A DNA stretch of 64,000 nt, from assembly GCF_021631985.1 (NCBI RefSeq), contig NZ_CP070225.1, forward strand, positions 6,758,001 through 6,822,000, given 5' to 3'. The stretch is from Sandaracinus amylolyticus (lineage in GTDB: Bacteria > Myxococcota_A > Polyangia > Polyangiales > Sandaracinaceae). A program made the translations under genes and the position numbers. Under the pieces are notes generated by a model, which ran no database searches, was not told where the DNA came from, and saw only the letters and a program-made list of their open reading frames with translations. Positions 1 to 64,000 of this stretch are shown here, in pieces (within the stretch, counting starts at the first letter, position 1; every line of letters starts with the position of its first letter).

Positions 1-333
<333 letters not shown>

Positions 334-341
334 GAGATCGA

Positions 342-347
342 GGCGTA
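342..347 (-). promoter_or_regulatory. Candidate -10 element, near-leaderless start
   Basis: TACGCC on the minus strand ends 8 bp before the ATG at 333. It belongs to a set of TACNNT-like hexamers at the same short distance from start codons in this window. The direct repeat ACGTTCGG just upstream could be an activator site. No experimental support. Confidence 0.3.
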
Positions 348-435
348 GCGCCCGCGACGTTCGGCGTACGTTCGGTCACGTCAAGATTTGTAAGACGCGC
401 GCCGCCCGATCCCGGCCGCACTTCACGCCGAAGCG

Positions 436-1932
436 CTACGGGCCGTCGGAGTCGCAACACCGGAAGCCGAGCGTTCCGAGGAGCGTGTCCTCCGTCGCGC
501 GCGAGAGCTCGGTCGTGCACGTCAGGCCGAGCTGCGGCGACTCGTGCGATCCGCCGCGCACCACGAAGATGCGCCCGCCGCCGCTCGCGCTGCCGCGCTG
601 ATCCGCGGTCCACTCCTTCGCGTTGCCCGACATGTCGAGCACGCCTTCTTCGCTCACGCACATCGCAAGCGCGCCCGTCGGCTCGAGCCGCGAGTCGATC
701 GCGCCGCCCGCGACCGCGTCGCGATCCGCGCCGTTGCACGTCGCGGCCTCGTACGTGTCGCCGTAGGGATAGTCGCGACCGCTCGCGCCTTCGCACGCCG
801 CCCGCCACTCCGCCGCGGTGCACAGGCGATGTCCCGCCGCCGCGCATGCCGCCGCCGCTTCGTCGTACCCGATGCTCGTCCACGGCAGCACGCCGGCGCG
901 GCCACACGCGCGCGCGCTCGACGTGCCGCCCGCGCTCGCGCTCGAGTCGGGGCGCGACGCTTCGTGGCGATAGATCCAGAACGTCGTCGCCCCGCGGGTG
1001 ATCTGCACCATGTCGTCGCGCACGCGCCCGGCGTCGCTCGGATCGCTGTCGTCGATCGTCCCGTCGCAGTCGTCGTCGACGCCGTTGCAGATCTCGGCGA
1101 GCGGCGCGCCCGGAACCGGATCGGGCGCCACGCCGAGATCGCAGATCGTGCGCGACGCGTCGGCAGGATCGCACGCGATCTCGCCGGCGTCGCGGCACGC
1201 GCCGCGCCCGCCGTTGTCGCACGCGTCACCGAGCGCCGCGAAGCTCTCGTCGCGCAGGCCGTCGCAGTCGCCGTCCTCGCCGTCGCAGCGCGTCTCCTCG
1301 AGCACGATGCCGTTGGGCACCACGGGATCGAACTCGACGTTCGCGGGATAGTCGCAGAACCAGGTCGTGCGTCCCTCGCGCGTCGTGCACGTCGGCACGA
1401 CGCCCGCGCACGGCGTGCCCGGCGTGGTGCGACACAGGCCGGGCGGCGGCGCGGGCAGCGTCTCGTCGACGACTCCGTCGCAGTCGTCGTCGAAGCCGTT
1501 GCACTCCTCGCCCTGCGTCGGGAAGACCGGGCACGCGTACTCGCAGCCCGGCACGTCATCGAGATCGACGAAGCCGTCGAAGCACGCGGTCACGACGCAC
1601 GCGCCGCTCGCACACTCGCCTTCGGCGTTCGGAAAACGGCACTGAGTGCCACATTCTCCGCAGTTCGTCGGATCGTTCTCGAGGTCGAAGCCCTCGTCGG
1701 TGAGGTCGTCGCAGTCGTCGTCGAGCTCGTTGCAGAGCTCGACCGCGCCGTCGGTCGGCACGCACTCGCCCGCGTCGTCGGCGATCTCGGCGTCGTCGCC
1801 CGAGGCACGGGCGTCACGCGCCGCATCGACCGCACCTCCGTCGATCGGATCGGGGCACGCGACGCAGTAGGCATCCACCTCGCAGCCCGCCACGATCATG
1901 GCGAGCGCGATCACGCTCCACCCGCGGCTCAT
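436..1932 (-). CDS. Lipoprotein with MopE-type repeats and C-terminal sulfatase-modifying-factor (SUMF1/FGE) domain
   Basis: 498 residues from the ATG at 1932. The start overlaps the upstream stop as ATGA, so translation is probably coupled. Residues 1-17 are a lipoprotein signal with lipobox IVAGC. A linker rich in Asp and Ala leads to at least four Cys/Asp repeats of the form CNELDDDCDD or CNGFDDDCDG (roughly residues 60-325), of the type described for the Methylococcus MopE family. The last 170 residues resemble the formylglycine-generating-enzyme fold: RHEASRP near its start, HRLCTAAEW, a GNAKEW motif, VVRGGSH, and a final GFRCC. In this family the fold can be enzymatic or only a binding module. 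Catalytic copper-binding cysteines were not established here. It is probably anchored outside the cell together with the preceding VWA protein. Confidence 0.8.
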   Translation of the reverse strand: MSRGWSVIALAMIVAGCEVDAYCVACPDPIDGGAVDAARDARASGDDAEIADDAGECVPTDGAVELCNELDDDCDDLTDEGFDLENDPTNCGECGTQCRFPNAEGECASGACVVTACFDGFVDLDDVPGCEYACPVFPTQGEECNGFDDDCDGVVDETLPAPPPGLCRTTPGTPCAGVVPTCTTREGRTTWFCDYPANVEFDPVVPNGIVLEETRCDGEDGDCDGLRDESFAALGDACDNGGRGACRDAGEIACDPADASRTICDLGVAPDPVPGAPLAEICNGVDDDCDGTIDDSDPSDAGRVRDDMVQITRGATTFWIYRHEASRPDSSASAGGTSSARACGRAGVLPWTSIGYDEAAAACAAAGHRLCTAAEWRAACEGASGRDYPYGDTYEAATCNGADRDAVAGGAIDSRLEPTGALAMCVSEEGVLDMSGNAKEWTADQRGSASGGGRIFVVRGGSHESPQLGLTCTTELSRATEDTLLGTLGFRCCDSDGP

Positions 1933-2726
1933 CGCGCACCTCCACGACGGCGGCGAGCCACCACGAACGCGAGCGCGATCATCACCAGCACCACGCCACC
2001 ACCGCGCGCCGCGCCCGGCGCGACGACGCTGCACACGCCACCGCCGCCCGCCGCGAGCACCCACTCGCCCGTGCCCGCATCGACGCCGCCGCCGACGCGC
2101 GCGCACTCCGCGACACCGCTCGCGCTCACCGCGCACGAACGGCCCGCGGGGCACGTCACGAGCGCGCACGGGTCGGGGATGCACCCCGTCGCGCCCGCGC
2201 ACACCTCGCCGCGATCGCAGCGCACGCCGCGGCAGGGATCCATGCGGCACTCGCCCGCGACGCAGACGCGACCGCCGTCGCAGGTCACGCCCGCGCAGGG
2301 GTCGCTCTCGCACGTTCCGTCCGCCGCGCAGCGCTGGCCCGCCGGGCAATCACCGGGCCCGCACGCGCTGCGGCACTCACCGTCGACGCACATCTGCGCG
2401 CTGGTGCACGTCGCGTCGGCGCAGCGGTTCGGGCGGCACGCGCCGTCCCAGCAGAGCTCGCCGCCCGCGCAGCCGAGCACCTCGCAGCCCACGCAGTCGC
2501 CGCCGCGGCACTCCTCGCCCTCGCCGCAGGTCACGCCCTCGCAGGGATCGACGCACACGTCGTCGACGCAGCGCTCGTGCGCCTCGCACTCCGCGCACGC
2601 GGTGGGCACGCAGTAGTTGCCGGTCGCGCCCTCGGGCATCGTGCACACGAAGTCCACCGGGCACGGGAACTCCATCGCGGGGTCGCACGAGCGGCGGCAC
2701 GAGCCCTCGAGGCAGAGCGAGCCCAC
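1929..2726 (-). CDS. C-terminal part of the split MopE-repeat surface protein (MYXO-CTERM-like anchor)
   Basis: 265 residues if begun at the GTG at 2726. Coding character continues in the same frame upstream without interruption to the UGA at 2837-2835, so this is most likely the C-terminal half of the 2835-5429 gene rather than a separate gene. It holds EGF-like Cys-rich units (CAGVTCxxGxxC type), then an Ala/Gly linker, GGGVCS, one hydrophobic segment (VVLVMIALAFVVA) and RRRRGGAR. That layout matches MYXO-CTERM-like sorting tails. It has no signal peptide, so export alone would fail. Its stop overlaps the ATG of the next gene as ATGA. The GTG start has no clear ribosome site. Confidence 0.6.
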   Translation of the reverse strand: MGSLCLEGSCRRSCDPAMEFPCPVDFVCTMPEGATGNYCVPTACAECEAHERCVDDVCVDPCEGVTCGEGEECRGGDCVGCEVLGCAGGELCWDGACRPNRCADATCTSAQMCVDGECRSACGPGDCPAGQRCAADGTCESDPCAGVTCDGGRVCVAGECRMDPCRGVRCDRGEVCAGATGCIPDPCALVTCPAGRSCAVSASGVAECARVGGGVDAGTGEWVLAAGGGGVCSVVAPGAARGGGVVLVMIALAFVVARRRRGGAR

Positions 2727-2834
2727 CGGGCACTCCGCGAAGTCGTCCGCCGTCCCGTTGCAGTCGTCGTCGAGGCCGTTGCAGACCTCGTCGCGCGGGC
2801 CGCGACCACCGATGCACGTGAGCTCGCCGCCGAC

Positions 2835-5429
2835 TCAGCGCAGCGCGCCGGGCTCGCACTCTCCTTCGTCCTCGCCGCACGGCGTGCCGAGCGCGGGATC
2901 GACCTCGTCGACGAGCCCGTTGCAGTCGTCGTCGACGCCGTTGCAGACCTCGGCGCCGCTCGGCGTGCACTCGATGTTGCAGGTGAGGCCCTCGTCGATC
3001 GCCTCGTCGCAGTCGTCGTCCATCCCGTTGCACGACTCGGTGCCGGCCGACCCACCGGGCATCGTGATCGCGCACTCCACCGCGAGCTCGCTCGCCGCGC
3101 ACACCGTCGCGCCGGTGCCGCGGCACGCGCCGACGAGCCCGTCGTCGCACGCGTCGCCGAGCGCGAAGCCCTCGTCGGTGCGGCCGTCGCAGTCGTCGTC
3201 CATCGCGTTGCAGCGCTCGGTGCGCAGCGAGCCCTCGAGGATCGAGGTGATCGCGGGCACGAGCTCCGCGGGGTTGCGCACGAAGGTCGCGCTGGCGCGC
3301 GCGCCGCCCGAGCCCGCCGACGCGATCTGGTTGAGCGACACTTCTTCCTCGGGGCGCACGCTCACCGCGACGACGTAGGTCTCGATGCCGAACGTGTCGT
3401 GGAGCCGGCGCGCCTGCGCGACGGGATTGCCGCCGCAGCTCTCGGCGCCGTCGGTCACGAGGATCACCGAGTAGCCGCGGCATCCGGTCGAAGGATCGGT
3501 GGCGCGGATCGGAACGACGTAGTCCTCGATCGTCTGCAGCGATCCCGCGAGCGGCGTCTCACCGCTCGCGCGCACCTCGCAGTCGCGTCCGGCGCGTGCG
3601 TGACGGCACACGTCACCCGGCGTCGCGTCGGCGTCGAACGCGGTCTCGCGTCCGTCGAGCCAGCGCACGAGATCGCGGGTCGGCGTGCCGAAGCCGCTCA
3701 GCACGTCGGCGCCGCGGCGCGGCGGGCCGCAAGTGCCCGCGTAGTTGATGCACTCGTCGCCCGCGGTGGAGATCGGGCGGATCGCGACGCTCGACGCGGG
3801 GCCGGTCGCGACGTTGCACGCGACGGTCCCGGTGTTGTCGCCGGGGTTGTCGTAGGTGCCGATCAGGCCTTCGCACTCGAACCATCGCGCGGTCTGGCAG
3901 GAGCGACGGAGGCCCTGATCCTGGTGATAGCGGGCGAGCGCGAAGTCGATCTCGGGATACGCGCTGATGACCTGCGCGAGCGATTCGCGCGCGAGCGAGA
4001 GGCGCGAGTCGTCGGGGCGCCCGTTGCCGTCGGTGTCGATGCCGGGACGATCGACGCTGCCGTCGCCGAACGTCGGATAGCCGCGAAGATCGAGGAGCAT
4101 CGAGCTCGACGTGTCGAGCACGACCGCGATGCGCGGGCGCGCGCCCGCATCGCTCGCGGTGCACGAGGGATCGCTGGTCACCATCGGTGCGCAGGTGACC
4201 GGCGCGCCCGACGCGCACGCCGCGATGTCGCGCGCGCACGCGCCGAGGCCACAGCTCGTCGAGCCGAGGCCCTCGTCGACGTTGCCGTCGAAGTCGTTGT
4301 CGAAGCCGTCGCAGTACTCGCCGACGTACGCACCGTCGAGCAGCAGCTCGCCCGCGCCGCCGCCTGCCTCACCGCGACAGATCTCGCAGACGCCGCCCTC
4401 CGCGCCGCCGACGTCGAACGTCGCGCCGTAGTGGAGCGACGAGCTGCGCGAGAGCACGTTGATGATGCCGCCGCCTCCACCGCCGCCGCAGTCGTCGCAG
4501 GTGCCGCCGGCCTGTCGGCCCACGCAGTCGGCGGCGTCGGGCTGTCCGCCCATGCCCGAGTTCGTGTCGCCGCCGAGCCCGCCCGCCGCGGTGACGAAGC
4601 CGGTCGCCCCCACCTGCACCTGATCGCCGACGATCAGGATCGATCCGCCCGCGCCACCACCGCCCGAGTCGTTGCCGCTGCCGCAGCCGCGACGCCCCGC
4701 GGCGTTGATGCGACCGTCGACCTGCACGGTGCCGGTGCCCGCCGCGGTGAGCCCGACGAGCACGATGCGACCTCCGCCCGCGCCGCCGGTCGAGACGTTG
4801 TCGAAGCCGTCGCGACATCCCTTGTCGCCGCCGGCCGCGCCGAACTCGATCTCGTAGATGCTGTGCCGGTACGAATCGCCGGCGACCGAGGGCAGGCCGT
4901 CGTTGTCGTAACAAGTGCTGCCGCCGGTCGCGACGCAGCCGTTGTTCGTCCCGTTGAGCGCGCCGCACAACTCCTCGAACTCCTGCGGGAACTGGCAGGA
5001 GGTCGTCGCGCCGAAGACGAAGCAGTCCTTCGTGCCGCGACCGCCGCGCCCGAAGTGCGCGCCGCCGCCGCCCGAGTCCAGCACCGCGCAGCCGCCGCGA
5101 CCGCCCGAGAGCGGTGCGCTCGCAGGCCCGCTGCCGTTGCCGCAGATCACAGGCTGATAACCCGCCCCGCGCGCTTCGATCGACGACGTCGCGTCGACGA
5201 CGATGCTCTCCGCGATCAGCACGAGGTTGCCGGTGGTCGTGCGATTGGTGCCGTTGAACGCGGGCACGAGGATGCGCCCGTTGTTCGTCACGCGGACCGT
5301 GCGGTACCGGTGCACGCCGCCGAGCGTGACCGTCGTGTTGTTCACGACGAGGTCCTGCGCGCTCGCGATGGCTGGGATCGATGAAAGGAAGAGGAAGAAG
5401 AGAGCGAAGGTCGCCCGGCTGCGTGACAT
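2835..5429 (-). CDS. Secreted Gly-rich / VWA / MopE-repeat surface protein, ended by an in-frame UGA
   Basis: 864 residues from the ATG at 5429; a GTG directly upstream is possible. The signal peptide is SRATFALFFLFLSSIPAIAS, followed by AQ. Next is a Gly-rich, beta-strand-rich region (about residues 25-370) with many GGGGAGG runs. A von Willebrand factor A domain has MIDAS residues DTSSS near 438-442 and spans about 430-700. At least four CNGxDDDCDG repeats complete the visible part. The frame ends at UGA (2837-2835) in the context ECEPGALR-stop-VGGELTC, where related repeats have Cys (a TGC to TGA change). The same frame continues coding-like to 1929, giving about 1167 residues with signal peptide and C-terminal anchor. 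See the finding on this stop. A GACACT hexamer (5443-5438) lies 8 bp before the ATG. Confidence 0.75.
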   Translation of the reverse strand: MSRSRATFALFFLFLSSIPAIASAQDLVVNNTTVTLGGVHRYRTVRVTNNGRILVPAFNGTNRTTTGNLVLIAESIVVDATSSIEARGAGYQPVICGNGSGPASAPLSGGRGGCAVLDSGGGGAHFGRGGRGTKDCFVFGATTSCQFPQEFEELCGALNGTNNGCVATGGSTCYDNDGLPSVAGDSYRHSIYEIEFGAAGGDKGCRDGFDNVSTGGAGGGRIVLVGLTAAGTGTVQVDGRINAAGRRGCGSGNDSGGGGAGGSILIVGDQVQVGATGFVTAAGGLGGDTNSGMGGQPDAADCVGRQAGGTCDDCGGGGGGGIINVLSRSSSLHYGATFDVGGAEGGVCEICRGEAGGGAGELLLDGAYVGEYCDGFDNDFDGNVDEGLGSTSCGLGACARDIAACASGAPVTCAPMVTSDPSCTASDAGARPRIAVVLDTSSSMLLDLRGYPTFGDGSVDRPGIDTDGNGRPDDSRLSLARESLAQVISAYPEIDFALARYHQDQGLRRSCQTARWFECEGLIGTYDNPGDNTGTVACNVATGPASSVAIRPISTAGDECINYAGTCGPPRRGADVLSGFGTPTRDLVRWLDGRETAFDADATPGDVCRHARAGRDCEVRASGETPLAGSLQTIEDYVVPIRATDPSTGCRGYSVILVTDGAESCGGNPVAQARRLHDTFGIETYVVAVSVRPEEEVSLNQIASAGSGGARASATFVRNPAELVPAITSILEGSLRTERCNAMDDDCDGRTDEGFALGDACDDGLVGACRGTGATVCAASELAVECAITMPGGSAGTESCNGMDDDCDEAIDEGLTCNIECTPSGAEVCNGVDDDCNGLVDEVDPALGTPCGEDEGECEPGALR

Positions 5430-5501
5430 CACCGCCGAGTGTCGCCCATCCAGATACAGCCAGGGAAGCCGTTTGCGAAAATACGGCTCGACGCGCGCGT
5501 G

Positions 5502-6776
5502 TCACGAAGGCGGCGCGGCGGTGATGCGTGTGGTCGTGATCGTCGCGCGCATCCAGAGGTGGGCGCGGCAGCCCTCGAGCGTGCGCGTCACGATCGCATC
5601 GCGATCGACGCACTGCGTGGACGTCGTGTCGCCGCGCGCGTCGTCGCGCTCGCTGAGCAGCGAGTCGAGTGGTGGCGCTGACTCGGGGCGCGGATCGGCG
5701 AGCACGCTCGCGACCTGATCCGAGAACGCGCCGAGCGCGCCTTCGCGCAGAGCGGGAACGCGCACACGCGCCGCGGCGAACGCCTCGATGGTCGCGACCC
5801 GACGCGTCTCGTGGAGCGCCGACGTCCATGCGTCGGACGAGAGCCGGAGCGCGATCCACGCGAGGTGCACGGGATCTTCCTCGTGAGCGAGACGTGCGAT
5901 CCACGCATCGTGCAGCGATGGAGGCGGAGGGGCCGTTCCGTCCGCGGCGAGCAGCACTGCGACGCTCGTCGCGCCCGGAGCGGCGATCATGTGCGTGACG
6001 AGGGCGAGGGCGTCGTCGTGTCGCGCGTCGAGCTCCGGGAAGCGAGCCGCCCAGCGGAGCTGGAGGAGCGCGACTGCGCCGGTGAGGCGCAGCGACTCGT
6101 GCTCGTCGCCGAGCAGCGCTCCCACCGTCCTGTCGTCGTCGACGTACGCGAGCGCCTGTGCGACCGCGCCGAGCGTGGCCGGTCCTCGGGCCGCGAGCGC
6201 GCGCACCATCGCAGCGCGCTCGATCGGCGGCGTCGCTTCGACGACGCACCCGACGTACCGCGGGTACCAACCACACGCCTCGAGCGACGCGTCTTGCACG
6301 CGCTCGTGCGCTTCGACGATCTCACGCGGTGAGAGCGCCCCGAAATCGAAGTCCACCTCGGCGAGCGCGCGCGCCTTGTTGGCGCCGCCCACCTCGACCG
6401 CGAAGCGATAGCGACCGGCGCCGAGCGGCGCGTATCCGACCGACGGCGGCTCGCGCACCGTCGTCGACTCGCCCGGTGCGACGGTGACCTCGGCATCGTC
6501 GTACGCCGAGCAGATGCTCTGGTAGTGGCGGCGCGCCTCTCCCGCAGCGTCGATCACCGAGAGCGCGCCACGCCACGCGCCCACCGTGATCGGCGTCGCA
6601 CCACGGTTGGCGAGCATCCACTCCTGCTCGCGGAAACGGGTGACGCGCAGCGGAGAGAGCTCGACGCGAATCGCATCCGCCGGCGCTGGGTGCTCGAGCG
6701 GCACCGGCGCGCGTCCGCCACAGCCGATCGCCAACGTCATCGCGATCATCGCCGCCGCTGGGCTCGACCTGCGCAT
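5502..6776 (-). CDS. Lipoprotein of unknown function, possibly HEAT-like
   Basis: 424 residues from the ATG at 6776. Residues 1-20 are a lipoprotein signal with lipobox LAIGC. Residues about 30-125 resemble an immunoglobulin-like fold: a run of beta-rich sequence including ANRGATPITV and APGESTTV. Then comes CGWYPRYVGC and a long Ala/Leu helical region from about 170 onward, whose pattern (ALAARGPATLGAVAQALAYV and similar) suggests HEAT-like helical pairs. That assignment is tentative. A conserved-looking Cys pair sits near the middle. No enzyme motif was seen. It is divergent from speA with about 155 bp between them. It lies 72 bp upstream of the VWA gene on the same strand, with a weak stem AGCCGT/ACGGCT (5467-5488) in the gap. 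Confidence 0.65.
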   Translation of the reverse strand: MRRSSPAAAMIAMTLAIGCGGRAPVPLEHPAPADAIRVELSPLRVTRFREQEWMLANRGATPITVGAWRGALSVIDAAGEARRHYQSICSAYDDAEVTVAPGESTTVREPPSVGYAPLGAGRYRFAVEVGGANKARALAEVDFDFGALSPREIVEAHERVQDASLEACGWYPRYVGCVVEATPPIERAAMVRALAARGPATLGAVAQALAYVDDDRTVGALLGDEHESLRLTGAVALLQLRWAARFPELDARHDDALALVTHMIAAPGATSVAVLLAADGTAPPPPSLHDAWIARLAHEEDPVHLAWIALRLSSDAWTSALHETRRVATIEAFAAARVRVPALREGALGAFSDQVASVLADPRPESAPPLDSLLSERDDARGDTTSTQCVDRDAIVTRTLEGCRAHLWMRATITTTRITAAPPS

Positions 6777-6932
6777 ACGACGAGGATGAGTGCGCGACGC
6801 GTCGACGTCGACACCGCAGCGCCCCCGAGGAGAACACGCAATTTTCGCTGGACCCCCGCCCCCCCACGCCCCATAAACGCGCTCCTGTTTCTGGCGGTGA
6901 ACCCGCGGGCACACGCAGCGGAGGTGGGCTCG

Positions 6933-8855
6933 ATGGACGACGAGCACGAGGCGGAGACCTGGACCATCCAGCGCAGCGCGGACCTGTACCAGGTGCGCGG
7001 CTGGGGCCATCCCTACTTCACGATCAACCAGGCGGGCCGCGTCGAGGTCGTCCCCGACCCCGAGCGCCCCAACCTCACGATCGATCTCTACGAGCTCGTC
7101 AACGATCTCGACGCGCGCGGCCTCGAGCTGCCGCTGCTGCTGCGCTTCTCCGACGTGCTGCGTGATCGCATCAAGCGCATCAACGAGTGCTTCGCGAAGG
7201 CGATCGACGAGTACCAGTACAAGGGCGCGTACCGCGGCGTCTTCCCGGTCAAGGTCAACCAGCAGAAGCACTTCATCGACGAAGTGGTGCAGTTCGGCGC
7301 GCCGTGGCGCCTCGGGCTCGAAGCGGGCAGCAAGCCCGAGCTGCTGATCGCGCTGAGCGCCGAGCAGGAGGCGGGCGGTCTCGTCATCTGCAACGGCTAC
7401 AAGGACCAGGCGTACATCGAGACCGCGCTGCTCGCGCAGCGCTTCGACAAGACGGTCATCGTGGTCCTCGAGCGCATCGAGGAGCTCGACTTCACGTTCC
7501 GCGCGTTCGCGAAGACCGGCATCCGTCCGACGATCGGCGTGCGCGCGAAGCTCGGCAGCCGCGGCATGGGCCGCTGGGCGGACTCGACCGGTGAGCGCGC
7601 GAAGTTCGGCCTCACCGCGTCGGAGATCGTCGAGGTCGTCGACCGCCTGCAGGAGAAGGGCATGCTCGACTGCCTGCAGCTCCTGCACTTCCACGCGGGC
7701 AGCCAGATCTCGAGCATCATCCCGATCAAGCAGGCGGTGCGCGAGGCGGCGAACATCTTCGCGGAGCTCGCGAAGATGGGCGCGAGCATGCGCTACCTCG
7801 ACGTCGGTGGTGGTCTCGCCGTCGACTACGACGGCAGCAAGACCGACTTCCACGCGTCGAAGAACTACAACATCCAGGAGTACGCGTACGACGTCGTCGC
7901 CGCGGTGAAGGAGTCGTGCGAGAAGTACGAGCTCACGCCGCCGACGATCGTGACCGAGTCGGGCCGCGCGATCGCCGCGCACCAGTCGGTGCTGGTCTAC
8001 GAGGTCGTCGGTCGCAACGAGGTGCGCTTCGGCAAGCCGCAGGACCCCGGCCCGAAGGCGCACAAGATCCTGCAGCAGCTCTTCGAGACCTATCAGGGCA
8101 TCGCGCCGAAGAACCTCCAGGAGGCCTTCCACGACGCGAGCCAGGCGAAGGAAGAGGCGGAGTCGCTCTTCAAGTTCGGCTACCTCGGCCTGCGCGAGCG
8201 CGCGCAGTCGGAGCGCCTCTTCTGGTCGTGCTGCGAGAAGATCTCGGACTACGCGAAGACGATGAAGCGCGTGCCCGAGGAAGTGCAGCAGCTCGATCAG
8301 GTCATGGCTGCGATGTACTACGGGAATTTCTCGGTCTTCCAGAGCATTCCCGACAGCTGGGCGATCGATCAGCTCTTCCCGATCATGCCGATCCACCGGC
8401 TCGACGAGGAGCCGACGATCAAGGCGACGATCGCCGACCTGACGTGCGACAGCGACGGCAAGGTCGACCACTTCATCGACGTCGAGGACGTGAAGCGCGT
8501 GCTGCCCGTGCACCGATGGCGCGAGGGCGAGCGCTACTTCATGGGCATCTTCCTGAACGGCGCGTACCAGGAGATCCTCGGCGACCTGCACAACCTGTTC
8601 GGCGACACGAACGCGGTGCACGTGCAGCTCGACGGCGAAGGCGGCTACGAGGTCTCGCACTTCGTGAAGGGCGACACGATCACGCAGGTGCTCGAGTACG
8701 TGGAGTACGAGCCCGGCGCGATGGTGGAGCGAGTGCGCCGCCAGGCCGAGCGCGCGCGGCGTCAGGGGCTCATCACCTTCGATCAGGTGAAGATGCTCAT
8801 GAAGCACTACGAGGAATCGCTCGGCAGCTACACGTACCTCACGCAGGACGAGTAG
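6933..8855 (+). CDS. speA: Biosynthetic arginine decarboxylase
   Basis: 640 residues, close to the usual 630-660 for SpeA. It converts arginine to agmatine and CO2 using PLP, the first step of one putrescine route, in the cytoplasm. The fold III PLP-binding lysine is K107 in GVFPVKVNQ. Other family blocks are HFHAGSQIS, the glycine-rich YLDVGGGLAVDYDGS (phosphate binding), TESGRAIAAH, and the C-terminal region expected of SpeA. The ATG at 6933 was chosen because GGAGGTGG lies about 7 bp upstream and the N-terminus then starts just before the conserved WTIQRSADLYQVRGWG; frames further upstream are not protein-like. No speB or other polyamine gene is adjacent. A GC-rich hairpin follows the stop. 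Confidence 0.96.
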   Translation: MDDEHEAETWTIQRSADLYQVRGWGHPYFTINQAGRVEVVPDPERPNLTIDLYELVNDLDARGLELPLLLRFSDVLRDRIKRINECFAKAIDEYQYKGAYRGVFPVKVNQQKHFIDEVVQFGAPWRLGLEAGSKPELLIALSAEQEAGGLVICNGYKDQAYIETALLAQRFDKTVIVVLERIEELDFTFRAFAKTGIRPTIGVRAKLGSRGMGRWADSTGERAKFGLTASEIVEVVDRLQEKGMLDCLQLLHFHAGSQISSIIPIKQAVREAANIFAELAKMGASMRYLDVGGGLAVDYDGSKTDFHASKNYNIQEYAYDVVAAVKESCEKYELTPPTIVTESGRAIAAHQSVLVYEVVGRNEVRFGKPQDPGPKAHKILQQLFETYQGIAPKNLQEAFHDASQAKEEAESLFKFGYLGLRERAQSERLFWSCCEKISDYAKTMKRVPEEVQQLDQVMAAMYYGNFSVFQSIPDSWAIDQLFPIMPIHRLDEEPTIKATIADLTCDSDGKVDHFIDVEDVKRVLPVHRWREGERYFMGIFLNGAYQEILGDLHNLFGDTNAVHVQLDGEGGYEVSHFVKGDTITQVLEYVEYEPGAMVERVRRQAERARRQGLITFDQVKMLMKHYEESLGSYTYLTQDE

Positions 8856-8879
8856 CGCGCTCGACAGAGCGAGGAGGAG

Positions 8880-8908
8880 CGCGGCGGCGTCGAGAGGCGT
8901 CCGCCGCG
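8880..8908 (+). terminator. Hairpin after speA
   Basis: CGCGGCGG (8880-8887) pairs with CCGCCGCG (8901-8908), an 8-bp stem 25 bp after the speA stop, followed by TTCGCGTTC rather than a clean T run. It could be a weak terminator. Confidence 0.35.
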
Positions 8909-8978
8909 TTCGCGTTCGGGCGGTGCGGCGATCGGCCGCAGTGCGGGATGCGCGCACTTGGACCATGACGAGCACCTC

Positions 8979-9434
8979 ATGGAAAGGCGCACGGCTTGGT
9001 CGATCGTCATCGCGATCGTCGTCGCGGCGAGCAGCGCGAGCGCGCAGCACGCCGCCAGCTCGCGCGCGACGTTCTTGCGCTTCGTCGCACCGTGCTGCTG
9101 GGTCGAGGGCCTCGCGACCCACGACTCGCCGCTCGCACGGGAGCTGCGTGACGAGATCGATCGACGCGTGGGTGCCGGTGACTCCGCCGGCGCGATCGAG
9201 AGCGACCTCGTCGCGCGTTACGGCGAGCGGATCCTCGCGGTGCCGGCGCCGCTCGAGACGACGTCCGGGGCGCTCTTCGCGCTGCTGATCGGCTCGCTCC
9301 TCGTCATCGTCTGGATCGGCGCGCGCTGGTCGCGACGAGGAGGACACGCGGAGCCCGTCGCGCGCGTGGACGAGGAGGACGATCCTGCGCTCGATCAGCG
9401 CCTCCGCGACGAGCTGGATCGCCACGAGGGATGA
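8979..9434 (+). CDS. CcmH-like cytochrome c maturation protein with atypical Cys motif
   Basis: 151 residues from the ATG at 8979; a TTG 21 bp upstream is less likely because the ATG directly starts a signal peptide (residues 1-22, AIVVAASSASA cut before Q). The mature part matches the CcmH/CycL core: SPLARELRDEIDRRVGAG, then SAGAIESDLVARYGERILAVP, followed by a membrane segment at about 96-115 and a charged cytoplasmic tail. CcmH normally carries LRCxxCQ, which handles the apocytochrome c thiols. Here the equivalent position reads APCCW with adjacent cysteines. The fold is credible, the redox chemistry is unproven. No other ccm gene is nearby. It is convergent with the YHS gene, with 76 bp between them. 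Confidence 0.7.
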   Translation: MERRTAWSIVIAIVVAASSASAQHAASSRATFLRFVAPCCWVEGLATHDSPLARELRDEIDRRVGAGDSAGAIESDLVARYGERILAVPAPLETTSGALFALLIGSLLVIVWIGARWSRRGGHAEPVARVDEEDDPALDQRLRDELDRHEG

Positions 9435-9461
9435 GGACCACGATCGCCGCGCCGCAGGCGC

Positions 9462-9478
9462 GCGACGCGCAGCGTCGC
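9462..9478. terminator. Perfect hairpin between convergent genes
   Basis: GCGACGC-gca-GCGTCGC is a perfect 7-bp stem with a 3-nt loop in the 76-bp gap between two convergent genes. There is no T run on either strand, so a bidirectional terminator is only a suggestion. Confidence 0.35.
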
Positions 9479-9510
9479 TGGAGGCCACGCCACGCGTCGT
9501 CGCGTGCGGA

Positions 9511-9858
9511 TCAGCCCTCGGTCGACTCGGTCGTCGCGCCCTGCTGCTGGAGGAACTGCGCGGGGTTCGCCTGGAAGCGCTCGGCGCAGTGGGGGCAGCA
9601 GAAGTAGTAGGTGCGGCCCTCGTGCGTGACCGTCGGCGAGCTCTCGGTGACGACGAACTCTTCGCCGCTCACCGGGCAGGTGCTGCGATCGCCGATCTGC
9701 GCTTCGCCGATCGGGACGAGCGCGGTCTGCTCGGCGCCCGCGGTCGTCTCGTCGTGGTGCGAAGGCTCGGCCGACGCGGTCTCGGTGGAGGAGCTGCTCG
9801 AGCCGCCACACGCAGCGAGCGCGACGGCGGCGAGGAGCGCGAGGATGGAACGCTTCAT
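9511..9858 (-). CDS. Small YHS-domain lipoprotein
   Basis: 115 residues from the ATG at 9858. The lipoprotein signal is MKRSILALLAAVALAAC, lipobox LAAC at about residue 17. A Ser/Thr/Glu/His-rich linker follows (GGSSSSSTETASAEPSHHDE). The second half is a compact YHS/TRASH-like metal-binding domain: CPVSGEEF, then GRTYYFCCPHCAERF and ANPAQFL. The cysteines (CPVSG and CCPHC) would bind a transition metal such as copper or zinc. Family members occur as metal sensors, chaperones or parts of metal-handling enzymes. Which applies here is not known. It lies 57 bp upstream of nothing metal-related, so context does not help. Confidence 0.85.
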   Translation of the reverse strand: MKRSILALLAAVALAACGGSSSSSTETASAEPSHHDETTAGAEQTALVPIGEAQIGDRSTCPVSGEEFVVTESSPTVTHEGRTYYFCCPHCAERFQANPAQFLQQQGATTESTEG

Positions 9859-9914
9859 GGGCGGCGATGTTGGCGCGCACCTGCCTGCGCGCCGTCGAGT
9901 TTCCTCACGCGCCG

Positions 9915-11366
9915 TCATCGCGGGCGCGGGATGGACACCACGTCGCGCTGCCCGGGGTGCTCGCCGACCGTCCACAGCCGATCGCTCGCATCGAGATAGA
10001 GGTCCTCGCACCCGCGGATCCAATTCACGCTCGTGCTGGTGCGCCCTTCGCGCGCGATGTAGAGGCGCCCGTCCGAGCCGTCCTGGCTCGAGCTCGACAG
10101 GTACCAGGCGTCGCCGGTGCGCAGCGCGCCCTGCACCCGCGTGCGCCCGCTGATCGCCGCGGCGAGCGAGAAGCTCGTGCCGCTGCCTTCGTCGTCGAGC
10201 AGCCCGCTCGCGCGATCGAGCGGCCACGCGATCACGCGACCGTTCACGGTGTCCGCGTCGTACTCGCCGGTGATCAGCGCAGGCGTGCCGCCGACGTCGC
10301 CGCGCGCGACGAACGAGAAGCGCGAGCTGCACGTGCTCCCCGCGCGCACGTAGCGGGCGACGCGCGGCACCGCGTACGCGTATCCGTGCGCGTCGCTGCG
10401 GGTGCCCGAGATGCCGATGCGCTCGTTGTCGTCGGTGTTCGTCGGCGCGAACATCCGCGAGAGATCGTAGACGCGCAGGCCGCGCGAGGTGTCGGCGACG
10501 TAGATGCGATCGCCGATCCACGTGATGCCGCCGGCGTGCAGCGCGCCTCCGCCGTCGTACTCCGCGGGCTCGAAATTCGCGCCGCTCGAGGTCATCACCG
10601 GATCGACGAGCAAGAGGTGTCGATACCGCGGGCGCGAGAGATCGCTGATGTCGACGAGGCTGAGCCGCGCGCCCTTCGTCGGTCGCGCGTCGGTCTTGTG
10701 GTACCAGCTCACGAGCAGCAGCGTGCGCCCCGCGATGCCTGCGTCGTGGCTGCCGGTGATTCCCTGCGGGTACCAGTAGTCGACGTTCTCGTCGCCGGTC
10801 TCCCAGCGGAAACCGCGCGCACCGAGGCCGCTGAGGCGCGACGACGTGGCGCTGCTGAGGCCGGCGCGCCCTTCGCGATTCAGGTTCGCGAGCGCGTGCG
10901 CGAGATCGCGACGACGTGCGGTGCCGAGCCGCGCGAGCAGCGCATCGGCGAGCGCCTCGCCCTCTGCGAGCGGACGCTCGAGGCGCATCCCGAAGCCGCA
11001 CTCGTCGAGCGCGACGAGACGGCCGGCCGTCGTCGTGCCGCTCACGCTCGCGCAGTCGACGGCAGGGCAGATCGGCGGCGGCGGTCCGGCGTCGGGCTCG
11101 GGGGTCGACGCGTCTTCGACCGCGCTCGTGCCGGCGTCGATCTCGACCGCGCCGGCATCGTCGTCGGCGACCTGCGCGTCCACGTCGTCCGCGACCCACG
11201 CGTCGCGCATCGTGGTCGCGCCCGCATCGTCGGTGCCCGCCGCGGGATCGCCCGCGCATCCCGAGAGTGCGATCACGAGGCAGCACCACTGCGCGAGCGA
11301 GGCACGGCGAGCGTCCAGCTCGCGAGCACCACGAGACGCGATTTCCGTCGGGATTCCCAAGAGCAT
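9915..11366 (-). CDS. Secreted lipoprotein, probable beta-propeller, function unknown
   Basis: 483 residues from the ATG at 11366. A hydrophobic segment LAQWCCLVIALSGC ends in a lipobox-like LSGC near residue 37, after an unusually long positively charged N-region, so a start nearer the hydrophobic segment remains possible. An Asp/Ala-rich linker (residues 40-90) leads to a domain with repeated beta-rich units such as LSLVDISDLSRPRY, GGITWIGDRIYVADTSRG and LRVYDLSRMF. These are reminiscent of LVIVD-type or other beta-propeller blades. No catalytic motif was seen. It ends 30 bp beyond the fni stop on the same strand but is not functionally linked to it by anything visible. Confidence 0.65.
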   Translation of the reverse strand: MLLGIPTEIASRGARELDARRASLAQWCCLVIALSGCAGDPAAGTDDAGATTMRDAWVADDVDAQVADDDAGAVEIDAGTSAVEDASTPEPDAGPPPPICPAVDCASVSGTTTAGRLVALDECGFGMRLERPLAEGEALADALLARLGTARRRDLAHALANLNREGRAGLSSATSSRLSGLGARGFRWETGDENVDYWYPQGITGSHDAGIAGRTLLLVSWYHKTDARPTKGARLSLVDISDLSRPRYRHLLLVDPVMTSSGANFEPAEYDGGGALHAGGITWIGDRIYVADTSRGLRVYDLSRMFAPTNTDDNERIGISGTRSDAHGYAYAVPRVARYVRAGSTCSSRFSFVARGDVGGTPALITGEYDADTVNGRVIAWPLDRASGLLDDEGSGTSFSLAAAISGRTRVQGALRTGDAWYLSSSSQDGSDGRLYIAREGRTSTSVNWIRGCEDLYLDASDRLWTVGEHPGQRDVVSIPRPR

Positions 11367-11395
11367 GCGGGCCTACGCGCAACCCGCGTGCCGGG

Positions 11396-12442
11396 CTACA
11401 TCGTGCCGATCCACCCGCTGAGCTCGGGGCCCAGCACCCGCGGCGCGTTGCGCAGCTCGTCGAGGGTCCCCGCGCCGCAGAGCAGCATCGCGGTCCGCAG
11501 CTCGGCCTCCACACGATCGAGGAACGCCTCGGCGCCGGCGCGTCCGCCCGCTTGCAGCGCTTGCAGCACCGGCCGTGCGATGCCCGCGGCCCGCGCCCCG
11601 AGCGCGATCGCCCGCGCCACGTCGAGCCCGCTCTTGATGCCGCCGGTCGCGATCGGCGCGAGCCCGGCGCGCGCGACCCACGCGACGCTCACCGCCGTCG
11701 GGATCCCCCAGTCCCAGAAGCTCTCGCCGAGATCCTTCGCCGCGCCCTGCGCCCGCAGCGTCTCGACCGCGACCCACGACGTGCCGCCCGCGCCGCTCAC
11801 GTCGACCGTCTTCACGCCGACGTCGCGCAGCTTCGCGGCCACGCGCGCGCTCACGCCGCAGCCCGTCTCCTTGGCAATCACCGGGATCTTCAGCTCTCCG
11901 GCGAGCCTCGCGAACGTCTCGAGCCCTCCGCGGAAATCGCGATCGCCACCTGTCTGCACGACCTCCTGCGCGGGGTTCATGTGCAGGCAGAGCGCGTCCG
12001 CGCCCACGTCGTCGATCAACCGCAGGATGTCGGCGGTCGCGAGGTCGCGCGCCTGCACCACGCCGAGGTTGCCGAGCAAGAGCGCGGTGGGCGCGACGTC
12101 GCGCACCCGGTACGTCGACGCCATGCTCGGATCGCGCATCATCGCGCGCTGTGACCCGAGGCCGATCGCGTAGCCGCGCGCCTCGGCGATCGACGCGAGC
12201 TCGCGATTGATCGATCCCGCGCGCTCGGTGCCGCCCGTCATCGACGCGATCACGATCGGCGCGCGCAACGTCTTGCCGAGCAGCTCGGTCCCGAGGTCGA
12301 TCTCGTCGAGCGCGAGCTCGGGGAGCGACTCGTGGATCAACGTGACCTGCTCGAGCAGCGTCGTGCGCTGTCGGAACGCGACCGCATCGCTCGATGCGAG
12401 CGCGATGTGCTCGTCCTTCCTGCGACTGATCTCGGAGCTCAT
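11396..12442 (-). CDS. fni: Type 2 isopentenyl-diphosphate delta-isomerase
   Basis: 348 residues, the usual size for the FMN- and NAD(P)H-dependent type 2 enzyme, which interconverts IPP and DMAPP in the cytoplasm. Start ATG at 12442 gives the family N-terminus SRRKDEHI. Further hallmarks are PIVIASMTGGT, the Gly/Ser loops AIGLGSQRAMM, LHMNPAQE, PVIAKETGCGVS, VDVSGAGGTSW and the FMN phosphate site PIATGGIKSGLDVARAIALGA. It supplies DMAPP for the prenyl synthase encoded divergently 137 bp away and completes the mevalonate route found just to the right. An inverted repeat lies in the shared promoter region. Confidence 0.96.
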   Translation of the reverse strand: MSSEISRRKDEHIALASSDAVAFRQRTTLLEQVTLIHESLPELALDEIDLGTELLGKTLRAPIVIASMTGGTERAGSINRELASIAEARGYAIGLGSQRAMMRDPSMASTYRVRDVAPTALLLGNLGVVQARDLATADILRLIDDVGADALCLHMNPAQEVVQTGGDRDFRGGLETFARLAGELKIPVIAKETGCGVSARVAAKLRDVGVKTVDVSGAGGTSWVAVETLRAQGAAKDLGESFWDWGIPTAVSVAWVARAGLAPIATGGIKSGLDVARAIALGARAAGIARPVLQALQAGGRAGAEAFLDRVEAELRTAMLLCGAGTLDELRNAPRVLGPELSGWIGTM

Positions 12443-12510
12443 GCGGCCCGCAGCGTAACCCGCGCGATCGAGCCGCGCGGATTGTTTGCAGAACGCATCT
12501 TTTCTCGCGC

Positions 12511-12536
12511 GAGCAGGCACACGCAGGATCCTGCTC
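12511..12536. promoter_or_regulatory. Inverted repeat in the fni / prenyl-synthase divergent region
   Basis: GAGCAGG (12511-12517) and CCTGCTC (12530-12536) are perfect 7-bp arms with 12 bp between them, and a second palindrome AGGATCCT overlaps the right arm. Placement between two divergent isoprenoid genes suggests an operator; a leader hairpin of the prenyl synthase mRNA is the alternative. Confidence 0.35.
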
Positions 12537-12579
12537 CCACGCTTGACGGACCTCGCGCACGAGCCCACGCTCGCGCGCC

Positions 12580-13629
12580 ATGCCGCAAGAGGCCAACGGA
12601 GCATCGTCCAGCGCGTTCATGGACGAAGTCCGGCGAGAGGTGGACGCGCGTCTCGCACGCTTCTTCGAGGACGAGCGTCGGGCTGCGAGCGGGCTCGCGT
12701 CGGAGGCCCTGGAGCTGGTCGAGGCGATCGCGGCGCTCACGATGCGCGGCGGCAAGCGCCTTCGCCCCGCGGTGCTGGTCGCGGCGTTCCGCGCGGTCGA
12801 GCCCGAGCGCGACTGGCGCCTCACCGTCGACGCGGGCGCTGCGCTCGAGGTGCTGCAGAGCTATCTGCTCATCCACGACGACTGGATGGACGGCGACGAT
12901 CAGCGCCGCGGCGGTCCCTCGGTGCACGCGGCGCTCGGTGCGAAGCTCGGCGACGCGCACCTCGGCGCGAGCCTCGCGATCCTCGCGGGTGATCTCGGCT
13001 CGGCGTACGCACAGCGTCTCTTCCTGGGCTCGGTGCCGCACGCGGCGCGACCGGTGGAGCTGCACGACGCGTTCGTGCGCATGCAGGTCGAGGTCGTGAT
13101 GGGCCAGAGCCTCGACCTGCTCGCGAGCACCGACGTCTCGCGCATGCAGCAGCTCAAGACGGGCAGCTACACGGTGGCCGGCCCGCTGCGCATGGGCGCG
13201 CTGATCGGCGGAGCGAGCGACGCGCAGCTCGAGGCGCTCGAGGCGTACGGCACGCCGCTCGGCGAGGCGTTCCAGGTGCGCGACGATCTGCTCGGCACGT
13301 TCGGCGATCCGCGCCAGACCGGGAAGCCCTCGGGCAACGATCTGCGCGCGGGCAAGCGCACGGCGCTGGTGCTCGAGTGCGAGCGCCTCGTGCCCGCGAG
13401 CGAGCGAGGCGCGCTCACGCGCGTGCTCGGCAAGAAGGACGCGAGCGACGAGGACGTGGCGGCGGCGACCGAGCTCTTCGTGAAGAGCGGCGCGCGCAAG
13501 AACGTGGAGCATCGGCTCGCGCGGCTGCTCGATCAGGCGTGCACCGCGCTCGAGGGCGGAGCGCTGCTCGATCCCGGCCGCACGATGCTGCGTGACCTCG
13601 CGGGCATGCTCGCGATCCGCGATCGATGA
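12580..13629 (+). CDS. Polyprenyl diphosphate synthase (FPP/GGPP synthase family)
   Basis: 349 residues. It condenses IPP onto an allylic diphosphate. Motifs are RGGKRLRP (57-63, IPP binding), the first Asp-rich motif DDWMD at 100-104 followed by RRG, the KTGSYT block, and the second Asp-rich motif DDLLGTFGD with GKPSGNDLRAGKRTALV after it. The first motif lacks the two-residue insertion of bacterial type II farnesyl synthases. Tyr five residues before the first Asp would favour shorter products, so FPP is as likely as GGPP; product length cannot be settled by eye. It is the first gene of the operon, and its stop overlaps the next start as ATGA. Confidence 0.93.
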   Translation: MPQEANGASSSAFMDEVRREVDARLARFFEDERRAASGLASEALELVEAIAALTMRGGKRLRPAVLVAAFRAVEPERDWRLTVDAGAALEVLQSYLLIHDDWMDGDDQRRGGPSVHAALGAKLGDAHLGASLAILAGDLGSAYAQRLFLGSVPHAARPVELHDAFVRMQVEVVMGQSLDLLASTDVSRMQQLKTGSYTVAGPLRMGALIGGASDAQLEALEAYGTPLGEAFQVRDDLLGTFGDPRQTGKPSGNDLRAGKRTALVLECERLVPASERGALTRVLGKKDASDEDVAAATELFVKSGARKNVEHRLARLLDQACTALEGGALLDPGRTMLRDLAGMLAIRDR

Positions 13630-14567
13630 GCGACGCGCGCGGCATCGGCGTGGGCGAGGCGCACGGCAAGGTCATCCTGCTGGGCGAGCACTCGGTGGTG
13701 TACGGGCGCCCCGCGCTCGCGGCAGGTCTTCCGCGCGGTGCGAGCGCGCGCGCGATGGACGCCGAGGGCGAGAGCTCGCTGCACGTGACGCCCTGGGACG
13801 TGACCGTCACGCCGCGCGACGAGCGCTCGCTCGGCAAGGCGTTCGGCGTGCTGCTCGAGGCCGCGTGCGTCGAGCGTCCGGTGCGCATCGAGGCGCGCGT
13901 GGATCTGCCGGGCGGATCGGGGCTGGGCTCGAGCGCAGCGCTCGGGGTCGCGGTGCTGCGCGCGATCGACGCGCTGCGCGGGGTCGAGCGCGACGACGCG
14001 TCGGCGCTCGAGGTCTCCCTCGCGTGGGAGCGCGTGTTCCACGGCAACCCGAGCGGCGTCGACAACGCGATGTCGATCGCGGGTGGGCTCGCCTGGTACG
14101 TGCGCGGCCGAGCGATCGAGCGCGTGCGCGCGCGGCGCGCGATCCCGCTGGTGATCGGCGACTCGGGCGAGGCGTGCTCGACGAAGATCACGGTGGGCGA
14201 GGTCGCGCGGCAGCACGAGAAGAGCCCCGAGCGCATGGAGAAGCAGTTCGACGCGATCGCGGCGATCGTGCGCAACGGGCGCCTCGCGGCGGAGCAAGGT
14301 GATCTGAAGGCGCTCGGTCAGCTCTTCGACATGAACCAGTCGTTGCTCGCCGGGATGTTGATCTCGACCGCGACCCTCGAAGAGATGATCGGCGTGGCGC
14401 GCGCGGCGGGCGCATACGGCGCGAAGCTCACCGGCGGCGGCGGCGGCGGCTGCATGATCGCGGTGACCGAGGATCGCGCGGGCGCGGAGAAGGTGCGCGC
14501 GGCGATCGAAGAGCAGTGCGGCAAGCGCGCGTTCGTCGCGCTGGTCGGCGGAGATCAAGAGCGATGA
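13626..14567 (+). CDS. mvk: Mevalonate kinase
   Basis: 313 residues, typical for this GHMP kinase, which makes mevalonate-5-phosphate from mevalonate and ATP. The N-terminal block is GKVILLGEHSVVYGRPALA (Lys15 is the conserved lysine). The glycine-rich phosphate loop is GGSGLGSSAALG near 96-107. GNPSGVDNAMS near 140-150 includes the catalytic-type Asp146. The C-terminal GHMP motif is AKLTGGGGGGCMIAV. The start overlaps the prenyl synthase stop (ATGA) and the stop overlaps the mvaD start (ATGA), so the three genes are translationally coupled. The protein is cytoplasmic. Confidence 0.96.
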   Translation: MSDARGIGVGEAHGKVILLGEHSVVYGRPALAAGLPRGASARAMDAEGESSLHVTPWDVTVTPRDERSLGKAFGVLLEAACVERPVRIEARVDLPGGSGLGSSAALGVAVLRAIDALRGVERDDASALEVSLAWERVFHGNPSGVDNAMSIAGGLAWYVRGRAIERVRARRAIPLVIGDSGEACSTKITVGEVARQHEKSPERMEKQFDAIAAIVRNGRLAAEQGDLKALGQLFDMNQSLLAGMLISTATLEEMIGVARAAGAYGAKLTGGGGGGCMIAVTEDRAGAEKVRAAIEEQCGKRAFVALVGGDQER

Positions 14568-15547
14568 GCGCACCGGGCAAGGCGGACGCGATCGCGCGCG
14601 CGAACATCGCGCTCGCGAAGTACTGGGGCAAGAGCGACGACCGGCTGAACCTGCCCGCGGTGCCGAGCCTGTCGATCACGCTCGATCCGATGCGGACCGA
14701 GACGCGCGTCGAGCTCGACGAGCGGCTGGACGCGGACGTGTTCGAGCTCGACGGGAAGGTCGCGCTGCCGAAGGAGACGGCGCGCGTCACCGCGATGCTC
14801 GATCGGGTGCGCGCGGAGAGCGGCATCGCGGCGAAGGCACGGGTGACGAGCCGCAATCACTTCCCGACGGCGTCGGGGCTCGCGTCGAGCGCGTCGGGGT
14901 TCGCGGCGCTGGCGGCGGCGTCCCGCGCGGCGTACGGGCTGGCGCGCGACGACGCGAAGGCGAGCGCGATGGCGCGTCGTGCGAGCGCGAGCGCGGCGCG
15001 ATCGATCTACGGCGGGTTCGTGGAGCTGCCGGCGGGTGAGCCGGGCGACGACGTTCTGTCGGCGATCCCGCGGCACGATGCGTCGCACTGGGATCTGCGC
15101 GTGGTGGTCGCGGTGATCACCGAGGGGCGCAAGGACGTGGGGTCGCGCGAGGGCATGGGCCACTCGCGCGAGACGTCGCCCTACTGGCGCGCGTGGGTCG
15201 AGAGCGCACCGAAGATGTGCGCGGTGATCCGCGAGGCGATCGCGGCGCGCGACTACGAGCGGCTCGGGCCGGTGGTCGAGCAGAGCTTCACGACGATGCA
15301 CGCGCTCGCGTTCACGAGCTCGCCGTCGACGATGTACTTCCAGCCGGCGAGCATCGCGGCGCTGCAGACGGTGAAGCAGCTGCGCGATCGCGGGGTGCCG
15401 GTGTGGCCGACGATGGACGCGGGGCCGCACGTGAAGGCGATGTGCCCGGGCGAGGCCGCGGCGCAGGTCGAGGAAGCGCTCGCGGGGACGCCGGGGGTGC
15501 TGCGGGTGCTGCACGCACGGCCGGGCGCGGGGGTCGAGGTCGGCTGA
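14564..15547 (+). CDS. mvaD: Diphosphomevalonate decarboxylase
   Basis: 327 residues from the ATG at 14564, which overlaps the mevalonate kinase stop. It converts mevalonate-5-diphosphate plus ATP to isopentenyl diphosphate, CO2, ADP and phosphate. The diagnostic sequence ANIALAKYWGK lies at residues 13-23, followed by the NLPAVPSLSITLD block. The phosphate loop is NHFPTASGLASSASGFAAL, then ARSIYGGFVEL, and near the C-terminus PTMDAGPHVKAMC with the conserved Asp. The presence of this gene next to phosphomevalonate kinase indicates the classical mevalonate route rather than the archaeal variants. The gene is followed by 415 bp of repeat-bearing intergenic DNA. Confidence 0.96.
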   Translation: MSAPGKADAIARANIALAKYWGKSDDRLNLPAVPSLSITLDPMRTETRVELDERLDADVFELDGKVALPKETARVTAMLDRVRAESGIAAKARVTSRNHFPTASGLASSASGFAALAAASRAAYGLARDDAKASAMARRASASAARSIYGGFVELPAGEPGDDVLSAIPRHDASHWDLRVVVAVITEGRKDVGSREGMGHSRETSPYWRAWVESAPKMCAVIREAIAARDYERLGPVVEQSFTTMHALAFTSSPSTMYFQPASIAALQTVKQLRDRGVPVWPTMDAGPHVKAMCPGEAAAQVEEALAGTPGVLRVLHARPGAGVEVG

Positions 15548-15600
15548 GGCGCCGGTTGGGGGTGGTGGGCCCCGGTGGCCGTGGGTCGGGGTGCTCGGGG

Positions 15601-15768
15601 CTCAACCTCGGTCGGTTTTTGTCCTTGTTTGCGGGTGTTTGGGCTCAACCACGGTCGGTTTTTGCCCTCGTTCGTGGACGTTAGAGCTCAACCTGGGTCG
15701 GTTCCTGTCCACACACGAGGTCATCCCGTGCTCCGGACAGAGCCCACCTGATCTCAACCACGGTCGGT
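15601..15768 (+). repeat. Four copies of a 16-bp element (CTCAACCACGGTCGGT), partly in 43-bp phase
   Basis: Copies lie at 15601-15616, 15644-15659, 15687-15702 and 15753-15768, all on the plus strand. Copies 2 and 4 are exact; copies 1 and 3 differ only at the central two bases (TC, TG). The first three start exactly 43 bp apart. Copies 1 and 2 also share TTTTTGxCCTxGTT after the core, so the unit is a degenerate 43-bp tandem repeat. The same 16-mer recurs at 41543-41676. The rest of the 415-bp gap between mvaD and the phosphomevalonate kinase gene shows no ORF worth calling. Confidence 0.85.
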
Positions 15769-15962
15769 CCCGGCCTCCCCGTCATTCCGCTGGCTCACCT
15801 GATCTGCGCTGCTGACGGACACCTCGACCTCCAGGCGGTCGGGGGGCTTTACAGGGGCGCTAGGATTGCGCCGCCCGAAAGCCGGGCCGGGGGCAGAGGG
15901 GTTTTCCCCGACGCGGCGCGGTCACCTACCGTGGCAAGTTGTCCCCTTTAGGGAGGGTCTGC

Positions 15963-16973
15963 GTGGTGCGCGTGTCGGCGCCGGGAAAGGTCATGATCTC
16001 GGGCGAGTACGTCGTCCTCGAGGGCGCGCCTGCGCTCGTCGCGGCGGCGCCTGCCCGCGCCCGGGTGACGCTCGCGGCCCGCCCGACCCGCACGAGCGAC
16101 GGCTCACCGCCGGATCCCGGCCGCTCGCCCGACGCACAGCCGCTCCCGCCGGAAGCTCTGCTAGCTCGCACGTGCGCCGAATCCGTCTTCGGCCCGCTCA
16201 CCCGCGACATGGACCTCGCCATCGACACCAGCGCGCTGCGCCATCAGGGGAATGGCGAAGGGAGCCGCAAGCTCGGCCTCGGCTCCTCCGCCGCTGCTGC
16301 CGCCGGCACCGTCGCAGCAGTCGCCGCGGCGAACGGTCTCGACGTCTCGAATCCCACCGTCCGCGCCCGCCTCCTCCCGATCGCGCTCGACGGCCACCGC
16401 GCGGTCGCCCCCGAAGGCAGCGGCGCCGACGTCGCGGCCTCCACGCTCGGCGGGTTCGTGCGCGTCCGTCGCGACGGCGAGCACCTCGATGCCGCGCGGA
16501 TCGACTGGCCCGCCTCGCTCCACCTCGCGCTCGTGTGGACCGGCACCCCCGCGCGCACCAGCGATCTCGTCGCGAAGGTGAAGTCGCTCGCGGCCCGCGA
16601 TGCCACGGCCTACCAGCGCGCGATCACACCGCTCCGCGAGGCGGCAGCCACGTTGCTCGCCGCGATCGAGCGCGGCGACGCGCGCGGCGCGATCGACGCC
16701 GCCGCCGCGCACCACGACGCGATGCAGCTCCTCGGCGAGACGGCCGGTGCCCCGATCGTCACGCCCGAGCTCACCAAGGCCGCGATGATCGCGCATTCGA
16801 TCGGCGGCTCCGCGAAGCCTTCGGGCGCGGGCGGTGGCGACGTCGCCATCGCGTTCCTCCCCTCCGAGTCCGCGATCGCCGAGCTCGGCGACGCGTGTCG
16901 AATTGCCGGCTTGGCCCTACTCCCCCTTCGGCTCGGAGACGACGGTGTCCGCGTCGACGAGCCCTTGGACTGA
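15963..16973 (+). CDS. Phosphomevalonate kinase
   Basis: 336 residues from the GTG at 15963. That start is preferred because AGGGAGG lies 6 bp upstream and places the conserved SAPGKVMISGEYVVLEG at the very N-terminus; a TTG at 15939 is the longer alternative. The enzyme phosphorylates mevalonate-5-phosphate. It is a GHMP kinase: N-terminal SAPGK, the phosphate loop LGLGSSAAAAAG in the first half, and a C-terminal KPSGAGGGDVAIAF. Its placement between mvaD and HMG-CoA reductase supports the phosphomevalonate rather than another GHMP activity. It belongs to the same direction of transcription as the upstream genes but is separated from them by the repeat region, so it may have its own promoter. 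Confidence 0.9.
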   Translation: MVRVSAPGKVMISGEYVVLEGAPALVAAAPARARVTLAARPTRTSDGSPPDPGRSPDAQPLPPEALLARTCAESVFGPLTRDMDLAIDTSALRHQGNGEGSRKLGLGSSAAAAAGTVAAVAAANGLDVSNPTVRARLLPIALDGHRAVAPEGSGADVAASTLGGFVRVRRDGEHLDAARIDWPASLHLALVWTGTPARTSDLVAKVKSLAARDATAYQRAITPLREAAATLLAAIERGDARGAIDAAAAHHDAMQLLGETAGAPIVTPELTKAAMIAHSIGGSAKPSGAGGGDVAIAFLPSESAIAELGDACRIAGLALLPLRLGDDGVRVDEPLD

Positions 16974-16976
16974 TTT

Positions 16977-17014
16977 GATCGCTCGCGGACGAGCGCCGCG
17001 AGCTTTGAGCGATC
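16977..17014 (+). promoter_or_regulatory. Two alternative stems directly before the HMG-CoA reductase ribosome site
   Basis: Stem I pairs GCTCGCGG (16981-16988) with CCGCGAGC (16996-17003), loop of 7, followed by TTT. Stem II pairs GATCGCTC (16977-16984) with GAGCGATC (17007-17014). They share GCTC at 16981-16984, so both cannot form together. The Shine-Dalgarno GGAG (17015-17018) follows stem II directly and the ATG is at 17025. This could be attenuator-like control or simple decoupling of translation. Confidence 0.5.
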
Positions 17015-17024
17015 GGAGCACTCG

Positions 17025-18323
17025 ATGGTCACCTCGCGCTTGCCCGGCTTCTACAAGCTCACGCTGATCGAGCGTCGCCGCCTCGCCGAGGCATCGCTCG
17101 GTCTGCCGCCCGGCGCGCTCGATCGCGCGCTCGAGCAGGGTGGCCTCGACCCCGAGACCGCCGACAAGACCATCGAGAACGTGATCGGCACCTACGCGAT
17201 GCCGCTCGCGCTCACGCTCAACGTGCAGATCAACGGACGCGACTACCTCGCGCCGATGGTCGTCGAAGAGCCCAGCGTCGTCGCCGCGGCGTCGAACGCG
17301 TCCAAGATGATCCGCGCGGGCGGTGGCTTCGAGGCCGAGGCCGACGCGCCGATCATGATCTCGCAGATCCAGCTCGACGAAGTGCCGGACGTCGCGGGCG
17401 CGCGCGAGGCGCTGCTCGAGGAGACGACGAAGCGCGAGCTGCTCGCGCTCGCCGACGCAGCGGTGCCCAACCTCGTCGCACGCGGTGGTGGCGCGCGCGA
17501 TCTCGAGGTGCGCGATCTCGGCGACGGCTGGATGGTCGTGCACGTCCTCGTCGACTGCCGCGACGCGATGGGCGCGAACCTGGTGAACACCGTCGCCGAG
17601 TCGCTCGCACCGCGCGTCGCCGAGATCGCCGGTGGGCGCATCGGCCTGCGCATCCTCTCGAACCTCACCGATCGCCGCATGGTGCGCGTGAAGTGCCGCG
17701 TGCCCGCGAGCGCGCTCGAGGGCGAGGGCTTCACCGGCGAGGAAGTGCGCGACGGCATCGTGCGCGCGAGCGAGTTCGCGTCGCGCGATCCCTACCGCGC
17801 CGCGACGCACAACAAGGGCATCATGAACGGGATCGATCCCGTCGTGATCGCGACCGGCAACGACTGGCGCGCCGTGGAAGCGGGCGCGCACGCGTGGGCC
17901 GCGAAGGACGGCAAATACGGCCCGCTCTGCACGTGGTGCGTGGGCGAGGACGGCGCGCTCGAGGGCACGATGGAGCTGCCGCTCGCGCTCGGCATCGTCG
18001 GCGGGACGCTGCGCGTGCACCAGGCCGCGCGCTTCTCGCTCGGGATCGCGGGTGTGGACTCGGCGCAGGAGCTCGCGATGGTCGCGGCGTGTGTCGGCGT
18101 GTCGTCGAACCTCTCGGCGCTGCGTGCGCTCGCGACGGTCGGCATCCAGCGCGGGCACATGGCGCTGCACGCGCGCAGCGTCGCGATCGCGGCCGGCGCG
18201 CGCGGTGATCTCGTCGAGATCGTCGCCGCGGAGATCCACGAGGCGGGCACGGTGACGGTCGAGGCGGCGCGCGCCGCGCTCAAGCGTCTCGCGCCCGACG
18301 CGGAGCTCCAGGCCGCCGAGTGA
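17025..18323 (+). CDS. mvaA: Hydroxymethylglutaryl-CoA reductase (bacterial class II type)
   Basis: 432 residues, close to the 428-residue Pseudomonas mevalonii enzyme and lacking a membrane domain. It reduces HMG-CoA to mevalonate, the committing step of the pathway. Conserved blocks are ENVIGTYAMPLALTLNVQ (51-68), EEPSVVAAASNASKM (81-95, catalytic Glu82 or Glu83), DAMGAN (180-185, cofactor region) and THNKGIMNGID (261-271, catalytic Lys264), and a late GHMALHAR with the likely catalytic His. Whether it prefers NADH or NADPH cannot be told. GGAG lies 7 bp before the ATG. It follows phosphomevalonate kinase by 51 bp carrying the alternative stems. HMG-CoA synthase is not in the window. Confidence 0.95.
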   Translation: MVTSRLPGFYKLTLIERRRLAEASLGLPPGALDRALEQGGLDPETADKTIENVIGTYAMPLALTLNVQINGRDYLAPMVVEEPSVVAAASNASKMIRAGGGFEAEADAPIMISQIQLDEVPDVAGAREALLEETTKRELLALADAAVPNLVARGGGARDLEVRDLGDGWMVVHVLVDCRDAMGANLVNTVAESLAPRVAEIAGGRIGLRILSNLTDRRMVRVKCRVPASALEGEGFTGEEVRDGIVRASEFASRDPYRAATHNKGIMNGIDPVVIATGNDWRAVEAGAHAWAAKDGKYGPLCTWCVGEDGALEGTMELPLALGIVGGTLRVHQAARFSLGIAGVDSAQELAMVAACVGVSSNLSALRALATVGIQRGHMALHARSVAIAAGARGDLVEIVAAEIHEAGTVTVEAARAALKRLAPDAELQAAE

Positions 18324-18327
18324 CTGC

Positions 18328-19380
18328 GTGCGCGTGGACGACGCGCACGGTGAGATTCACCGCGAGGAACGTGGCGCGCGCGAAGCCGCGCGCATCGGGG
18401 CAGCGCTGATCGGGACGATCGCGCTGCCCGTGTCGTTGGCGGCGGCGGGACAGCCGATCAGCGCGCGTGGGCTCGCGTGGGTCGTGTGCGCGGCCGGAGC
18501 GATCGTCGCGCTCGCGATCGGGACGCGGATCGCGCGGCGCATCGCGGGCGCGATCGTGCTCGTGTGGCTCGGTGTCATCGTCGCGACGCTGGCGTGGCCC
18601 ACTCGCGAGCATGGGTACCTCGATGCGATCGTGCTGCCCTCGGGCGAGCGCCCATCGCCTCTCTCGCGGCTGTTCTCGGAGCGCGACGTGAGCCTCGTCG
18701 GCGTGCGGCTCATGCGGGTGACGCGCGGCGTGAGCGGGCGCGAGCTCGAGGCCTTCGACGTCGCGTCCGTCTACGACGCGATCGAGGCGAGCGATGGCAC
18801 GGTGACGAGCACGCCGTTCGTGTCGACGGTGCTCGGCGAGCAACGCGCATCACGCTTCGACGCGTTCGTGCACGAGGAGAGCGCGCGCTGGGTCGTGTTC
18901 CTCCACGGCTACGGCGGCAGCTTCGCGTCGTATTGCTGGGTCGTGGCGCACGCGGCGGAGCGCGCGGGATGGAGCACGGTGTGCCCGGCGACGTCGTTCT
19001 CGGAGCACTGGGAGTCCGGCCACGGACCGGCGATCGCACGTCGTACCCTGGACTTCGTGAGGGCGCGCGGCGGCGACACGATCGTGCTCGCGGGGCTATC
19101 GAACGGCGGAGTCGGCGCGTCGCGCCTCGCGCGCGAGCTCGAGATCGACGGGCTCGTGCTGATCTCGGGGCTCGACGATCACACGATGCCGATCGCGATC
19201 CCGACGCTGGTGTGGCACGGCACGCACGACGAGCGCTTCCCGATCGATCTCTCGCGCGCGTGGGCGGAGCGCGCGGGCGCGCAGATGATCGAGGTCGACG
19301 GCGATCACTTTGCGCTGATCGAGCAGCGCGAGGACTTCAGCGGCGCGCTCGAGACGTTCTTGCGCGGGATCGCGCGGTGA
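18328..19380 (+). CDS. Membrane-anchored alpha/beta hydrolase
   Basis: 350 residues from a GTG 4 bp after the mvaA stop (a second GTG lies two codons later). The N-terminal 95 residues hold two or three membrane segments (RIGAALIGTIALPVSLAAAG, LAWVVCAAGAIVALAIGT and AGAIVLVWLGVIVATLAWP). A soluble alpha/beta-hydrolase domain follows: HGYGGS oxyanion region near residue 193, nucleophile elbow GLSNGG near 255, then LVWHGTHDERFP with the acid Asp and DGDHFAL with the catalytic His. The substrate is unknown. Tight spacing to mvaA suggests co-transcription with the isoprenoid genes, so a lipid or isoprenoid ester is possible but unproven. Confidence 0.8.
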   Translation: MRVDDAHGEIHREERGAREAARIGAALIGTIALPVSLAAAGQPISARGLAWVVCAAGAIVALAIGTRIARRIAGAIVLVWLGVIVATLAWPTREHGYLDAIVLPSGERPSPLSRLFSERDVSLVGVRLMRVTRGVSGRELEAFDVASVYDAIEASDGTVTSTPFVSTVLGEQRASRFDAFVHEESARWVVFLHGYGGSFASYCWVVAHAAERAGWSTVCPATSFSEHWESGHGPAIARRTLDFVRARGGDTIVLAGLSNGGVGASRLARELEIDGLVLISGLDDHTMPIAIPTLVWHGTHDERFPIDLSRAWAERAGAQMIEVDGDHFALIEQREDFSGALETFLRGIAR

Positions 19381-20059
19381 TGCGAGGGCTCGGGATCACG
19401 CTGCTGCTGTTGGCGACGACGACACGCGCGAGCGCGCAGGACGAGGCGCGCGTTCCGATCGGCGTCGAGGAGCGCGAGTGGCCGTCGATCACCGACGATC
19501 CCGCGACGCTCGACGAGACCTGCCGTCGCGCGGCCAGCACCTCGTGGGCGCGGCTCGGATCGACCGAGGGCACGGTGCGCTGCGTGGTCGAGCCCACCAC
19601 CGATCGCACCCTCGCGATCGTGGTGGTGCACGCGCGCTACGACGTGCGCGCGTTCGTCGCGCTGCGCGACGGCGATCGACTGCGCGTGCTCGACGTGGTC
19701 GACGACGAGACCACGACCCCGGCCGACGACGCCGAGATCCACTTCGCACGCCTCACGCGATCGAGGGCGCGCGGGGTCGAGGTCCTCGCGGTCGAGACCC
19801 GCACCCGCACGACGCGCTGGACCGAGCGCGCGGGGGTGCGCGAGGAGCGGCGACACCTCACGGTGTGCCTCCGCGAGCGCGCGCTGACCGAGCCGATCCG
19901 GTGCACGCTCTCGGTGCCGCTCGAGATCGTCGCGACCGTGCTCACGCGCGACGGCGAGACCCGTCGTGCGATCGCGAGCACCCGCGCCGAGGCGAGCGCG
20001 ACGCTTCGCGCCGACGGCACGCTGCGTCTCCGACGTCGCAGCGGCAGCTGGTCCGCGCT

Positions 20060-22291
<2,232 letters not shown>

Positions 22292-22298
22292 GTCGGCC

Positions 22299-22745
22299 TC
22301 AAGCGCCCCGCGGCGGAGGCTGGTTGAGCACGGCCCAGAAGAGGCCGAGCTCGCGGATCGCGTCGCTGAACTCGTGGAAGTCGACGGGCTTCACCACGTA
22401 CGCGTTCACGCCGAGCCCGTAGCTGCGCACGATGTCGCGCTCCTCGCGCGACGACGTGAGCATCACCACCGGGATCATGCGGAGCCGTGGATCGCTGCGC
22501 ATGTGCGCGAGCACCTCGAGCCCGTCGACCTTGGGCAGCTTGAGGTCGAGCAGCACCACGACCGGATCGCCCTCGCGCCGCGCGGCGTGCGGCCCGCGAC
22601 GGTGCAGATAGTCGATCGCCTGCGCGCCGTCGTGCACCACGTCGACACCGTTCGCGATGCGGCTGTGCTCGAGCGCGGTGAGCGTGAGCTCGACGTCGTT
22701 CTCGCTGTCCTCGACGAGCAGGATCTTCTTCGCGCTCAGCGTCAT
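22299..22745 (-). CDS. Single-domain response regulator (Rcp1-like)
   Basis: 148 residues, one receiver domain and nothing else. The acidic pocket is in VEDSEND, the phospho-acceptor is Asp67 in VVVLLDLKLPKVDG, the conserved Ser/Thr is in VVMLTSS, and the Lys is in VKPVD. It lacks a DNA-binding or other output domain. The long Rcp1-type insertion between strand two and the phospho-acceptor (HRRGPHAARREGD) is typical of receivers paired with phytochrome-like kinases. Its ATG overlaps the stop of the upstream kinase (ATGA), so the two are co-translated, and it probably shuttles phosphate between the two kinases of the operon. Confidence 0.93.
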   Translation of the reverse strand: MTLSAKKILLVEDSENDVELTLTALEHSRIANGVDVVHDGAQAIDYLHRRGPHAARREGDPVVVLLDLKLPKVDGLEVLAHMRSDPRLRMIPVVMLTSSREERDIVRSYGLGVNAYVVKPVDFHEFSDAIRELGLFWAVLNQPPPRGA

Positions 22746-25345
22746 CCACGGCTCCGCGTCGTGCGCGCGTCGGACGCGGGCGCCGACGGCAAGGTCAGAT
22801 GGAAGGTGGCGCCGCGCCCGGGCGCGCCCTCGGCCCAGGCGCGTCCTCCGTGGCGCTCCACGATGCGTCGCACCGTCGCGAGGCCGATGCCGGTGCCCTC
22901 GTACTCCTCGACCCCGTGGAGCCGCTGGAAGACCCCGAAGAGCTTGTGCGCGTACTCCATGTCGAAGCCCACGCCGTCGTCGCGCACGAAGAGCTCGATC
23001 TCGTCCGCGCGCTCGAGCGCGCCGATCTCGATGTGCGCGGGATCGCACGTGCGCGTGTACTTCACCGCGTTCGAGATCAGGTTCGTCAGCACGACGCGCA
23101 ACATCGTCGCGTCGGCGCGCACCTCGGGCAGCGCACCGATCGACCACTCGATGCGGCGCCCCTCGTAGTCCGGCGCGAGCTCGTCGACGACGCCCCGCAC
23201 CAGCGGTCCGAGCGCGACCGTCTCGCGCGCGAGCTCGGCGCGTCCCATGCGCGAGAACGCGAGCAGCGCGTCGATCAGCGTGCCCATCTGCTTGCTCGCC
23301 TCGCCGATGGTGCGCAGCCAGCGCTGGCCCTTGTCGTCGAGGCGATCGCCGGCGTGGGCGCGCAGCAGATCCGCGAACCCGCTGATGTGGCGGATCGGCG
23401 CGCGGAGATCGTGCGAGACCGTGTACGAGAACGACTCGAGCTCGCGGTTCGCCTCGGCCAGCGCGGCCGTGCGCTGATCGACGCGCGACTCGAGATCGGC
23501 GTTGAGCGCCTGGAGCGCCGAGAGCGCGGCGTCGCGCTGCTCGAGCGCGCTGCGCGCCGACTCGTAGAGACGCGCGTTCTCCACCGCGACCGCGGCGCGA
23601 CGGCCGAGCTCCTCGACGAGCGCGATCGCGCGCGCGTCGTACACACGCTGCGACTCCGCGCTCACCATCGAGAGCGCGCCCACGGTGCGCCCGTGCGCGC
23701 TCAGCGGCACGACCATCGCCGATCGCAGCCCGAGCTCGCGCAGGATCCGGAGGAGCTCGGGATCCGGCACCATCGCGACCAGGAGCGCGTCGGAGATCTC
23801 GGCGTGCACCTCGCTGACGCCGGTGCGGATCACCTGGGGCACGCCCTTCGTCGCACGAGGATCGTGAGGGACCCGTCGATGCAGCTCGTGCGCGAGCTCG
23901 ACCTTCGCGGGATCGACGTGCGCGACTGCGATGCGGCGGATCGTGCCGTCCTCCTCGAGCAGATCGACGGCGCACCAGTCGGCGAAGCGCGGGACCGCGA
24001 GGCGCACCACGTGCGAGAGCGTCGCGTCGACGTCGATCGACGACGCGAGCAGCGTGCTGGCCTCGGCGAGAAAGCGCTGATCGTCGTCCTCCCGCTTCTT
24101 CGCCGTGACGTCGCGCGCGACCGCGACGAGCTCCACGACGCGCCCGCCGCGATCGACGATCGGGCTCTTCACGACGTGGAAGTAACGCCGCTCTCCGTCC
24201 TTTCCGACGTGTGCCTCCTCGAGCTCCTCGACGACCGCGCCCTCCTCGAAGACGAGCTGGTCGGAGGGTGCGTCGGCCTCGCCCACGAGGTGAGCGCGCG
24301 TCGCCTGGTTCGCGTAGGTGAGCTCCGAGCCCGGGCCCTTCGCGAACACCATGTCGCGCACCGAGTCGAGGATCTGCCGGTACCGGTGCTCGCTCTGCTC
24401 GAGCGCCTCCTGGGCGCGCACGACCTCGGTCACGTCGCTGAACGATCCCGCCATGCGGATCGGCTCGCCGTTCGCGTCCCACTCCGCTTGGCCGCGCGTC
24501 GTGCACACGCGGTACTCGCCCCTCGCGTGGCGCAGCCGGAAGCGCGGCACGACGTAGGGCGCGCGCCGCGCGAGGTGCTCGTCGAGCGCGTGCTTCATCA
24601 TCGCGCGGTCGTCGGGGTGCACCCGCTCGAACCACGACTGGAAGTCGCCGCGCCACTCGTCGCGGCGGACCCCCATGATGTCGAAGAGGCGGTCGTTCCA
24701 CTCGACCGTGTCGTCGCGGAGATCCCAGAGCCACATGCCATCGGTCGACGCCTCCGCGACGAGCCGGTGCTTCACCTCGTCGCGACGAAGGCGCTCGAAG
24801 AGACGCGCGTTCTCGATCGCGAACGACGCGTGCCCCGCGATCGCGACACAGAGGCGCTCGTCGCGCTCGGTGAAGCGGCCTGGCTCCGCGTGCCCGAAGA
24901 AGAGCCCGCCGAGCACCTTGCCCTCACCGCGTGCGATCACCGGCACCGCGAGGTAGCTGACGACCGGCAGGTGCCCCTCGGGCATGCCGTGGTACGGCGC
25001 GTTCCTGCCGAAGCGCGGGCTCTTCCGCACGTCGTCGTAGCGCACCGGCCCGACGCCATCGAAGGTGGGCGCGAAGATCTCCGTCTTGCGCGGCATCGGG
25101 AAGCGCTCGAACGCGTCGCGCGACACGCCCGAGAGCGCGTAGAGCATGTAGCTCTCTCCGCGACGCCCCTCGACGTTGTAGAAGAACGCCCCGAACTGCG
25201 CGCGCACCGCGCTCGTGGCCTCGTCGGTCACGCGCTGCACGACGCGCGCGACGTCGGGCTCGCGCGCGAGCTCGGCCCCGATGCGGAGGAGCACGTCGGC
25301 ATCGCTCGCGCCGAGCGACGTGGGGAGGGGCACGGCGACTTCCAT
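22742..25345 (-). CDS. Histidine kinase, GAF-PAS-PAS-GAF-HisKA-HATPase
   Basis: 867 residues from the ATG at 25345; a GTG 48 bp upstream is possible but less likely. Domains in order: GAF (about 15-190), two PAS domains (about 205-325 with FDIMGVRRDEW and HPDD, and 335-450 with YRQILDSV), a second GAF (about 460-620), a coiled stretch, the phospho-His box SFSYTVSHDLRAPIRHISGF (His645), and the ATPase (NLISNAVKY, DDGVGFD, GTGIGLATV). There is no membrane segment, so the signal is sensed in the cytoplasm. The N-terminal GAF lacks an obvious chromophore cysteine. First gene of the operon, divergent from a Ser/Thr kinase gene about 120 bp away. Confidence 0.94.
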   Translation of the reverse strand: MEVAVPLPTSLGASDADVLLRIGAELAREPDVARVVQRVTDEATSAVRAQFGAFFYNVEGRRGESYMLYALSGVSRDAFERFPMPRKTEIFAPTFDGVGPVRYDDVRKSPRFGRNAPYHGMPEGHLPVVSYLAVPVIARGEGKVLGGLFFGHAEPGRFTERDERLCVAIAGHASFAIENARLFERLRRDEVKHRLVAEASTDGMWLWDLRDDTVEWNDRLFDIMGVRRDEWRGDFQSWFERVHPDDRAMMKHALDEHLARRAPYVVPRFRLRHARGEYRVCTTRGQAEWDANGEPIRMAGSFSDVTEVVRAQEALEQSEHRYRQILDSVRDMVFAKGPGSELTYANQATRAHLVGEADAPSDQLVFEEGAVVEELEEAHVGKDGERRYFHVVKSPIVDRGGRVVELVAVARDVTAKKREDDDQRFLAEASTLLASSIDVDATLSHVVRLAVPRFADWCAVDLLEEDGTIRRIAVAHVDPAKVELAHELHRRVPHDPRATKGVPQVIRTGVSEVHAEISDALLVAMVPDPELLRILRELGLRSAMVVPLSAHGRTVGALSMVSAESQRVYDARAIALVEELGRRAAVAVENARLYESARSALEQRDAALSALQALNADLESRVDQRTAALAEANRELESFSYTVSHDLRAPIRHISGFADLLRAHAGDRLDDKGQRWLRTIGEASKQMGTLIDALLAFSRMGRAELARETVALGPLVRGVVDELAPDYEGRRIEWSIGALPEVRADATMLRVVLTNLISNAVKYTRTCDPAHIEIGALERADEIELFVRDDGVGFDMEYAHKLFGVFQRLHGVEEYEGTGIGLATVRRIVERHGGRAWAEGAPGRGATFHLTLPSAPASDARTTRSRG

Positions 25346-25453
25346 CGGAACCAGGTCGTCATGAGCACCGTCCTGGAGTCTGACAACGCACACTGCGCGA
25401 CCGCACAGGTACGCGCGGCGCGCACGTGCTCGACGCCGACTTCGCGCGGGCGT

Positions 25454-25459
25454 TACGCT
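25454..25459 (+). promoter_or_regulatory. Candidate -10 element of a leaderless kinase mRNA
   Basis: TACGCT ends 8 bp before the GTG at 25468. This placement is the main reason for choosing that start over the GTG at 25426. No convincing -35 hexamer was found 17 bp upstream. Confidence 0.4.
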
Positions 25460-25467
25460 CGCGGCGC

Positions 25468-27087
25468 GTGAGCGTGAAGGGGGCGAGGCGCGCGGTGGGG
25501 CGCGTCGAGGACGCGTCGGATGTCGCCGAGACCTCGTCGTCCGACGGAGGCCGCGCGCTGCTGCAGTCGCGCCTCGCGCTGTTCGGGCGCGTGATGGTGC
25601 TGCTGACGTTGCTCGGCTACGCGATGACGAACCTCGTCACGCTCGCGAGCGGACAGGGCGGCGTCGAAGAGCTGGTGTCGGGCTCGAGCCTCGCGATGCT
25701 CGGCGCGATCGTCGCGCTGCTCGTCGTGTGGCTCGTCGCGCGCGGCGGTCCGCTGCCGATGGGCGCGCTGCGCGCGCTCGATGTGATCGGCATGGTGGTG
25801 CCCGCGACGCTGCTCGACGTGATGGCGCTGCTGCTCTCGGTCGAGCTGCGGCCCGATCTGCACAGCCGTCACCTCGTGATGCTGCTCGTCACGACGAACA
25901 TGGCGATCGCGCGCGCGGTGCTGGTGCCGAGCCGGCCCGGATGGACCGCGGCGATCGGCTGCGCGGCGGCGCTGCCCGCGCTCGTGCTCGCGGCGGCGGC
26001 CGACGGACCGGGCGAGCCCCAGATGCGCGCGGCGTACGCGTTCACCTGGCTCTTGATCGCGGTGATGACGTCGACGTTCGCGTCGCGCGTGATCTACGGG
26101 CTGCGACGTCGGGTGCGCGAGGCGACGCGGCTCGGGCGCTACACGCTGGTCGAGACGCTGGGCGCAGGCGGGATGGGCGTGGTGTACCGCGCCGAGCACG
26201 CGATGCTGCGACGGCCCACCGCGGTGAAGCTGCTCGATCTGACGGAGGTCGGAGAGCGCGGGCTCGCGCGCTTCGAGCGCGAGGTGCAGCTCACCGCGCA
26301 GCTCACGCACCCGAACACGATCGCGATCTACGACTACGGCCGCACCCCCGACGGCGTCTTCTACTACGCGATGGAGCTCGTCGACGGGCTCGACCTCGAG
26401 GCGCTGGTGCGCGCCCACGGGCCACAGCCCGCCGCGCGTGTCGCCCATCTGCTGCGCCAGGCGTGCGGCTCGCTCGCCGAGGCGCACGAGGCGGGGCTGG
26501 TCCATCGCGACATCAAGCCGAGCAACCTGGTCGTGTCGCGGCGCGCCGGTCAGGGCGACGTGCTCAAGGTGCTCGACTTCGGCCTCGTGAAGGACGTGCG
26601 CGGCGAAGCGGGCGACGAGCGGGTGTCGACCCACGGCGTGATCGTGGGCACGCCGCTCTATCTCTCGCCCGAGGCGATCAGCGCGCCCGAGAACGTCGGG
26701 CCCGCGAGCGATCTCTACGCGCTCGGCGCGGTCGCGTACTGGTTGCTCACCGGCACGCCGGTGTTCGCGGGGACGAGCGTGGTCGAGCTCTGCGCGTCGC
26801 ACCTCTCGGATCGACCCGTCACGCCGAGCGCGCGCGGCGTGATCGTGCCGCCGAAGCTCGAGGCGCTGGTGATGGCGTGCCTCGCGAAGGCGCCGAGCGA
26901 TCGCCCGGCGAGCGCAGCGGCGCTGGCGAGCGCGATCGCAGCGAGCGACGCGGGCACGTGGACGCAGAAGGACGCCGACGCGTGGTGGAGCGCGCAGGAG
27001 CGCGCGAAGGTCGAGATCGAGAGCGACGACGCGCTCGCCGCGACCATCGCGAGCGACGCCGCGCCGAAGGCGCGCGTGTCCTCGTGA
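25468..27087 (+). CDS. Ser/Thr protein kinase with N-terminal six-segment membrane domain
   Basis: 539 residues from the GTG at 25468, or 553 from the GTG at 25426. The first 220 residues contain six hydrophobic segments, for example VMVLLTLLGYAMTNLV, LGAIVALLVVWLVA, VIGMVVPATLLDVMALLL and TWLLIAVMTSTFAS. The Hanks-type kinase domain follows: GAGGMGVVYRAEH, AVKLLDL with the ATP lysine, HRDIKPSN, DFG and GTPLYLSPEA. Most bacterial receptor kinases have the kinase before the membrane segment; this order is reversed. The C-terminus ends shortly after the kinase with an acidic/Ala tail. It is divergent from the histidine kinase operon. The membrane domain might sense membrane state. Confidence 0.9.
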   Translation: MSVKGARRAVGRVEDASDVAETSSSDGGRALLQSRLALFGRVMVLLTLLGYAMTNLVTLASGQGGVEELVSGSSLAMLGAIVALLVVWLVARGGPLPMGALRALDVIGMVVPATLLDVMALLLSVELRPDLHSRHLVMLLVTTNMAIARAVLVPSRPGWTAAIGCAAALPALVLAAAADGPGEPQMRAAYAFTWLLIAVMTSTFASRVIYGLRRRVREATRLGRYTLVETLGAGGMGVVYRAEHAMLRRPTAVKLLDLTEVGERGLARFEREVQLTAQLTHPNTIAIYDYGRTPDGVFYYAMELVDGLDLEALVRAHGPQPAARVAHLLRQACGSLAEAHEAGLVHRDIKPSNLVVSRRAGQGDVLKVLDFGLVKDVRGEAGDERVSTHGVIVGTPLYLSPEAISAPENVGPASDLYALGAVAYWLLTGTPVFAGTSVVELCASHLSDRPVTPSARGVIVPPKLEALVMACLAKAPSDRPASAAALASAIAASDAGTWTQKDADAWWSAQERAKVEIESDDALAATIASDAAPKARVSS

Positions 27088-27289
27088 GCGACGGTCTGGA
27101 CTGCCTCGCGCGGCATGCACGACACCGAGCGGCTCGAAGGCCCCACCGGCGAGCTGCGCTCGATCGACGGCGGCCGCGCGCTCTCCTCGCTGCGGTGAGA
27201 GATCGCACTCTCTCGTGAGCCGTGTCGTTGCGACGGGTGTGTGCGCTTTGAGACAGTCGCACGTCCCGCTTCGACCTGGAGCTCGCCCT

Positions 27290-28777
27290 ATGAATTTCGC
27301 GCAAAAGCTCGTCATCCCAGGGTCGCTGGCCCTCTCGATCGCGCTGCTCGCGGCGCCTGGCTGCACCGTGAACGACGATGGCCCGGGTCGACCCGGCACC
27401 GGCGGCGACGGTGGCGGTGTGGGCCCCGGCACCGACGGTGGGCAGCTCACCTATCCCGACGGCGGCGGCCCGGTGAACGCGTGCTCGCCGGGCTGCGGCC
27501 CGGAGGAGATCTGCGGCGCGACGAACGACGGCAACGGCCTCGACGACGACTGCGACACGCGCGTCGACGAGGGCTGCACCTGCATGCCCGGCGAGACGCG
27601 CCCGTGCTTCGCGGGCCCGCCCGATCGCCGCAACATCGGCGCGTGCGCCGACGGCATCGAGGCGTGCACCGAGTTCGGCATCTGGGGCGCGTGCGTCGGC
27701 GGCGTCTCGCCCTCGGCCGAGACCTGCAACGGCAGCGACGACGACTGCAACGGCACGAGCGACGATCTCGCGGGCTGCAGCTCCGCGGTCATGTGCCCCG
27801 GCAACGACGTCGCGCCGCCGCTCTCCAACTTCACGCTGCGCGGTGATCGCGTCTACACCGGCGAGGCGCGCAGCTGGACCTGGAGCCTCGACTGCCCGGA
27901 CTCGGTGCCCGCCGAGCTCTGCCCGACGCTCGCGACGCCGACCGCCGAGAACACCGACGTGTACCTCACCGCGTCGGGCGCGTACCGCGTGAACGTCACG
28001 GTCACGCTCGCCGACGGCACCACCGCGAGCTGCGCGTGGACGCTCTACGTGCGCGGCGGCGGGCTCCGCGTCGAGCTCAACTGGGACACGATGCTCGACA
28101 CCGCGGGCGGCACCGACGTCGACCTGCACCTGCACCGGTGGACGCGCAACGGCGTGGACACCGACTTCTTCAACGACGACGACTGCTACTACCTCAACTG
28201 CCAGCCCGACGACGACCTGACGTGGGCGGGCCACGCGGACTCGGCGCTCGAGAACTGCGACGACGCGCCGCACGGCGGCGGCGCCACTTGGCGTGACCGC
28301 GGCAGCTGCCGCAACCCGCGCCTCGACGTCGACACCAACGGCACCGACGGCGCGTGCCGCGCGAGCGTGACCGACCCCAACTCCGACGCGTTCTGCGCGC
28401 CCGAGAACATCAACGTGGACTCGCCGGTCATCGGCATGCCGTACCGCGTGATGGTCAACTACTTCAGCGACTCCGGGCACAGCGAGCAGACGATGCCGAC
28501 CGTCAACATCTACTGCGGCGGCGCGCTGCGTGGATCGTTCGGCTCCGACCCGTTCGTGTTCCTGCGCAACGGCGACAGCCTCGGCGAGGCGAACGACAAC
28601 TGGTACGTCGCCGACGTCGTCTTCTTCATGGGCGAGTGCGGCCTCGACTGCATGGTCTATCCGCTCGGCCAGGTCATGCAGGGAACCGAGGACGACATCG
28701 GCTTCTCGGTCGCGCCCTTCGGCCCGATGTGGTCCTGCGACTACAACGCCGCGAACAGCACCTGCACCGCGCGCTGA
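27290..28777 (+). CDS. Lipoprotein with two MopE-type repeats and a secreted C-terminal domain
   Basis: 495 residues from the ATG at 27290, with CTGGAGC upstream. The lipoprotein signal ends in lipobox LAAPGC near residue 25. A Gly/Asp/Pro linker (residues 27-60) is followed by Cys/Asp repeats NGLDDDCDTRVDEGC and CNGSDDDCNG. The remaining 300 residues begin with a PKD/Ig-like strand-rich segment (GDRVYTGEARSWTWSLDCP), then a metal-site-like region GGTDVDLHLHRWTRNG with FFNDDDCYY, and more Cys-rich sequence. DVDLHLH resembles a domain seen in other myxobacterial secreted proteins, but I cannot name a function. A strong hairpin follows the stop. Confidence 0.8.
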   Translation: MNFAQKLVIPGSLALSIALLAAPGCTVNDDGPGRPGTGGDGGGVGPGTDGGQLTYPDGGGPVNACSPGCGPEEICGATNDGNGLDDDCDTRVDEGCTCMPGETRPCFAGPPDRRNIGACADGIEACTEFGIWGACVGGVSPSAETCNGSDDDCNGTSDDLAGCSSAVMCPGNDVAPPLSNFTLRGDRVYTGEARSWTWSLDCPDSVPAELCPTLATPTAENTDVYLTASGAYRVNVTVTLADGTTASCAWTLYVRGGGLRVELNWDTMLDTAGGTDVDLHLHRWTRNGVDTDFFNDDDCYYLNCQPDDDLTWAGHADSALENCDDAPHGGGATWRDRGSCRNPRLDVDTNGTDGACRASVTDPNSDAFCAPENINVDSPVIGMPYRVMVNYFSDSGHSEQTMPTVNIYCGGALRGSFGSDPFVFLRNGDSLGEANDNWYVADVVFFMGECGLDCMVYPLGQVMQGTEDDIGFSVAPFGPMWSCDYNAANSTCTAR

Positions 28778-28800
28778 GCCGATCCTGATCCGACACCGAG

Positions 28801-28831
28801 CGCGCTGCGTCTCCTCGAGAGGCGCAGCGCG
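28801..28831 (+). terminator. Hairpin terminator after the MopE-type lipoprotein
   Basis: CGCGCTGCG (28801-28809) pairs with CGCAGCGCG (28823-28831), and the inner TCTC pairs with GAGA. TTCTGCGTTT follows. It begins 23 bp after the stop at 28777. Confidence 0.55.
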
Positions 28832-28849
28832 TTCTGCGTTTCAGGATTC

Positions 28850-29030
28850 GAGCACGCCCTGTCGTCTTCACGAGCGTGCCGTCGGGGCTGAGGATCTCGA
28901 CGCGACGCGCTGCACGTCGCGCAGATCGATCGCGAAGCGCGTGACCATGATGTCGGCATCGCGCGTGCGTGAGCGCCGACATGCGGTCATCGAGGCGCGC
29001 GCGCCCGAAGAGCACCGGCTCCCACGGCAT
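28850..29030 (-). pseudogene. Frameshifted remnant of a small gene
   Basis: Protein-like segments lie on the minus strand in two frames. From the ATG at 29030 one frame reads MPWEPVLFGRARLDDRMSAL. A second frame continues RDADIMVTRFAIDLRDVQRV. The first frame resumes with EILSPDGTLVKTTG. The second shift coincides with a direct 5-bp duplication GCGTC-GCGTC. Together they would make one sensible small protein, so two compensating frameshifts are likely. The remaining bases of 28778-29087 hold only the terminator hairpin. The function is not recognised. Confidence 0.35.
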
Positions 29031-29087
29031 CGTCGGCTCGGGCGGCTCGCGCGCTGGACCGCGAACGTGCGCGAGACGCGCGCCCAG

Positions 29088-29582
29088 TCAGCGCTTCGGC
29101 GGCCGCTTCTTCGCGACCGTCGTGGCCTCGAGCCGCGGGCGCGGGCTCGGCGCGAGGCGCACGGTGCGCGCACGTTGTGCTTCGACGGGCACCGGCGGAG
29201 GTCCCGACTTCCCCGTCGGCACCGCCTTGCGCACCACCTCCGACTCGAGCGCCGGGAACGCCGACCTCCGCGGCTCGGGCGCAGGCGGAGTCGGCGTCGG
29301 CTTCGCCGGCGCGGCGTGGAGGAACGCGAAGTCCTGACCGCCCGTCGGCGGTCGCGTCGCAGGTCGCGCGAGCGGAGGCAGCGCGGCACGCGCCGTCGAT
29401 CGCGGCGGCGGCGCGGCCCGCGGAGGCTCGCTCTTCTTCGGCGCGCTGGGCATCACGGCAGCGGGCGGCGGCACGCGCGGCACCGCAGGCGGGGTCGAGC
29501 CGTCGCGCGGCGGAGGAGCACGCCTGGAATCGGAGCCCACGGACGTCGCGTGGTCGCAATCGATGTGCCGCAATGGACACAT
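29088..29582 (-). CDS. Pro-rich, probably disordered protein with N-terminal Cys/His motif
   Basis: 164 residues from the ATG at 29582. The N-terminus CPLRHIDCDHAT has Cys and His spaced like a small metal-binding knuckle. The rest is Pro-, Ala-, Arg- and Lys-rich (runs of PPP, PTPTPP, PPKR at the end) and is expected to be disordered. There is no signal peptide or membrane segment. Reading the opposite strand gives no better protein, and low complexity makes the call uncertain. It is divergent from the first of the tandem kinases, with its ATG about 120 bp from that kinase start, so it may be a small partner of the kinases; this is only positional. Confidence 0.45.
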   Translation of the reverse strand: MCPLRHIDCDHATSVGSDSRRAPPPRDGSTPPAVPRVPPPAAVMPSAPKKSEPPRAAPPPRSTARAALPPLARPATRPPTGGQDFAFLHAAPAKPTPTPPAPEPRRSAFPALESEVVRKAVPTGKSGPPPVPVEAQRARTVRLAPSPRPRLEATTVAKKRPPKR

Positions 29583-29683
29583 GGAAAACTGCACATGACG
29601 CAGCGCGTGAGATCGGAGCACGGCGCGTCCCGCGCGCCGCGTCGGAGCACGCGCTGCTCCGCGCATGCGGCGCGCGACGCGTG

Positions 29684-29689
29684 TACGAT
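29684..29689 (+). promoter_or_regulatory. Candidate -10 element before the DWG kinase
   Basis: TACGAT ends 11 bp before the ATG at 29701, giving a leader of only a few nucleotides. GAGG abuts the ATG and is too close to act as a normal Shine-Dalgarno. Confidence 0.35.
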
Positions 29690-29700
29690 CCGCCGCGAGG

Positions 29701-31605
29701 ATGGCGGACGAAGACCCGCTCGCCGCGACGATCGACGCGCGTGTGCTCGAGACCGCGCGCACGATGGAGCACCTGCCCGGCGCGACCGTCGTGCCCGACG
29801 ATCTCGACGCGTGGGCCGAGGAGACCGTCGCGCGCGCGCTCGGATCGCTCTCCGAAGCGAGCGGCCTCGCGATCCGCGGCACGATCGGCGAAGGCGGAAT
29901 GGGCGTCGTGCGCGCGGGCACGCAGCTCTCGCTCGGTCGCGAGGTCGCGATCAAGACGCTCAAGGACGACGCGCGCAGCGAGCGCGCGACGCTCAAGCTG
30001 CTGCGCGAGGCGTGGGTCACCGGTGCGCTCGAGCACCCCAACGTCGTGCCGGTGTACGACCTCTCGCTCGACGCCTCGGGCGGCCCGCGCATCGTGCTCA
30101 AGCGCATCGCGGGCGAGCCGTGGGCGGACCTGATGCACGCGCGCGCCACGCTGCGCGATCGCTTCGGCGCGCACGACGCGCTCGAGTGGAACCTCCGGAT
30201 CCTGATGCAGGTGTGCAACGCGGTGCGGTTCGCGCACAGCCGCGGGATCCTGCATCGCGACCTCAAGCCCGAGAACGTCATGATCGGCGAGTTCGGCGAG
30301 GTCTACGTGCTCGACTGGGGCCTCGCGGTCGCGATGCGCGACGACGGCAGCGGGCGCCTGCCGCTCGCGAAGGACGCGGTCGAGATGGCGGGCACGCCCG
30401 CGTACATGGCGCCCGAGATGCTCGGAGGTGATCCGCCGCGCATCGACGAGCGCACCGACGTGTACCTGCTCGGTGCGCTGCTCTACGAGATCGTCGCCGG
30501 ACGTCCCCCGCACGCGCCCGAAGGCGGCGCGCCGATGATGCAGATCCTCGCGAGCATCGTGCGCTCCGAGCCCGAGCTCCCCGAGACGATCGAGGTCGAG
30601 CTCGCGCGCATCGTGCGCCGCGCGATGCACCGCGATCCGACGCAGCGCTTCGAGAGCGCCGAGCAGCTGCGCCTCGCGCTCGGGCGCTTCCTCGAGCAGC
30701 GGGGATCGCTCGCGCTCGCGGCCGACGCACAGCGACGGCTGCGCGACCTCGAGGACGAGCGCAGCGAGCCGATCGGCGATGCGGACGAGGCACGGCTGCG
30801 CCTCTATCACTTGTTCGGCGAGTGCCGCTTCGGCTTCCTCGAGGCGCTGCGCATCTGGCACGAGAACGAGGTGGCGCGCACCGGGCTGCGCCGCGCGCTC
30901 ACGTTGATGATCGAGCTCGAGCTCGAGCAGGGCGATCCCAAGGCCGCGTCGGTCCTGCTCGCGGAGCTGACGAGCCCACCGCAGGAGCTCGTGGTGCGCG
31001 TGAACGACGCGCGGCGCGCGAAGGAGCGCGAGGAGGCCAAGCGCGCCGCGTTGGTGCGCCAATTCGATCCCTCGATCGGCCGTCGCACGCGGGTGGTGGT
31101 CAGCACGATCCTCGGCGTGATCTGGACGGTACTGCCGTGGATCGGCTTCGCGCTCGAGCAGCACGATCCCACGATCGATCAGCGCGCGCCGCTGCTCTCG
31201 TCGTGCGCGATGCTCGTGCTCGCGAGCGTGATCGGGTACTGGGCGCGCGAGGCGCTCTCGCGCACCGCGCTCAACCGCAGCCTGGTGCGCGTGGTGGCGG
31301 CGGTGTTGATCGGACAGGTCGCGCTCTACGCGGTCACGTGGAAGCTCGCGATCACCTACGAGCAGACGCGGCCGCTCGTGCTCCTGCTCTATGCGGTGTG
31401 CGCGTCGCTCACCGCGTCGGCGCTCGAGCGACGCTTCTGGCCCGCGGCGCTCGCGATGTGCGCCGCGTTCGTGCTCGCCGCGGTGTGGCCGACCTACGCG
31501 TGGCCGTTCGAGTCGTTCGCGAATCTCGTGCTCACCGTGAACGTGCTGGTGATCTGGGGACGGGTCGACGACGAGGAGCGCGCGTCGATCGCGGTACGAC
31601 GTTGA
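29701..31605 (+). CDS. Ser/Thr protein kinase (DWG type) with C-terminal membrane domain, tandem copy 1
   Basis: 634 residues. An acidic N-terminal 55 residues precede the kinase domain: GEGGMG at 63-68, ATP lysine K85 in VAIKTLK, catalytic loop HRDLKPENV (185-193), and DWG at 205-207 in place of DFG. The activation segment has GTPAYMAPEM. After the kinase is a conserved helical region (ARLRLYHLFGECRFGFLEAL, then MIELELEQGDPKAA) and about four membrane segments between residues 460 and 620. The next gene, 12 bp away, is a paralogue over the full length. The pair looks like a local duplication. Substrate and signal are unknown. The reduced DFG does not by itself imply inactivity, since the Asp is retained. 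Confidence 0.92.
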   Translation: MADEDPLAATIDARVLETARTMEHLPGATVVPDDLDAWAEETVARALGSLSEASGLAIRGTIGEGGMGVVRAGTQLSLGREVAIKTLKDDARSERATLKLLREAWVTGALEHPNVVPVYDLSLDASGGPRIVLKRIAGEPWADLMHARATLRDRFGAHDALEWNLRILMQVCNAVRFAHSRGILHRDLKPENVMIGEFGEVYVLDWGLAVAMRDDGSGRLPLAKDAVEMAGTPAYMAPEMLGGDPPRIDERTDVYLLGALLYEIVAGRPPHAPEGGAPMMQILASIVRSEPELPETIEVELARIVRRAMHRDPTQRFESAEQLRLALGRFLEQRGSLALAADAQRRLRDLEDERSEPIGDADEARLRLYHLFGECRFGFLEALRIWHENEVARTGLRRALTLMIELELEQGDPKAASVLLAELTSPPQELVVRVNDARRAKEREEAKRAALVRQFDPSIGRRTRVVVSTILGVIWTVLPWIGFALEQHDPTIDQRAPLLSSCAMLVLASVIGYWAREALSRTALNRSLVRVVAAVLIGQVALYAVTWKLAITYEQTRPLVLLLYAVCASLTASALERRFWPAALAMCAAFVLAAVWPTYAWPFESFANLVLTVNVLVIWGRVDDEERASIAVRR

Positions 31606-31617
31606 TGGAGCCCGTGC

Positions 31618-33603
31618 ATGCCGTCGCCGGATGAGCTGAGCCAGACCCTCGAAGCGCGCATGGAGGAGCTCCTCCAGGACGCGCGCACGCTCGATCGTTC
31701 CCCGAGCTCGACGATCACGCCCGAGCGCTCGCGGCCGGATGCGGCGGGTGAGCACGCGATCGCGCTGCTGCGCCGGATGGGCCCGACCGGTGCGGGCCTC
31801 GAGGTGCGCGGCACGATCGGCGAGGGCGGCATGGGCGTCGTGCGCCTCGCGACCCAGGTCGCGCTCGGTCGCGAGGTCGCGGTCAAGACGCTCAAGGCCG
31901 ATCAGAAGAGCGATGCGGCGACGCTCAAGCTGCTGCGCGAGGCGTGGGTCACCGGGTCGCTCGAGCACCCGAACGTCGTGCCGGTCTACGACATCTCGCT
32001 CGACGCGCAGGGCTCGCCGCAGATCGTCCTCAAGAAGATCGGCGGTGCCGCATGGGCCGATCTCATGCGCGACGACAAGGCGATCCGGAAGCGCTTCCAG
32101 GCGCGCGACGCGTTCGAGTGGAACGTCCGGATCCTCGTCGCGGTGTGCAACGCCGTGCACTTCGCGCACAGCCGCGGGATCCTCCATCGCGACCTCAAGC
32201 CCGAGAACGTGATGATCGGGGAGTTCGGCGAGGTCTATGTGCTCGACTGGGGCATCGCGGTCGCGATGCACGACGACGGCACGGGCCGACTTCCGCTCGC
32301 GAAGGACGCGATCGAGATGGCGGGGACGCCGCTCTACATGGCGCCCGAGATGCTCGGCGGCGCGCCCGGTCTCCTCTCGCAGCGCACCGACGTGTACCTG
32401 CTCGGCGCCATGCTCTTCGAGGTGATCGCGGGGCGCGCGCCGCACGAGGGCGCGCACCTCGGCGAGATCCTGCACTCGATCGCGCGCAGCAAGCCGACGC
32501 TGCCCGAGGGGACGCCGGCCGAGCTCGCGCGCATCGTGCTGCGCGCGCTCGATGCCGATCCCGACGCGCGCTTCGAGAGCGCGGAGCAGCTGCGCCTCGC
32601 GCTGATCGGATTCCTCGAGCACCGCGGATCGCTGAAGCTCGCGGGAGAGGCGGAGGCGCGCCTCGCCGAGCTGCTCGAAGAGAAGGAGCGCGTCGGCGGC
32701 GATCCCGACGAGCGACGGCTGCGCCTCTATCACTTGTTCGGCGAGTGCCGCTTCGGGTTCCTCGAAGCGCTCGAGATCTGGCGCGACAACGAGGAGGCGC
32801 GCGCCGGGCTGCGCCGCGCGCTGATCACGATGATCGAGCTCGAGCTCGAGCAGGGCGATCCCAAGGCGGCTGCGCTCTTGCTCGCCGAGGTCGAGGACGC
32901 ACCGGCCGAGCTGATCGCGCGGGTGAGCGACGAGCGCGCGAAGTGGCAGGCCGAGGAGGAGCGGCGAGCCAAGCTCGCGCGCGATCACGATCCCTCGATC
33001 GGGCGCCGCACGCGCGTGTTCATCGGCGTGGTGCTCGGCACGCTGTGGACGATCGCGCCGTTCGCGCTCTGGGTGTGGACGCGCACCGGGCACGCGGAGC
33101 GCTCGCACGCTCAGGCGATGCTCGCGACCTCCGCGCTCTTCGTCGCGGCGATGGGGCTCGGCTACTGGGCGCGCGACTCGCTCTCGCGCACCGCGATCAA
33201 CCGTCGCCTCACGCGGCTCGTCGGGATCATGCTGGGCTCGCAGATCCTGCTCTTCGGGTCGGTGTGGAGGCTCGGCGTGACACCCGAGCAGACCGGGCCC
33301 CTCCTGATGTTCCTCTACACCGTGCTCGCCGCGGTGGCGGCCGCGACGATCGAGTCGAGGTTGTGGCCGACGGTCGCGGTGTACGTCGCGGGTCTCGCGC
33401 TCGCGAACGTGTGGCCCGAGCACGTGTTCCTGCTCGAGGCGATCGCGAACCTCTCGCTCACCATCAACGTCGTGGTGATCTGGGCGCGGATCGAGGAGGA
33501 CGTGGTCGCGCCGCTGCGCGAGCGGAGCGAACAGCGACGCCGCGAGTGGCAATCGTTCCTCGAGCGACAGCGCGCGAGAGAGAGCAAGCCGCCGGGCAGC
33601 TGA
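31618..33603 (+). CDS. Ser/Thr protein kinase (DWG type) with C-terminal membrane domain, tandem copy 2
   Basis: 661 residues from the ATG at 31618, 12 bp after the previous stop; GGAG lies 6 bp upstream. Same layout as its neighbour: GEGGMG at 68-73, K90, HRDLKPENV (190-198), Asp210 in DWG, GTPLYMAPEM, the helical region LRLYHLFGECRFGFLEAL, then about four membrane segments and a basic tail (RERSEQRRREWQ) that copy 1 lacks. The N-terminal 60 residues differ most between the two copies, suggesting a different input or partner. Probably co-transcribed with copy 1. Identity by eye is high across the kinase and helical regions. Confidence 0.92.
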   Translation: MPSPDELSQTLEARMEELLQDARTLDRSPSSTITPERSRPDAAGEHAIALLRRMGPTGAGLEVRGTIGEGGMGVVRLATQVALGREVAVKTLKADQKSDAATLKLLREAWVTGSLEHPNVVPVYDISLDAQGSPQIVLKKIGGAAWADLMRDDKAIRKRFQARDAFEWNVRILVAVCNAVHFAHSRGILHRDLKPENVMIGEFGEVYVLDWGIAVAMHDDGTGRLPLAKDAIEMAGTPLYMAPEMLGGAPGLLSQRTDVYLLGAMLFEVIAGRAPHEGAHLGEILHSIARSKPTLPEGTPAELARIVLRALDADPDARFESAEQLRLALIGFLEHRGSLKLAGEAEARLAELLEEKERVGGDPDERRLRLYHLFGECRFGFLEALEIWRDNEEARAGLRRALITMIELELEQGDPKAAALLLAEVEDAPAELIARVSDERAKWQAEEERRAKLARDHDPSIGRRTRVFIGVVLGTLWTIAPFALWVWTRTGHAERSHAQAMLATSALFVAAMGLGYWARDSLSRTAINRRLTRLVGIMLGSQILLFGSVWRLGVTPEQTGPLLMFLYTVLAAVAAATIESRLWPTVAVYVAGLALANVWPEHVFLLEAIANLSLTINVVVIWARIEEDVVAPLRERSEQRRREWQSFLERQRARESKPPGS

Positions 33604-33772
33604 TCGCGGGTCGTGACGGATCGCGAAACGAGCGCCCAATCGCGATCGGCGGGCGTGTCGCTTTCGTCCCCCTTCAGAACGCACGCGCCCGCCACCTTCG
33701 CTCCTCCGACGTGCCCACCCCGGCGCGGATGGAGCGGTGTGAGCATGCCAGTCGAGCGACGGAGTCGAATAC

Positions 33773-33801
33773 GAACATCGCAGTCCGCGACTGCGATGTT
33801 C
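33773..33801. promoter_or_regulatory. Perfect 13-bp inverted repeat with 3-bp spacer
   Basis: GAACATCGCAGTC (33773-33785), CGC, GACTGCGATGTTC (33789-33801). It lies 58 bp before the start of the HAF-repeat lipoprotein and 170 bp after the kinase stop. No T run follows, so a terminator is less likely than an operator or mRNA leader hairpin. Otherwise this gap (33604-33859) holds only the ribosome site. Confidence 0.55.
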
Positions 33802-33859
33802 TGCGACGAGAGCCACGTGATCCGGCCACTGCATCCCGACGCAGGAGGAGCTCGGACCG

Positions 33860-36154
33860 ATGACTTGGCTGCAATCGCTCGCGACATCGTCGCTCGTCGT
33901 TCTGCTCGCGCTCGTCGCGGGATGTGGTTCGGGTCGGCCCGCCTCGGAGCGGTGCGACCCCGGCGTGTGCGGCGCGCACGGCACCGGTACGTGCACCGGA
34001 GATCGACTGACGTGCTCGTGTGACACCGGATATGCAGGCGCGCTCTGCGACGTCTGCGCGACGGGCTACGTGCTCGAGTCGGGCGCGTGCGTGGAAGACG
34101 AGCCGCCTCCGCCGCCCTGCGACGCGGGGCTTCCCTTCCTCTGCGACGAGAGCGAGACGCGCCCGGCCACCGGGTACGCGCCGGTTCGCTTCCGCGCGGT
34201 GCGTGTGCCGCCCATCGAAGGCGCCGAGTCCCAGGCGAGCACGGCGTACGGGGTGAACGCCCACGGACAGCTCGCCGGCACCGCGCGCGCCGTGATGAGC
34301 GGCGGCGGTTTCCGCAATTTCGCGTTCCGGTTCGACGAGGAGAGCGGCATCGTCGACGTCGTCGGAGACAGCGCGATCACCAGCATCGGCCTCGCGATCA
34401 ACGACGACGGGCTCGTGACCGGGAGCGCGTCGCACAGCAACGCGCCCGACCGCGCGTTCGTGTCGGATGGCGAGACGTTCGAGGACGTCGGGCTCGAGCT
34501 CGGCGCGAACGTGTACTCACTGGGCACCGGGATCAACGCCGCGGGGCAGGTCGCGGGGGAGTGCGAGATCGAGAGCGGGTACCGCATCTGCCGCTACACG
34601 CCGGGCACGGGCTGGGAGATCTTCGAGCCCGGCGGCGGATACGCCGTCGCCGACGACGGCACGCTCGTCGGGCTCGCGAACGAGCTCGAGACGTCGGGCT
34701 TCGTGCGCGACGACGAGGGCCTGGTGGAGATCGGGCCTCGCTCGATCTTCGAGACGATGCCGCGCGCGATCAGCGGCAACGGCCGCTACGTGGTCGCGCT
34801 GCAGACCCGGCCGACCGCGACCGAGCCCTTCGGCAGCGCGTTCTGGATCGATCGCGAGAGCGGCGAGCCCCCGATCGCGATCGGCGACGTCGACGGCCGC
34901 CCGCTGCGCGATCTGTACTCGCAACCCTGGGGCGTGAACGACGACGGCTTCGCCGTGGGCTCGGGGCACGACGAGGGCGGCCAGGACGCGGCGTGGCTCT
35001 TCGATCCGCGACGCGGCGAGGTGATGCGCCTCGACGCGCTCACCGAGCTGCCGAGCGAGAGCTGGCGGATCCAAGACGCGCGCGCGATCGGCGACGCCGG
35101 GCACATCGCCGCGACGGGCATCGATCCCGTGACGGCCGAGGCGGTCGCGCTGCTCCTGGTGCCGCTCGCCTGGCCCGAGATCGATCGCCAGCCCGCGACG
35201 CACGCCGCGGGCTCCCACGACTACGACGTGGTCGAGCTGCAGGACGGTCAGGAAGGCGCGCCGGGGAGCATGGCGCTCGGCATCACGGCGACCGGCGACG
35301 TGCTGCTGTCGTCGGCGTTCCTCACCGAGGAGGGCGCGTCCCGCATGCGCGGCGCGTGGTGGCGTGAAGGTGAGCTCTCGTTCCTCGACGATCCGAGCGG
35401 CGAGTGGGTGGTGTCGCGCACCTCGCGCAGCGGAACGATCGCGGGGAGCGTGTGGGTGCGCGACGAATTCAGCGACTTGCGCACCTGGATGCCGTTCACG
35501 CACGAGGGCAGCGCGCCGCTCGCGCCGCACCTGCTCGCCGAGGGCATCGCACACGCCTTCGGCTACGACGTCGACGCGGCGGGTGAGGTGCTGATCGAGT
35601 GCCTGGGCGACGCCGGGCCCTCGGCGTGCGTGCGCACGAGCGACGGCGCGTGGCACGCGCTCTTCGTCGGCCAGCCCTTCGCGATGAGCGAGGACGGCGT
35701 GGTGGCCGGCGCGCGCGCCGACGACGCGGTGGTCGTCGCGGGCGGCGCGCTCACGCCGCTCGGGCTCGGCGAGGGCGCGATCGCGTCGGCGATCAGCGAC
35801 GACGGGCGCTACGTCGCGGGCGTGTACGGGCACGCGTTCGTCTACGATCGAACGGACGAGGTCTACGACTGGTTGCCCGACGCCGCGGGCGATCCCGCGA
35901 CCATCGGACGCGTGATGCCGCTCGCAGTGAGCGACGAGGGCGTGGTGGTCGGCACCGCGTCGGACACCGACGGGCATCCGTTCGCGTTCCTCTACGATCC
36001 GCGCGAAGGCGAGCTGGTGCGCCTCGACACGCGCGCCGGCGACACCGAGCTCGTGTTGCGCGAGGCGCGCGACATCGACGCGCGCGGCGCGATCGTCGCG
36101 AACGGCGTCGAGCCCGACGGCACCGAGCGCGGCGTGGTGCTGGTGCCGCGCTGA
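33860..36154 (+). CDS. Lipoprotein with EGF-like module and HAF-type extracellular repeats
   Basis: 764 residues from the ATG at 33860; AGGAGG lies about 9 bp upstream. The signal ends in lipobox LVAGC near residue 20. Residues 35-75 form an EGF-like module (CTGDRLTCSCDTGYAGALCDVC). The rest carries many repeats of the HAF extracellular type, each with a core like GVNxxGQxAG or AINDDGLVTG followed by RAFxxDG or AWLFDPRRG: for example AYGVNAHGQLAG, GLAINDDGLVTG, GTGINAAGQVAG, PWGVNDDGFAVG, and five or more further copies. Two halves of the repeat array are separated by LLLVPLAWPEIDRQP. The family has no known enzymatic activity; surface attachment is the usual guess. Confidence 0.85.
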   Translation: MTWLQSLATSSLVVLLALVAGCGSGRPASERCDPGVCGAHGTGTCTGDRLTCSCDTGYAGALCDVCATGYVLESGACVEDEPPPPPCDAGLPFLCDESETRPATGYAPVRFRAVRVPPIEGAESQASTAYGVNAHGQLAGTARAVMSGGGFRNFAFRFDEESGIVDVVGDSAITSIGLAINDDGLVTGSASHSNAPDRAFVSDGETFEDVGLELGANVYSLGTGINAAGQVAGECEIESGYRICRYTPGTGWEIFEPGGGYAVADDGTLVGLANELETSGFVRDDEGLVEIGPRSIFETMPRAISGNGRYVVALQTRPTATEPFGSAFWIDRESGEPPIAIGDVDGRPLRDLYSQPWGVNDDGFAVGSGHDEGGQDAAWLFDPRRGEVMRLDALTELPSESWRIQDARAIGDAGHIAATGIDPVTAEAVALLLVPLAWPEIDRQPATHAAGSHDYDVVELQDGQEGAPGSMALGITATGDVLLSSAFLTEEGASRMRGAWWREGELSFLDDPSGEWVVSRTSRSGTIAGSVWVRDEFSDLRTWMPFTHEGSAPLAPHLLAEGIAHAFGYDVDAAGEVLIECLGDAGPSACVRTSDGAWHALFVGQPFAMSEDGVVAGARADDAVVVAGGALTPLGLGEGAIASAISDDGRYVAGVYGHAFVYDRTDEVYDWLPDAAGDPATIGRVMPLAVSDEGVVVGTASDTDGHPFAFLYDPREGELVRLDTRAGDTELVLREARDIDARGAIVANGVEPDGTERGVVLVPR

Positions 36155-36182
36155 CGACGACGAGCCCTCTCGTCGAGCGAGG

Positions 36183-36502
36183 TCACTCCATCGGAAGCGT
36201 GAGCGTCAGCACCACGCCGCCGGGCCGACGTCTCCGGTCATCCCGTTCTCGACGCCGGGCTGCGAGGCTGCGACGCCCACGCCGCGGCTCGCAGACGCGC
36301 CTCCCAGCCGCCGCCGTCGGCGCTCGTGGGCGCGCCGGTGCAGCTCGGCAGCGCGTTGGTGTCGTCCGCGCGTGCCCCCGCGATCCACACGTCGCCTCCC
36401 GCGAGCACCTCGATCTGCATGAACGACGGAGCGGCGCTCGTGTCGCGGCTGAGCACAGCCGGCCACCACGACGAGGGTGACGATGGAGCAGAGCGATCGC
36501 AC
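36183..36502 (-). pseudogene. Decayed lipoprotein gene with frameshifts
   Basis: On the minus strand a GTG at 36502 starts a lipoprotein signal RSLCSIVTLVVVAGC. That frame then turns into Arg-rich nonsense. A second frame from about 36456 reads SFMQIEVLAGGDVWIAGARA and DDTNALPSCTGAPTSADGGG, typical of a real protein. Near the 3' end a third frame ends GGVVLTLTLPME. No single frame runs through, so at least two frameshifts are needed. It lies 33 bp downstream of the GH13 gene on the same strand. This accounts for most of the 381-bp gap. The function is not known; only the export signal is clear. Confidence 0.55.
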
Positions 36503-36535
36503 GCAGGGCGCCGGCCTGCGGACAGGGCCCCCGGG

Positions 36536-38263
36536 TCAGCGCCGCCGTCGCGGCTTCGCCTTCTTCTTCACGGATCTCGACGCGCTCTTCGCGACATCGC
36601 GCAGCGGAGTCTCGGGCGAGCGATGGAGTGCGTAGTTGAGACTGCCGACTCGATACCATCGATATCCGAACGACTCGAGCGGGATGCGATGGAGTCCGTC
36701 CTCGCCCGCCAGGCTCTCCCGAGCGGCCCAGAGATCCACCAGCCGATTGCCCTCCTCGACGTCGACGCGAATCCGGACCTCGTGCGGCCGGACGTCGAAG
36801 TTGTGGAGCGTGACCACCGAACGATCACGCCACTCGAAGCGCATCGCGAGCACGTGCGGAGAGCCGCTCTCGAGGATCTCCCAGCGTCCCCATCCGATCT
36901 CCGGACACTCTTTGCGGATCGCGATCATCCGCATCATCCAGCGCAGCATCGATCCGGGATCGCGGCGCTGGTCCGCGACGTTGCAGTGTCGATATCCGTA
37001 CGCGCCGGACTCGACAACCGGATGCACCGCCGTGCGTGCTCTCGAGAATCCTCCCTGGGGATCGCTCGACCACTGCATCGGAGTGCGCACTGCCTCGCGC
37101 TCCGGCAGGTCGAGCCGATCGCCCATCCCGATCTCGTCGCCGTAGCGGATCACCGGCGTGCCCGGGAGCGCGAACGCCATGCTGTACGCGAGCTCGTTCT
37201 GGGCCCGGCTGCCGAGCATCGGCGCGAGCCGCCGACGGATGCCGCGATCGTAGAGCTGCATCGAGGGATCGGGCCCGAAGCGCTCGAAGACGAGCGCGCG
37301 CCGCTCGTCGTCGAGGCGGCCGAGATCGAGCTCGTCGTGGTTGCGCAGGAACTGCGCCCACTGCGCGGACCAGGGCAGCTCGCGCGTGGCGATCAGCGCC
37401 TCTCGCAGCGGCGCGACGTCGGCGGACGCGAGCGCATAGAAGAGGTGCTGGTTCACCCAGAAGTTGAACATCATGTGGATGCCGCGGCCCTCGCGGAAAT
37501 ACGCGCGGCTCTCGTCCGGCAGCACGTTCGCCTCGCCGAGCAGCACGCAGTCGGAGCCACGCCACTGCAGGAAGTCGCGCATCTCCTCGAGGTACTCGAA
37601 GCGCAGGCGCGGAGGCGCTTCGAGGTCCGAGGGATCCGGGTGCTCGATGATGAAGGGCACCGCATCCACGCGGAATCCGTCGACCCCGAGCTGCAGCCAG
37701 AACCCGATGATGCGACGGATCTCGGCGCGCACCTCGGGATGCACGATGTTGAGGTCCGGCTGGAACTCGAAGAAGCGGTGGAAGAAGAACTCCTTGCGCT
37801 CCGCGTCGCGCGTCCACGTCGCGCGCTGCACGCCGGGGAAGACCATGCCCTCGTTCCACGTCGACGGGCGCTTCTTCGACCACACGTACCAGTCGCGGAA
37901 GCGCGCATCGCCGGCGCGCGAACGCCGGAACCACGGGTGCTCGTCCGACGTGTGGTTCACGACGAGGTCGATGATGATCTTGAGCCCGCGCTTCTTCGCC
38001 TGGTGCACCAGCTCGACGAAGTCGCCGAGCGAGCCGTGGCGCGGATCGACGCCGTAGTGATCGCTGATGTCGTAGCCGTTGTCGCGGTTGGGCGAAGGCT
38101 GGAACGGCGCGAGCCAGAGCACGTCGACGCCGAGCGTCTCGAGGTAGTCGAGGCGGCGGATCAGCCCCTCGAAGTCGCCACATCCGTCGCCGTCGGCGTC
38201 GACGAAGGTCTCGAGGTCGAGGCTGTAGATCATCGCGTTCTTGTACCAGAGGTCTTCGATCAT
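36536..38263 (-). CDS. GH13 alpha-amylase-family enzyme, trehalose-synthase-like
   Basis: 575 residues from the ATG at 38263. The N-terminus WYKNAMIYSLDLETFVDADG and GDFEGLIRRLDYLETLGVD is the hallmark of trehalose synthase and its GH13 relatives, which rearrange maltose to trehalose. Catalytic residues fit the family: nucleophile Asp200 in GFRVDAV, acid/base Glu244 in LLGEAN, and Asp310 in FLRNHDELD. The block RYGDEIGMGD follows. The C-terminus has a beta-sandwich and a Lys/Arg-rich tail (KKKAKPRRRR). TreS proteins are often fused to maltokinase; there is no such fusion here and no maltokinase gene adjacent. It might instead be a hydrolase of maltose or related sugars. Confidence 0.88.
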   Translation of the reverse strand: MIEDLWYKNAMIYSLDLETFVDADGDGCGDFEGLIRRLDYLETLGVDVLWLAPFQPSPNRDNGYDISDHYGVDPRHGSLGDFVELVHQAKKRGLKIIIDLVVNHTSDEHPWFRRSRAGDARFRDWYVWSKKRPSTWNEGMVFPGVQRATWTRDAERKEFFFHRFFEFQPDLNIVHPEVRAEIRRIIGFWLQLGVDGFRVDAVPFIIEHPDPSDLEAPPRLRFEYLEEMRDFLQWRGSDCVLLGEANVLPDESRAYFREGRGIHMMFNFWVNQHLFYALASADVAPLREALIATRELPWSAQWAQFLRNHDELDLGRLDDERRALVFERFGPDPSMQLYDRGIRRRLAPMLGSRAQNELAYSMAFALPGTPVIRYGDEIGMGDRLDLPEREAVRTPMQWSSDPQGGFSRARTAVHPVVESGAYGYRHCNVADQRRDPGSMLRWMMRMIAIRKECPEIGWGRWEILESGSPHVLAMRFEWRDRSVVTLHNFDVRPHEVRIRVDVEEGNRLVDLWAARESLAGEDGLHRIPLESFGYRWYRVGSLNYALHRSPETPLRDVAKSASRSVKKKAKPRRRR

Positions 38264-38312
38264 CCCGTGATGCGACGTAGGCCCCGGCGCGCGGGTCGCA
38301 CCTCGCCCGTGC

Positions 38313-38318
38313 TACACC
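38313..38318 (+). promoter_or_regulatory. Candidate -10 element before the acyl-CoA synthetase
   Basis: TACACC ends 10 bp before the ATG at 38329. The region between this gene and the divergent GH13 gene is only 65 bp, so both promoters are compact. Confidence 0.35.
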
Positions 38319-38328
38319 GCTCGCCGCG

Positions 38329-39807
38329 ATGGACACGCTCTTCCCTTCGCTCCACGCGCCCTCGGATCGGCTCGCGCTGCGCGTCGGCGATCGCACGCTG
38401 ACCTGGAGCGAGCTCGCGAGCGCGTGCGCGCACCACGTCGAGTCGCTCGAGCTGCGCGGGGTGATGCCCGGCGAGCGCGTCGGCGTGTGGACCCAGCCCG
38501 CGCTCGAGACGCTGGTCGCGCTGATCGCGCAGGCGGCCGCGGGGTACGTGACGGTGCCGATCGATCCGAAGCTCGGTGAGCGCGAGCTCGGGCACGTGCT
38601 CGCCGACGCGGCGCCGAAGCTCGCGGTCGCCGCGGATCCTGCGAGCGTGCGCGCGCGTGCGCCGGGGCTCGAGCTGCTCGCCGCGACGATCAGCGAGGAC
38701 CGCGGTGCGACGCCGATCGCGCCCCGGCCGATCCTCGACGTGCCGGTGCTCGTCCTCTACACGTCGGGCACCACCGGCGCGCCGAAGGGCGCGCTGATCA
38801 CCGCGCGCAACGTGGCGAGCGACCTCGACATGCTCGCGCGCGCGTGGGCGTGGAGCGCGGAGGACGTGATCGTGCACGCGCTTCCGCTCTTCCACGTGCA
38901 CGGCCTGGTGCTCGGATTGTTCGGCGCGATCCGCCGCGGCGGCGGGTTGCGCTGGGTGCCGCGCTTCTCGCCCGAGGAGATCGCGAGCGCGCTCCGCGAG
39001 CACGAAACGAGCGTGCTCTTCGGCGTGCCCACGATGTACCACCGGCTCTGCGAGGCCGCGGACGGCGAGCTCGCGATCGCCGAGGCGCTGCGCGGCGCGC
39101 GCCTGCTCGTGAGCGGATCGGCACCGCTGCCGGTGCGCGAGCACCAGCGGCTCGAGCGGCTCACCGGACATCGCGTGATCGAGCGCTACGGGCTCACCGA
39201 GACGCTGATCAACTGCTCGGCGCGGCACGAAGGCGATCGCCGCCCCGGCTCGGTGGGGACGCCGCTGGACGAAGTCGAGCTGCGCCTGGTCGACGACGAG
39301 CGCAGGACGATCGACGCGAGCGACGACGCGACGATCGGCGAGATCGCGGTGCGCGGGCCCAACGTGTTCGCGGGCTATCTGAACCGCGAGGACGCGACGC
39401 GCGCGGTGCTCGACGGCGAGGGCTGGTTCTACACCGGCGATCTCGCGACGCGCGCGCCCGACGGGCAGATCCGGATCGTGGGCCGGCGCGCGACCGATCT
39501 GATCAAGTGCGGCGGGTTCAAGGTCGGCGCGGGCGAGGTCGAGGCGGCGCTGCTCGAGCACGCCGAGGTCGCCGAGGCCGCGGTGATCGGCGCGAGCGAT
39601 CCCGATCTCGGCGAGCGCATCGTCGCGTTCGTCGTCACGCGATCGAGCGTCGACGTGAAGGTGCTCGAAGATCACGTCGCGCGTCTGCTCTCGCCCCACA
39701 AGCGCCCGCGCGAGGTGCATGCGCTCGACGCGCTGCCGCGCAACGCGATGGGCAAGGTGCAGAAGACCGTGCTGCGCGCGATGCACGACGAGCTGCGCGC
39801 GCGATGA
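38329..39807 (+). CDS. Acyl-CoA synthetase (AMP-forming), malonyl-CoA-synthetase-like
   Basis: 492 residues, within the ANL superfamily. It activates a carboxylic acid to an acyl-adenylate and then an acyl-CoA. The phosphate loop is YTSGTTGAPKGA (about 143-154). ALPLFHVHGLVLGLFGAIRRGG is shared with MatB-like malonyl-CoA synthetases. YGLTET lies near residue 285. The hinge and C-terminal domain carry GWFYTGD, GRRATDLIKCGGFKV and the catalytic-lysine region PRNAMGKVQK near the end. Substrate is not certain; MatB-like is the best guess. The stop overlaps the next start as ATGA. Confidence 0.9.
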   Translation: MDTLFPSLHAPSDRLALRVGDRTLTWSELASACAHHVESLELRGVMPGERVGVWTQPALETLVALIAQAAAGYVTVPIDPKLGERELGHVLADAAPKLAVAADPASVRARAPGLELLAATISEDRGATPIAPRPILDVPVLVLYTSGTTGAPKGALITARNVASDLDMLARAWAWSAEDVIVHALPLFHVHGLVLGLFGAIRRGGGLRWVPRFSPEEIASALREHETSVLFGVPTMYHRLCEAADGELAIAEALRGARLLVSGSAPLPVREHQRLERLTGHRVIERYGLTETLINCSARHEGDRRPGSVGTPLDEVELRLVDDERRTIDASDDATIGEIAVRGPNVFAGYLNREDATRAVLDGEGWFYTGDLATRAPDGQIRIVGRRATDLIKCGGFKVGAGEVEAALLEHAEVAEAAVIGASDPDLGERIVAFVVTRSSVDVKVLEDHVARLLSPHKRPREVHALDALPRNAMGKVQKTVLRAMHDELRAR

Positions 39808-40709
39808 GCGAGCTGCGGGTCGACGTCTTCACGGGCATCCCCACGGTGCTCGCGCCGGCGCGGCGCAGCATCGGCGCGACGCGACCGGGTGGGCTGCCCG
39901 ACGTGGCGCGCGAGGCGTGTCCGTTCTGCCCGGGGCACGAGGCGGAGACCGAGGACACGGTGCTGGCGATCGGCGAGCCGTGGCGCGTGCGGGTGGTGGC
40001 GAATCGGTATCCGCTGCTCGCGCGCGAGCTCGCGGCGCACGAAGTGGTGATCGAGTCGCGCGATCACGAGGGTGATCTCGCGACGTACTCGCCGGCGCAG
40101 GCGCTCGACGTGCTCGCGGCGATCCGCGCACGGCTGCGGGCGCTCGAGGCGCGCGAGGACGTGGCGTCGATCTCGGTGTTCCGGAACCGCGGTCGGCGCG
40201 CGGGGAGCTCGCAGCCCCATCCACACGCGCAGATCGCGACGTTGCCGTACGTCGCGCCGGCGATCGCGATGCGCGATGCGATCGCGAGGAACGATCGCGG
40301 GTTGCTCGCGCGCGTGATCGACGAGGAGCGCGCCGCGGGCACGCGGGTGGTGCACGACGCGGGCGACGTGATCGCGTGGTGCCCGTTCGCGTCGCATCGC
40401 GCGTGGGAGGTGAAGCTCGCGCCGACGAGCGAATGCGCGCGCTTCTCCGCGATGGACGACGCGGAGCTCGCGGTGCTCGCGCGGGTGCTGGTCGACATCA
40501 CGTCGCGGCTGCGCGGGGTGCTCGGCGCGCACGACTACAACGTGCTGCTGCGCGATCCCGCGATCGGCGTGTCGACGTTCTTCACGATCGACGTGCTGCC
40601 GCGCACCGGTGGTGATGCGGGGTTCGAGCTGCAGAGTGGGACGCCGGTGTGCGTGGTCGCGCCCGAGGATGCGGCGCGCGCGCTGCGCGATCACGCAGGA
40701 TCGATCTGA
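39804..40709 (+). CDS. galT: Galactose-1-phosphate uridylyltransferase family (GalT, HIT fold)
   Basis: 301 residues from the ATG at 39804, coupled to the acyl-CoA synthetase by an ATGA overlap. It belongs to the GalT branch of histidine-triad enzymes. Zinc-type cysteines are C39 and C42 in ACPFCPGHE. The catalytic motif SSQPHPHAQI has H139 and H141. NRYP and the second half (FASHRAWEVKL) also fit. The canonical reaction exchanges UMP between UDP-glucose and galactose-1-phosphate; relatives use ADP- or GDP-sugars, and the short N-terminus leaves that open. The neighbours (acyl-CoA synthetase, GH13 enzyme) do not point to a galactose pathway. The 3' end overlaps the convergent gene by 19 bp. 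Confidence 0.8.
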   Translation: MSELRVDVFTGIPTVLAPARRSIGATRPGGLPDVAREACPFCPGHEAETEDTVLAIGEPWRVRVVANRYPLLARELAAHEVVIESRDHEGDLATYSPAQALDVLAAIRARLRALEAREDVASISVFRNRGRRAGSSQPHPHAQIATLPYVAPAIAMRDAIARNDRGLLARVIDEERAAGTRVVHDAGDVIAWCPFASHRAWEVKLAPTSECARFSAMDDAELAVLARVLVDITSRLRGVLGAHDYNVLLRDPAIGVSTFFTIDVLPRTGGDAGFELQSGTPVCVVAPEDAARALRDHAGSI

Positions 40710-41494
40710 CCCTCGAGCCACGCGCGCGCGAGGAGGCGCGCGGCGAGATCGGTCTCGCGCACGTTCGAGGTGATGCGCTCGCGTCCGTCGCCGCGCAGCG
40801 AGAACCCCTGGCGCACACGGCGCGCTTCGACGAGGCGCGCATCACGCGGGACGTGCTCGGGGATGCGCGCGAGGAGCGCCTCGATCGCGCGCTCGAAGCG
40901 CTCGAACGAGGTGCGCCCGGGGTCGCTGCCGGCGAGCGAGATGCCGCCCTGCCCGAGGCGAACGCTGGGCTGCGAGCCGTCGAGCTCGAGGTACGCGACG
41001 CGCGAGCGCGAGGTCTCGTTGCGGTAGCGGCTCACCGGCATGTAGGGCTCGGCGCTGCGGGGATCGTTGGAGACGCGGACGAGCTCGACGTGCTCGCGAC
41101 TCGTCTCTTCGTCGATGGTCGCGAGGACGATGACGCGGATCGCGGCATAGGGGATGTGGACGTCGCCGAGCGAGAGCGCGTCGTCGTGCAGCGCGAGCGC
41201 ACCGTAGCGCTGGGCCCAGGGCGCGTCGTCGCGGCAGGTCACGGCGCCGAGACCGCGACGGCGGAGCTCGGCGAGCAGCGCGTGCGCGCGTGCCTCGTCG
41301 GACTCGACGGCGACGAGCCACGGGAGCGGTTGACCGAGGCGGAGGCGCACCGAGTAGAGATCGCGCTTCGTGAGCTCGGCGATGATGCGCGCGAGCTCCT
41401 CGCGCGTCGGGGTGACGTCGGTCGGGCTCGCGTCGCGATAGCCCGCGAGGGGGGACGCCGCGAGGCGAGCGCGCGTGACGGCGACGGCGTGCAT
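40691..41494 (-). CDS. Conserved-looking protein of unknown function
   Basis: 267 residues from the ATG at 41494. There is no signal peptide and no membrane segment. The protein is mixed alpha/beta, with a segment in the first half that looks like a sensor or PH-like module (LRLGQPLPWLVAVESDEARA, then GDVHIPYAAIRVIVLATIDEE) and a beta segment RVAYLELDGSQPSVRLGQ. I do not recognise the family. It overlaps the galT 3' end by 19 bp (convergent). Its upstream region holds three copies of the 16-bp repeat, the nearest ending 48 bp before the ATG, so it may be regulated through that element. Confidence 0.65.
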   Translation of the reverse strand: MHAVAVTRARLAASPLAGYRDASPTDVTPTREELARIIAELTKRDLYSVRLRLGQPLPWLVAVESDEARAHALLAELRRRGLGAVTCRDDAPWAQRYGALALHDDALSLGDVHIPYAAIRVIVLATIDEETSREHVELVRVSNDPRSAEPYMPVSRYRNETSRSRVAYLELDGSQPSVRLGQGGISLAGSDPGRTSFERFERAIEALLARIPEHVPRDARLVEARRVRQGFSLRGDGRERITSNVRETDLAARLLARAWLEGQIDPA

Positions 41495-41542
41495 CGCGAT
41501 CGCGGCTAACACGGGCCGCGGAGGCGTGTCGAGGTGATGGAG

Positions 41543-41676
41543 ACCGACCGTGGTTGAGTTTTCCTCGCGAATTCCGAGGATCCGAACCGACCGTGGTTGA
41601 GCCCATCGGCTCCCCGGGGTGGCGGACCGCCGCCATCCGCCCGCCACCCGTCACCCCGAAACCGACCGTGGTTGAG
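41543..41676 (-). repeat. Three exact copies of the 16-bp element (CTCAACCACGGTCGGT on the minus strand)
   Basis: Copies lie at 41543-41558, 41586-41601 and 41661-41676, all as ACCGACCGTGGTTGAG on the plus strand, hence the sense orientation for the flanking minus-strand genes. The first two are 43 bp apart, the same spacing as at 15601-15702, and the third is 75 bp further. The 260-bp gap between TrmO (stop 41755) and the unknown gene (start 41494) contains little else recognisable. Confidence 0.85.
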
Positions 41677-41754
41677 GTTTTCCTCAATAATTCCGCACCC
41701 ACGCCCCCGCACCGTCTCCGGCACGCCGCTCGCTCTCCTCGGCCCGCCCCACCC

Positions 41755-42563
41755 TCACGCGCCGAAGCGCTCCACGAACTCCCGATGCACCGGCGCCGCT
41801 CCCTCGAGCTCGCGCGGCCGCACGCCGCTCGTGATCCGCTCGACCCCGATCGTCCCCTCGCCCCGCGCCCGGAAGAACGCGAACCACTCCTTCACCGCGA
41901 TGCGCGACTCGTCGCCCATCACCGTGATGCGTCGATACGCGTGCGGCTGAGGCCCCAGCGAGAGCGCGTACACGAGCCGCTCCTCCAGATCGATCCCCCG
42001 CTCGCGCAGCCACGCGAGCTGCTCCCTCGCGCGCTCCTCGATCACGACGCTCCACGTCGGCCGCGGATCCGCCGGACGCTCACCACCCGGCCGCGCGCCT
42101 TCCGGCGGCTCGAGCCATCCGGTGCGCGCATCCGGGATCGCATCCGCCCACGGCACGTACGGCTTGAGATCGATCACCGGCGTGCCGTCGATCGCGTCGC
42201 ACTCCTCGACCTCGATCACCAGCCCCGCGATCGACACGATGCGCATCGCGCTCAGCCCGATCGGGTTCGGCCGATGCGGCGCGCGCGTCGCGAGCACCCC
42301 GCGCTTCCGCTCGCTGCGCGGCGGCTGGACCTTCGGTCGCCAGCCGCGCGCGCGGTGCATCCACGTCAGCACCCAGACGTAGTCCCACCCCTCGAGATCC
42401 GCGATCGCATCCTCGAGCCCGAGCCCCGGCACGAGCTCGATACGCGCTCGCACCTTCGCGAGGCGCGGCTGGCGCGGCGCCTCGGCGAGCTCTCGATACG
42501 GCGTGCGCAGCACGCCGATCGGCCGAACGGTGAGCAGCTCCTCGTCCGGCCGATCGTCGTCGC

Positions 42564-42567
<4 letters not shown>
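41755..42567 (-). CDS. trmO: tRNA N6-threonylcarbamoyladenosine37 methyltransferase TrmO
   Basis: 270 residues from the ATG at 42567. It uses SAM to methylate t6A37 of threonine tRNA, in the cytoplasm. The TsaA/TrmO domain has IGVLRTPY near residue 17, the diagnostic RAPHRPNPIGLS in the middle and VIDLKPYVPWAD. A C-terminal region of about 110 residues follows, as in E. coli TrmO (235 residues); this protein is a little longer. The gene overlaps the preceding surface-protein gene (ATGA), an odd functional pairing. A repeat region follows the stop. Confidence 0.9.
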
Positions 42568-44129
<1,562 letters not shown>

Positions 44130-44194
44130 GCCGCGAGAATCTCACGATCGCGCGCGGCGACGGAAGCCGCTGCTCACGTAATTCCACCGCGCGC

Positions 44195-46351
44195 TCAGAA
44201 TGTCGGGCGCGCGACAGACAGCGTCGTCGTTCCGTAGTTCGTTCCGTTCTCGTCGACGAAGACATCCACGAAACGCGGCTGTGTCACCGTCGCGTCGGTG
44301 AGCACGCCGAGCGCGTTGTCCACGATGCGCCCGCGCTCGAACTGCGCGGCGCATCCCTGGACGAGCATCACGCCCGCCGACGCGGCGCGCTCCGCGACGA
44401 AGTCGCGCAGCATCATCGACGCGCCCTCCGCGCACGTGATCGCGTCGCCGAGCCGCTCGCGCGCGCATCCCTCGCCCTCGCACGGCGGCGAAGGCTGGGT
44501 GTCGGTCACGCGCAGCGCGCTCAGCTCGATCGCGCCGCCCGCGCCGTACGCGACCACCGCGTGACGCGTCGCGCGCGCGATCTCGACGCGCGTCCCGTCG
44601 ATGCGCCCGCTCGCCGCGGCGATGCCGAACCCGTCGAGCGGCCCGCCCGCGCTCACGCGATCGATGCTCACGTCCTCCAGCGTGAGGTGCGCCTCGTCCG
44701 CGCCGATCGCGACCACCTGCGAGTCGACGATGCGGGCCCGACGCAGCGTGACCTCCACCGGCGCGGCGACGGTCCCGCAGAGCTCACCCGCCGTGATCGC
44801 GCACTGCGCCATCACGCCGCGCCCACGCACGTCGACGTCGATGTCGCTCGCGTCCACGTGCGTTCCCGCGCCCGCGATCACGAGCGCCCCTCGTGCGGTC
44901 CCGCGGGCCGCGACGCGCTCGATCGTCGCGCTCGCCCCGAGCGCGATCGCGATCGCGTCGCCGTCGTTGCCCACCGTCGTGACGTCGGAGATCGTCGCAT
45001 CGCGCAGCGTGAGCGAGGTGCCCGCGCCGTCGGCCGCGATCGCATCCCCCTGCACCCGCGCGACGTCGATGCGCTCGATCGTCGCGAGCGTGCCGCCCTG
45101 CGCGCGCACCGCCTCGGGCGCGATCACGTCCTCCACCACGACGTCGGTGAGATCGAGGTGCGCGGGCGGCTCGCTCATCCGGATGCGCTCGGCGCTCGAG
45201 ATCCCGATCGCGGGCCCCTCGACGTCGGCGATCCACAGACGCTCCGCGTCGACGGTGCCGCTCGCGAAGATCGCCTCGGGCTCGCCGCCCACGCCGGGCA
45301 CCGAGTGGAGCTCGCGCACGACCACGTCCTCGAGCGTCGCGTGCGTCCACGGGCTCACGCCGAAGCCCAGCTCGACGCGCTCGATCACCACACCGCGTGC
45401 CTCGACGGTCCCGAATTCACCGAAGACCCCGAAGCTCGCGTCCTGGATGGCGACGTCCTCGAGCACCACCGTCGACGAGCCCACCTCGACGTCGGGTCCG
45501 CTGCGCATCCCGATCGAGCCGCGCACGAACCCGCGTCGCAGCGTGAGCGACGAGCCGCTCGACACCCGCGCCGCGAGCGTCGGCACCGTCGTGCCCTCGG
45601 GGGTGCGCAGGATCACGTCCTCCATGACCACGCTGGCGCGGCTCTCGAGGCGTGCCGCGATCACCGGGCTCTCGAGCACCACGCGGCGCATCTCGAACCG
45701 GACGTCCTGCACGAAGATCGCCGCGGTGACCGCCGCGCTCACGACGGTCACGTCGCGGACCTCGCCGTCGTTCGGGCGCACCACGATCGTCGCGTCACCC
45801 TCGGTGCGCGGGTCGCGGATGATCGTGCCCGACGCGCACGCGCCGAAGATGCGGCGGACCTTCATGTCGACGAAGCCCTCGTACTCGCCGACCGCGAGCG
45901 CGAGCACGCCGTTGAGGCCCTCCGACGCCGCGGCGCCCTCGGCGAGCGTGCCGAACGGACGCTCGCGCGTTCCGTCTCCGTCCATCGCGCCCGCGCGCAC
46001 GTAGATCACGCCGGTCGGAGGAAGCTCCGCGGGCCATCCGTCCGCGGGACACGTCGCGCCGATCGTCACGCAGCCGCGCCCCGGGATCGCAGCCTCTGCC
46101 GCGGCGCACGCGATCGGCCCGTCGCTCGGCCACGGCTCGCAGACCGATGCGCCGCTCGCGACCGTGCGCGCGCGCCAGCCCTCACGGCACGCCATCGTGA
46201 CCGGCATCGGCGCGACCGGCGTCGCGACGCCCGCGTCGCCGACGCTCCCGTCCGCATCCCCTGGCGCCGCGCCCTCACCGCCGCACGCAGCCGTCCACAC
46301 GATCGCTCCCGCGATCACGAGATCTCGCAGCACGAAGCTCCGTCCGTCCAC
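44195..46351 (-). CDS. Parallel beta-helix lipoprotein, divergent partner 1
   Basis: 718 residues from the GTG at 46351 (a GTG at 46333 is the shorter alternative). A lipoprotein signal VLRDLVIAGAIVWTAAC precedes GGEG. Residues about 60-120 contain Cys-rich sequence (MACREGWRA, CAAAEAAIPGRGC) and a DUF1565-like opening VIYVRAGAMDGDGTRERPFG. From residue about 130 to the end there is a long succession of 20-25-residue rungs rich in Val, Ile, Gly and Asp with phrases such as VVLEDVAIQDASFGV, TLEDVVVREL and LTLRDATISDV, the pattern of right-handed parallel beta-helices (pectin-lyase-like). No catalytic residues can be assigned. A similar, shorter protein is encoded divergently 218 bp away. Confidence 0.85.
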   Translation of the reverse strand: MDGRSFVLRDLVIAGAIVWTAACGGEGAAPGDADGSVGDAGVATPVAPMPVTMACREGWRARTVASGASVCEPWPSDGPIACAAAEAAIPGRGCVTIGATCPADGWPAELPPTGVIYVRAGAMDGDGTRERPFGTLAEGAAASEGLNGVLALAVGEYEGFVDMKVRRIFGACASGTIIRDPRTEGDATIVVRPNDGEVRDVTVVSAAVTAAIFVQDVRFEMRRVVLESPVIAARLESRASVVMEDVILRTPEGTTVPTLAARVSSGSSLTLRRGFVRGSIGMRSGPDVEVGSSTVVLEDVAIQDASFGVFGEFGTVEARGVVIERVELGFGVSPWTHATLEDVVVRELHSVPGVGGEPEAIFASGTVDAERLWIADVEGPAIGISSAERIRMSEPPAHLDLTDVVVEDVIAPEAVRAQGGTLATIERIDVARVQGDAIAADGAGTSLTLRDATISDVTTVGNDGDAIAIALGASATIERVAARGTARGALVIAGAGTHVDASDIDVDVRGRGVMAQCAITAGELCGTVAAPVEVTLRRARIVDSQVVAIGADEAHLTLEDVSIDRVSAGGPLDGFGIAAASGRIDGTRVEIARATRHAVVAYGAGGAIELSALRVTDTQPSPPCEGEGCARERLGDAITCAEGASMMLRDFVAERAASAGVMLVQGCAAQFERGRIVDNALGVLTDATVTQPRFVDVFVDENGTNYGTTTLSVARPTF

Positions 46352-46556
46352 GTTCGGCCCCCCCGACGTCGTACGCGCCGCCTCATCGGCACGCCCCCGG
46401 CGCGGCCCGGATAGCACGCCCGCGCGGGCCGTCCCATGAGACCGCACGCGGGCGCGCCCGGAGGCCGCACGCGGGCCGCACCGAAAAGGCGGGCGTCCGG
46501 GTCGGCCCGACCGTTGCTCAGCTCGCGCCGGGCGGCATGCAGCGCGACGCATCGCA

Positions 46557-46562
46557 TATCTT
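46557..46562 (+). promoter_or_regulatory. Candidate -10 element before the second beta-helix gene
   Basis: TATCTT (46557-46562) lies 7 bp before the ATG at 46570, placing the transcription start at or beside the ATG. No good -35 was found. Confidence 0.4.
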
Positions 46563-46569
46563 CTCGGAC

Positions 46570-47982
46570 ATGCAGCGATCCACGTCCGCCGCGCTCGTCG
46601 CGCTCGGTCTCGCATCCGTGTGCTGTGGGCCCGAGACGTATTGCGATACCGAGTCGCTCACCGGCGCGCTCGAGGCCGCGCAGCCGGGCGACGTGGTGCA
46701 CGTCGGGCGCTGCCGCTTCCCTGCGCAGGTCGTGATCCCGCCGGACGTGACGCTCGCCGGCGAAGGCGACGCGAGTGTGCTCGAGAGCGCGGGGGACGGA
46801 ACGGTCGTCGAGGTCGCGCAGGGAACCGGCGCGGTGCTGCGCGACCTGCGGATCGACGTGCTCGCAGGGGGCTACGGCGTGCGCGCGGTCGGCGACGGAG
46901 ACGCGACGCTGCAGAACGTGACGATCAGCGTGACGAGGGGCGTCGGCGTCGGCCTGCAGGGCCGCAGTCGCGTGGTGCTGCGCGAGGTGAAGCTCGAGGG
47001 CCCGATCGACGAAACGAACGCGGGCTTCGCGCCCACGATGGCGAGCGAGACCGGCACCTACGGCGTGATCGCGATCGACGTGGGCTCCGCGGAAGACGCA
47101 ACTTCCGGGTTGCGCATCGAGGCGGCACGCATCGAGGGCTTCGCGCTCGGCGCGGTCGCGGTCGACGGAGGTCGGCTCGCCTGGAACGACCTCGACGCAG
47201 ACCTCGACGAGGACGGCGTCGACGACGTCGACGTGCGGGACGTGCGCGGCGCGGCGATCGCGGTGTTCGACGCGCCCGCGGAGCTGCAGGGCGTCGAGAT
47301 CGCGTCGATGCTCGCCGGGGTGGGCCTGCCGGGGGTCGCGATCGCGGCGGTGTCGTCGCCGGAGCTCGCGCTCGAGCGCGTGCGGGTCGAGGACGGCGAG
47401 GGCTTCGGCGTGTTCGGCGAGGGCAGCGCGCTCACGATGCGCGGCCTGACGATCTCGGAGATGGGCCTCGCGGGCGTGCGCGTGCAGCGCGGCACGATCG
47501 ACGCCGAGGACGTGACGATCGAGAGCGTCGGCGGCGCGGGCGTGCTCGCGGTCGACAGCGGGCGCATCGAGCTTCGGCGCACGACCCTGAGCCGCCAGCG
47601 CGAGGCGCTGATCTTCGACGACCTCGGGATCGCGCGGAGCATGGGCGACGGGCTCACCGTGTGGCGCAGCAACGTCATGGCCCCCGGCAGCGCGATCGAC
47701 ATCGTCCTCGAGGACGTGCGCTTCGAGGACAACGCGCGCGCCGGACTGCTCGTCGACGCGGGAGGAACCGACGCGACGATCGTGCTCGATCGCGTCAGCG
47801 CGCGGGCACGGGGCAGCGCGTTCGGTGTGGTCGCGCAGGACGCGACGCTGCCGGCGGGGTGGGACTCGGCAGTGGTGCGAGAGGACGCGGCGCTCGCGAA
47901 CGACGCGGCGTTCGGCGGAGGCCTGGAGATCGCGGGCATCATCATGCCCCCCGCGATCTTCGCGAGACCCGGCTCGCTCTGA
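46570..47982 (+). CDS. Parallel beta-helix lipoprotein, divergent partner 2
   Basis: 470 residues from the ATG at 46570; an upstream in-frame ATG at 46537 adds eleven residues but lacks a signal-like start. The signal ends at LASVCC near residue 18. DVVHVGRCRFPAQVVIPPDVTLAGEGD begins the helix. About 15 rungs follow, each with phrases such as VVLREVKLEG, LRIEAARIEGF, LTMRGLTISEMG and DVTIESVGGAG, the pattern of a right-handed parallel beta-helix. Residues 200-220 are an Asp-rich insertion (NDLDADLDEDGVDDVDV). Its architecture copies the divergent gene's, so the two may be an old duplication. Function is unknown. Confidence 0.85.
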   Translation: MQRSTSAALVALGLASVCCGPETYCDTESLTGALEAAQPGDVVHVGRCRFPAQVVIPPDVTLAGEGDASVLESAGDGTVVEVAQGTGAVLRDLRIDVLAGGYGVRAVGDGDATLQNVTISVTRGVGVGLQGRSRVVLREVKLEGPIDETNAGFAPTMASETGTYGVIAIDVGSAEDATSGLRIEAARIEGFALGAVAVDGGRLAWNDLDADLDEDGVDDVDVRDVRGAAIAVFDAPAELQGVEIASMLAGVGLPGVAIAAVSSPELALERVRVEDGEGFGVFGEGSALTMRGLTISEMGLAGVRVQRGTIDAEDVTIESVGGAGVLAVDSGRIELRRTTLSRQREALIFDDLGIARSMGDGLTVWRSNVMAPGSAIDIVLEDVRFEDNARAGLLVDAGGTDATIVLDRVSARARGSAFGVVAQDATLPAGWDSAVVREDAALANDAAFGGGLEIAGIIMPPAIFARPGSL

Positions 47983-48051
47983 TCGGACGCGAGGCTCGAG
48001 AGAAGGGGCGCGCACCGCGAGGCGATCGCGGCGCGCGAGGAGGAGACGTTC

Positions 48052-48858
48052 GTGCGACGAATGACGTTCGCGATGGTGGGGTGCGCCCTCGCGCTGGCGA
48101 TCTCGATGCCAGCGCGCGCGCAGCAAGCGGAGGGCGTCGACGACGAGGCGCGCATCCACTTCGAGCTCGCGCGCCGCTACTACGACACCGGGCGCTTCCT
48201 CGAGGCCGCGCACGAGTTCGAGGCCGCGTTCCGTCTCTCGCCCCACGACGAGCTGCTCTTCAACGTCTATCTCGCGTACCGCGATGCGGGCGAGGACGCC
48301 CAGGCGCTCGCGGCGCTCCGTCGCTTCGTCACGGCACTGCCCGAGGGGAGCGATCGCCGCGTGCAGCTCGAGGCGCGGGTGCAGGTCATGGAGGCACGCA
48401 TCGCCGCCGAGGCGCAGGGCCGCGCCGCGCCCGAGGACGACACGCCGCACGAGGCGCTGCTGGAAGCGCCGGTCGAGAGCACGCCGGAGGCGCGCCCCGA
48501 GGCGTCGTCGGGCGGGCTCGGCGTCGCGCCGTGGGTCGTCGTCGGCGTCGGTGGTGCGGTGCTCGCGGGCGCGCTCGTCACCGGTCTGCTCGCGCTCGAC
48601 GAGCGCGCCGCGCTCGAGGCGCGCTGCCCGACGCGCGACACCTGCGAGGACGGCTTCGAGGATGGACGCGCGCGCGGCGAGGCGCTCGCGATCACCACCG
48701 ACGTGCTGTGGATCGCGGGCGCGGCCACGGCGGTCACCGGCGTCGTGCTCGCGATCGTCGACGCGACGTCGGGATCGAGCGAGCGCGAGGACACGCCCCA
48801 GGTCGCCCTCGCGTGCGACGTGACGGGCTGCGGCATCTCGGCGACGGGGAGCTTCTGA
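48052..48858 (+). CDS. TPR-containing secreted or membrane protein
   Basis: 268 residues from the GTG at 48052, chosen because GAGGAGG lies about 7 bp upstream; an ATG three codons later is possible. A signal peptide covers residues 1-24 (MVGCALALAISMPARAQ). Two TPR-like helical pairs follow (ARIHFELARRYYDTGRFLEAAHEFEAAF and LFNVYLAYRDAGEDAQALAALRRF), then an acidic linker, a membrane segment (VVVGVGGAVLAGALVTGLLAL) and a second hydrophobic stretch near 225-245. This layout is common in myxobacterial 'TPR then two-segment' proteins that sit before a MopE-type lipoprotein. The next gene starts 1 bp after its stop, so they form an operon. Confidence 0.75.
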   Translation: MRRMTFAMVGCALALAISMPARAQQAEGVDDEARIHFELARRYYDTGRFLEAAHEFEAAFRLSPHDELLFNVYLAYRDAGEDAQALAALRRFVTALPEGSDRRVQLEARVQVMEARIAAEAQGRAAPEDDTPHEALLEAPVESTPEARPEASSGGLGVAPWVVVGVGGAVLAGALVTGLLALDERAALEARCPTRDTCEDGFEDGRARGEALAITTDVLWIAGAATAVTGVVLAIVDATSGSSEREDTPQVALACDVTGCGISATGSF

Positions 48859-48859
48859 C

Positions 48860-51121
48860 ATGAGCGCGAAGACGAGCTCGATCGCGGTCGTCGCGGTCGC
48901 CGCCGCGATGCTCGGCGGGTGCGTGGCCGTGACCGACTTCGGGAGCTTCTCGGGCCGCCGCGACGGGGGCGACGAGCCATCGCAGGACGGCAGCGTCCCG
49001 CGCGCCGACGGTGGCGACGCGGGCACCGACGATGGCGGCGTGCGCTGCGATCCCGGGTGCGGCGAGGGCGAGCAGTGCGTCGACGGAGCGTGCCGCTGCG
49101 GCGACGCGTGCGGCGACGGGCTCACCTGCTGCGGCGGCGAGTGCGTCGACACCGAGAGCGAGCTCGTGCACTGCGGCGCCTGCGACGCGACGTGCGAGAG
49201 CGCGCCCAACGCGACGCGCGCGTGCACCGAGGGCACGTGCGAGCAGACGTGCGAGGAGGGCTTCCTCGACTGCGCGAGCGAGACGCCCGGCTGCGAGTCG
49301 AGCGCCTCGGCGGTGACGAGCTGCGGCGCGTGCGGCAACGCGTGCGCGGCCGGTCAGCGCTGCGCGAACGTCGACGGCGCGTGGCGCTGCGCGACGAGCT
49401 GTCCGCCCGGCACCGTCGACTGCGACGGCTCGTGCATCGATCCGATGCGCGACGTCTCGCACTGCGGTGGCTGCGGCATGGCGTGCCCCACGCGCGCGAA
49501 CACCACGCGCGCATGCAGCGCGGGCGAGTGCACCTACGAGTGCGAGGGCAGCTACGCCGACTGCGACGGCGATCTCGGCACCGGATGCGAGCGCATCCCG
49601 CCGCTCTACTTCACCGACGCCGATGGCGACGGCCTCGGCACCGGCAGCGGCGCGCGCCACTGCCCCGGCGCCGCGCCCACCGGCTGGGCCGCGATGGCGG
49701 GTGACTGCGACGACGACGATCCCGCGCGCTTCCCCGGTCAGCCCGAGGCGTGCAACGGGCGCGACGATGACTGCGATCCCACCAGCGACGAGGGCTACGC
49801 GTGGATGGGCTCGCCGCTCGGCGCGTCGTGCGCGTGCGAGAGCGGCGCGCGCACCGGCGTCGTCGAGTGCGCCACCGCGACGATGGCGAGCTGCGACTTC
49901 CCCGCCGAGGCCTGCAACGGCCGCGACGACGACTGCGACGGAACCGACGACGACGGCTTCGACTGCGTCGCGAACACGACGAGCACCTGCACCGTGACCA
50001 ACGCCGGGTGCACCGCGACCGGCACGCGTCGCTGCGACGCGGTCACGTGCAGCTGGGAGACGTGCGAGCTCCCGCCCGAGACGTGCGACGGAGTCGACTC
50101 CGACTGCGACGGGTTCGTCGACGACGGCGCGCTCGCGACCGGTCCCCAGCAGCCCGTCGTCAGCGCGATCACGATCTCCGAGATCGCGTGGCACCCGACC
50201 GCGGGCCAGGGCGGCGCGATCGCCTACTTCGTCGACGGCTCGCCGCGCCGTCTCTACTTCCAGCGCGTCGACTCGTCGGGCGTCCCGGTGGGCGCGCCGC
50301 TGCGCATCGCCGAAGGGAACATCAGCTTCCGCATGGGCCTCGGCTGGGACGGCGAGCAGTGGGCCGTCTTCTATCCGATCGACGTCGCGTCGAACGACTG
50401 GCAGCTCCACGTGGTGCGCGTCACGAGCGCCGGCGTCGCGAGCACGCCGGTGTCGCTCGGTCAGCGCTGCGAGACGGTGCGCGCGCACGGCAACGGCAGC
50501 GCGCTCGGCGTCGTGTGGATGGCGGGAGGCAGCCTCATGCGCGGCGCGATCTACGCGCGCGGCGCGTGGACGCGCACCCCGTTCGATCTGATGTCGATCC
50601 CCGGCACGATGCGCTTCACCAACGACTACGACGTCGTGCCGGCGGGGGGCGACGATCACGTGATGGTCACGACCGTCGACGACGGCTCGGTGCGCTTCCG
50701 CGTGTTCGATCCGACCTCGCTCCAGACCGAGCGCTCGATCCTGACCGACCCGGATCTCGAGTACCCGCTGCGCGCCGCGGTGATCGGCAATCGCCTCGCG
50801 CTCGGGTGGCGGGACGGCGGCGTGGACAGCGCGGCCGGCGTGTTCGACCTCGGCACCGGCGCGGTGGTACGCACCAACGCGCTCGACCGTGTCGCCAACG
50901 ACGTCCACGTCGTCGTGACGGGCGGCGTCTTCCTCGTCGCGTCGACCGTCGGCGCGCAGCGGATGCGCACCGACGGCACGCTCTTCCCCGAGCGCATCAA
51001 CGGGTTCGCGCTCGTCAACGCGGGGGATCTCGTGGCCACACCGGGCGGCCGGTGGACCGCGCTGCGCGTCGTCGTGCCCGGGAGCAGCGAGACCATCGTG
51101 CAGGGGCTGGGCTGCCCGTGA
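48860..51121 (+). CDS. MopE-repeat lipoprotein
   Basis: 753 residues from the ATG at 48860. The lipoprotein signal ends in lipobox LGGC (residues 18-21). A short Gly/Asp linker follows. The first 300 residues are Cys-rich: EGF-like or CxxCGACxxxC units (HCGACDATCESAPNATRAC), then Cys/Asp repeats CNGRDDDCDPTSDEG, CNGRDDDCDG and CDGVDSDCDG between about 290 and 420. The C-terminal 330 residues are a beta-rich domain with alternating GxxxV and tryptophans (ISEIAWHPTAGQGG, FRMGLGWDGEQWAVFYPID), consistent with a beta-propeller. Functions of such proteins are mostly unknown. It is in an operon with the TPR protein and stops about 60 bp before the FHA activator. Confidence 0.8.
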   Translation: MSAKTSSIAVVAVAAAMLGGCVAVTDFGSFSGRRDGGDEPSQDGSVPRADGGDAGTDDGGVRCDPGCGEGEQCVDGACRCGDACGDGLTCCGGECVDTESELVHCGACDATCESAPNATRACTEGTCEQTCEEGFLDCASETPGCESSASAVTSCGACGNACAAGQRCANVDGAWRCATSCPPGTVDCDGSCIDPMRDVSHCGGCGMACPTRANTTRACSAGECTYECEGSYADCDGDLGTGCERIPPLYFTDADGDGLGTGSGARHCPGAAPTGWAAMAGDCDDDDPARFPGQPEACNGRDDDCDPTSDEGYAWMGSPLGASCACESGARTGVVECATATMASCDFPAEACNGRDDDCDGTDDDGFDCVANTTSTCTVTNAGCTATGTRRCDAVTCSWETCELPPETCDGVDSDCDGFVDDGALATGPQQPVVSAITISEIAWHPTAGQGGAIAYFVDGSPRRLYFQRVDSSGVPVGAPLRIAEGNISFRMGLGWDGEQWAVFYPIDVASNDWQLHVVRVTSAGVASTPVSLGQRCETVRAHGNGSALGVVWMAGGSLMRGAIYARGAWTRTPFDLMSIPGTMRFTNDYDVVPAGGDDHVMVTTVDDGSVRFRVFDPTSLQTERSILTDPDLEYPLRAAVIGNRLALGWRDGGVDSAAGVFDLGTGAVVRTNALDRVANDVHVVVTGGVFLVASTVGAQRMRTDGTLFPERINGFALVNAGDLVATPGGRWTALRVVVPGSSETIVQGLGCP

Positions 51122-51164
51122 CCTCCCCCCCGATCCGGTTCCGCCTGCGCCCGCTCACCCGTAC

Positions 51165-51170
51165 TACACT
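51165..51170 (+). promoter_or_regulatory. Candidate -10 element before the FHA-sigma54 activator gene
   Basis: TACACT ends 10 bp before the ATG at 51181, in CCCGTACTACACTGGGTGAG. GGTGAGG lies between and could serve as a short ribosome site. Confidence 0.4.
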
Positions 51171-51180
51171 GGGTGAGGTC

Positions 51181-52611
51181 ATGGGGAGCCGCAGCTGGGA
51201 TACCACCCTCAAGGAACGTCCGCGCGGCAGCGGCGCGCGTGTGGTCGCGTCCCTGCGGGTGCTCTCGATCGCGGGCACACCGCAGCGTGAGTCGGCGTTC
51301 CCGCTCACGACCGCGAGCACTCCGATCGGGCGCGCCGTCGCGGGCGCGGGGCTCGCGCTGCGCGACGATCCCCGCGTCTCCCGGCTCCACGCGCTGATCG
51401 AGCTCGAGCCCCACACCGGCGTGGCGCGACTGGTCGATCGCAGCAGCACCGGCACCGAGGTCGACGGAGTGCGGGTGACCGACTGCGTGCTCGAGGACGG
51501 CGCGCTGGTCTTCGTGGGCGACAGCGCCCTGCTCTTCCGCCGCGGCGCGCCCGACGAGGAGAGCGACGACGAGGTGCCGACCTGGGGCCTGCTCGGCGAC
51601 GCCCCCGCGATGCGCGCGCTGCGCCGCGCGATCCATCGCATCGGGCCGAGCGTCGCGTCGGTCCTGCTGCACGGCGAGAGCGGCACCGGCAAGGAGCTCG
51701 TCGCGGGCGCGCTGCACCAGGCGTCGGGGCGCAAGGGCGAGCTCGTCGCGGTGAACTGCAGCGCGATCCCGGCGTCGCTCGCCGAGGCCCAGCTCTTCGG
51801 GCACCTCGCGGGCTCGTACACCGGCGCGCGCACCGGCGGACAGGGCCTCTTCCGCGCGGCGGACGCGGGCACGATCTTCCTCGACGAGATCGCCGATCTC
51901 CCGATCGAGGTGCAGCCCAAGCTGCTGCGCGTGCTCGAGGAGCGCATCGTCACGCCGGTGGGCGCGACCCGCGGCGCGCCGATCGACGTGCGCGTCGTGG
52001 CCGCGACCAACCGCGATCTGCTCGAGGAGGTCGAGGCCGGGCGCTTCCGCGGCGATCTCTACGCGCGCCTCAGCGACTTCACGCTCGAGCTGCCGCCGCT
52101 GCGGGCGCGTCGCGAGGACGTGCTCACGATCCTCATGCGCGATCTCGGCGACAGCGCGCCGCCGCTCGCGCCCGATCTGGTGCGCGCGCTGCTCCTCCAC
52201 GAGTGGCCGTTCAACGTGCGCGAGCTGCGCAAGATCGCGACGCAGCTCTCGGTGGTCGGTCAGGGCGCCGAGCGGCTCGAGCTCGGCATGCTCGGCGATC
52301 GACTGCAGCGGGTGTCGCGCGCTGCGCGCGCGAGCGGGCCCGCACCGGCGGGCGAAGCGGCCGCGCCGGGCACGACGCCGCCGCCGGTGGGCATGCCGAC
52401 CGCGCCGCCGGGGACCCACGCGCCGACGCCGCTCCCGCCGAAGCCCACGGGCCTCGAGGCGGTGCCCGATCGCGAGACCCTCGAGGCGCTGCTCCGCGAG
52501 CACCGCGGTGTGATCGCCGACGTCGCGCGGGTCGCGGGGCGCTCGCGCAAGCAGGTGTATCGCTGGCTCCAGCAGCACGGGCTGGACGCCGAGCGTTACC
52601 GCGACGGGTGA
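51181..52611 (+). CDS. FHA-domain sigma54-type AAA+ transcription activator
   Basis: 476 residues. The N-terminal FHA domain (about 20-120) has the phosphothreonine-binding type RVSRLHALIE and IGRAVA, suggesting activation by a protein kinase. The central AAA+ domain has Walker A GESGTGKE (165-172), the pore loop GSYTGA (211-216), and Walker B TIFLDEIADL (231-240). A Pro-rich linker of about 60 residues leads to a Fis-type helix-turn-helix at the C-terminus (GVIADVARVAGRSRKQVYRWLQ). The usual pore loop is GAFTGA; here Ala is Ser and Phe is Tyr. GHLA replaces the usual GHE(x)GAF lead-in. It is followed 60 bp later by a kinase gene, its likely partner. Confidence 0.9.
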   Translation: MGSRSWDTTLKERPRGSGARVVASLRVLSIAGTPQRESAFPLTTASTPIGRAVAGAGLALRDDPRVSRLHALIELEPHTGVARLVDRSSTGTEVDGVRVTDCVLEDGALVFVGDSALLFRRGAPDEESDDEVPTWGLLGDAPAMRALRRAIHRIGPSVASVLLHGESGTGKELVAGALHQASGRKGELVAVNCSAIPASLAEAQLFGHLAGSYTGARTGGQGLFRAADAGTIFLDEIADLPIEVQPKLLRVLEERIVTPVGATRGAPIDVRVVAATNRDLLEEVEAGRFRGDLYARLSDFTLELPPLRARREDVLTILMRDLGDSAPPLAPDLVRALLLHEWPFNVRELRKIATQLSVVGQGAERLELGMLGDRLQRVSRAARASGPAPAGEAAAPGTTPPPVGMPTAPPGTHAPTPLPPKPTGLEAVPDRETLEALLREHRGVIADVARVAGRSRKQVYRWLQQHGLDAERYRDG

Positions 52612-52656
52612 TCTTTCGCGCCGGCGTTCTCCGGCACGCAGCGACACACGCCCTGA

Positions 52657-52662
52657 TACCAT
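52657..52662 (+). promoter_or_regulatory. Candidate -10 element before the kinase-AAA-TPR gene
   Basis: TACCAT ends 9 bp before the ATG at 52672, in the 60-bp gap after the FHA activator. The kinase gene may thus have its own promoter. Confidence 0.4.
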
Positions 52663-52671
52663 CGGGGTGCG

Positions 52672-55600
52672 ATGAGCTTCGGGCGCCTCGGCGCATACCG
52701 CTTGGTCGAGGAGCTCGGCCGGGGCGGGATGGGCACCGTCTTCCGCGCTCGCGATCCCTCGGGAAACGAGGTCGCGGTGAAGCGCATCGACGCGGCCGTG
52801 CCCGGGCCGGGCGCGGTCGATCGCTTCCTGCGCGAGGCGTCGGCGCGCATCGATCATCCGAACGTCGTGCGCACGCTCGGCGCGGGCATGGACGCGACCG
52901 GCCGGCCCTACCTCGTGCTCGAGCTCCTCGAGGGCGAGACGCTCGACGTCGCGTTCGCGCGCGGCATCGCGATGGACGTGCTGCTCGACGCGATCGTGCA
53001 GGCGTGTCGCGGGCTCACCGCGATCCACGCCGCGGGCCTCGTGCACCGCGACGTGAAGCCCGCGAACCTCTTCCGCTGTCGCGACGGCGCGATCAAGGTG
53101 CTCGACCTCGGCATCGCCACCGCGAGCGACGGCTCGAGCGGCATCACCGCGAGCGGCGCGATCGTGGGCACGCCCGCGTACCTCGCGCCGGAGCAGGCGC
53201 GCGGCGAGGTGCGCATCGACGAGCGCGCCGACGTGTGGGCGCTCGGCGTGGTGCTCTACGAGGGGCTCACCCGCATCTCGCCGTTCCGCCGCGAGGGCAC
53301 GCTCGCCACGTTGCTCGCGGTCGCGGTCGATCCTGCGCCGCCGCTCGCGCGGGTCGCGCCCGAGGTGCCGCGCGCGATCGCGCGCGTCGTCGAGCGCTGT
53401 CTCGAGAAGGAGCCCGCGGGTCGCTGGGCGTCGGCGAGCGACTTCGCGGACGCGCTCGCGCGCGCGATGGTCGACGCGGAAGAGGACGCGACCGCGCCGA
53501 CGGTCCGCGCTCGCGCGGTGGGCGGCGAGCGACGATCGATCGCGATCGTGCTCGCGGAGTCGGTCGTCGATCCCGAGCGCTTCGCGAGCGCGATGACGAG
53601 CGTGGGCGGCGAGCACGTGCCGCTGATCGCGGGGCGCGCGGCGGGCATCTTCGGCGCACAGATCTCGCACGGCGACGAGATCGAGCGTGCGCTCGCGGCG
53701 GCGCGGGTCGCGCGTGCGTTCGCGGCGCGTCTCGCGATCGCGGTGGGCCCCGCGGTGCTGCGCGGCACGGTGATCGGCGGCGAGGCGCTGCGCGAAGCCG
53801 AGGAAGCGTGCTCGCGCGCCGAGCGCGGCGTCGTCGCGGGCCCCAAGGCCGCCCGCGCGATTGCGAGCCGCTGCGATCTGATCGAGGTCGCGCCCGAGCT
53901 CTTCCTCGTCGGCGAGACGCGCTCGACGCCGCAGGCCGCATCGCCCCTGCTCGCGCGCGACGCCGAGCTCGCCGGGCTCCGCCGCGCGCGCGACGCGGTC
54001 GTCGACGAGCATCGCGCTGCGCTCACGTGGATCCTCGGCCCGCCGGGCATCGGCAAGACGCGTCTCGCCGAGGCGGTGCGTGGCCTCGCCGCGGAGTCCT
54101 CGCCGCCGCTCGCATGGCGGCGCAGCGAGGCCGAGCCCCACGAGCCCGCGCACGTGCTCGCGGTGTGGCAGCGCGCGCTGGGCGTGGAGCCGGCGCGCGG
54201 CGCGAGCGGCAAGCTGGATCCTCAAGCGGTCGCGGATCGACTGCGCGCCGAGGTGCTCGGTCGCGCGCGCGGGCTGCTGCGCGAAGGGCCGCTGGTGATC
54301 GTGCTCGAGGATCTGCAGTGGGCCGATCCCGCGTCGCTCGCGCTGCTCGAAGAAGCCCCGACGCTCTTCGCCGATGCGCCGCTGTGGATCGTCGCGACCG
54401 CGCGCCCCGAGATCGCCGAGGCGCACCCCGAGCTGCTCGCGTCGGCGAGCGCGAGCGCGCGCATCGACCCCGGACCGCTGCGCGCGAGCGACGTGCTCGC
54501 GATGGCGCGGGCGCGCGGCATCCGCGCGGGCGAGCTCACGCCGGCCGCGGCACAGGCGCTCGCCGATCACGCCGGAGGCAATCCGCTCTTCATCGAGCAG
54601 CTGCTCGACGCCGGCGCCCACGGTCTCTCGGGGCTCGAGCCCAGCGCGTGGCCGCTGCCCCCGACGATCGAGCACGCGGTGCAGGCGCGCCTCGATCGTC
54701 TGCCGAGCGACGAGAAGGAGTGCGTGCGGCGCCTCGCGATCTTCGCGCGACCTGCCGAGGCGTCGGAGCTCGAGGGCATCGGCACGCCCGACGCGGAGCG
54801 CTTGCTCGGGACCCTGGTGCGTCGCGAGCTCCTCGCGCGCGTCACGGTGCGCGGCGCGCGCGCGTATCGGTTCCGCAGCCCGCTCGTGGGCGCGGTCGCG
54901 TACTCGATGCTCGACGACGATCATCGACGCGAGCTGCATCGACGCGCGGCCGCGCTCGGCGAGGCGCAGGGGCGCGAGCCCGAGGACGTCGGTCGTCACC
55001 TCGAGGCGGCGGGCGATCCGGACCGCGCGGCGCCGTGGTACGTGCGCGCCGCGCTCGCGGCTGCACAGGGCGGAGACGCGCGCGCCGTGCTGCGCTGCGC
55101 GGCCCACGCGATCCGCTGCGGTGTGCCGGACGAGGACGCGTTCGCGCTGCACTTCGCGCGCGCCGAGGCCGCGCGCTTCGTCGGCGATGCGCCCGAGCAG
55201 TCGCGCGCCCTCGACGACGCCGAGGCGAGCGCGAGCGACGATCGCGAGCGCGCGCTCGCGGCGAGCGAGCGCGGCGAGCACCACCGCCGAACGCGCCACT
55301 ACGACGACGCGCTCTCGGAGCTCGAGCGCGCAGTGGTGCTCGCGGAGCGCTCGGGCGATGCGGACACGCTCGCGCGAGCGACCTGCCGTCGTGCCTCGAC
55401 GTGGGTGACGCTGGGACGCGGCGCCGAGGCATCGCGCGCGCTCGCCGCGCTGGGATCGGTCGAGCCCCGGCTCGCCCCGCCGACCCGCGCGATCGTCGAA
55501 GATCTGCGAGGCTACGTCGCGGGCACGTCGGGCGATCACGGCGCGCGCAAGCTCGCGTACGCGCGCGCCGCCGCGCTCTATGCCGAGGCCGGCGATCTGC

Positions 55601-56268
55601 GCCGCGCATCGGGCGCGGAGAGCAACGGCGCCGACGCGTCGAACCGGCTCGGTGCGCACGAAGAGGCCGAGGCCGCGCTGCGGCGCGCGCTCGATCTCGC
55701 GCGGCGCGTGGGCAATCGCCTCACCGAGGGCTACGCGCTCGCGAACCTCGGCTACGCGCTCGGCGCGCTGGGCCGCGGCGCCGACGCGGTCGCGGCGCTC
55801 GACAATGCGATCGCGATCGCCACGGCGATCGGCGATCTGCACCTCGAGCAGGCCGCGCGCCTGTACGCGCTGCGCGCGCGGCTCCACGCGGGCGAGACCG
55901 GGGTCGCGGAGGCGCTCGAGTCGCTCGCGGATCAGACCCACGGCGACGCGACGCTCGAGGCGAACGCACGCGCGCTCGCGTCGCGCGCGCGGCTCGAGCG
56001 CGGCGAGCCCGACGCCGCGCTCCAGCTCGCGGGCGATGCGCTCTCGATCCGCGACGCGGTGGGCAGCGTCGAAGAGGGCGAAGGCGAGGTGTTCCTCGCC
56101 GCGGTGCGCGCGCTCGAGGCGACGGGCTACGTCGACGAGGCCCGCGCGGTGAGAGAGCGCGGGCGCGCGCGCATCGAAGAGCTCGCCGCGCGCATCGTCG
56201 ACGCGGGTTGGCGACGGAGCTTCCTCGAGCGAGTGCCCGAGCACCGCGCGCTGGTCGCGAGCCGCTGA
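52672..56268 (+). CDS. Ser/Thr kinase with decayed cyclase-like domain, AAA ATPase and TPR region
   Basis: 1198 residues. Kinase domain 8-270: GRGGMG at 16-21, ATP lysine K37, HRDVKPAN (125-132) and DLG (145-147) in place of DFG. Residues 286-425 resemble a class III nucleotide cyclase in order and phrasing (RRSIAIVLAE, then VPLIAGRAAGIFGAQ, ARLAIAVGPAVLRG) but the metal-binding aspartates are absent, so it is probably catalytically dead. An AAA-type ATPase follows: Walker A GPPGIGKT (456-463), Walker B VIVLEDLQWAD near 545. After about 650 come many TPR-like helical repeats to the end. The order kinase-cyclase-ATPase-TPR matches the kinase-cyclase fusion proteins known near thiazole/oxazole-modified microcin clusters, but no such cluster is visible. 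The preceding FHA activator is its probable target. Confidence 0.85.
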   Translation: MSFGRLGAYRLVEELGRGGMGTVFRARDPSGNEVAVKRIDAAVPGPGAVDRFLREASARIDHPNVVRTLGAGMDATGRPYLVLELLEGETLDVAFARGIAMDVLLDAIVQACRGLTAIHAAGLVHRDVKPANLFRCRDGAIKVLDLGIATASDGSSGITASGAIVGTPAYLAPEQARGEVRIDERADVWALGVVLYEGLTRISPFRREGTLATLLAVAVDPAPPLARVAPEVPRAIARVVERCLEKEPAGRWASASDFADALARAMVDAEEDATAPTVRARAVGGERRSIAIVLAESVVDPERFASAMTSVGGEHVPLIAGRAAGIFGAQISHGDEIERALAAARVARAFAARLAIAVGPAVLRGTVIGGEALREAEEACSRAERGVVAGPKAARAIASRCDLIEVAPELFLVGETRSTPQAASPLLARDAELAGLRRARDAVVDEHRAALTWILGPPGIGKTRLAEAVRGLAAESSPPLAWRRSEAEPHEPAHVLAVWQRALGVEPARGASGKLDPQAVADRLRAEVLGRARGLLREGPLVIVLEDLQWADPASLALLEEAPTLFADAPLWIVATARPEIAEAHPELLASASASARIDPGPLRASDVLAMARARGIRAGELTPAAAQALADHAGGNPLFIEQLLDAGAHGLSGLEPSAWPLPPTIEHAVQARLDRLPSDEKECVRRLAIFARPAEASELEGIGTPDAERLLGTLVRRELLARVTVRGARAYRFRSPLVGAVAYSMLDDDHRRELHRRAAALGEAQGREPEDVGRHLEAAGDPDRAAPWYVRAALAAAQGGDARAVLRCAAHAIRCGVPDEDAFALHFARAEAARFVGDAPEQSRALDDAEASASDDRERALAASERGEHHRRTRHYDDALSELERAVVLAERSGDADTLARATCRRASTWVTLGRGAEASRALAALGSVEPRLAPPTRAIVEDLRGYVAGTSGDHGARKLAYARAAALYAEAGDLRRASGAESNGADASNRLGAHEEAEAALRRALDLARRVGNRLTEGYALANLGYALGALGRGADAVAALDNAIAIATAIGDLHLEQAARLYALRARLHAGETGVAEALESLADQTHGDATLEANARALASRARLERGEPDAALQLAGDALSIRDAVGSVEEGEGEVFLAAVRALEATGYVDEARAVRERGRARIEELAARIVDAGWRRSFLERVPEHRALVASR

Positions 56269-56336
56269 GCGCTCGGTCCAGCTGGCGTGCTCGCTGGCAG
56301 AGGGCCCCGCGCCGGCGAGCCGATGTCGACACTCGC

Positions 56337-57272
56337 TCAGCGCTTCTTCCCGCGCTTCGATCGAGGCGGTGCGTCGAGCTCGTCGCGCATGCTCTTCACG
56401 GTCTCGACGAACGCACGCAGCTTCGGTTGCTCCTGGGTGCGCGCCGGGAAGTAGAGGCAGAACGGCGGGCCGGGCGTCACGAACGGCTCGAGCACGCGCT
56501 CGAGCCGACCCTGCGCGATCGCATCGGCGATCGACTCGTCGGCCACGTACGCGAGCCCCACGCCCTCGACCGCGAGCGCGACGATCAGCGCCGCGTCGTC
56601 GACGACGACCGAGCCCGGCGCGTCGACCGTGATCGGCTTGCCCTGACGCTCGAGCTCCCAGCGATAGACCACCCCCGTCGCGATCATGCGCTGGCGGATC
56701 GCCTGATGGCGGCTGAGATCCTCGGGCTTCCGCGGCCGCCCGGCGCGCGCGAGGTAGCTCGGCGCCGCGACGATCGACCATGCAGAGCGCTTCGTGATCG
56801 GCACCCGCACCATGTCCTTCTCGATCGCGTCGCCGAGCCGGATGCCCGCGTCGAAGCCCGCCCCGACGATGTCGACGAACGCGTCGTCCAGCGACACCTC
56901 GAGCGCGAGCTCCGGATAGCGCTCCTGCATCCGCGCCACGATCGGCGGGAGCAGTCGCGCGCCGCCGACCCGCGGCGCGGTGATGCGCAGTCGCCCCGAG
57001 GGACGGCCCCGATAGTCGCCGAGCGCGGCGATCGCGTCCTCGACCTCCGTGAACGCCGGCGCGAGGCGCGCGAAGAGGCTCGCGCCCGCGTCGGTCAGCG
57101 CGACGCGCCTCGTCGTGCGCTGGAAGAGCATCACGCCGAGACGCTGCTCGAGCAGCTTGATCTTCTGGCTCATCGCGGTGGGCGAGATCCCCATCGCCGC
57201 GGCGGCGCCGGTGAAGCTCTTGTGCTCGGCGACCGCGAGGAACGCGGAGAGCCCGTCGAAGCTGTCGGCCAT
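56337..57272 (-). CDS. LysR-family transcriptional regulator
   Basis: 311 residues from the ATG at 57272; an upstream in-frame ATG at 57305 would add eleven residues. The winged helix-turn-helix at residues about 3-60 reads FDGLSAFLAVAEHKSF, then GAAAAMGISPTAMSQKIKLLEQRLGVMLFQR, a typical LysR DNA-binding domain. The remainder is the effector-binding periplasmic-binding-like fold (GRLRITAPRVGG, then ELALEVSLDDAF, VDIVGAGFDAGIRLGD). C-terminal KRGKKR is basic. The gene is divergent from the short-chain dehydrogenase, with an inverted repeat between them, so this regulator probably controls that gene and its own. The effector is not known. Confidence 0.93.
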   Translation of the reverse strand: MADSFDGLSAFLAVAEHKSFTGAAAAMGISPTAMSQKIKLLEQRLGVMLFQRTTRRVALTDAGASLFARLAPAFTEVEDAIAALGDYRGRPSGRLRITAPRVGGARLLPPIVARMQERYPELALEVSLDDAFVDIVGAGFDAGIRLGDAIEKDMVRVPITKRSAWSIVAAPSYLARAGRPRKPEDLSRHQAIRQRMIATGVVYRWELERQGKPITVDAPGSVVVDDAALIVALAVEGVGLAYVADESIADAIAQGRLERVLEPFVTPGPPFCLYFPARTQEQPKLRAFVETVKSMRDELDAPPRSKRGKKR

Positions 57273-57281
57273 CCCTGGATT

Positions 57282-57298
57282 ATGAACGACAGGTTCAT
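57282..57298. promoter_or_regulatory. Probable LysR operator
   Basis: ATGAACGACAGGTTCAT: 6-bp arms with a 5-bp spacer, 9 bp upstream of the LysR ATG and 75 bp before the SDR ATG. An imperfect palindrome of this type and place is typical of LysR sites. Confidence 0.5.
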
Positions 57299-57372
57299 GA
57301 CGCATGCACGATCTTGCCGATGATCTTCATGGTCGGAGGAGCCAGGCTCAGGTCATCGAAACGGAGCGAGTC

Positions 57373-58221
57373 ATGGGAACGAACGAGAACCATCGTGTCT
57401 GGCTGATCACGGGCGCCTCGCGCGGCATCGGCGCGGAGCTCACCAGCGCCGCGCTGGCCGCGGGCGACCACGTCGTCGCGACCGCGCGCGACCCGCGGCG
57501 CGTGATCGAGCGCTTCGGCGGCTCGGAGAACGTGCTGCCCGTCGCGCTCGACGTGACCGACGAGCGCTCGGTCCAGGCCGCGGTCGACGCCGCGATCGCG
57601 CGCTTCGGGCGCATCGACGTGCTCGTGAACAACGCCGGCTACGGCGTGATCGGCGCCGTCGAGGAGACGTCGGCCGAAGACGTGCGACGGGTCTACGAGA
57701 CGAACGTCTTCGGCCTGCTCACGGTCACCCGCGCCGTGCTCCCGGTCATGCGCGAGCAGCGCGCGGGGCACGTCATCAACCTCTCGTCGGTCGGCGGGTA
57801 TCGATCCGGCCCCGGCTTCGGCATCTACTGCTCGACCAAGTTCGCGGTCGAGGGGCTCTCGGAGGCCCTGCACGCCGAGCTCGCGCCGCTCGGGATCGCG
57901 GTGACGATCGTCGAGCCCGGCTACTTCCGCACCGAGTTCCTCGAGGCGGGCTCGGTGGTCGAGACGCCGCCGGTCATCGCGGACTACGCCGACACGGCGG
58001 GCAAGGTCCGCGCGATGGCGAGGTCGGTGAGCCTCCAGCAGCCCGGCGATCCGCTGCGCCTCGCGCGCGCGGTCGTCGAGCTCACGCGCGCGACGACGCC
58101 CCCGCTCCGGCTCCCGCTCGGCTCCGACACGGTGGCCGCGATCGAGGCGAAGAACGCGTTCGTGGCGCAGGAGCTCGACGCCTGGCGCGCGGTCGCGATC
58201 TCGACCGACTTCCCGCGCTGA
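57373..58221 (+). CDS. Short-chain dehydrogenase/reductase
   Basis: 282 residues from the ATG at 57373, with GGAG 6 bp upstream; an in-frame ATG at 57304 is less likely. A classical SDR using NAD(P)H. Cofactor motif TGASRGIG (13-20), NNAG (86-89), and the catalytic set Ser138/139, Tyr152 and Lys156 in SSVGGYRSGPGFGIYCSTK. The Arg after the cofactor-binding strand (TARDPRRV) suggests preference for NADP(H). Substrate is not known. Divergent from the LysR regulator, which probably controls it. Confidence 0.93.
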   Translation: MGTNENHRVWLITGASRGIGAELTSAALAAGDHVVATARDPRRVIERFGGSENVLPVALDVTDERSVQAAVDAAIARFGRIDVLVNNAGYGVIGAVEETSAEDVRRVYETNVFGLLTVTRAVLPVMREQRAGHVINLSSVGGYRSGPGFGIYCSTKFAVEGLSEALHAELAPLGIAVTIVEPGYFRTEFLEAGSVVETPPVIADYADTAGKVRAMARSVSLQQPGDPLRLARAVVELTRATTPPLRLPLGSDTVAAIEAKNAFVAQELDAWRAVAISTDFPR

Positions 58222-58238
58222 TCGCGCGGTGGCTCGTC

Positions 58239-59243
58239 TCAGCCGGTGGGGATCGTCACCACGCAGTGCGTCGGCGGCATCCACCGCGCATCGGCGCGAT
58301 CCCCCTCGGGCCCGAGGCGCGCGAGCACCTCGAGCTCCTCGGGCACGAAGAAGCGGCGGAACGACACCCATCCGTCGTGCGCGAACGCGACGTCGCGGAA
58401 GCGCAGGAGCCCGATCGATCCGACCACCAGCGCGTGCATGCGGCTGCGATATCCGTCGATCAGCACCACGCCGCGCCCCGCGACGCGGCTCGCCTCCGAC
58501 GCGAGCACCGCGACGAGCCCCGGCGGGAAGTGGTGCAGCGACTGGGTGCACACGATCACGTCGTACGCGCCGCGCTCGATGCCCGAGAGGTCGAGCGCGT
58601 CCTGCACCGCGAAGCGCACGTCGAGGCCGTCACGCCGCGCGACGGCCTCGCCGATCTCCAGGTACTCGGGCTTGAGATCGGTCGCGCAGAGCTCGATCGC
58701 GAGCCCCTCGTCGCGCGCCATGCGCGCCGCCGCGAGCGCGAAGCCTCCGTGCCCCGCCGCGAGATCGAGCACGCGCGTGGGGCGCGATCGATCGCGCCCG
58801 AGGTAGGGCCGCAGCGCGTCGAAGAACGCGGCGTATCCGCCGACCATCACGTTCAGCGCGTCGAGGTGCTCGAGCACCCGCACCCGCGCCGCGCGATCGA
58901 AGTGAGGATCGTCGAGCCACTCGGGCTCGTCGGTGCGCGAGAACCGCTCGTCGAGACCGATCGCGAGCGCGTGCAGCACACCGCGGCGCGAGGCCTCCTC
59001 GCGGACCTCGCATCGCATGTGATCGAGCGCGCGCTGCGCGATGTCCGCGAGCGCTCGGCGCGCCGAAGGATCGCCGCTGCGTAGCCGCGACGCGATCGCG
59101 CGAGCCTCGGGCCGCGCGCGGTCGAGCGCGCGCGACGCCGCCTGAGCGCGGATCTCACCGAGCGCGTGCACCGAAGGCGTGCGGAGTCGGATCGCGCGGA
59201 TCCCGCGCGCGATCGTGGAGACCGAGCGATCGAGCAGCTCCAT
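58239..59243 (-). CDS. SAM-dependent methyltransferase
   Basis: 334 residues from the ATG at 59243; an in-frame GTG at 59297 overlapping the upstream stop is possible. The first 140 residues are helical and Arg-rich. The Rossmann-like methyltransferase domain follows: motif I VLDLAAGHGGFALAAAR near residue 155, the acidic end of the second strand in ELCATDLKPEYLEIG, VQDALDLSG, and YDVIVCTQSLHHFPPG. The substrate is not known. It sits downstream of gyrB and a small membrane protein, on the same strand. Confidence 0.85.
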   Translation of the reverse strand: MELLDRSVSTIARGIRAIRLRTPSVHALGEIRAQAASRALDRARPEARAIASRLRSGDPSARRALADIAQRALDHMRCEVREEASRRGVLHALAIGLDERFSRTDEPEWLDDPHFDRAARVRVLEHLDALNVMVGGYAAFFDALRPYLGRDRSRPTRVLDLAAGHGGFALAAARMARDEGLAIELCATDLKPEYLEIGEAVARRDGLDVRFAVQDALDLSGIERGAYDVIVCTQSLHHFPPGLVAVLASEASRVAGRGVVLIDGYRSRMHALVVGSIGLLRFRDVAFAHDGWVSFRRFFVPEELEVLARLGPEGDRADARWMPPTHCVVTIPTG

Positions 59244-59289
59244 GAACGAAGCACTCTGCCGAAGATCCTGCGGGCACGCGAGCGCACGA

Positions 59290-59850
59290 TCACGCACCGA
59301 GGTACGCCGCGCGCACCCGCGCGGTGCAGAGCGCCATCAGCCCCGGGATCGCGATGAAGCAGAGAGGCGTCGGCACGTAGAGCGCGAGCGCCACGACGCC
59401 CGCGTACCAGCCCCAGCGCCGCACCCGCTGGAGCCCGACCGCCGCGACCCACGGCAGCACGAGCCACGGGAGCGCGAGCACGAATGCGCCGCCGACCGCC
59501 GAGAGCGTGGACCCGAGCACACCGGCCCGCAGCATCCACGCGAGGTTCCGCATGCCTTGGAGCGAGAGCATCGGCGTCTCCGCCGCGAGCATCAGCACGA
59601 CGACGATCGTGCCCGCGACGAGGATCGCGCCGAGCGCACCGAGCCCGAGCAGCGCCGAGCGCGCGCGGAGCTGGGGCTCGTCGTGCTCGACCATGCCCTC
59701 GCTCGAGACGCCCTCGCGCGCACGAACGAGCGCTTCGTCGAGCTCCCGGCGCGCGCGCTCCGACGCCTCCAATGCGGCGCGCAGCTCCGCGATCTCGGTG
59801 CGCAACGCCGCGATCTGCGCCTGATCGGCGACGCGTGGATGTCGGTACAT
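59290..59850 (-). CDS. Small membrane protein with N-terminal coiled coil
   Basis: 186 residues from the ATG at 59850. Residues about 10-50 form a coiled coil (IAALRTEIAELRAALEASER, then ARRELDEALVRARE). Four hydrophobic segments follow from residue 65 (LGLGALGAILVAGTIVVVLML, AGVLGSTLSAVGGAFVLALP, LVLPWVAAVGL, VVALALYVPTPLCFIAIPGL). There is no recognised family motif. It lies about 70 bp downstream of gyrB and is likely co-transcribed with it and the methyltransferase. Confidence 0.7.
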   Translation of the reverse strand: MYRHPRVADQAQIAALRTEIAELRAALEASERARRELDEALVRAREGVSSEGMVEHDEPQLRARSALLGLGALGAILVAGTIVVVLMLAAETPMLSLQGMRNLAWMLRAGVLGSTLSAVGGAFVLALPWLVLPWVAAVGLQRVRRWGWYAGVVALALYVPTPLCFIAIPGLMALCTARVRAAYLGA

Positions 59851-59922
59851 GCAGCGCACCGACAACCCACCCGCCGCGCGTGTTCCCGCAGCCCGCGCTG
59901 CCGTCACGCCGAGATCACCAGC

Positions 59923-63532
<3,610 letters not shown>

Positions 63533-63809
63533 CGAAGACCTCCCGAGCGAGCGGGATCGTACCGATCCGATCAAGCTCGCGAAACGAGCACGTCACACGC
63601 GCATCGAGGTGGATGTGCGATGCGGGCTGGCGACGGCACCTGCCAGGAACTGGTCACTCGGGCTCGCGCGCACGGGGCGAGATCGCACGCCGGAGAGCAC
63701 GACGCTGTACGGATCGGCTCGGCGAGGAACGAATCGCTGCATCGAGGTCGCGTTCCGTACTACGAATGCGCTGTCGATCCAGGCACATACGTTGCTGAAC
63801 GGCGGGCTC

Positions 63810-64000
63810 ATGATGCGTGCGCATGCATACCGATTCCTTGTCGCCCTCGCGCTGACGTCGATCGCGGCGGGCTGTTCCAACGACACGAACGAGCCAGCGC
63901 ATCGCGGCTCGTGGGTGGAGATCCAGGAGGTGGAGCTCACCGCCGACGCGCTCGACGTGGAGAACCACGACGCGTTCCAGTCGGTGGTCGTGGAGGACGA
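63810..64000 (+). CDS. Lipoprotein, N-terminal part only
   Basis: Runs off the right window edge after about 63 residues, so the C-terminus is unseen. From ATG-ATG at 63810-63815 a lipoprotein signal RFLVALALTSIAAGC ends in lipobox IAAGC near residue 21. The following sequence SNDTNEPAHRGSWVEIQEVEL is typical of a mature lipoprotein, then LTADALDVENHDAF. The function is not known. The 277-bp gap to the divergent copper-enzyme gene holds no other feature I can support. Confidence 0.7.
   Translation, partial: MMRAHAYRFLVALALTSIAAGCSNDTNEPAHRGSWVEIQEVELTADALDVENHDAFQSVVVED

What the first reader, a model, noticed from the sequence alone, without database searches (positions are those of the whole stretch)
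2835..2837. In-frame UGA at a cysteine position splits a surface protein
The 865-codon frame from 5429 ends at UGA in ECEPGALR-stop-VGGELTC. The same frame continues without other stops for 302 codons to 1929 with MopE repeats, EGF-like units and a MYXO-CTERM-like anchor. Repeats of this type have Cys at that point (xLxCVGGELxC), so TGC became TGA by one base. The left half alone has a signal peptide but no anchor; the right half alone has an anchor but no signal. Explanations: a real nonsense mutation, a base-calling error, programmed readthrough, or, least likely, selenocysteine in place of cysteine.
Basis: partly seen in the sequence, partly recalled or inferred. Interest (0 to 1): 0.65.

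Follow-up and report, generated by a model that had tools for sequence, protein, structure and literature searches.

The report
Nonsense mutation in myxobacterial surface protein
A single changed letter turns a cysteine codon that is present in every related gene into a stop, cutting one bacterium's cell-surface protein short; it is an ordinary recent gene-disabling mutation (or, less likely, a sequencing error), not a special use of the stop codon.

Summary
On the minus strand of a Sandaracinus chromosome (size matches the PacBio genome of S. defensii MSr10575), an 864-aa frame ends at TGA 2837-2835, and the same frame stays open for 301 more codons to TGA 1931-1929. Orthologues from 15 other genomes, one of them the same-genus genome at 92% identity, are each one uninterrupted frame. 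All 15 have Cys at this codon (13 TGC, 2 TGT). TGC>TGA is therefore a single-base change private to this genome. Selenocysteine is effectively excluded: no SelA, no SelB, no tRNA with anticodon UCA among the 56 tRNA-model matches, no unusual fold after the UGA. Programmed readthrough has no comparative support because the stop is not shared. The part after the stop was under strong purifying selection (dN/dS 0.085), which dates the change as very recent. In 144 genes compared with the sister species the assembly shows almost no other credible breaks, so a real mutation is favoured over a base-calling error, but only reads can decide. One addition: in all 15 orthologues the full-length stop overlaps the start of a lipoprotein gene (ATGA/GTGA), so the early stop may also lower that coupled gene. 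Ordinary; low interest.

The parts
2838..5429 (-). Left part of the broken gene: signal peptide (MSRSRATFALFFLFLSSIPAIASA), Gly-rich region, von Willebrand A-like region, MopE/4-Cys repeats; 864 aa
   Evidence: PF11617 E 8e-11; PF00092 sub-threshold; signal peptide read by eye
2835..2837 (-). Premature TGA; TGC or TGT (Cys) in all 15 distinct orthologues
1932..2834 (-). Former 3' part of the gene, 301 codons: MopE-like motif, Cys-rich EGF-like units, MYXO-CTERM-like C-terminal anchor (GGGGVCS, hydrophobic helix, ARRRRGGAR)
   Evidence: anchor by eye, below the NCBIfam model
1929..1931 (-). Original stop TGA, overlapping the next gene's ATG (ATGA)
436..1932 (-). Downstream gene, 498-aa lipoprotein (MSRGWSVIALAMIVAGC) with MopE and FGE-sulfatase domains; start overlaps the target's original stop by 4 nt, conserved in all orthologues

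Best explanation
A recent, strain-specific nonsense mutation (TGC>TGA, C to A on the coding strand) in a conserved Sandaracinaceae surface-protein gene. Shown: the stop, the Cys codon in every orthologue, its absence from relatives, and purifying selection on the 3' part until recently. Inferred: translation ends after 864 residues inside a four-Cys repeat. The product can still enter the Sec pathway but lacks its C-terminal anchor and EGF-like part, so it is released or degraded and surface display is lost. Because the original stop overlaps the start of the next lipoprotein gene, that gene probably loses translational coupling and may be expressed less.
For: All 15 distinct orthologues are single open frames with TGC (13) or TGT (2) at this codon. 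The same-genus genome is identical from codon 866 to 873 and at the seven codons before the stop, and differs at the stop codon itself by having TGC. dN/dS against it is 0.085 after the stop and 0.21 before, with no excess of amino-acid changes on this branch after the stop: 6 in 301 codons against 17 in 845 before. It is the only mid-gene nonsense change with coding-like substitutions clearly on both sides among 144 genes (68,390 codons) compared with the sister genome. The genome shows almost no credible frameshifts in the same genes, and a PacBio consensus errs mainly by indels (own knowledge), so an isolated substitution is more likely real. No SelA, SelB or UCA tRNA.
Against: Raw reads, other strains of the species, RNA and peptides were not available, so a base-call error cannot be ruled out. 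The low dN/dS after the stop would also fit leaky readthrough that keeps some full-length protein.
Confidence: 0.73

Rival explanations
1. Base-calling or assembly error: the strain really has TGC and an intact protein of about 1,166 aa.
For: The surroundings look fully functional: low dN/dS after the stop, conserved operon overlap, no second lesion.
Against: The species genome is reported as PacBio (PMC9306752), where consensus errors are mostly indels (own knowledge). Almost no credible frameshifts were found in 144 genes.
Confidence: 0.17
2. Functional leaky readthrough of the UGA (for example by near-cognate tRNA-Trp or tRNA-Cys), so both a released 864-aa form and a small amount of anchored full-length form are made.
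For: The frame after the stop is intact and conserved. In-frame stops with low dN/dS are reported to be widespread in bacteria (PMC7918605).
Against: The stop is in one genome only and is Cys everywhere else. The downstream RNA folds no better than shuffles. No suppressor tRNA with UCA was found. Recency alone explains the low dN/dS.
Confidence: 0.08
3. Selenocysteine inserted in place of cysteine.
For: UGA at a Cys position.
Against: No SelA and no SelB C-terminal domain; the one tRNA-Sec model match over cut-off is tRNA-Ser(UGA); no UCA anticodon; no stable or SECIS-like fold, and the flank is identical in the TGC-bearing relative.
Confidence: 0.005
4. Gene fission: the two halves are now separate genes, the right one with its own start.
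For: A GTG at 2726 opens a 265-aa frame.
Against: No Shine-Dalgarno-like match to the motifs scanned in the first ~230 nt after the stop, no signal peptide on the right half by eye, and every orthologue is fused.
Confidence: 0.015

Closest known systems
Strain-specific nonsense mutation or young pseudogene in a bacterial genome
   Same: Single-base stop in one genome, intact orthologues everywhere else, no decay of the 3' part yet
   Different: Nothing, apart from the possible polar effect on a conserved overlapping gene
MYXO-CTERM surface proteins sorted by myxosortase (PMC11980579)
   Same: Signal peptide, and a C-terminal Cys motif, hydrophobic helix and Arg-rich tail in the frame after the stop
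   Different: The NCBIfam MYXO-CTERM model does not match this protein or the sister orthologue; one orthologue scores 19.2 against a cut-off of 20; here the anchor is cut off by the stop
Bacterial selenoproteins with UGA-encoded Sec
   Same: UGA at a position that is Cys in homologues
   Different: No Sec machinery, no tRNA-Sec, no SECIS-like fold, not a redox family

Membership tests
Nonsense-mutated gene (young pseudogene) | Orthologues have a sense codon at the stop position | tested here: met
   15 of 15 distinct orthologues TGC/TGT
Nonsense-mutated gene (young pseudogene) | The stop is present in the organism's DNA, not only in the assembly | not testable with these tools
   no reads held; indirect support from low break density
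Nonsense-mutated gene (young pseudogene) | Relaxed selection after the stop (a feature of older pseudogenes, not required of a recent one) | tested here: inconclusive
   dN/dS 0.085; no excess of changes; no relaxation seen, as expected if the stop is very recent
Selenoprotein | selA and selB in the genome | tested here: not met
   PF03841 and PF09107: no match; controls positive in E. coli
Selenoprotein | tRNA with anticodon UCA | tested here: not met
   56 RF00005 matches examined, none UCA
Selenoprotein | SECIS hairpin just after the UGA | tested here: not met
   fold z-scores +0.5 to +1.4
Programmed readthrough | Stop conserved in relatives | tested here: not met
Programmed readthrough | Full-length product detected | not testable with these tools
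   needs proteomics or a reporter
MYXO-CTERM protein | Match to TIGR03901 over its cut-off | tested here: not met
   no match in window or G001; 19.2 bits in L042, cut-off 20
MYXO-CTERM protein | Tripartite Cys motif, TM helix, Arg-rich tail | tested here: inconclusive
   GGGGVCS...VVLVMIALAFVVARRRR seen by eye; no TM predictor run

The most novel reading that the evidence does not exclude
The UGA is a recent, tolerated leaky stop that splits output between a released and an anchored form of the surface protein while also tuning translation of the coupled lipoprotein gene in this strain.
Probability: 0.05. Interest if true: 0.45.

Novelty: already known. Interest (0 to 1): 0.1.

Why it matters
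Mainly a caution for annotation: the gene should be recorded as one interrupted gene of about 1,167 codons, not as two proteins or a selenoprotein. If the stop is real, the strain lacks a surface protein conserved in its family and may under-express the coupled lipoprotein, which makes it a natural loss-of-function strain for studying that two-gene operon.

Tried and rejected
Selenocysteine: searched SelA, SelB, tRNA-Sec, all tRNA anticodons and local RNA folds; all negative. A first scan for broken genes flagged 39 of 162 genes; this was a flaw of the method (starts placed too far upstream make whole genes look off-frame) and was replaced. Other in-frame stops flagged were set aside: 800006 and 847077 look like antisense frames, 1099571 is late in the gene, 813897 is near the start, 823128 lies in a stretch without coding-like substitutions, and 983511 is unclear. 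A survey for the four-Cys repeat in 464 kb found only this gene with the strict pattern, so it did not help. A structure prediction was not run because it would not bear on the verdict.

Full report
Observation. The minus-strand frame starting at ATG 5429 ends at TGA 2837-2835 after 864 residues; the same frame continues for 301 sense codons to TGA 1931-1929. The window is bases 6758001-6822000 of a 10,754,065-bp contig in a two-contig genome of 10.96 Mb. That contig size equals the 10.754 Mb reported for the PacBio genome of Sandaracinus defensii MSr10575 (PMC9306752), so this is probably that strain. The identification rests on size and relatives only.

Orthologues. Searching 56 related genomes and the public genome contigs gave orthologues from 15 distinct genomes. 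Each is one uninterrupted frame, 1,158-1,235 codons where complete, apart from one stop-to-stop frame of 1,478 codons; two are partial at contig edges. At the window's TGA all 15 have cysteine: 13 TGC, 2 TGT. The closest, G001 (same genus, 92% protein identity), has CGC TGC GTC GGC GGC GAG CTC ACG TGC where the window has CGC TGA GTC GGC GGC GAG CTC ACG TGC. The change is one base and private to this genome among those available. Two other four-Cys units in the protein have a Cys at the equivalent place (by eye).

Selection. Against G001, dN/dS is 0.21 before the stop and 0.085 after it. Polarised with further orthologues, this branch has 6 amino-acid changes after the stop and 17 before, the same rate per codon (0.020), with 6 and 34 ambiguous. 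If the 3' part had been free of constraint for the whole branch (dS about 0.11 per branch), some 75 changes would be expected in about 680 nonsynonymous sites. The stop therefore arose in roughly the last tenth of the branch or later, or the 3' part is still expressed, or the stop is an error. The calculation is rough.

Selenocysteine and suppression. SelA (PF03841) and the SelB C-terminal domain (PF09107) do not match this genome, while both ring in the E. coli control. The tRNA-Sec model's only match over cut-off is tRNA-Ser(UGA) by ARAGORN. None of the 56 tRNA-model matches in the genome has anticodon UCA. RNA after the UGA folds slightly worse than shuffles (z +0.5 to +1.4). The first sequence difference after the stop relative to the TGC-bearing sister gene is at codon 874.

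Error or mutation. About 464 kb of this genome was compared with the syntenic 500 kb of G001. Among 144 coding-like G001 genes (68,390 codons), 7 showed an in-frame stop in the window's genome. Only the target is a mid-gene stop with coding-like substitutions clearly on both sides; the others look antisense, terminal or ambiguous. Frameshifts with coding-like substitutions on both sides numbered one weak case here, and three in the reverse direction. The assembly thus seems clean, and an isolated substitution error in a PacBio consensus would be unusual (own knowledge). A real mutation is favoured, not proven.

Consequence. Truncation falls inside a four-Cys repeat and removes the Cys-rich EGF-like part and the C-terminal Cys, hydrophobic helix and Arg-rich tail. 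That tail has the layout described for MYXO-CTERM proteins sorted by myxosortase (PMC11980579), but NCBIfam's model does not reach its cut-off in the members tested, so membership is not claimed. The signal peptide remains, so a released or degraded product is the expected outcome (inference).

Operon. The original stop overlaps the ATG of a 498-aa lipoprotein gene with MopE and FGE-sulfatase domains (window 1932-436). The same 4-nt overlap, ATGA in 12 and GTGA in 3, with a downstream lipoprotein-like start where enough sequence is held, is seen in all 15 orthologues. In many of them a GGAGG-like Shine-Dalgarno sequence lies in the codons for the Arg-rich tail just before it. Coupled translation is likely, so the early stop may lower the lipoprotein too (inference).

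Verdict. An ordinary recent nonsense mutation, or less likely a base-call error, in a conserved surface-protein gene.

Noticed in passing
window 1929-1950 (-), and all 15 orthologues: Conserved ATGA/GTGA overlap between the surface-protein gene and a lipoprotein gene; in many orthologues the Arg codons of the C-terminal tail (CGG AGG) look like the Shine-Dalgarno site of the next gene.
   Followed up: partly
window 436-1932 (-): Lipoprotein with MopE motifs and an FGE-sulfatase domain, found next to the VWA/MopE surface protein in the relatives checked; the pair looks like a conserved two-gene unit of unknown function.
   Followed up: partly
L144:1308-1383: ARAGORN calls a tRNA with a four-base anticodon (cgtt) next to tRNA-Gln and tRNA-Lys; it may be a degenerate tRNA or a false call.
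   Followed up: no
window 2790-3270 (-): The stretch around and before the stop (codons 720-880) has unusually few differences from the sister species (13 in 160 codons, roughly a third of the gene's average), perhaps a recombination tract.
   Followed up: no
G001 orthologues of G000:C1:6705596-6708331 and 6713929-6716007: Two genes intact in the window's genome appear frameshifted mid-gene in the sister genome, with coding-like substitutions on both sides.
   Followed up: no
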